IMG/VR virus record: IMGVR_UViG_3300007735_000460
Location: 1 to 20,901 of that record
Direction: 5' to 3' (one strand)
From: a virus
Length of the DNA stretch: 20,901 bases
Numbering within the stretch: position 1 is the first letter of the stretch; each line of letters opens with the position of its first letter. Shown in pieces: positions 1-20,901 of the stretch. Under the pieces are notes generated by a model that saw nothing but the letters and a program-made list of their open reading frames with translations, made no database searches and had not been told where the DNA came from. Both the position numbers and the translations under genes were made by a program.

Positions 1-26
1 CGTTTGTGTCAGCGATCTACACATGA
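1..26 (+). CDS. possible 3' end of an upstream gene (partial)
   Basis: In the third forward frame the window opens with codons reading FVSAIYT and a TGA stop at 24-26. The next gene starts 36 bases later with its own ribosome-binding site. Genes in this operon are otherwise almost contiguous, so a gene ending here is plausible. Only seven residues are visible and no function can be assigned. The second frame, which stops near base 72 inside the next gene, is an alternative. Low confidence. Confidence 0.25.
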
Positions 27-62
27 TACGATTTACCCAATTCTCCCCTGCAAGGAACCATT

Positions 63-2417
63 ATGGCAACTAGTCCACAAGGCATCATGGCGCTCCCACA
101 AGAAGCCCAACAAGCCGCTCCCCAACTTAGTATTGATGATTCCTATGACGCGGTCCGTGGGGGCTTGAGCGATGCCAGCCCTGAAGCATCGGCACAAGTA
201 CAAGAGTCCCTTAATCAACTTCTCCCTGCTTTAGATCAGATTAGTGATGAGGACTTGGATACGCTTATTCAAATTGTGCAGTACATGCATGACCACGAAG
301 AAGAGTATGCCAGTGCTGTATCCCAATTAGTGCAGGCAGGCATCGTACAAGACGGCACGTTCCCTCCTGAATACGACCCTGAATTCATCGCTACTTTAGG
401 TATGGTCTTGTTGGAGGCCAAACGCCAGCGCTCACAAGCCGCTCCTGAGCAGGCAATGCCTGAGCCTCCTATGCAGTTGGCTGCCGGTGGTATTGCAGAA
501 GCCGCACGCATGCTGGCAGGGCAAGGCCGTGGTGGTGACACCATGTTGGCACACATCAACAAAGATGAAGCCAAATTACTCAAAAGATACGGCGGTTCTG
601 GGACCATCAACCCAAAGACAGGATTACGTGAGTTCTGGAGTCTTTCTGGAGCCATCAGTGACCTAGGAAAATCTGCTTCAAGTTTTGTCAACAACCCTTT
701 GGGAACAATTAAAAAGGGTGTTCAGACCATAACGGCTAGTCCAGTTGGCAGAATCTTGGCCACTGCGGCGCTTGCCGCGTTCCTCGGCCCAGCAGCAATG
801 TCCGTTTATGGTGTTGCAGGCGCGGGGCTAGGCACTGCTGCTTCTATTGGTCTTGCCTCTGGTGCGATTACCGCTTTAGGGGGAGGTAGTCTTAAGGACG
901 TTCTCCGTAGCGGCGCACAAGGCTACTTTATTGGCGCGGTTACAGGTGCTGCGGGCAGTGCAATCGGTTCTGCTACTGGTGTTACTAATGCAGCAGCACA
1001 AGCCGCTATGGGGGCCGGTGCAGCGGGAACTGCCGTAGGGGTGTTATCAGGCAAAGGCCTGAAAGCGTCTCTTACCGAAGGTCTTAAATCCGCAGCGATT
1101 GCTGGACTGACTACTGGGGCAGCTAAAGGATTTGGTGCTCAGAATCCTGCTACTCCCGGACAAACGCCTGCTGGGCAGGCTCCCGGACCTTTGACCACGG
1201 AGCAAGTCAATCAACAGATCAGTGAAATGGCTAAGGGCCAGACAGGTAACGTCAGTGGTCAGTACAACCCCGCTACTGGTAAGTTTGAAGTCCCTGTTTC
1301 TGATGCTGTGGGCAAACCCCCTATGGCTGGGGGACCGGTTACTGCTGCAGGTGGAACTACAGCCCAAAACCAAATTGATTTGAATAACCGAGTTGCAGCC
1401 ATACAGGCTCCCGCAGGCGCACCGCCTTTAAATATTGGTGATGTTGAGGCACAACCCGGTGGCTTTTATGGCCCTCCCCCTACACCTGCCCAAACAAGTA
1501 TGTTTGATCCTGTAAAAGAGTTTTATAAGAATGAGGTTTCTCCTGCTGGTATCAAAGCTCAAGGGGCAATAACTGCCAACCAAGCAGGTATGGATGCAGT
1601 TAGCAAACTGCCTGCTGGCACTCCAGAGGGCGTGAAGACCGCCGTCTATCAAAATGCCTACAACGCTGCCATGCCCGGCACCATCAGCACCTACGGTCCT
1701 ATGGTCGGCGCAGGCCTTGGCATCACTGCTCTTGCCGGTGGGTTTAAGCCAAAGACTGTGGCTCCTTCTGGCAAGGTCGACATGAGCGGCAAGGCTACGC
1801 AAGACATCATCAACGCTAACCCAAGTCGTTACATCACACAGGGATTACCCGGTGTGTCATACGACGCAAGTGGAAACATCACTGGTTCTAATGCAGGATG
1901 GACACCAAGAAGTGGGTATGGGACTACGGAAGTATCCAGCGGCTACATGCCCTACTCGCCTTCTCAGTACCAGCCTTATAATTTCATGCCGCGTTATGCA
2001 GCAGATGGTGGCTACATGCAATCGTCTCCTGCGTTTCCCGGCACGCCTTTGACTAGCTCCCGTATGCCAATGCCCATGGGCCAACAGCCTGCAGGCATAT
2101 TGCCAATGAATACATCGGGGCTACCAATGAACATGTCTAACGCTCCAATGAATTTACCCGTGGCAGGGTATGCAATGGGTGGCGCACCTGCTATGGGTAT
2201 TGCTTCTTTGGACACGGGAGGTTATCCTAGGCGTACTGGTCAAATTAGCGGTCCGGGGACCGAGACCTCTGATTCCATCCCTGCCATGCTTTCCGATGGG
2301 GAATTTGTCATGACTGCCAAGGCTGTGAAAGCGCTTGGCAAAGGCAACCGTCGAGCAGGAGCGAAGAAAATGTACGCTCTTATGCATCATCTTGAGAAAA
2401 ACGCAGCACGGGGATAA
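63..2417 (+). CDS. large phage virion structural protein, Gly/Ala-rich, with C-terminal GPGT-TSDSIPA motif
   Basis: 784 residues; the ATG at 63 follows AAGGAA at 52-57. Residues 25-125 are acidic and helical. Residues 138-190 carry the segment AAGGIAEAARMLAGQGRGGD and then a GGSGTINP-type turn. Residues 229-355 are a long Gly/Ala-rich hydrophobic stretch. About 360-725 is Pro/Gly/Met-rich and low in complexity. Residues 730-784 hold a compact tail beginning GPGTETSDSIPAMLSDGEFV and ending in a basic helix. From memory, this C-terminal motif recurs in virion or tail-associated proteins of environmental podovirus-like phages; no biochemical role is known to me. Placement directly upstream of probable ejection proteins fits an internal or tail-associated structural protein. 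It could be called a tape-measure-like protein, but coiled coil is limited. Virion role likely, exact role unknown. Confidence 0.7.
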   Translation: MATSPQGIMALPQEAQQAAPQLSIDDSYDAVRGGLSDASPEASAQVQESLNQLLPALDQISDEDLDTLIQIVQYMHDHEEEYASAVSQLVQAGIVQDGTFPPEYDPEFIATLGMVLLEAKRQRSQAAPEQAMPEPPMQLAAGGIAEAARMLAGQGRGGDTMLAHINKDEAKLLKRYGGSGTINPKTGLREFWSLSGAISDLGKSASSFVNNPLGTIKKGVQTITASPVGRILATAALAAFLGPAAMSVYGVAGAGLGTAASIGLASGAITALGGGSLKDVLRSGAQGYFIGAVTGAAGSAIGSATGVTNAAAQAAMGAGAAGTAVGVLSGKGLKASLTEGLKSAAIAGLTTGAAKGFGAQNPATPGQTPAGQAPGPLTTEQVNQQISEMAKGQTGNVSGQYNPATGKFEVPVSDAVGKPPMAGGPVTAAGGTTAQNQIDLNNRVAAIQAPAGAPPLNIGDVEAQPGGFYGPPPTPAQTSMFDPVKEFYKNEVSPAGIKAQGAITANQAGMDAVSKLPAGTPEGVKTAVYQNAYNAAMPGTISTYGPMVGAGLGITALAGGFKPKTVAPSGKVDMSGKATQDIINANPSRYITQGLPGVSYDASGNITGSNAGWTPRSGYGTTEVSSGYMPYSPSQYQPYNFMPRYAADGGYMQSSPAFPGTPLTSSRMPMPMGQQPAGILPMNTSGLPMNMSNAPMNLPVAGYAMGGAPAMGIASLDTGGYPRRTGQISGPGTETSDSIPAMLSDGEFVMTAKAVKALGKGNRRAGAKKMYALMHHLEKNAARG

Positions 2418-2419
2418 AT

Positions 2420-3370
2420 ATGGCAACCACAGGCGCAACCGCTAGTAATATTACCGAACAGTTTGTCCGCGAAGCGCCGGACATCGAAGCCTATAAATTA
2501 GGCTTAATGCAATCAGCGCAGGCGCTCAAACCGCCTTCGCTTCCCGATTACCAAGTTGCTGGCATGGCACCGCAACAGCAGGCCGCTATACAGCAGGGCC
2601 AAGCGGGTATTGGGGCATATATTCCCTACATGCAAGGTGCTGGCCAGACTTTGAACCAAGGTATTGGAACGCTTGAAGGTGCTGTAGGCCGCACACAGAA
2701 CATAGCCCAGCCTATTGGTCAACAGCAGATTCAGCAGTACATGAATCCGTTTACCAACTTGGCACTGAGCCAGCAGTTGGATGAGATGAATCGCCAAGCA
2801 CAGATGCAGCAACAGGGCTTAAATGCCCAAGCGGTTCGTGCTGGTGCTTTTGGTGGTTCGCGTGAAGGTATACAACGTGCTGAACTAGGTCGCAATCTTG
2901 CCCAGACCCAGAACCAAGCAATCGCACAAGCGATGCAACAAAACTACGGCCAAGCACTGACTACCGCTCAACAGCAACAACAAATGGGATTGGCTGCTGC
3001 CGGTCAGTTGGCGGGCATGGGCGCACAGTACGGCAACATGGGTACACAGCAAGCCGCGTTGGGCCAAACTCAACAACAGTTGGGCCAAAACGACGTCAAC
3101 TTCCTGTACAACCTTGGCGCTCAACAGCAAAAGCAACAGCAAGCAGTACTCGATGCACAGCGCGCAACATCGATGCAAAACGCTATGCAGCCCTATCAGC
3201 AGTTGGCGTTTCAATCAGATATTTACAAAGGTGCGCCCTCTACACAGATGGCCATTACCCAGCAGCAAGCCGCTGCCCCAAGTCCATTCCAGCAGATTGC
3301 TGGTGTGGGTACGGGTATTTTGGGATTGGCAGGCGCTGCAAATGCCATGGGCAAAACAGGTCTATTTTAA
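2420..3370 (+). CDS. Gln-rich internal virion / DNA-transfer-like protein
   Basis: 316 residues, starting two bases after the preceding stop, with GGGGA just upstream. The protein is extraordinarily rich in Gln and Ala, with runs such as QQQQQ near residues 183-187 and QQQKQQQ near 235. It contains the segment VRAGAFGGSREGIQRAE around 140-155, which I recall as recurring in phage virion proteins of this type. It ends in a Gly/Ala-rich hydrophobic stretch (about 290-312) that could insert in a membrane. Position and size resemble the smallest member of the podovirus ejection set (T7 gp14-like), but this is inferred from order and composition and not from a recognised domain. The coding sequence is full of CAG/CAA codons. 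A virion protein is likely; the specific ejection role is tentative. Confidence 0.6.
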   Translation: MATTGATASNITEQFVREAPDIEAYKLGLMQSAQALKPPSLPDYQVAGMAPQQQAAIQQGQAGIGAYIPYMQGAGQTLNQGIGTLEGAVGRTQNIAQPIGQQQIQQYMNPFTNLALSQQLDEMNRQAQMQQQGLNAQAVRAGAFGGSREGIQRAELGRNLAQTQNQAIAQAMQQNYGQALTTAQQQQQMGLAAAGQLAGMGAQYGNMGTQQAALGQTQQQLGQNDVNFLYNLGAQQQKQQQAVLDAQRATSMQNAMQPYQQLAFQSDIYKGAPSTQMAITQQQAAAPSPFQQIAGVGTGILGLAGAANAMGKTGLF

Positions 3371-3376
3371 GGAAGC

Positions 3377-5770
3377 ATGATGCAAGACGAAGCTCTCAAA
3401 CGTGCCATGTTCACTAAGCCTATGATGAAGGCTACCCGCAACTCTGGCATCATGGCTGGATTCGAAGACAACATGGAAGATATGCAACCAGAGGAGCCAG
3501 AAGAGCAGATGTCTCCTATGGCCCGCACGCCTCAAAATCCAGAGATTTTGATGAATACTTTGCGGGGCGACATGCGCTCAGTTGACGCACGTGTACAAGA
3601 GCTTGCACAAATGGTCGGGGACCAAGCAGCACAGGAAACGCCTCCAGAAGTATTGGCGTTGCTACAGGCACAACTGGCCGCTCCACAGCCTCCACAAGGA
3701 GGAATTGGTGCGTTGCCGCAAGCGGCTGCAATTCCTGCTCCCGGCGCTGGAATGCCACCCGCCCCACCTCAAGGAGCTGGGCCGCAGGCACCAGTGGGTG
3801 CTCCCCCTTTTCCGCAGGGGGCATCAGCCCCCCAACAATATAGCCACGGCGGTGCAGTAGAGCCACCAACCCCAGATGGCATGCCTCCGATGCATGCTTT
3901 CTTGGGTTCTATCGTCACCCCCATGGCGCGCTATGCGCAGATGGGCGCTGATAAAGCCGCGATGCTTGGTCAAGAAGCCAACATTGTTGGTGGACGGCTC
4001 ATGTCTCAGGGTTTTCCCCAACAGTTCCCTGCCATCATAGAAAACATGCGCGGCCCCGGTGGTCGTTTTATTGCTGAACAAAGCCTCAAATATCCAACCT
4101 TGACCCAGCATTTGGGCAATATTGGAGCCCGTGTGGCAGAGGAGTACCCTCGCGTGGCGGGGGCATTTAATACTGTGACCCAGCCTGTAGTGGCAAGCGC
4201 TGGAGCAATTGGTGCATCTATTCCTATTCTTAATAGCTTGGCACCTTCTGCTCGTTTGTCCCCAGAGGAAGAAGCAAAACGCCTAGCTATACGCGAACAG
4301 ATTCCCGGCCAACGGATCAGGGGCACCCCAGAGGAAGAGACTAATCGCCAAGCCTTGATTGATCAGGGGTTGATGACGCCTGATGGAAGACCTATACCCG
4401 TCGTTAATATGGATGAGCCTCCTCCTGTTCCATCTGGTGCGAAGAAACCTGCGGTCCCTGTTGCTTCTGCAGCAGCGGCTGAAGAAAAGACTACAGACCA
4501 ATTCATCAAGGACCAAGGTAAGACCGGAGCTGGTGCTGCCCTGACAAGCCTAATACCTGCCTCCTCTGCCAAGGGGGATGTGGAAAGCATTCGCGAGAAG
4601 TACAAGGAATACGGCCCCCTATTCAAAGAGATTTTGGGGGACAACAACGATGACATGCGCGCAAACGCTATGCTGTTGTTGGCTGATGCTGGATTTAAAT
4701 ATGCCAGCGCCCGTCCTACTGCAGGCTCAACCCCTGTGACTATTTTTGCAGAAGCGGTTGCCGACTTACCAAGAGGCGTTGCATCTCTTGTCGCACAGGC
4801 AAGAGACCGCAAAGTCAAAATCGATACTGCTGCTTTGTCTCAAGCCATTACAGATGTTTCGACAGAGAAGAAGGCTCTTGCCACACTCAAGTCAGACATC
4901 ATCAAAGGCGACTACAGTCTTCTACGGGAGCAAGCCAAACAAGGTGGTGGAACGCTCGAGGACGGTGGCGCAGGATTGGTTATTGCCAAGAGTCCAAAAG
5001 GCAGTTTCATGGGGGTCTCTATTGATCCAAAGAACCCAACTGTGCAGTCTGCTGTCTCAAGCCGTTGGACACTGAGCGATGCAAATCCGTTTGTCGAGTT
5101 CCGTGGCCAAGCTCCTACAACTGTGGAAACAGATAAGCAAGAAAGAACCAAGCTCACCGGAACATTGCGTTCTTTGGACAACAGTCTGTCTACGCTTGAA
5201 GGACTCAAGGGCGAATATGCAAATGCATATGGCCCCGGAGCATGGTTCTCGGACAAGGTCAACAACTTGCTTGTTCCTGTTTTGCCTTCTGCTGTTGTGC
5301 GTCCGGATGTCAACTTAGTGGATACAAAAACTCGTATCAATACAGGCCTGAACTCCATCATCAAGAACATCGCTTCTGCTAATGACAGTGGCCGTGTTGC
5401 GGTGCAGGAGCAAGAATGGGCTAAGAAAACAGCCGCAGATATTGAGAACCCAACAGCGTTCTTTCAAGACAAAGAATTGGCTGCCAAGCAGTTCAACAGT
5501 ATGGAGACCATGTTGCGTAATGCACGTCAACAAGTCCTCACCCAGTTGGGCTATGAAGGCGACGACTATGTCATGCGCACGCCCAATACAGGAACGAAGA
5601 GTGATCCCTTTATCATTCCTACTGATCCAAAAGCCCAGTCTCAAATGTTCAACTTCCTTGGCGGTACGATTGGCCGAATACAGAACCCATCAGCAACGGT
5701 ATACCTGAAATGGCCTAATAATCCACCGCAAGCGTTCAATCCCGGACAATTGAAAGAACTGGTGAAATGA
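3377..5770 (+). CDS. large internal virion protein (T7 gp15-like position)
   Basis: 797 residues; the ATG at 3377 follows GGAAG six bases after the upstream stop. Residues 1-100 are acidic and Met-rich and include the helical segment VQELAQMVGDQAAQETPPEV (about 73-92). About 102-170 is a Pro/Gly/Gln linker ending in QYSHGGA. About 255-290 is a hydrophobic Ala/Ile-rich segment that could be membrane-active. The remaining 500 residues are mostly helical with no enzyme motif I recognise. The stop overlaps the next start (ATGA, 5767-5770), so synthesis of the 797- and 1141-residue proteins is probably coupled, as expected for partners in one complex. Size matches the middle member of the podovirus ejection proteins. 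No sequence-level homology to T7 is claimed. Confidence 0.6.
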   Translation: MMQDEALKRAMFTKPMMKATRNSGIMAGFEDNMEDMQPEEPEEQMSPMARTPQNPEILMNTLRGDMRSVDARVQELAQMVGDQAAQETPPEVLALLQAQLAAPQPPQGGIGALPQAAAIPAPGAGMPPAPPQGAGPQAPVGAPPFPQGASAPQQYSHGGAVEPPTPDGMPPMHAFLGSIVTPMARYAQMGADKAAMLGQEANIVGGRLMSQGFPQQFPAIIENMRGPGGRFIAEQSLKYPTLTQHLGNIGARVAEEYPRVAGAFNTVTQPVVASAGAIGASIPILNSLAPSARLSPEEEAKRLAIREQIPGQRIRGTPEEETNRQALIDQGLMTPDGRPIPVVNMDEPPPVPSGAKKPAVPVASAAAAEEKTTDQFIKDQGKTGAGAALTSLIPASSAKGDVESIREKYKEYGPLFKEILGDNNDDMRANAMLLLADAGFKYASARPTAGSTPVTIFAEAVADLPRGVASLVAQARDRKVKIDTAALSQAITDVSTEKKALATLKSDIIKGDYSLLREQAKQGGGTLEDGGAGLVIAKSPKGSFMGVSIDPKNPTVQSAVSSRWTLSDANPFVEFRGQAPTTVETDKQERTKLTGTLRSLDNSLSTLEGLKGEYANAYGPGAWFSDKVNNLLVPVLPSAVVRPDVNLVDTKTRINTGLNSIIKNIASANDSGRVAVQEQEWAKKTAADIENPTAFFQDKELAAKQFNSMETMLRNARQQVLTQLGYEGDDYVMRTPNTGTKSDPFIIPTDPKAQSQMFNFLGGTIGRIQNPSATVYLKWPNNPPQAFNPGQLKELVK

Positions 5771-8700
5771 CAACTCTTACCAATGCCAACGGAGACGTAG
5801 TTGATCTAACTACTGGCGAGATAGTAGGACGTGCGCAAGGCGCGCCTACTGCTGTTGCAGACCCCCGCAAGAACACCGGAGCTCCGGATCAGATTGTTTC
5901 AAACCCGTTGATGGGCTTGTTGCAAAACACAACTTGGGGTTTTAACTCTGCTTTGTTTGCATTACCAGACGCACTTGTTACACAAATTGGCAAGCAAATC
6001 TTTCGTCAAAAGCCAGAAGAAACTGTCACGCTCACTAAGCTCTTTAACTCTGGCGAAGTTGCTCCACGCAACGTGGAAGAGCGCTATGCACGTGCTGCTG
6101 GTGAAGGACTAGGGGGCACACTTCCCTTTACTGGAGTCTTGGCTGCTGCTGCCCGTGCTCGTCCCATGGTCATGGCTGCTCAACCCAGCGCAGGGATTAT
6201 TAAAGGCATCGCAAATGATGCCATTCAGATGGTGCAGAAAGCACCGATGAAAGCCGCCGCATTAGATATGGCTTTTGGTGTTGGATACGAAGGCCTTAAA
6301 CAAGCGGTTGAAGAAAACGTAAGCGATCAAAATCAATACAAACCACTGCTCAAGGAACTCCTGCCTGCAGCTACTTTTGTAGGGTTGCCTTTGGCTGCAG
6401 CCACATTGAGTCCAGCTGCCTTGGCTGTACGCGGTGGAAAAGAACTACAAAACAAACTTGTCAACAATCTTGGTGAGGTTGGACAAGAAGTCTTGGCCCA
6501 AGAAACAGGATTGTTTAAGCTCCCCGGCATCCGAATTGTTCCGTCTATTTTGATTGGGCGCGCAGAGAAAAAACTCAGCAGCGTATTTGCAGACATTCAG
6601 AAGAACCCAGAGGCACTGAAGGCTTTGGATGAACTCAACACTATTTTGGCTAATCCAGAGGTTGAGAAACTTGGATTCCAGTTTGGTGTTGCGGAACGCT
6701 ACATGGACCCTGCGTTGTTACAGAAGCAAGCAGAAACGCTTCAAGGCATGTCCCCCAAGGACCTCGCGCCTTTCCGCAAACAGTATGCTGAAAACCAAGC
6801 CAAACTGGAACAACTGTTCTCTACGTTTTCTCCTGATTCCCGTAAGACCGTGGAAGATGCCTTCCGTGCCGCGCAACAGCAACGCCAAGCATTCTTCGAT
6901 GATTTACTGTCTCAGCGCCAGAATCTGACAGATTCGGAAAAAGCCTTCTTGTCTCAGCGCCTTGGCCCTCAAAACCCTGATCAGATTAACGATGAACTGC
7001 GTGGTGTCTTGATGTCCGGCATGGAGATGGACGCCAACATGCGTCAAAACATCTTGCAACGCATGGGCCTCAAACAAGCCACTGCCCCTGATGGCACACC
7101 AATGCCTACCCGTGAAGGGGGCAAATCTTTGTTTCCCTCAAGGGACATGGAAGCTGCAGCCACTGCACTGATTGCCAAATACACGCCTGAGCGCCCCTCT
7201 ATGCGCGTGACAGTGCCTGAGCCAGTGCAACTACTTGAGAGGTTTATTAAAACCCAGCAAGCCGCACGCGACAAAATGGAACAAGCAATGACACAGCAAT
7301 TGCTTTCCCATCAAATGGATGAGCAGTTGGCCGAGTCCAAAGTATTCCAAAGCATTCAGCTTGCTGATAAACAGGGGCTGACTGGCAGTGGGGTAGGCGA
7401 AAAGCAATTACGCAAGACCGCTGATTTGTTTATTAAACGTGCCCGCGATCCAAACTCCTTGACTAAGGCAGAGAAGAAAGTTATTCAAGACGAATTGAGT
7501 TTTGGTAAAGAACTTCCTGACGGCACGATTGAGATGAATTTGGGGCGAGGTGACATCCTGCGCTTCAATCCCAAGCAGATTGTGGACGACGCTGCTCGTA
7601 TTGCTCAAGCCAACACAGGCATCGATATCAATGTCCCTGAGGCCTTGGACTACCTAAACTCTGCCCAGCGCTTCCGGAACGACTCCCTTGGCCGCTACAA
7701 CGCCGTCATGATGAAAGGCCGCACCCGTTTGACCGATGCTCAACGCATCATTGATACAGGCAACTCTGTGTTCAAGGACGTTGAGAAATTGATCATGGAC
7801 CACGTGCCAAAGATCAAGCAAGAGTATCAAGGCATGAAAATGATCCTTGATGACTACAAGGCTGGATACGAGCAGAGCCTGCCCTTGCTGATGACACAAA
7901 AGACCCGTGGCGGTCAAGAATACTATTTGCCCAACGAAGACCTGATGGCCACAGCATTTAAGAATGCTGATCGCTTAAAGCAACTCCAGATCACTATCGG
8001 CAACAACACACAGGGCAAAGAACTGTTGGAAAAAGGCGCAGTGGATTGGATTCGCAGCAAACCTATTTTCACCAATGATGGCTTGATTGACGCGACCAAA
8101 CTGCGCCGTGTCATGGACCAGAACAAGAACATCATGGAGGCCCTGCCTGCCAGCGTTCGCTTGAAGATTGAGGACGAAGCCAAGTTTGCAGACGATATTG
8201 CTAGACGCATGGCAGAGCTCGACCAGCGTCGTATCCAAGCCAAGGATGCAGAGCTCGACAACCTCCTGACTAAGTCTGCACGTGCAGATGCAAGCCCCAA
8301 ACAGACATTGGAGAAGGCGATCAAGGACCCTGCCACTATGCGCAGTCTGGTCAATGAGATGAGTAAGGACCCAGAGAATCTGGCCGCCTTGCGTCGTTCT
8401 GTCTACGACTTGGCTACCGAAGGGGCTGCTAAAGGTGGGGCGTTGGAAACCTTCTTGCGCAACAACGAGAAGTCCATGAAGGTCTTGTATGGTGGCACAG
8501 GCCATTATGACAATCTACTTCAGTTGGCCAATATGCAACGACGCGTCAACGCGTTTGCTGATGTCACTGGACAAGTTCCTGCCTTTGATACGTTAGACCA
8601 GCAACTGCAAAGTTTGTTTGGTGTCAGCATTCCTTACTTGACCACCAGTATCCGTAACGTGGCCATGCGCAATGTCTCCAAGGAAACCATGATGGTGACC

Positions 8701-9192
8701 TTGGGTACCCGTTTGCTCAATGCCAAGGAAGCCAAAGTGTTTGAGCGCATGTTCACCAAAGCCTTGGAAGACCCCAAGTTTGCACAGAAGATGACTAGTT
8801 TGAACACCCCTGCTGCAGCGGCGGCCGTGGCTAAGGAGATGCAGAACTTTGGTATGTCTCCTAGGCGTTTGGCTGAAGTATTGACAGGACCCGCGGCATC
8901 CCGTGGAGCTGTGCTCGAGGCACAGGATTTAGCCCAACAAGGCAATCCGCCCGTCCCTGTTTCTACCAATGTTTCACGTGGAACATCTGCCGCACAAATG
9001 CTCAAGGCCCAGCCTACAGCGCCAGCAACCCGTGGTACAAACTTCAACCCACGTATGCCAACGACGCCACAGGTCACTCCCGGCCAGCAGCAGATACCTC
9101 TGATGTACCCTGCCATGTTCCCAAATGACCCAATCAGCGCGCTGCTGCAACAACGTCAGGCGCAGGTACAACCACGGCCCCCGGGCATGTAA
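5767..9192 (+). CDS. very large internal virion protein (T7 gp16-like position)
   Basis: 1141 residues, starting inside the ATGA overlap with the preceding gene. The N-terminal 80 residues are soluble-looking. About 112-140 and 195-222 are Gly/Ala-rich hydrophobic segments. From about 270 to 930 the protein is almost entirely charged, Gln-rich helix (coiled-coil-like), and the last 90 residues are Pro/Gln/Arg-rich and probably disordered. I see no lytic transglycosylase motif such as the one in T7 gp16, so if it ejects with DNA the murein-cutting activity must lie elsewhere. It is the largest gene of the window and sits last in the ejection-like series, as gp16 does. A virion protein is well supported by context; the ejection function is inferred. 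Confidence 0.6.
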   Translation: MTTLTNANGDVVDLTTGEIVGRAQGAPTAVADPRKNTGAPDQIVSNPLMGLLQNTTWGFNSALFALPDALVTQIGKQIFRQKPEETVTLTKLFNSGEVAPRNVEERYARAAGEGLGGTLPFTGVLAAAARARPMVMAAQPSAGIIKGIANDAIQMVQKAPMKAAALDMAFGVGYEGLKQAVEENVSDQNQYKPLLKELLPAATFVGLPLAAATLSPAALAVRGGKELQNKLVNNLGEVGQEVLAQETGLFKLPGIRIVPSILIGRAEKKLSSVFADIQKNPEALKALDELNTILANPEVEKLGFQFGVAERYMDPALLQKQAETLQGMSPKDLAPFRKQYAENQAKLEQLFSTFSPDSRKTVEDAFRAAQQQRQAFFDDLLSQRQNLTDSEKAFLSQRLGPQNPDQINDELRGVLMSGMEMDANMRQNILQRMGLKQATAPDGTPMPTREGGKSLFPSRDMEAAATALIAKYTPERPSMRVTVPEPVQLLERFIKTQQAARDKMEQAMTQQLLSHQMDEQLAESKVFQSIQLADKQGLTGSGVGEKQLRKTADLFIKRARDPNSLTKAEKKVIQDELSFGKELPDGTIEMNLGRGDILRFNPKQIVDDAARIAQANTGIDINVPEALDYLNSAQRFRNDSLGRYNAVMMKGRTRLTDAQRIIDTGNSVFKDVEKLIMDHVPKIKQEYQGMKMILDDYKAGYEQSLPLLMTQKTRGGQEYYLPNEDLMATAFKNADRLKQLQITIGNNTQGKELLEKGAVDWIRSKPIFTNDGLIDATKLRRVMDQNKNIMEALPASVRLKIEDEAKFADDIARRMAELDQRRIQAKDAELDNLLTKSARADASPKQTLEKAIKDPATMRSLVNEMSKDPENLAALRRSVYDLATEGAAKGGALETFLRNNEKSMKVLYGGTGHYDNLLQLANMQRRVNAFADVTGQVPAFDTLDQQLQSLFGVSIPYLTTSIRNVAMRNVSKETMMVTLGTRLLNAKEAKVFERMFTKALEDPKFAQKMTSLNTPAAAAAVAKEMQNFGMSPRRLAEVLTGPAASRGAVLEAQDLAQQGNPPVPVSTNVSRGTSAAQMLKAQPTAPATRGTNFNPRMPTTPQVTPGQQQIPLMYPAMFPNDPISALLQQRQAQVQPRPPGM

Positions 9193-9201
9193 GGAATAGA
9201 A

Positions 9202-9573
9202 ATGGAAATGATTGGACGCCTAGTCGGCACATTGTTCTTGGCCCGTGAGTACGCCCACAGGGCACACTTAAGCGTCACTGGCCCCGGTAGCTTTGCCAAG
9301 CATTCTGCGTTGGGTGAGTTCTACACAGGCATCATCGACATCGCTGATAGCATTACCGAGACCTATCAGGGCCGCCACAGTATTATCGAAATCCCTTACC
9401 TTCCGATGATTGAGCAAGATGATCCTGTCAAAGCACTGGAAGAGTTGTTGGATGACGTAGAGAAGATTCGCTACGACGCTGTGGACAAGAAAGACACCGC
9501 CATTCAGAACCTGATTGACGAGTCAGTCGCTACATTTTTATCTGCGTTATACAAGCTTAAGAACCTCAAATAA
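9202..9573 (+). CDS. DUF5856-like small protein, possibly ferritin/Dps-like fold
   Basis: 123 residues; GGAA follows the preceding stop and the ATG lies at 9202. The pattern FLAREYAHRAHL (about 12-23), then TGPGSFAKHSALGEFY (about 26-41), then GIIDIADSITETYQGRH (about 43-59), is one I associate with the DUF5856 family of phage proteins. These look like small four-helix, Dps-like proteins with His/Glu/Asp residues spaced along the helices. No enzymatic role is established to my knowledge. It closes the virion operon and is followed 50 bases later by a strong terminator. Whether it is in the particle or acts in infected-cell metabolism cannot be told from sequence. Confidence 0.6.
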   Translation: MEMIGRLVGTLFLAREYAHRAHLSVTGPGSFAKHSALGEFYTGIIDIADSITETYQGRHSIIEIPYLPMIEQDDPVKALEELLDDVEKIRYDAVDKKDTAIQNLIDESVATFLSALYKLKNLK

Positions 9574-9588
9574 GCAGTTGCCATCACC

Positions 9589-10326
9589 TCAGTCTGGAGA
9601 GTCTCCCTCCGTGGTGGCATTCAGGTCCGGGCTCACAAGGCTCGGACCCTTTTTGGCAAACTCTTCGACACGGCGCATCCACATATCTTTGTAGCCGTCA
9701 AACTCCCTCCCACATGTGATGAATTCTCTGGTCTCCCCGTTCTGGGCCACCATCATGATTACCCCCTGATCAATTGTGGTGCCATGCGCCACATCATGTG
9801 CGCATGCGTAGGCAGCCAACTGAACAAAGTAATCCTCAATCCATTTACGCTCCTTCATCTTGTTGGCCTGTTTAAAGTCAACGATTGAGGGTTTTCCCCT
9901 ATATACACCAATACAGTCAGAAGTTCCGGCGTACTTGGCGGGGTAGTACAGAGGTATTTCTGCGCCCCAGACTTCCTGTATATGTGGGAAGAATTCTTCA
10001 ATCAACCGGTAACCCATCCAATAACCTTTGACCGCGAGCCATGTTCTGGGTACGGGTAAATCCCTATTTATCAGGAGTCTCTCAACGACGTTGTGCATGT
10101 GCGTGCCTACTGCAGCAGCGTCATTTTTGATTCTGTCCGCTTCTATATGCCCAACTCTCATGGCCCACGCTTCTAAATGTGCTTTGTCTTTCGTCCCAGA
10201 CAGGATAGTTGTCACACTGGGGACAGCAGGCTGCCCTTCCAAGGTATACGTCCGACCGTTGGGGCCGTCTATACGCTGTAGGCGGGGGTATTTGTAGCGC
10301 GGGCGCAATGGAATTAATTGCATCAT
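9589..10326 (-). CDS. PD-(D/E)XK exonuclease, RecB/Cas4/MGME1-like
   Basis: 245 residues. The N-terminal SVTTILSGTKDKAHLEAW block (about 37-54) and GTHMHNVVE (74-82) resemble the start of MGME1-like and phage RecB-type nucleases. The catalytic core is visible: E123 in AEIPLYY, D137 in AGTSDCIG, D150-F151-K152 as the (D/E)xK motif, and Q169-x3-Y173, the RecB-family QxxxY signature. These residues would bind metal ions and cleave DNA, most likely as a single-strand-acting exonuclease. The ATG overlaps the stop of the upstream SNF2 helicase (ATGA), so the two are co-translated and probably act on the same DNA. No Cas4-type cysteine cluster is seen. The C-terminal 20 residues look disordered, and the opposing terminator lies within or just before them. 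Nuclease assignment strong, exact polarity unknown. Confidence 0.85.
   Translation of the reverse strand: MMQLIPLRPRYKYPRLQRIDGPNGRTYTLEGQPAVPSVTTILSGTKDKAHLEAWAMRVGHIEADRIKNDAAAVGTHMHNVVERLLINRDLPVPRTWLAVKGYWMGYRLIEEFFPHIQEVWGAEIPLYYPAKYAGTSDCIGVYRGKPSIVDFKQANKMKERKWIEDYFVQLAAYACAHDVAHGTTIDQGVIMMVAQNGETREFITCGREFDGYKDMWMRRVEEFAKKGPSLVSPDLNATTEGDSPD
9624..9654 (+). terminator. rho-independent terminator of the virion operon, inside the convergent gene
   Basis: GGTCCG (9624-9629) pairs with CGGACC (9643-9648). The stem extends inward through a G-U, two G-C and a second G-U pair to a five-base loop. C and then TTTTT (9650-9654) follow. The T-tract is on the + strand only, so it should stop transcripts arriving from the virion genes. 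It lies inside codons of about residues 224-235 of the opposing nuclease. Confidence 0.75.
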
Positions 10327-11774
10327 TTGATCCAGTCCTTTAGGTCTTCGCCAAGCACTTGCGAGGCTATGTTGATTTTGTTTCTAAGCGCTTTGACGAT
10401 GTGTTCATCAACCGTGTTGGGGCTGATGAAATCAATGTAAGTCACCTTGCTTGTTTGCCCAATCCTGTGGGCTCTGTCTTCTGATTGAAGGCGTACCTCC
10501 AAATCAAAATTATTGCTGTAGTAGATGACAGTCTTTGCAGCGGTCAACGTCAAACCGTATCCGCCTGTGCGGGGGTTGCCTACAAAGAAGCGTAGCTCGC
10601 TGTCCATGTCTTGAAACTTGGTCACAATTTCTTGCCGCTCCTCGGCCTCTGTATCGCCGTAGTAAGTGGCCACAGAGGTCATGCCGTACTCCTTTTGCAG
10701 AGCGGTCTTGATGTTCTCAATATCACGCCTGTAATTGGCCCAGATGATGATCTTGCCGGTGCATTCTTCAATGGTGGACAGTAGCTCATTGACCCTGTTG
10801 TTGGGGATATCTACTTGCCTGCCATCGTCGTATTTCACATGGCCACAGCAGATTTGATGCAGGCGCATGATCTGGGTCAAAGCATTGTTGGTAGACATCA
10901 AATTTCCATCGACCAAGGCTAACGCCATGAGCTTCATTTGATCGTAGTATTTCTTTTGTTCTGCAGTGAGTTCAATGTCTCTACGCACAAAGACTTTGTC
11001 TGGCAAATCCAAGCATTCATCTTTGGTCACGCGGTAGGAAAAGTCACCTAGTTTCTTCTGCAATTCATCCAAGTGCCTATACCCCACAATCTGCTTGAAT
11101 GTATGCGTGGCCAGCTTGCGTTCAACAAGGACCGCATAGCGTGCTTGGAAGGCATAAAAACTGTGGTAGTTGAGGTTGCCATTGCCTAAGAATTCGCACT
11201 GGCTGTAGAGGTCCAGAGGGGACTTAGTGACGGGGGAACCTGTAGCAATTCTCCTGTACCGCGCCTCACGGCCTACCTTGACAATACTCTTGGTGCGCTT
11301 AGACGTTGGCGTCTTGATTGTGGTGGACTCATCAATCGCCATGAAGGCATTAGTTACACGTAAAAATGTGCGTGCATATGCACTGCCTTTTTCTGTGCTG
11401 AACGCCTCGATATTCATCACCAAAATGCGCAGCGTATCGACTGCATTTAGCATCTTGTCCATCTCTGCTTTCTCCGCTTTTCTCGGCGTAGGAGACCATG
11501 CAGCCATGGTGTAGGTGATGTGATCTGGCATGTGCTTTGGCACCTCAGACGTATACCAGTTGCGGTACACACCTTTAGGCGCGACGATCAGCATCGCATT
11601 GACCTTACCCTTGTCGTAGAGCATGGCAGCGTTGTTGATGAGCATGAAGCTCTTGCCCGTGCCCATATCAGCGAACAGTGCAACCTCCGGGTCCTCCCAG
11701 AAACGCTGTAAATATGCGGCCTGATGGAGGTACGGCTGGTTCTTAAACGGATAGTGTTGCAAAAAATAACTCAT
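10323..11774 (-). CDS. SNF2-type superfamily 2 DNA helicase/translocase
   Basis: 483 residues from the chosen ATG at 11774. An upstream in-frame extension (to 11828) would run through the promoter and palindrome and is rejected; a weak AAGAAAGAGAG ribosome site precedes 11774. Motifs, numbered from this start: Walker A ADMGTGKS (35-42), motif II DEST (148-151, in place of DEAH), motif III ATGSP (177-181), GYGLTL (405-410) and the arginine-finger motif QSEDRAHRIGQ (430-440). This is the compact SNF2 core without accessory chromatin domains, as in many phages. It should use ATP to translocate on duplex DNA. It overlaps the exonuclease gene by four bases, which suggests a motor-nuclease pair for DNA end processing, recombination or replication-fork repair. 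Family assignment firm, role inferred. Confidence 0.92.
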   Translation of the reverse strand: MSYFLQHYPFKNQPYLHQAAYLQRFWEDPEVALFADMGTGKSFMLINNAAMLYDKGKVNAMLIVAPKGVYRNWYTSEVPKHMPDHITYTMAAWSPTPRKAEKAEMDKMLNAVDTLRILVMNIEAFSTEKGSAYARTFLRVTNAFMAIDESTTIKTPTSKRTKSIVKVGREARYRRIATGSPVTKSPLDLYSQCEFLGNGNLNYHSFYAFQARYAVLVERKLATHTFKQIVGYRHLDELQKKLGDFSYRVTKDECLDLPDKVFVRRDIELTAEQKKYYDQMKLMALALVDGNLMSTNNALTQIMRLHQICCGHVKYDDGRQVDIPNNRVNELLSTIEECTGKIIIWANYRRDIENIKTALQKEYGMTSVATYYGDTEAEERQEIVTKFQDMDSELRFFVGNPRTGGYGLTLTAAKTVIYYSNNFDLEVRLQSEDRAHRIGQTSKVTYIDFISPNTVDEHIVKALRNKINIASQVLGEDLKDWIK

Positions 11775-11801
11775 TCTTTCTCTCTTTCTTGAAAAAGGGT
11801 A

Positions 11802-11829
11802 TTGACAACCCCAAAACATAGTGTACACT
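11802..11829 (+). promoter_or_regulatory. sigma70-like promoter of the replication operon
   Basis: A perfect TTGACA (11802-11807) is followed after 16 bases by TACACT (11824-11829), a 4-of-6 match to TATAAT. Initiation would fall about 25 bases before the GTG start of the first gene. The -10 lies entirely inside a perfect palindrome, so the promoter is probably repressed or activated there. Use of host RNA polymerase is implied. Confidence 0.65.
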
Positions 11830-11833
11830 ATGT
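11816..11833. promoter_or_regulatory. 18-bp perfect palindrome, likely operator
   Basis: ACATAGTGTACACTATGT is identical to its reverse complement. It overlaps the -10 hexamer of the + strand promoter and sits midway between the divergent helicase and 109-aa genes. Such placement is typical of a site for a homodimeric repressor. A weak - strand promoter (TTCTTA, 16 bases, TACACT) can be drawn through the same palindrome, so one protein could govern both directions. No second copy was noticed in the window. Confidence 0.65.
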
Positions 11834-11845
11834 GGACGTTTTAAG

Positions 11846-11854
11846 AAAGGAGAG
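11846..11854 (+). promoter_or_regulatory. ribosome-binding site deciding a GTG start
   Basis: AAAGGAGAG lies seven bases ahead of GTG at 11862. This is a much better start than the in-frame TTG at 11802, which sits in the -35 box upstream of any expected transcript. Confidence 0.7.
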
Positions 11855-11861
11855 CGTAAAC

Positions 11862-12191
11862 GTGTCAACTGTATATATCGTTCAAGAGATGCCGAACCAT
11901 GACCTTGCGGCTGCAATGAAGTTTGGAGAGATGGAGGTACTATTACTTTCAAATACCCAGATCGCATTCAGCACTGTGCCTACGGTTCGCACCCTGCGCA
12001 GGAAACTGCGTAACTACAAGGATGGGGACTACCTGTTACTAACTGGAGACCCTGTAGCTATCGGCTTGGCCTGCTCGATAGCTGCTTTCTATAACTCTGG
12101 CCGCTACACTGCGTTAAAGTGGGATCGTCGCGAGAAGATCTATATTCCTATTAAAATTGACATCACCGAGAATGGAGAAAGAGATGAGTAA
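11862..12191 (+). CDS. conserved phage protein of unknown function (109 aa), first gene of the replication operon
   Basis: 109 residues from a GTG start with a strong AAAGGAG site. The protein reads as a small alpha/beta domain: a short strand (VYIVQE), a helical linker with TVRTLRRKLRNY, then YLLLTGDPVAIGLACSIAAF and a C-terminal strand region ending in acidic residues. LLLTGDPVAIG looks like a strand-turn-helix that could bind a nucleotide or phosphate, but no known family motif is complete. I recall similar proteins in other phages next to replication genes, always unannotated. It is the first gene behind the palindrome-controlled promoter and overlaps the next gene by eight bases. Function unknown; it could be an early regulator. 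Confidence 0.75.
   Translation: MSTVYIVQEMPNHDLAAAMKFGEMEVLLLSNTQIAFSTVPTVRTLRRKLRNYKDGDYLLLTGDPVAIGLACSIAAFYNSGRYTALKWDRREKIYIPIKIDITENGERDE
12174..12183 (+). promoter_or_regulatory. ribosome-binding site for the 185-aa gene
   Basis: GGAGAAAGAG directly precedes ATG at 12184, with GGAG six bases upstream of it. It favours this start over the in-frame TTG at 12157. Confidence 0.65.
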
Positions 12192-12741
12192 TATCAATGA
12201 TATTTTTGAGCAAGACGCTGGTGCTTTGACTGTTAAAAACGAAGACTTGTCTTCGGTTGGTGCTTTGGCTAAACGGGCCAAGGAACTAGAAGGAGACCTC
12301 AAGGAACTAGAAGACACCATGAGCGAGCGCAAGAACCAATTGCGCAAACTACTAGAAGAAACCATTCCTGCAATGCTCCAAGAGCTAGGCATGGCGGACT
12401 TCACAATGGCTGACGGTAGCAAGATTACTGTCAAACCCTTCTACAGCGCGAGCATTCCAGAAGAGAAACGCGCTCAAGCATACGAGTGGTTGCGAGACCA
12501 CGGGTATGACGACATTATCAAGAACACTGTGTCTGTTCGTTTTGGCCGAGGCGAAGACGGACTATGCGACACATTACTGAATCAACTGCGTGAGCAAAAC
12601 TATCCAGTCGAGCAAGCGCAGAAGATCGAGCCCCAGACCTTGAAAGCTTGGGTTCGCGAGCAGGTGGAACGCGGAAGCGAGTTCCCCACAGAGCTGTTTG
12701 GCGTATACGTAGGCCAAAGAGCAACTATCAAATCAGCATGA
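12184..12741 (+). CDS. conserved phage protein with N-terminal coiled coil (185 aa)
   Basis: 185 residues from the ATG at 12184, overlapping the previous gene by eight bases. Residues 25-65 are a heptad-like charged coiled coil (ELEGDLKELEDTMSERKNQL). A conserved-looking C-terminal domain follows, with ITVKPFYSASIPEEKRAQAY (81-100), a W-L-R-D-H-G helix, and FPTELFGVYVGQRATIK at the end. I recall this family in many virulent phages beside DNA-replication genes. A helical front plus beta-rich end resembles host-nuclease-inhibitor or recombination-mediator proteins such as Gam, but this is a resemblance only. It lies immediately ahead of the putative ssDNA-binding gene, so a role in protecting or handling DNA is reasonable. 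Function not established. Confidence 0.7.
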   Translation: MSNINDIFEQDAGALTVKNEDLSSVGALAKRAKELEGDLKELEDTMSERKNQLRKLLEETIPAMLQELGMADFTMADGSKITVKPFYSASIPEEKRAQAYEWLRDHGYDDIIKNTVSVRFGRGEDGLCDTLLNQLREQNYPVEQAQKIEPQTLKAWVREQVERGSEFPTELFGVYVGQRATIKSA

Positions 12742-12757
12742 AAAAAGGAAGCTAAAA

Positions 12758-13534
12758 ATGGCTAAGAACGAAGTTGCAGTAAAAGAAGCCAACACTGCAT
12801 TGGCATTGGTAAGTGATTTTGAACAAGACGCTAATAGCGGTTTTGAGAGTATGGGTCAGGAAGACTTTGCGCTTCCGTTTCTCAAACTCTTGACCAACAC
12901 TAGCCCAGAAGTGGGCGAAGTTAAAGGCGCAAATCCCGGCTTCATCATGAACACTGTTACTAGTGAACTCTATGACGGCAAGGAAGGAATCACTGTTATT
13001 CCCGTGGCTTATGTGCGTCAGTACATTGAGTGGGCACCACGCGGTTCTGGTGGAAGCGGAGCACCCGTCAACATCTATCCCGCTACGTCAGACATTCTGA
13101 CACGCACTCACAAAGAGCCCGGTGACAACAAGGACTACTTGGACAACGGTAACTACATTGAAAACACCGCCAATCACTATGTGATGGTCATCAATGACAA
13201 CGGCGTCCCAGAGCCTGCACTCATCAGTATGAAGTCCACTCAACTAAAAAAGAGCCGCAAGTGGAACAGCATGTTGATGTCCACGAAGTTGATGGGCAAA
13301 AGCGGCCCATACACACCTCCGATGTATTCACATACATACCGCCTCACTACACAAGCCGAATCGAACGATAAGGGCAAGTGGTACGGCTGGGAGATCGAGA
13401 AAGTCGGTCCTATTGAAGATATGAATCAGTATCAAGCCGCCAAGGCTTTTGCCGCACAAGTTAGTGCTGGTGAAGTCAAGGTCAAGCATGAGAACGAAGG
13501 CGCTGCAGGCAGCGCTTCCGCCGCACCGTTCTGA
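12758..13534 (+). CDS. putative single-stranded-DNA-binding protein
   Basis: 258 residues; AAGGAAG precedes the ATG. Residues 30-60 contain QEDFALPFLKLLTNTSPEVG. Residues 78-96 (ITVIPVAYVRQYIEWAPRG) are strand-like and aromatic/basic. SMKSTQLKKSRKWNSML (157-173) is a basic patch suited to nucleic acid, and YTPPMYSHTYRL adds aromatic residues. The last 20 residues form a flexible Gly/Ala/Ser tail with acidic residues, ending in Pro-Phe, the same dipeptide that ends bacterial SSB tails. An OB-like beta barrel is plausible but not proven from sequence. Position between early genes and the primase fits an SSB for the phage replisome. I recall relatives in other phages annotated only as hypothetical. 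Confidence 0.5.
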   Translation: MAKNEVAVKEANTALALVSDFEQDANSGFESMGQEDFALPFLKLLTNTSPEVGEVKGANPGFIMNTVTSELYDGKEGITVIPVAYVRQYIEWAPRGSGGSGAPVNIYPATSDILTRTHKEPGDNKDYLDNGNYIENTANHYVMVINDNGVPEPALISMKSTQLKKSRKWNSMLMSTKLMGKSGPYTPPMYSHTYRLTTQAESNDKGKWYGWEIEKVGPIEDMNQYQAAKAFAAQVSAGEVKVKHENEGAAGSASAAPF

Positions 13535-13539
13535 TTCTA

Positions 13540-13560
13540 GGGGGAGGTAATCCCTCCCCC
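13540..13560 (+). repeat. strong GC stem-loop between the SSB-like gene and primase
   Basis: GGGGGAGG (13540-13547) pairs with CCTCCCCC (13553-13560) around the loop TAATC, giving eight consecutive pairs, seven of them G-C. It begins six bases after the SSB-like stop codon. No T-tract follows on either strand, so it is not a standard intrinsic terminator. It could protect the upstream mRNA end or partly attenuate transcription into the primase gene. Confidence 0.6.
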
Positions 13561-13581
13561 GCCTTCCGATAGAGATATAAG

Positions 13582-15114
13582 ATGACCGATATAACAAAAT
13601 TCAAGGAGATATTCAGCGGTCTGGATATCGCCTATGGCACGTACAAAATCAAAGCGGAGCGCGGAGATGGAAAACAAGCCGGACAGGCCACGGTGGTTAG
13701 GAAGCCGCCAACAGATGACCTCTGGGTCCAACATCTGGAAGGCGTTGAGCCTTCCCTTGGCATTATCCCTATTCGCGCTGATAACAGTTGCATATGGGGC
13801 TGCATCGATATTGACCAGTACCCGATCGACCACAAAGGACTCGTCGAAAGAATAGCGGGCTTGAAGCTCCCGCTTGTTGTATTTAGAAGCAAATCAGGAG
13901 GAGCACATGTCTTCTTATTTACTAGAACCCCAGTTCCTGCGCGAGATTTCCAGACGTACCTTAAAAATGCTGCGGCGCTCCTCGGTGAAGCGGGCCGTGA
14001 AATCTTCCCTAAGCAGGCAGAGATACTTGTCGAGCGTGGGGATACCGGAAACTTCCTCAACCTCCCCTACTTTGGCGGCAATTCCGGCACTCGGTACGCG
14101 TTCAACATGGATGGGACATCAGCGACTTTGGAAGAGTTCTATGGACTCTACGAAGCGAATGTCCAAGATTCGCTCGATCAAGTACCAGAGCCTCCGAAGC
14201 AAGCAGAGAGTCCCGTCAAAGATGGCCCACCTTGTCTACAGGCTTTATGCGCCCAAGGCTTCCCAGAAGGGACGCGCAACAATGGTCTTTTCAACATTGC
14301 TGTCTATCTTAAGAGGGCCACCCCCGGCTCTTGGGAGGACAAGCTGGTGGAGTACAACTTCAAATATGTGGCTCCCCCGTTACCAAACAACGAAGTCCAA
14401 CTTGTCCTTAAGCAAGCCAACAAAAAGGATTACAACTACAAATGCAAGGACGCGCCGCTTAATGGCTTCTGCAACTCGGGTTTATGCAGGACTAGGAAGT
14501 TCGGCATCGGAGCACATTCCCCTGATGCGCCTCAAATAGCGTCCCTATCCAAGTACGCCAGTGAACCACCCCTGTGGTTCTTGGACGTCAACGGCAAGCG
14601 CATAGAGATAGAAACCGAAGCGCTATACAACCAAGCAGCATTTCAGAAAGCCTGCCTTGAGAAGATCAACGTAGTTCCACCGACCCTGCGCAAGCAAGAT
14701 TGGGAGAACCTACTAAATGCTCTGCTCAAGGAGATGGTTGAGACAGAACATATCACGGAAGCATCTGAAGACACCAGCCTTACTGGACGATTCACCGACC
14801 TGTTGGAAGAGTTTTGCGCGCATATGCAGCAAGCTATGGTGCGCGACGAAATGCTTATGGGCCGTCCATGGACGGATGACGAAGCAGCGAAGACTTACTT
14901 CCGGATGAAGGACCTCGAAGCGCACCTAAAGCGCAACAACTTCGTAGGCCTGTCAGCACCAAAGATGGCCCAACGCCTGCGTGATATGGGCGGAGAACCT
15001 ATCAGCATGTTCTTGAAGAACCGCACGGTTCGATGCTGGAGCGTGCCTAAGTTCAACAAGCAAGACGCACCATTTGAGACACAAACCAAACGCAACGAGG
15101 GGAGCCCTTTCTAA
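13582..15114 (+). CDS. archaeo-eukaryotic primase (AEP, TOTE-like) with four-cysteine C-terminal region
   Basis: 510 residues. The N-terminal half carries the AEP catalytic pattern: the metal-binding pair D76-x-D78 in CIDIDQY, the nucleotide-binding S105-G-G-A-H109 in FRSKSGGAHVFLF, then FPKQAEIL (142-149) and GNFLNLPYFGGNSGTRYAF (156-174). These are the landmarks of the TOTE-conflict-system-like primase group. Residues 216-310 contain C218, EGTRNNGLFNIAVYLKR, and C288-x8-C297-x4-C302, which look like a metal or Fe-S site reminiscent of the primase large-subunit C-terminal domain. The remaining 200 residues are helical with a C-terminal basic wHTH-like part (about 435-490). It would make primers for the PolA downstream. 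No helicase domain is fused. The stop overlaps the next ATG by one base. Confidence 0.85.
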   Translation: MTDITKFKEIFSGLDIAYGTYKIKAERGDGKQAGQATVVRKPPTDDLWVQHLEGVEPSLGIIPIRADNSCIWGCIDIDQYPIDHKGLVERIAGLKLPLVVFRSKSGGAHVFLFTRTPVPARDFQTYLKNAAALLGEAGREIFPKQAEILVERGDTGNFLNLPYFGGNSGTRYAFNMDGTSATLEEFYGLYEANVQDSLDQVPEPPKQAESPVKDGPPCLQALCAQGFPEGTRNNGLFNIAVYLKRATPGSWEDKLVEYNFKYVAPPLPNNEVQLVLKQANKKDYNYKCKDAPLNGFCNSGLCRTRKFGIGAHSPDAPQIASLSKYASEPPLWFLDVNGKRIEIETEALYNQAAFQKACLEKINVVPPTLRKQDWENLLNALLKEMVETEHITEASEDTSLTGRFTDLLEEFCAHMQQAMVRDEMLMGRPWTDDEAAKTYFRMKDLEAHLKRNNFVGLSAPKMAQRLRDMGGEPISMFLKNRTVRCWSVPKFNKQDAPFETQTKRNEGSPF

Positions 15115-15356
15115 TGTTAAAAATTGACGGATACGACCACGCAATCATTGGCCCAGCTTTTATATGGCGCGATCAATCTGTAGTTGGTGTGCTGGTCTAC
15201 GACGCTGAAAAGATCAGGGACCACTTGATGACTGAAGACGGCATGGAGATGGACGAGGCGCGCGAATATATTGAATTCAATATTGAAGGCGCTTACATGG
15301 GTGTCCACACCCCTGTGCTTGTCTGGCCGCATGATCTCTGGGATGAGGAAGAATGA
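15114..15356 (+). CDS. small conserved phage protein of unknown function (80 aa)
   Basis: 80 residues; its ATG shares one base with the primase stop (TAATG). The last four bases overlap the SF1 helicase start (ATGA). Sequence features are IDGYDHAIIGPAFIW at the start, a helix with MEMDEAREYIEFNIEGAYMG (about 43-62), and an acidic end. I recall near-identical short proteins in many phages, without known function. Its tight coupling between primase and helicase suggests a replisome accessory, but no motif proves this. Confidence 0.75.
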   Translation: MLKIDGYDHAIIGPAFIWRDQSVVGVLVYDAEKIRDHLMTEDGMEMDEAREYIEFNIEGAYMGVHTPVLVWPHDLWDEEE

Positions 15357-16852
15357 GCCACATCCACAAGGTCTTCGGGCCTCCCGGATCGGGGAAGACC
15401 ACCTACTTGCTCAACGTCGTTGACAAAGAGCTGGCAGCGGGTGTGTCTTCGCTTGAGATGGGCTACTTCTCTTTTACCAAGAAGGCGGCCAACGAAGCAC
15501 GCGACAGGGCTATCGTCAAGTTCCCCAACCTAAAAGAGAAAACAGACTTCCCGTTCTTTCGCACCTTGCATAGCCTTGCCTTTCGCTGTATGTCGGTCAA
15601 AGCAGACATGATCATGCAACCGGAACACTACAAAGAATTTGCAGAGCAAGCAGGGATTGAATTAAACGTCTCGTTTGAAGAAGAGTCAATTGCAAAAGCA
15701 GACAACCCTATCTTGAACGAGATCAACTTAGCGCGAATCAGGGGAATCGATTTGCGAGAGCATTACAACCAAAGCGGCTTGGATATCGAGTGGTATCACT
15801 TCGAGTTTGTGGAGCGGTCCTATCGTCATTACAAACGCAGCAAGGATTTGTTGGACTTCACCGATCTGTTGGAAATGGCTGTAGTCGAGCATGAAAGATT
15901 ACCTAAGCTGGAAGTGTTGATTGTTGACGAAGCACAGGATTTAAGCCGTTTGCAGTGGCTTATGGTTGAAGCCTTGGCCGCGAAGGCGAAACGGGTCTTC
16001 CTCGCCGGAGACGACGATCAGGCAGTATTTACTTGGGCCGGTGCAGATGTCAAGAGTTTTCTCTCGTTCCAAGGCAACATAACTGTTCTTGATCAGTCCT
16101 ACCGCGTTCCATCCACTGTCCACGCACTGGCAAATGCAATCGTGCATCGCATCCGTGAGCGTCAACCAAAGGAATGGAAGGCGCGCGACTTTGAGGGCAC
16201 TGTCAAGACCTACTACCGGTTTGAAGATGTGCCCATCGATGAAGGCCAATGGCTCATCATGGCTGCAACGAATTACATGCTCAACCCCGTGCATGAATGG
16301 TTAAAGAGTCAAGGCATCTTGTTTGAGCGTAGTGGCATTCCTAGCCTGTCTCCAGCAATGATCAAAGCCGTTGTCTACTGGGAGCGCTTGCGCTCAGGCG
16401 AAGAAGTAGAAGGCTTGTATGTGAGGGACGTATACAAATATCTCGGTGGTGAGTTCGTGGCCCGAGGACACCGGACATTCAAAGGCGGAGATGACCTGAT
16501 GCCCTACACGCTAGAGCATTTGAAAGAACACCACGGCCTGCAGACTGATGACATTTGGCACACGGCACTGTCGCGCATCCCAGAAGACAAGCGTGAGTAT
16601 TTGATTGCTGTGCTTCGTCGCAAAATAAAACTATCGACCGCGGGCCGCATCAAACTATCCACGATCCACGGTGCCAAAGGTGGCGAAGCAGACAACGTCA
16701 TGCTGATGATGGATTTGTCTCCAAAGTTTGCCAAAGAATATGCAAGCAACGGGGACAACGTCCACAGGCTTTTTTATGTGGGCATCACGCGCGCCAAACA
16801 ATCATTGCACCTAGTGCTACCAAAATTCCAAGACAAAGGCTTTCGCTTATGA
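15353..16852 (+). CDS. UvrD/Rep-like superfamily 1 DNA helicase
   Basis: 499 residues with all main SF1A motifs in order: Walker A GPPGSGKTT (9-17), motif Ia YFSFTKKAANEARDRA (38-53), motif II VDEAQD (191-196), motif III GDDDQAVFTWAGAD (219-232), motif IV QSYRVP (248-253), motif V STIHGAKGGEAD (436-447) and motif VI FYVGITRAK (474-482). It is shorter than cellular UvrD/Rep (about 670-720 residues), mostly through smaller 1B/2B subdomains. It should unwind duplex DNA 3'-5' using ATP. It overlaps the 80-aa gene and the polymerase gene by four bases each (ATGA). As no hexameric helicase is seen, it is the candidate fork helicase, though a repair role is also possible. Family call firm. Confidence 0.93.
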   Translation: MSHIHKVFGPPGSGKTTYLLNVVDKELAAGVSSLEMGYFSFTKKAANEARDRAIVKFPNLKEKTDFPFFRTLHSLAFRCMSVKADMIMQPEHYKEFAEQAGIELNVSFEEESIAKADNPILNEINLARIRGIDLREHYNQSGLDIEWYHFEFVERSYRHYKRSKDLLDFTDLLEMAVVEHERLPKLEVLIVDEAQDLSRLQWLMVEALAAKAKRVFLAGDDDQAVFTWAGADVKSFLSFQGNITVLDQSYRVPSTVHALANAIVHRIRERQPKEWKARDFEGTVKTYYRFEDVPIDEGQWLIMAATNYMLNPVHEWLKSQGILFERSGIPSLSPAMIKAVVYWERLRSGEEVEGLYVRDVYKYLGGEFVARGHRTFKGGDDLMPYTLEHLKEHHGLQTDDIWHTALSRIPEDKREYLIAVLRRKIKLSTAGRIKLSTIHGAKGGEADNVMLMMDLSPKFAKEYASNGDNVHRLFYVGITRAKQSLHLVLPKFQDKGFRL

Positions 16853-18714
16853 AAACGCTACCCATGTTCCCAACTCAGACAGAATGGGTTCCTCCACAGA
16901 CTTTTCCAAATCTATCCAACGCTAAGGAGATTGCAATTGACCTCGAAACATGCGACCCCCATATGGAATCTTTTGGACCGGGCTGGCCCCGTAACGATGG
17001 TTTTATTGTTGGCTACGCTATCGCCGTTGAGGGATGGTCTGGCTATTACCCTGTGGCCCATCAAGGAGGCGGTAACCTTGATAAACGACTCGTCGAACGA
17101 TGGATCACGGACGTCCTCAAAACACCAGCGGACAAAATTATGCATAACGCCGCCTACGACCTCGGTTGGCTCAAAGCGTCAGGGTTCGAAGTCTCGGGGA
17201 CAATCTACGACACCATGTTGGCTGCGCCCCTCCTCGACGAGAATCGTTTTAGTTTTGCCCTCAATTCACTGGGCTTCGATTTCGTACAAGAGGTCAAGTC
17301 CGAGCAAGGCCTAAAACAAGCTGCTGCAGACTTCGGTGTGCATCCAAAGAAGGAGCTGTGGAAGCTCCCCGCTATGTACGTGGGCGACTACGCTGAACAA
17401 GACGCTGCCCTCACATTAAAACTCTGGCAAGCATTCAAAACAAAGATGCGCATAGAAGATGTTGAATCCATCTTCCAATTGGAGACAGAAGTCTTCCCAG
17501 TTCTTTTCAACATGACCTACCGCGGTATCCGGTTCGATCGCAAGAAGTGCGAGCAACTGATCAACCAGCTCATGGCCAGAGAAAAGCAGCTCCACACTGA
17601 GCTAAAGAAAATCTGCGGCACCTCCGTCGATATCTGGGCCGCCCAATCCATCGCCATAGCATTTGACAAGCTTGGAATTCAATACGGCAAAACAACCAAC
17701 GGTCTTCCCAGTTTTACAAAAGGGTTCTTGGATTCCTGTGAGCACCCAGTAGCCAAGATGATTGTGGAAGCGCGCGAGACAAACAAAACGCACAGCACGT
17801 TCCTCCAGCCTTACCTAGACTTCAGTGCCAAGACTGGCCGCATCCATCCGCACGTCAACCAGATGCGCTCAGATGATGGTGGCACCGTCACCGGACGTCT
17901 GTCCATGGCCAACCCCAATTTGCAGCAAGTTCCTGCCCGCCATGAAGTCATCGGACCCATGGTCCGCTCCCTGTTCCTGCCAGAAGAAGGTGAACTCTGG
18001 GCCTCCAACGACTTCAGCTCCCAAGAACCGCGCCTGCTTGTGCACTATGCAAATCTCCTCTCCCTACCCGGGGCCGAGACCATGGTGCAGGCCTATCAGA
18101 ACGATCCCAACACTGACTTTCACCAGATGGTTGCAGACATGGCTGGAATCAAGCGCAAGGCCGCCAAAACGATTGGCCTAGGGCTGATGTACGGTATGGG
18201 CAAAAACAAGCTTGCAGGCCAGCTAGATTTGTCCCTAGACGAGGCTTCTGAGCTCATTGAGCAGTTCCACAAGAACGTGCCATTCCTAAAAGGCACCGTC
18301 AACGCCGTTATGAAACGAATTGACCATCCAGCAGCAGGCGGGGCTATCCGGACATTGCTGGGACGCAAATGCCGCTTCCCTCTGTGGGAACCGATGGAGT
18401 GGGGAGTCAATAAGGCACTGCCACGCGAGCAAGCAGTCATTGAATATGGCTCAAGGATCAAGCGCGCAGGCACCTACAAGGGGCTAAATCGTCTTATCCA
18501 AGGGTCAGCCGCAGACCAGACCAAAGCAGCCATGGTGGCCTTGCACAAAGCAGGCTACAAGCCTATCTTGCAAGTGCATGATGAGCTGGCGCTCAGTGTC
18601 AAGAACAGGGAAGAAGCGGAGGCTGCAGCAGAGATCATGGCCAACGCAGCACGCCTAGAGGTGCCCAGTCGTTGTGACGTGGAAGTTGGACCGAGCTGGG
18701 GTGAAGCGAAGTAA
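16849..18714 (+). CDS. polA: family A DNA polymerase with 3'-5' exonuclease (phage PolA)
   Basis: 621 residues. The proofreading domain shows D31-L-E33 (Exo I), H99-N-A-A-Y-D104 (Exo II) and Y181-A-E-Q-D185 (Exo III), so it should be active. The polymerase domain shows TGRLSMANPNLQQVPAR (348-364), motif A with D388 in NDFSSQEPRLL, the O-helix R436-x3-K440-x3-L444-x3-Y448-G449, and motif C H577-D578-E579. Alignment of the O-helix to E. coli Pol I puts L444 at the position of Phe762, a variant known from virioplankton polymerases. There is no 5'-3' exonuclease domain. It is last in the operon, starts within the helicase stop (ATGA), and is followed by a hairpin. It is the replicative polymerase of the phage. 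Confidence 0.96.
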   Translation: MKTLPMFPTQTEWVPPQTFPNLSNAKEIAIDLETCDPHMESFGPGWPRNDGFIVGYAIAVEGWSGYYPVAHQGGGNLDKRLVERWITDVLKTPADKIMHNAAYDLGWLKASGFEVSGTIYDTMLAAPLLDENRFSFALNSLGFDFVQEVKSEQGLKQAAADFGVHPKKELWKLPAMYVGDYAEQDAALTLKLWQAFKTKMRIEDVESIFQLETEVFPVLFNMTYRGIRFDRKKCEQLINQLMAREKQLHTELKKICGTSVDIWAAQSIAIAFDKLGIQYGKTTNGLPSFTKGFLDSCEHPVAKMIVEARETNKTHSTFLQPYLDFSAKTGRIHPHVNQMRSDDGGTVTGRLSMANPNLQQVPARHEVIGPMVRSLFLPEEGELWASNDFSSQEPRLLVHYANLLSLPGAETMVQAYQNDPNTDFHQMVADMAGIKRKAAKTIGLGLMYGMGKNKLAGQLDLSLDEASELIEQFHKNVPFLKGTVNAVMKRIDHPAAGGAIRTLLGRKCRFPLWEPMEWGVNKALPREQAVIEYGSRIKRAGTYKGLNRLIQGSAADQTKAAMVALHKAGYKPILQVHDELALSVKNREEAEAAAEIMANAARLEVPSRCDVEVGPSWGEAK

Positions 18715-18739
18715 AAGAAAGGGCCCCGCGAGGGGCCCT
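18712..18739 (-). terminator. terminator hairpin between convergent operons, better on the - strand
   Basis: AGGGCCCC (18720-18727), loop GCGA, GGGGCCCT (18732-18739): eight perfect pairs. Read on the - strand it is followed by TTCTTTT, making a good intrinsic terminator for the small-gene operon. Its T-tract reaches the polA stop codon. On the + strand only ATTAACA follows, so polA transcripts would be stopped less efficiently. It fills most of the 46-base gap between the two operons. Confidence 0.75.
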
Positions 18740-18760
18740 ATTAACATCCAGAGGAAATCA

Positions 18761-19054
18761 TCAAGGAAACAGTTTGGATTTTATACGCTGCCACAGACTT
18801 GGCAAGGGTTTGACGTCCTCAAACAGGTCTAATTGTGTTAATTTGAATAGGTATTCACCCTTACCCCGCCCAGCAATGATCTCCGCATGCAACTGATGGT
18901 GGGCAGCTAAATACAAAGCAGCACGGCGGGTGATGGATATCGGCATCTTGGTCAGCTTGGCCAACTCACTGGTCTTGGCCTGATAACCGTTTTTCCGCAA
19001 AGCATCCAAAACCTTCTTCCTCGCCTGTGGTCCGGTGATGGTGAATTTGTTCAT
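18761..19054 (-). CDS. winged-helix-like small protein with beta-clamp-binding motif QLDLF
   Basis: 97 residues; the start overlaps the preceding stop (ATGA). Residues 12-55 read as three helices with a helix-turn-helix pattern (SELAKLTKMPISITRRAALY). EIIAGRGKGEYLFKL (58-72) follows, like the beta wing of a winged-helix DNA-binding domain. Residues 74-78 are QLDLF, matching the bacterial sliding-clamp-binding consensus QL(S/D)LF exactly. The motif sits just after the folded domain, in a linker suited to docking. The C-terminus is basic and aromatic (SLWQRIKSKLFP). It could be a regulator that docks on host DnaN, a clamp inhibitor, or a recruiter for phage replication. The winged helix and motif are visible; the function is inferred. 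It is the last gene of the - operon. Confidence 0.65.
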   Translation of the reverse strand: MNKFTITGPQARKKVLDALRKNGYQAKTSELAKLTKMPISITRRAALYLAAHHQLHAEIIAGRGKGEYLFKLTQLDLFEDVKPLPSLWQRIKSKLFP

Positions 19055-19527
19055 CGCTCAACCCCTTCTAGCCGGTCAGAAATGAGCTTGGCATACCCAG
19101 CAATATCCACCCAGTGATCCACAACGTCAGGATTGCCGTTGACGATGCGGCCAATCTTGTGGACGATCATCTCCAGCGCTTCCCACTGGTCATCAGCAAA
19201 GGTTTTCTCATGCTTTTGTGCATGCTCAGCCATCTGGCGCTTAATTCCCTGCATCAGGGCAGCGCCGTCTTTAAATTTGCCGTAGCTCAGGGCCCTTGTG
19301 TCAAGGGTTGCGTCCACGCTCGTTGGCTCATTGACCTCTTTAACAATCTTTTGCCAAGAAGACAGGGACGGCACGGGGATTGGTTCGGGCAAAACAAGCT
19401 CCGCAAACGCTTTCTTTCGGACCTTGTAGACCACAGGCAGGGATGCCTTGAACTTGGTGGCCACAGAACGCGCCTTGGCTGTTGGGTGCTCCATGAAATA
19501 AGCCATGATTTTTTCAGTCTTTGTCAT
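19051..19527 (-). CDS. HTH-DUF6378 fusion protein (158 aa)
   Basis: 158 residues; the start overlaps the upstream stop by four bases. Residues 1-42 have the spacing of a helix-turn-helix (EKIMAYFMEHPTAKARSVAT, then LPVVYKVRKKAF). After a Pro-rich linker, residues 76-154 match my recollection of the phage DUF6378 domain: DTRALSYGKFKDGA, WEALEMIVHKIGRIVNGNPD (115-134), and HWVDIAGYAKLISDRLEG. DUF6378 often stands alone and has no proven activity; its helical E/D/H-rich pattern has a MazG-like look, so nucleotide handling is possible. The added HTH suggests DNA binding or transcription-linked control. Domain recognition is from memory, so moderately sure; function unknown. Confidence 0.7.
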   Translation of the reverse strand: MTKTEKIMAYFMEHPTAKARSVATKFKASLPVVYKVRKKAFAELVLPEPIPVPSLSSWQKIVKEVNEPTSVDATLDTRALSYGKFKDGAALMQGIKRQMAEHAQKHEKTFADDQWEALEMIVHKIGRIVNGNPDVVDHWVDIAGYAKLISDRLEGVER

Positions 19528-20000
19528 ATGATTTCTTCCTTTTTGATGATGGGACGTGCCCTGTGATGACGGATTTCGTTATGCACGATATCTATCGCTT
19601 TCTCCAACTCTGCTACAGTGCAGGCTTCTAATTGGGCATCATGAATTTCCATGCCCAAATTCAATGAGGTGAGCTCGGGTCCACGCAGAATAAACTTGCC
19701 AGTCTCCACTCCTCTGCTTCCCACGGCAAAGAGAGCGTCCTGCGCGGCCCGAATCTCATCCCTCCAATCGTCTCCAATCCGCATACGAATCAGCGCTTCC
19801 GCCATATTCATTGCAGCGATCAAGACGTCTAAATCTCTACGCTCTGCCAAGCCTCTGCGGGCCCTATCTAATGCATCATGGTTCATGATCATTAGTGTTG
19901 TACCGGAACTTAAGTCGCCAACCGTCTTCATCCCAGAAATGACGTGGGACATCGGATCACGGATCACGCCTTTAGGCCGGTACTTTGAGCGCTTTCTCAT
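19524..20000 (-). CDS. conserved phage protein of unknown function (158 aa)
   Basis: 158 residues; ATGA overlaps at both ends, with the 35-aa gene upstream and the HTH-DUF6378 gene downstream. The N-terminus MRKRSKYRPKGV is strongly basic. A mostly helical body follows, with RRDLDVLIAAMNMAEALIRM (about 54-73) and GDDWRDEIRAAQDALFAVG. Then come GKFILRGPELTSLNLGMEIHDAQ and a C-terminal helix with VAELEKAIDIVHNEIRHHRA. I recognise the pattern as a widespread family in phages and prophages of Proteobacteria, especially Burkholderiales, but know of no assigned role. A basic head and all-helical body could fit a nucleic-acid-associated protein. No catalytic motif seen. Confidence 0.7.
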   Translation of the reverse strand: MRKRSKYRPKGVIRDPMSHVISGMKTVGDLSSGTTLMIMNHDALDRARRGLAERRDLDVLIAAMNMAEALIRMRIGDDWRDEIRAAQDALFAVGSRGVETGKFILRGPELTSLNLGMEIHDAQLEACTVAELEKAIDIVHNEIRHHRARPIIKKEEII

Positions 20001-20104
20001 AACGGTGCATCAGGCAATTTATTGCGCTGTTGTTGCTGGTATTGTTTTTCCTGTGCCTTGGACCAAGGGACAGGACCGCTAGGGGGTGGAAAGGGCCATG
20101 TCAT
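19997..20104 (-). CDS. micro-gene, 35-aa Pro/Gln-rich peptide
   Basis: A 35-codon frame runs from ATG at 20104 to TGA at 19997 and exactly fills the gap between its neighbours. Its ATG overlaps the stop of the 71-aa gene (ATGA) and its stop overlaps the ATG of the 158-aa gene (ATGA). The peptide begins MTWPFPPPSGPVPWSKAQEK, continues Gln-rich, and ends PDAPL. The Trp/Pro-rich start is unusual and has no recognised family. Overlaps at both ends in an operon built that way argue strongly that it is translated. Likely a small accessory peptide that binds a host or phage protein, or simply a coupling device. Confidence 0.6.
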   Translation of the reverse strand: MTWPFPPPSGPVPWSKAQEKQYQQQQRNKLPDAPL

Positions 20105-20316
20105 GTGTTGCGCTCCTTCAATGCTTGTTCGATGGCTCTAGCAAATGCTATCTGTCCGTCAGGCATAGACCCGCCACGGTGTGTTTTCAAAGTCTCTGTA
20201 TAAATATCTAGGATTGTTGTTGTGTGTAGGCCAACCCAAGGCCGTCTGTAGTCTTGGATGTCATCGTCATCATCTACTCTGCGGTGTGGCACTGATATGC
20301 CTATTGGTCTAGTCAT
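20101..20316 (-). CDS. small hypothetical phage protein (71 aa)
   Basis: 71 residues, starting in an ATGA overlap with the 63-aa gene and ending in one with the 35-aa gene. The N-terminus is basic (MTRPIGISVPHRR), then comes an acidic run VDDDDDIQDY. A C-terminal helical region follows, with LDIYTETLKT and PDGQIAFARAIEQALKERNT. No family recognised. Coding status rests on the overlaps and on the absence of a competing frame. Confidence 0.6.
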   Translation of the reverse strand: MTRPIGISVPHRRVDDDDDIQDYRRPWVGLHTTTILDIYTETLKTHRGGSMPDGQIAFARAIEQALKERNT

Positions 20317-20504
20317 GTGTTCTTCTCCAACTTAGCCAGTCGGTCACCCAACTCGCGTATCAGCATCTGAGCCACGTCTAGTTCTTGCATAAGCTGCTCC
20401 CTAGTCGGGCGCTTGATTCCTCGGATAGATTCCTGTTTAGCCTTGCTCTCACGCTCCACACGGTTGAATTCTTCCCACTCTTCTGGTGTTGCTTCAGTCA
20501 TCAT
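20313..20504 (-). CDS. small helical/coiled-coil phage protein (63 aa)
   Basis: 63 residues, nearly all predicted helix, with charged heptads in EEWEEFNRVERESKAKQESI and again LMQELDVAQMLIRELGDRLA. Two consecutive ATGs (20504 and 20501) are possible starts; both lie inside the end of the 60-aa gene. The stop overlaps the 71-aa start. No family recognised; likely an oligomeric or partner-binding small protein. Confidence 0.6.
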   Translation of the reverse strand: MMTEATPEEWEEFNRVERESKAKQESIRGIKRPTREQLMQELDVAQMLIRELGDRLAKLEKNT

Positions 20505-20676
20505 TACGTTCCAATCTTGCTTTCTGCGCAGCCTCCAAAGAGGTGTAACGCTTGGTATTGCTCTTCAATAGATAAATACCATCCAAAGACTTTTGTATCT
20601 CATCTATCACCTCCCCATCAGGGGCTTCCAGCACCCACATCTGCAGGGTCCACTCCTTCCAAACAGATCGTTTCAT
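20494..20676 (-). CDS. small hypothetical phage protein (60 aa)
   Basis: 60 residues; the ATG at 20676 follows GGGGGAGG with a four-base spacer, one of the strongest ribosome sites in the window. The pattern is strand-rich (WKEWTLQMWVLEAP, then GIYLLKSNTKRYTS), ending in a helix (LEAAQKARLERNDD). It looks like a compact alpha/beta mini-domain. Its start overlaps the stop of the 38-aa membrane peptide (ATGA) and directly follows the stop of the 68-aa frame. Function unknown. Confidence 0.6.
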   Translation of the reverse strand: MKRSVWKEWTLQMWVLEAPDGEVIDEIQKSLDGIYLLKSNTKRYTSLEAAQKARLERNDD

Positions 20677-20789
20677 CTATCCTCCCCCGCTGCCCAAATC
20701 ACCATAAGTAATATTGCTATGCCAATTACTAAGAAGAAACCAAGACCCAGCAGCGCCGAGATCATGGCTATGTTGTGTACCGCTTCCAT
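20673..20789 (-). CDS. micro-gene, 38-aa single-pass membrane peptide
   Basis: A 38-codon frame runs from ATG at 20789 to TGA at 20673, in the +1 frame relative to the 68-aa gene it overlaps for 113 bases. The peptide starts MEAVHNIAM, then has about 22 uninterrupted hydrophobic residues (SALLGLGFFLVIGIAILLMV within positions 11-30), and ends IWAAGEDR. This is a clear single transmembrane helix. AAAGGAG lies seven bases upstream, and an in-frame TAG two codons before the ATG excludes an extension. The stop overlaps the next ATG (ATGA). It could be a small lysis, exclusion or membrane-anchoring peptide; no family recognised. Confidence 0.65.
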   Translation of the reverse strand: MEAVHNIAMISALLGLGFFLVIGIAILLMVIWAAGEDR

Positions 20790-20883
20790 GGACTATCTCC
20801 TTTACTAGTTCGTCCTTTAAACGCTGGTTCTCAATGACCAGCTCCCTCCAAGCTTTTAACGCAATCTTGGTGTCCTCGTCCAT
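20677..20883 (-). CDS. small hypothetical phage protein (68 aa), 3' half overlapped by another gene
   Basis: 68 residues. The first 30 look like a real protein: an amphipathic helix or coiled coil reading MDEDTKIALKAWRELVIENQ, then RLKDELVKEI. The last 36 residues (from about HGSGTQHSHD to GSGGG) are low-quality in composition, and here the +1 frame encodes a clean transmembrane helix. Either two genes truly overlap or this frame once ended earlier. The stop TAG abuts the ATG of the 60-aa gene. No function assigned. Confidence 0.45.
   Translation of the reverse strand: MDEDTKIALKAWRELVIENQRLKDELVKEIVHGSGTQHSHDLGAAGSWFLLSNWHSNITYGDLGSGGG
20797..20803 (-). promoter_or_regulatory. ribosome-binding site of the nested membrane peptide
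   Basis: On the - strand AAAGGAG lies seven bases before ATG at 20789, inside codons of the 68-aa frame. This near-ideal site supports separate initiation of the nested gene. Confidence 0.6.
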
Positions 20884-20901
20884 CAGTGCTTGCCTTCACC
20901 G
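20883..20901 (-). CDS. possible 3' end of a further - strand gene (partial)
   Basis: On the - strand the window starts with codons reading GEGKH and a TGA at 20885-20883, which overlaps the following ATG as TGATG. The stop-start overlap matches the style of the rest of this operon, so a gene probably ends here. Too short for any identification. Confidence 0.35.

Follow-up and report, generated by a model that had tools for sequence, protein, structure and literature searches.

Introduction

Small hydrophobic phage proteins encoded in early and accessory regions form a general class whose members have fewer than 50 residues and one helix, are accessory in distribution, and lie beside replication genes. 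In tailed phages, long +1 overlaps are best known from the embedded and overlapped spanins (PMC6139136). Among same-strand overlaps in dsDNA viruses, the +1 relation is the commonest once overlaps of 1 and 4 nt are excluded, and viral +1 overlaps have a median length of 14 nt (IQR 8-26) (PMC8903798). The annotated phage most relevant to the locus described here is DSL-LC04 (OR003939; proposed Dishuiviridae), a ∼61.5-kb metagenome-assembled lake phage (PMC10611076).

The DNA analyzed here, referred to as the window, is the entire 20,901-bp fragment of an uncultured lake phage deposited as an IMG/VR virus record. Its replication genes are related to those of DSL-LC04 (polA, 74% identical). At the right end of the window, small overlapping genes form a minus-strand chain convergent with polA. 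A preliminary description of this chain, made from the letters of the window, had pointed to a 38-aa frame with a predicted membrane helix that shares its DNA with a 68-aa frame. For simplicity, the two genes are referred to as TM and N, respectively.

Results

Sequence features of the TM and N genes

The TM gene (20673..20789, minus strand) encodes the 38-aa peptide MEAVHNIAMISALLGLGFFLVIGIAILLMVIWAAGEDR, which we assign as a single-pass membrane peptide based on layout conservation, frame-specific selection, and an AF2 prediction. The strand, which had not been given before, is the minus strand. The local signals that had been proposed are all present. The Shine-Dalgarno sequence AAAGGAG (20797..20803, minus strand) lies within N codons and places its AGGAG (20801..20797) seven bases 5' of the TM ATG; its calculated anti-SD pairing of -8.7 kcal/mol falls in the top 1.7% of random window sites. 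An in-frame TAG (20793..20795, minus strand) stands one codon before the ATG, and the TM stop (TGA) shares an ATGA (20673..20676, minus strand) with the start (ATG) of a downstream 60-aa gene (20494..20676, minus strand), whose function is unassigned and which, by sequence comparison, is conserved in the phage group. The hydrophobic core of the helix comprises residues 8-32 (20694..20768, minus strand) and has a 19-residue Kyte-Doolittle mean (KD19) of 3.02, in keeping with its earlier designation as a textbook transmembrane helix. AF2 predicts a single helix with a pLDDT of 93.8.

The shortness of the frame is what one would expect of a chance ORF. However, TM is the window's only ATG-started ORF of 30-60 aa that has both a Shine-Dalgarno sequence and a strong helix, defined as a KD19 of at least 2.5, and no comparable ORF arose when the whole window was dinucleotide-shuffled 100 times. 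The conservation and the TM-frame selection reported below contradict a chance origin as well, and we give it practically no credence.

The 68-aa N frame (20677..20883, minus strand) overlaps TM by 113 nt on the same strand, with TM in the +1 frame, exactly as had been reported. The pair had also been called nested, which holds for the TM start, located inside N, but not for its end, as TM extends 4 nt beyond the N stop; the genes are overlapped rather than strictly nested. No membrane segment was found in N, which is a charged helix starting MDEDTK... Its core, codons 1-31 (20791..20883, minus strand), is the conserved helix MDEDTK..L.AWR.L..EN..L, supported by codon-position changes and by a confident prediction (pLDDT 84-94 over residues 1-30). 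The tail, codons 32-68 (20677..20790, minus strand), is predicted with a pLDDT of 45-51.

Several other features of the chain were recorded. A strong terminator-like hairpin (18720-18739, minus strand) separates polA from the convergent small-gene operon and is overlapped by a sub-threshold Rfam match to suhB, 2 kb from TM. A 35-aa micro-ORF with an ATG and a Shine-Dalgarno sequence (19997-20104, minus strand) encodes the proline/glutamine-rich MTWPFPPPSGPVPWSKAQEKQYQQQQRNKLPDAPL and overlaps its neighbors by a few bases. A 71-aa gene (20101-20316, minus strand) belongs to a family of the type DDDDIQ.Y.RPWVGLT...AIEAKLKEKNT, with relatives that include L033, L077, and L082; several relatives carry more than one divergent copy.

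Conservation of the layout among relatives

Relatives were gathered via polA, the downstream gene, and an N pattern, and independently via TM patterns and a TM profile. The resulting 22 distinct sequences are the window, two close relatives (L082 and L084), and 19 divergent sequences that make up clade B. All 22 keep the N-then-TM layout, the frame, the ATG, the ribosome site, and the helix. In clade A (the window, L082/L083, and L084), the TM proteins are 82-97% identical, while the 19 distinct sequences of clade B carry a diverged TM of the type MLxNV..GG.LVVVVGAxLIAAIDFLQNG. A profile comparison of the two (hhalign E 7e-4, probability 26%) is suggestive, and the two TM types are probably homologous. 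Searches that used TM as their sole anchor found N upstream in every true family member, with N cut by the contig end in L119. TM-pattern matches in L104, L107, and L108 occur in unrelated contexts and were left out as chance.

Across the family, the distance from the N start to the TM start is 94 to 133 nt, and the lengths of N, which are similar (58-74 aa), vary by whole codons, leaving the +1 relation constant. The ribosome site ranks among the strongest 15% of random sites in each of the 22 members. An assembly frameshift is ruled out because the same frames recur across many independent contigs. The constant +1 relation and linkage would also fit programmed +1 frameshifting that fuses the N core and TM into a membrane-anchored helical protein. 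Against this, a ribosome site and an ATG are retained in every member, in-frame stops immediately precede the TM start in the window, and no common slippery sequence is visible by eye around the junction. We therefore regard frameshifting as extremely unlikely.

The N core is found in relatives both with and without TM. Clade C (L046, L051, L052, and L024) has the core without TM, and different genes overlap its N tail. In L046, L051, and L052, the overlapping gene is hydrophilic, unrelated to TM, and also in the +1 frame, which suggests that the N stop drifts into whichever gene follows. The TM gene was not found in DSL-LC04 or in three ∼61-kb relatives. Likewise, tblastn of INPHARED phages with the window and clade B versions of TM and N gave no convincing match, and of the 39 stretches retrieved by a pattern scan of genome contigs, none contained a relative of TM or N. 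Neither family has a match in Pfam, PHROGs, NCBIfam, or PDB sequences; hits to PHROGs with E values of 0.007-0.1 were discounted as chance-level.

Selection in the overlap

In the clade B overlap, 54/23/66 parsimony changes fall at TM codon positions 1/2/3, with an excess at position 3 (p = 0.0005) and a deficit at position 2 (p = 2e-6), where the p-values take parsimony changes as independent. The most conserved position of the overlap is TM position 2, even though it coincides with N's wobble position. Within the N core, the changes at N-frame positions 1/2/3 are 17/14/40. The wobble excess thus moves from the third position of N to the third position of TM, which indicates that the coding footprint switches frame at the TM start. 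A comparison of the window with L084 points the same way (5/1/8 changes).

As the preliminary description had proposed, substitution rates were compared in both frames. Counted against opportunity, dN/dS is about 0.58 in the TM frame and about 1.8 in the N tail, so purifying selection is seen in one frame rather than both. Changes that are synonymous in N are under-represented, and this holds even among those that alter TM. The N-tail value is the expected side effect of overlapping a conserved frame and not positive selection. Instead of relatives that preserve the 68-aa frame and lose the membrane peptide, the reverse was found: the TM frame is conserved and the N tail drifts. Of the proposed two-frame use, then, the micro-gene in the second frame is borne out, while a protein-coding role of the N tail is not supported. 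Taken together, the sequence comparisons lead us to conclude that TM is a genuine conserved gene in the second frame of N that codes for a predicted membrane peptide.

True dual coding, in which the same 113 nt would encode two functional products, the TM peptide and the N tail, deserves consideration because N stays open throughout the overlap in 22 of 22 sequences and the N lengths are all similar. We asked how far this openness follows from the TM frame. A stop in the N frame requires that a codon ending in T be followed by a TM codon starting with AA, AG, or GA. TM codons with these starts encode Lys, Asn, some Ser and Arg, Asp, and Glu, almost none of which are found in a membrane helix. 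The N tail therefore stays open largely because hydrophobic +1-frame codons rarely yield N-frame stops, and the N stop sits at a charged residue just past the helix, at I-D for clade B and at D-R for clade A. When random synonymous codons were drawn for a fixed TM protein, 16-83% of draws kept N open as far as the same stop. In tree simulations with TM-only selection that preserve TM chemistry, N was open in all 19 leaves in 29-42% of runs, an openness that dual coding is not needed to explain. A simulation with uniform amino-acid acceptance was rejected, since divergence overshot, charged residues entered the helix, and N-frame stops appeared in nearly every run. As a rule for reading such loci, a TM frame at +1 tends to hold its host frame open, and an open host frame alone is consequently not evidence of dual coding.

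The amino-acid differences in the N tail average 13.1 per pair, slightly below the 14.6 (sd 1.1) of a matched TM-only simulation, and weak constraint on the tail is possible. In contrast, clades A, B, and C share a conserved core but have unrelated tails. The tail also has a low pLDDT, and both its dN/dS and its shortage of synonymous changes run counter to a functional second product. Dual coding is in our estimation unlikely. The N tail is probably, for the most part, a run-on by-product, or shadow, of the TM frame.

Relation to phage lysis genes

The pair had been likened to nested lysis genes, and a single TM helix in a +1 overlap would suit a spanin, a holin, or a single-gene lysis peptide; embedded and overlapped spanins are also mostly +1 (PMC6139136). 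The likeness of layout stands but does not extend further. The inner gene of a spanin pair carries a lipobox cysteine, and cysteine is absent from every TM family member. The outer gene carries a TM segment at its N terminus together with a periplasmic coiled coil; N is a charged helix devoid of a membrane segment. Spanins also lie beside the holin and endolysin, and no endolysin adjoins TM. On the 36-kb L091 contig, TM is at 27693-27809 and the lysis cassette is at the other end, about 26 kb away; this separation was seen in the L091 contig, the clade A contigs being fragments. As for a holin, TM has the one or more helices expected of it but lacks linkage to an endolysin. DSL-LC04 carries a holin and an M15 peptidase and no TM gene. 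A lysis role is accordingly very unlikely, and the TM peptide, judged from its gene context and composition, is probably not part of the lysis machinery.

The cassette of the L091 contig (L113:613-1806) looks textbook-like and complete, consisting of a holin-like ORF, a 157-aa Rz-like protein, an embedded 82-aa Rz1-like ORF, and then an M15 endolysin that is 76% identical to the DSL-LC04 endolysin. The 157-aa protein has an N-terminal TM segment, and the 82-aa lipoprotein-like ORF (..LALSACGF..) lies in its +1 frame. By these features, the two appear to represent the real Rz/Rz1-like layout of this phage group.

Discussion

The reading that we consider likely is that TM is an accessory single-pass membrane protein with its own start and a role other than lysis, and that the N tail is run-on. 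The peptide would be translated from a ribosome site of its own within the end of the helical N gene, possibly coupled to N translation, as part of a chain of overlapping small genes adjoining the replication genes, and would insert into the inner membrane as a single-pass protein. N would act mainly via its first ∼31 residues, with the overlapped tail as run-on, and its helix may partner the TM peptide in a host-membrane role. The position by the replication genes, the accessory distribution, and the single-helix structure together point to an optional inner-membrane protein directed against the host or rival phages. Such a host-membrane modifier might, for example, exclude competing phages or modulate a host membrane protein. 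We infer this biochemical role by exclusion, from the absence of family matches.

A special case of the accessory role is a membrane-active, toxin-like peptide that depolarizes the membrane and arrests the host or blocks other phages. The size and hydrophobicity of TM resemble those of small hydrophobic toxins, and an accessory distribution would suit one; on the other hand, a non-exhaustive search matched no antisense RNA family in Rfam and gave no promoter-like plus-strand site in the overlap. We find this special case rather improbable. We would give a similarly low weight to a broader proposal, namely that N and TM form a two-protein module of a soluble helix and a single-pass peptide, a new class of phage host-membrane effector, in which the deep overlap is retained for translational coupling and the N tail, unconstrained in sequence, is kept open for that coupling.

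More small hydrophobic genes flank the N-TM pair, upstream of N in L096 and L103 and downstream of TM in L091, L105, and L109. One example, upstream of N, encodes a 49-aa product (MGYIIGWACFAAWLTHIF..). The N-TM region may be a hotspot for genes of accessory membrane peptides.

With TM, the accessory membrane protein favored here, a conserved membrane-peptide gene is added that standard gene callers likely drop because of its size and the 113-nt overlap. This agrees with the earlier expectation that it is probably unannotated.

Comparison with known systems

DSL-LC04 is the nearest annotated complete genome and has a replication-gene order similar to that of the window, but it is without a recognizable N/TM pair. 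With the general class of small hydrophobic phage proteins TM shares size, single helix, accessory character, and location, and it differs in having no sequence family match. Within the dsDNA-virus +1 overlaps, N-TM belongs to the same class, and its 113 nt is long against the median of 14 nt (PMC8903798). The closest resemblance in layout is to the Rz/Rz1 spanins (lambda embedded, P2 overlapped; PMC6139136): the inner gene starts about 0.45 of the way along the outer gene, on the same strand and in the +1 frame, and in both systems the second gene is readily overlooked by gene callers. Unlike Rz/Rz1, N-TM has no lipobox or cysteine, its outer gene is without a TM segment and has an unconstrained tail, it lies outside the lysis cassette, and a relative carries a separate Rz/Rz1-like pair.
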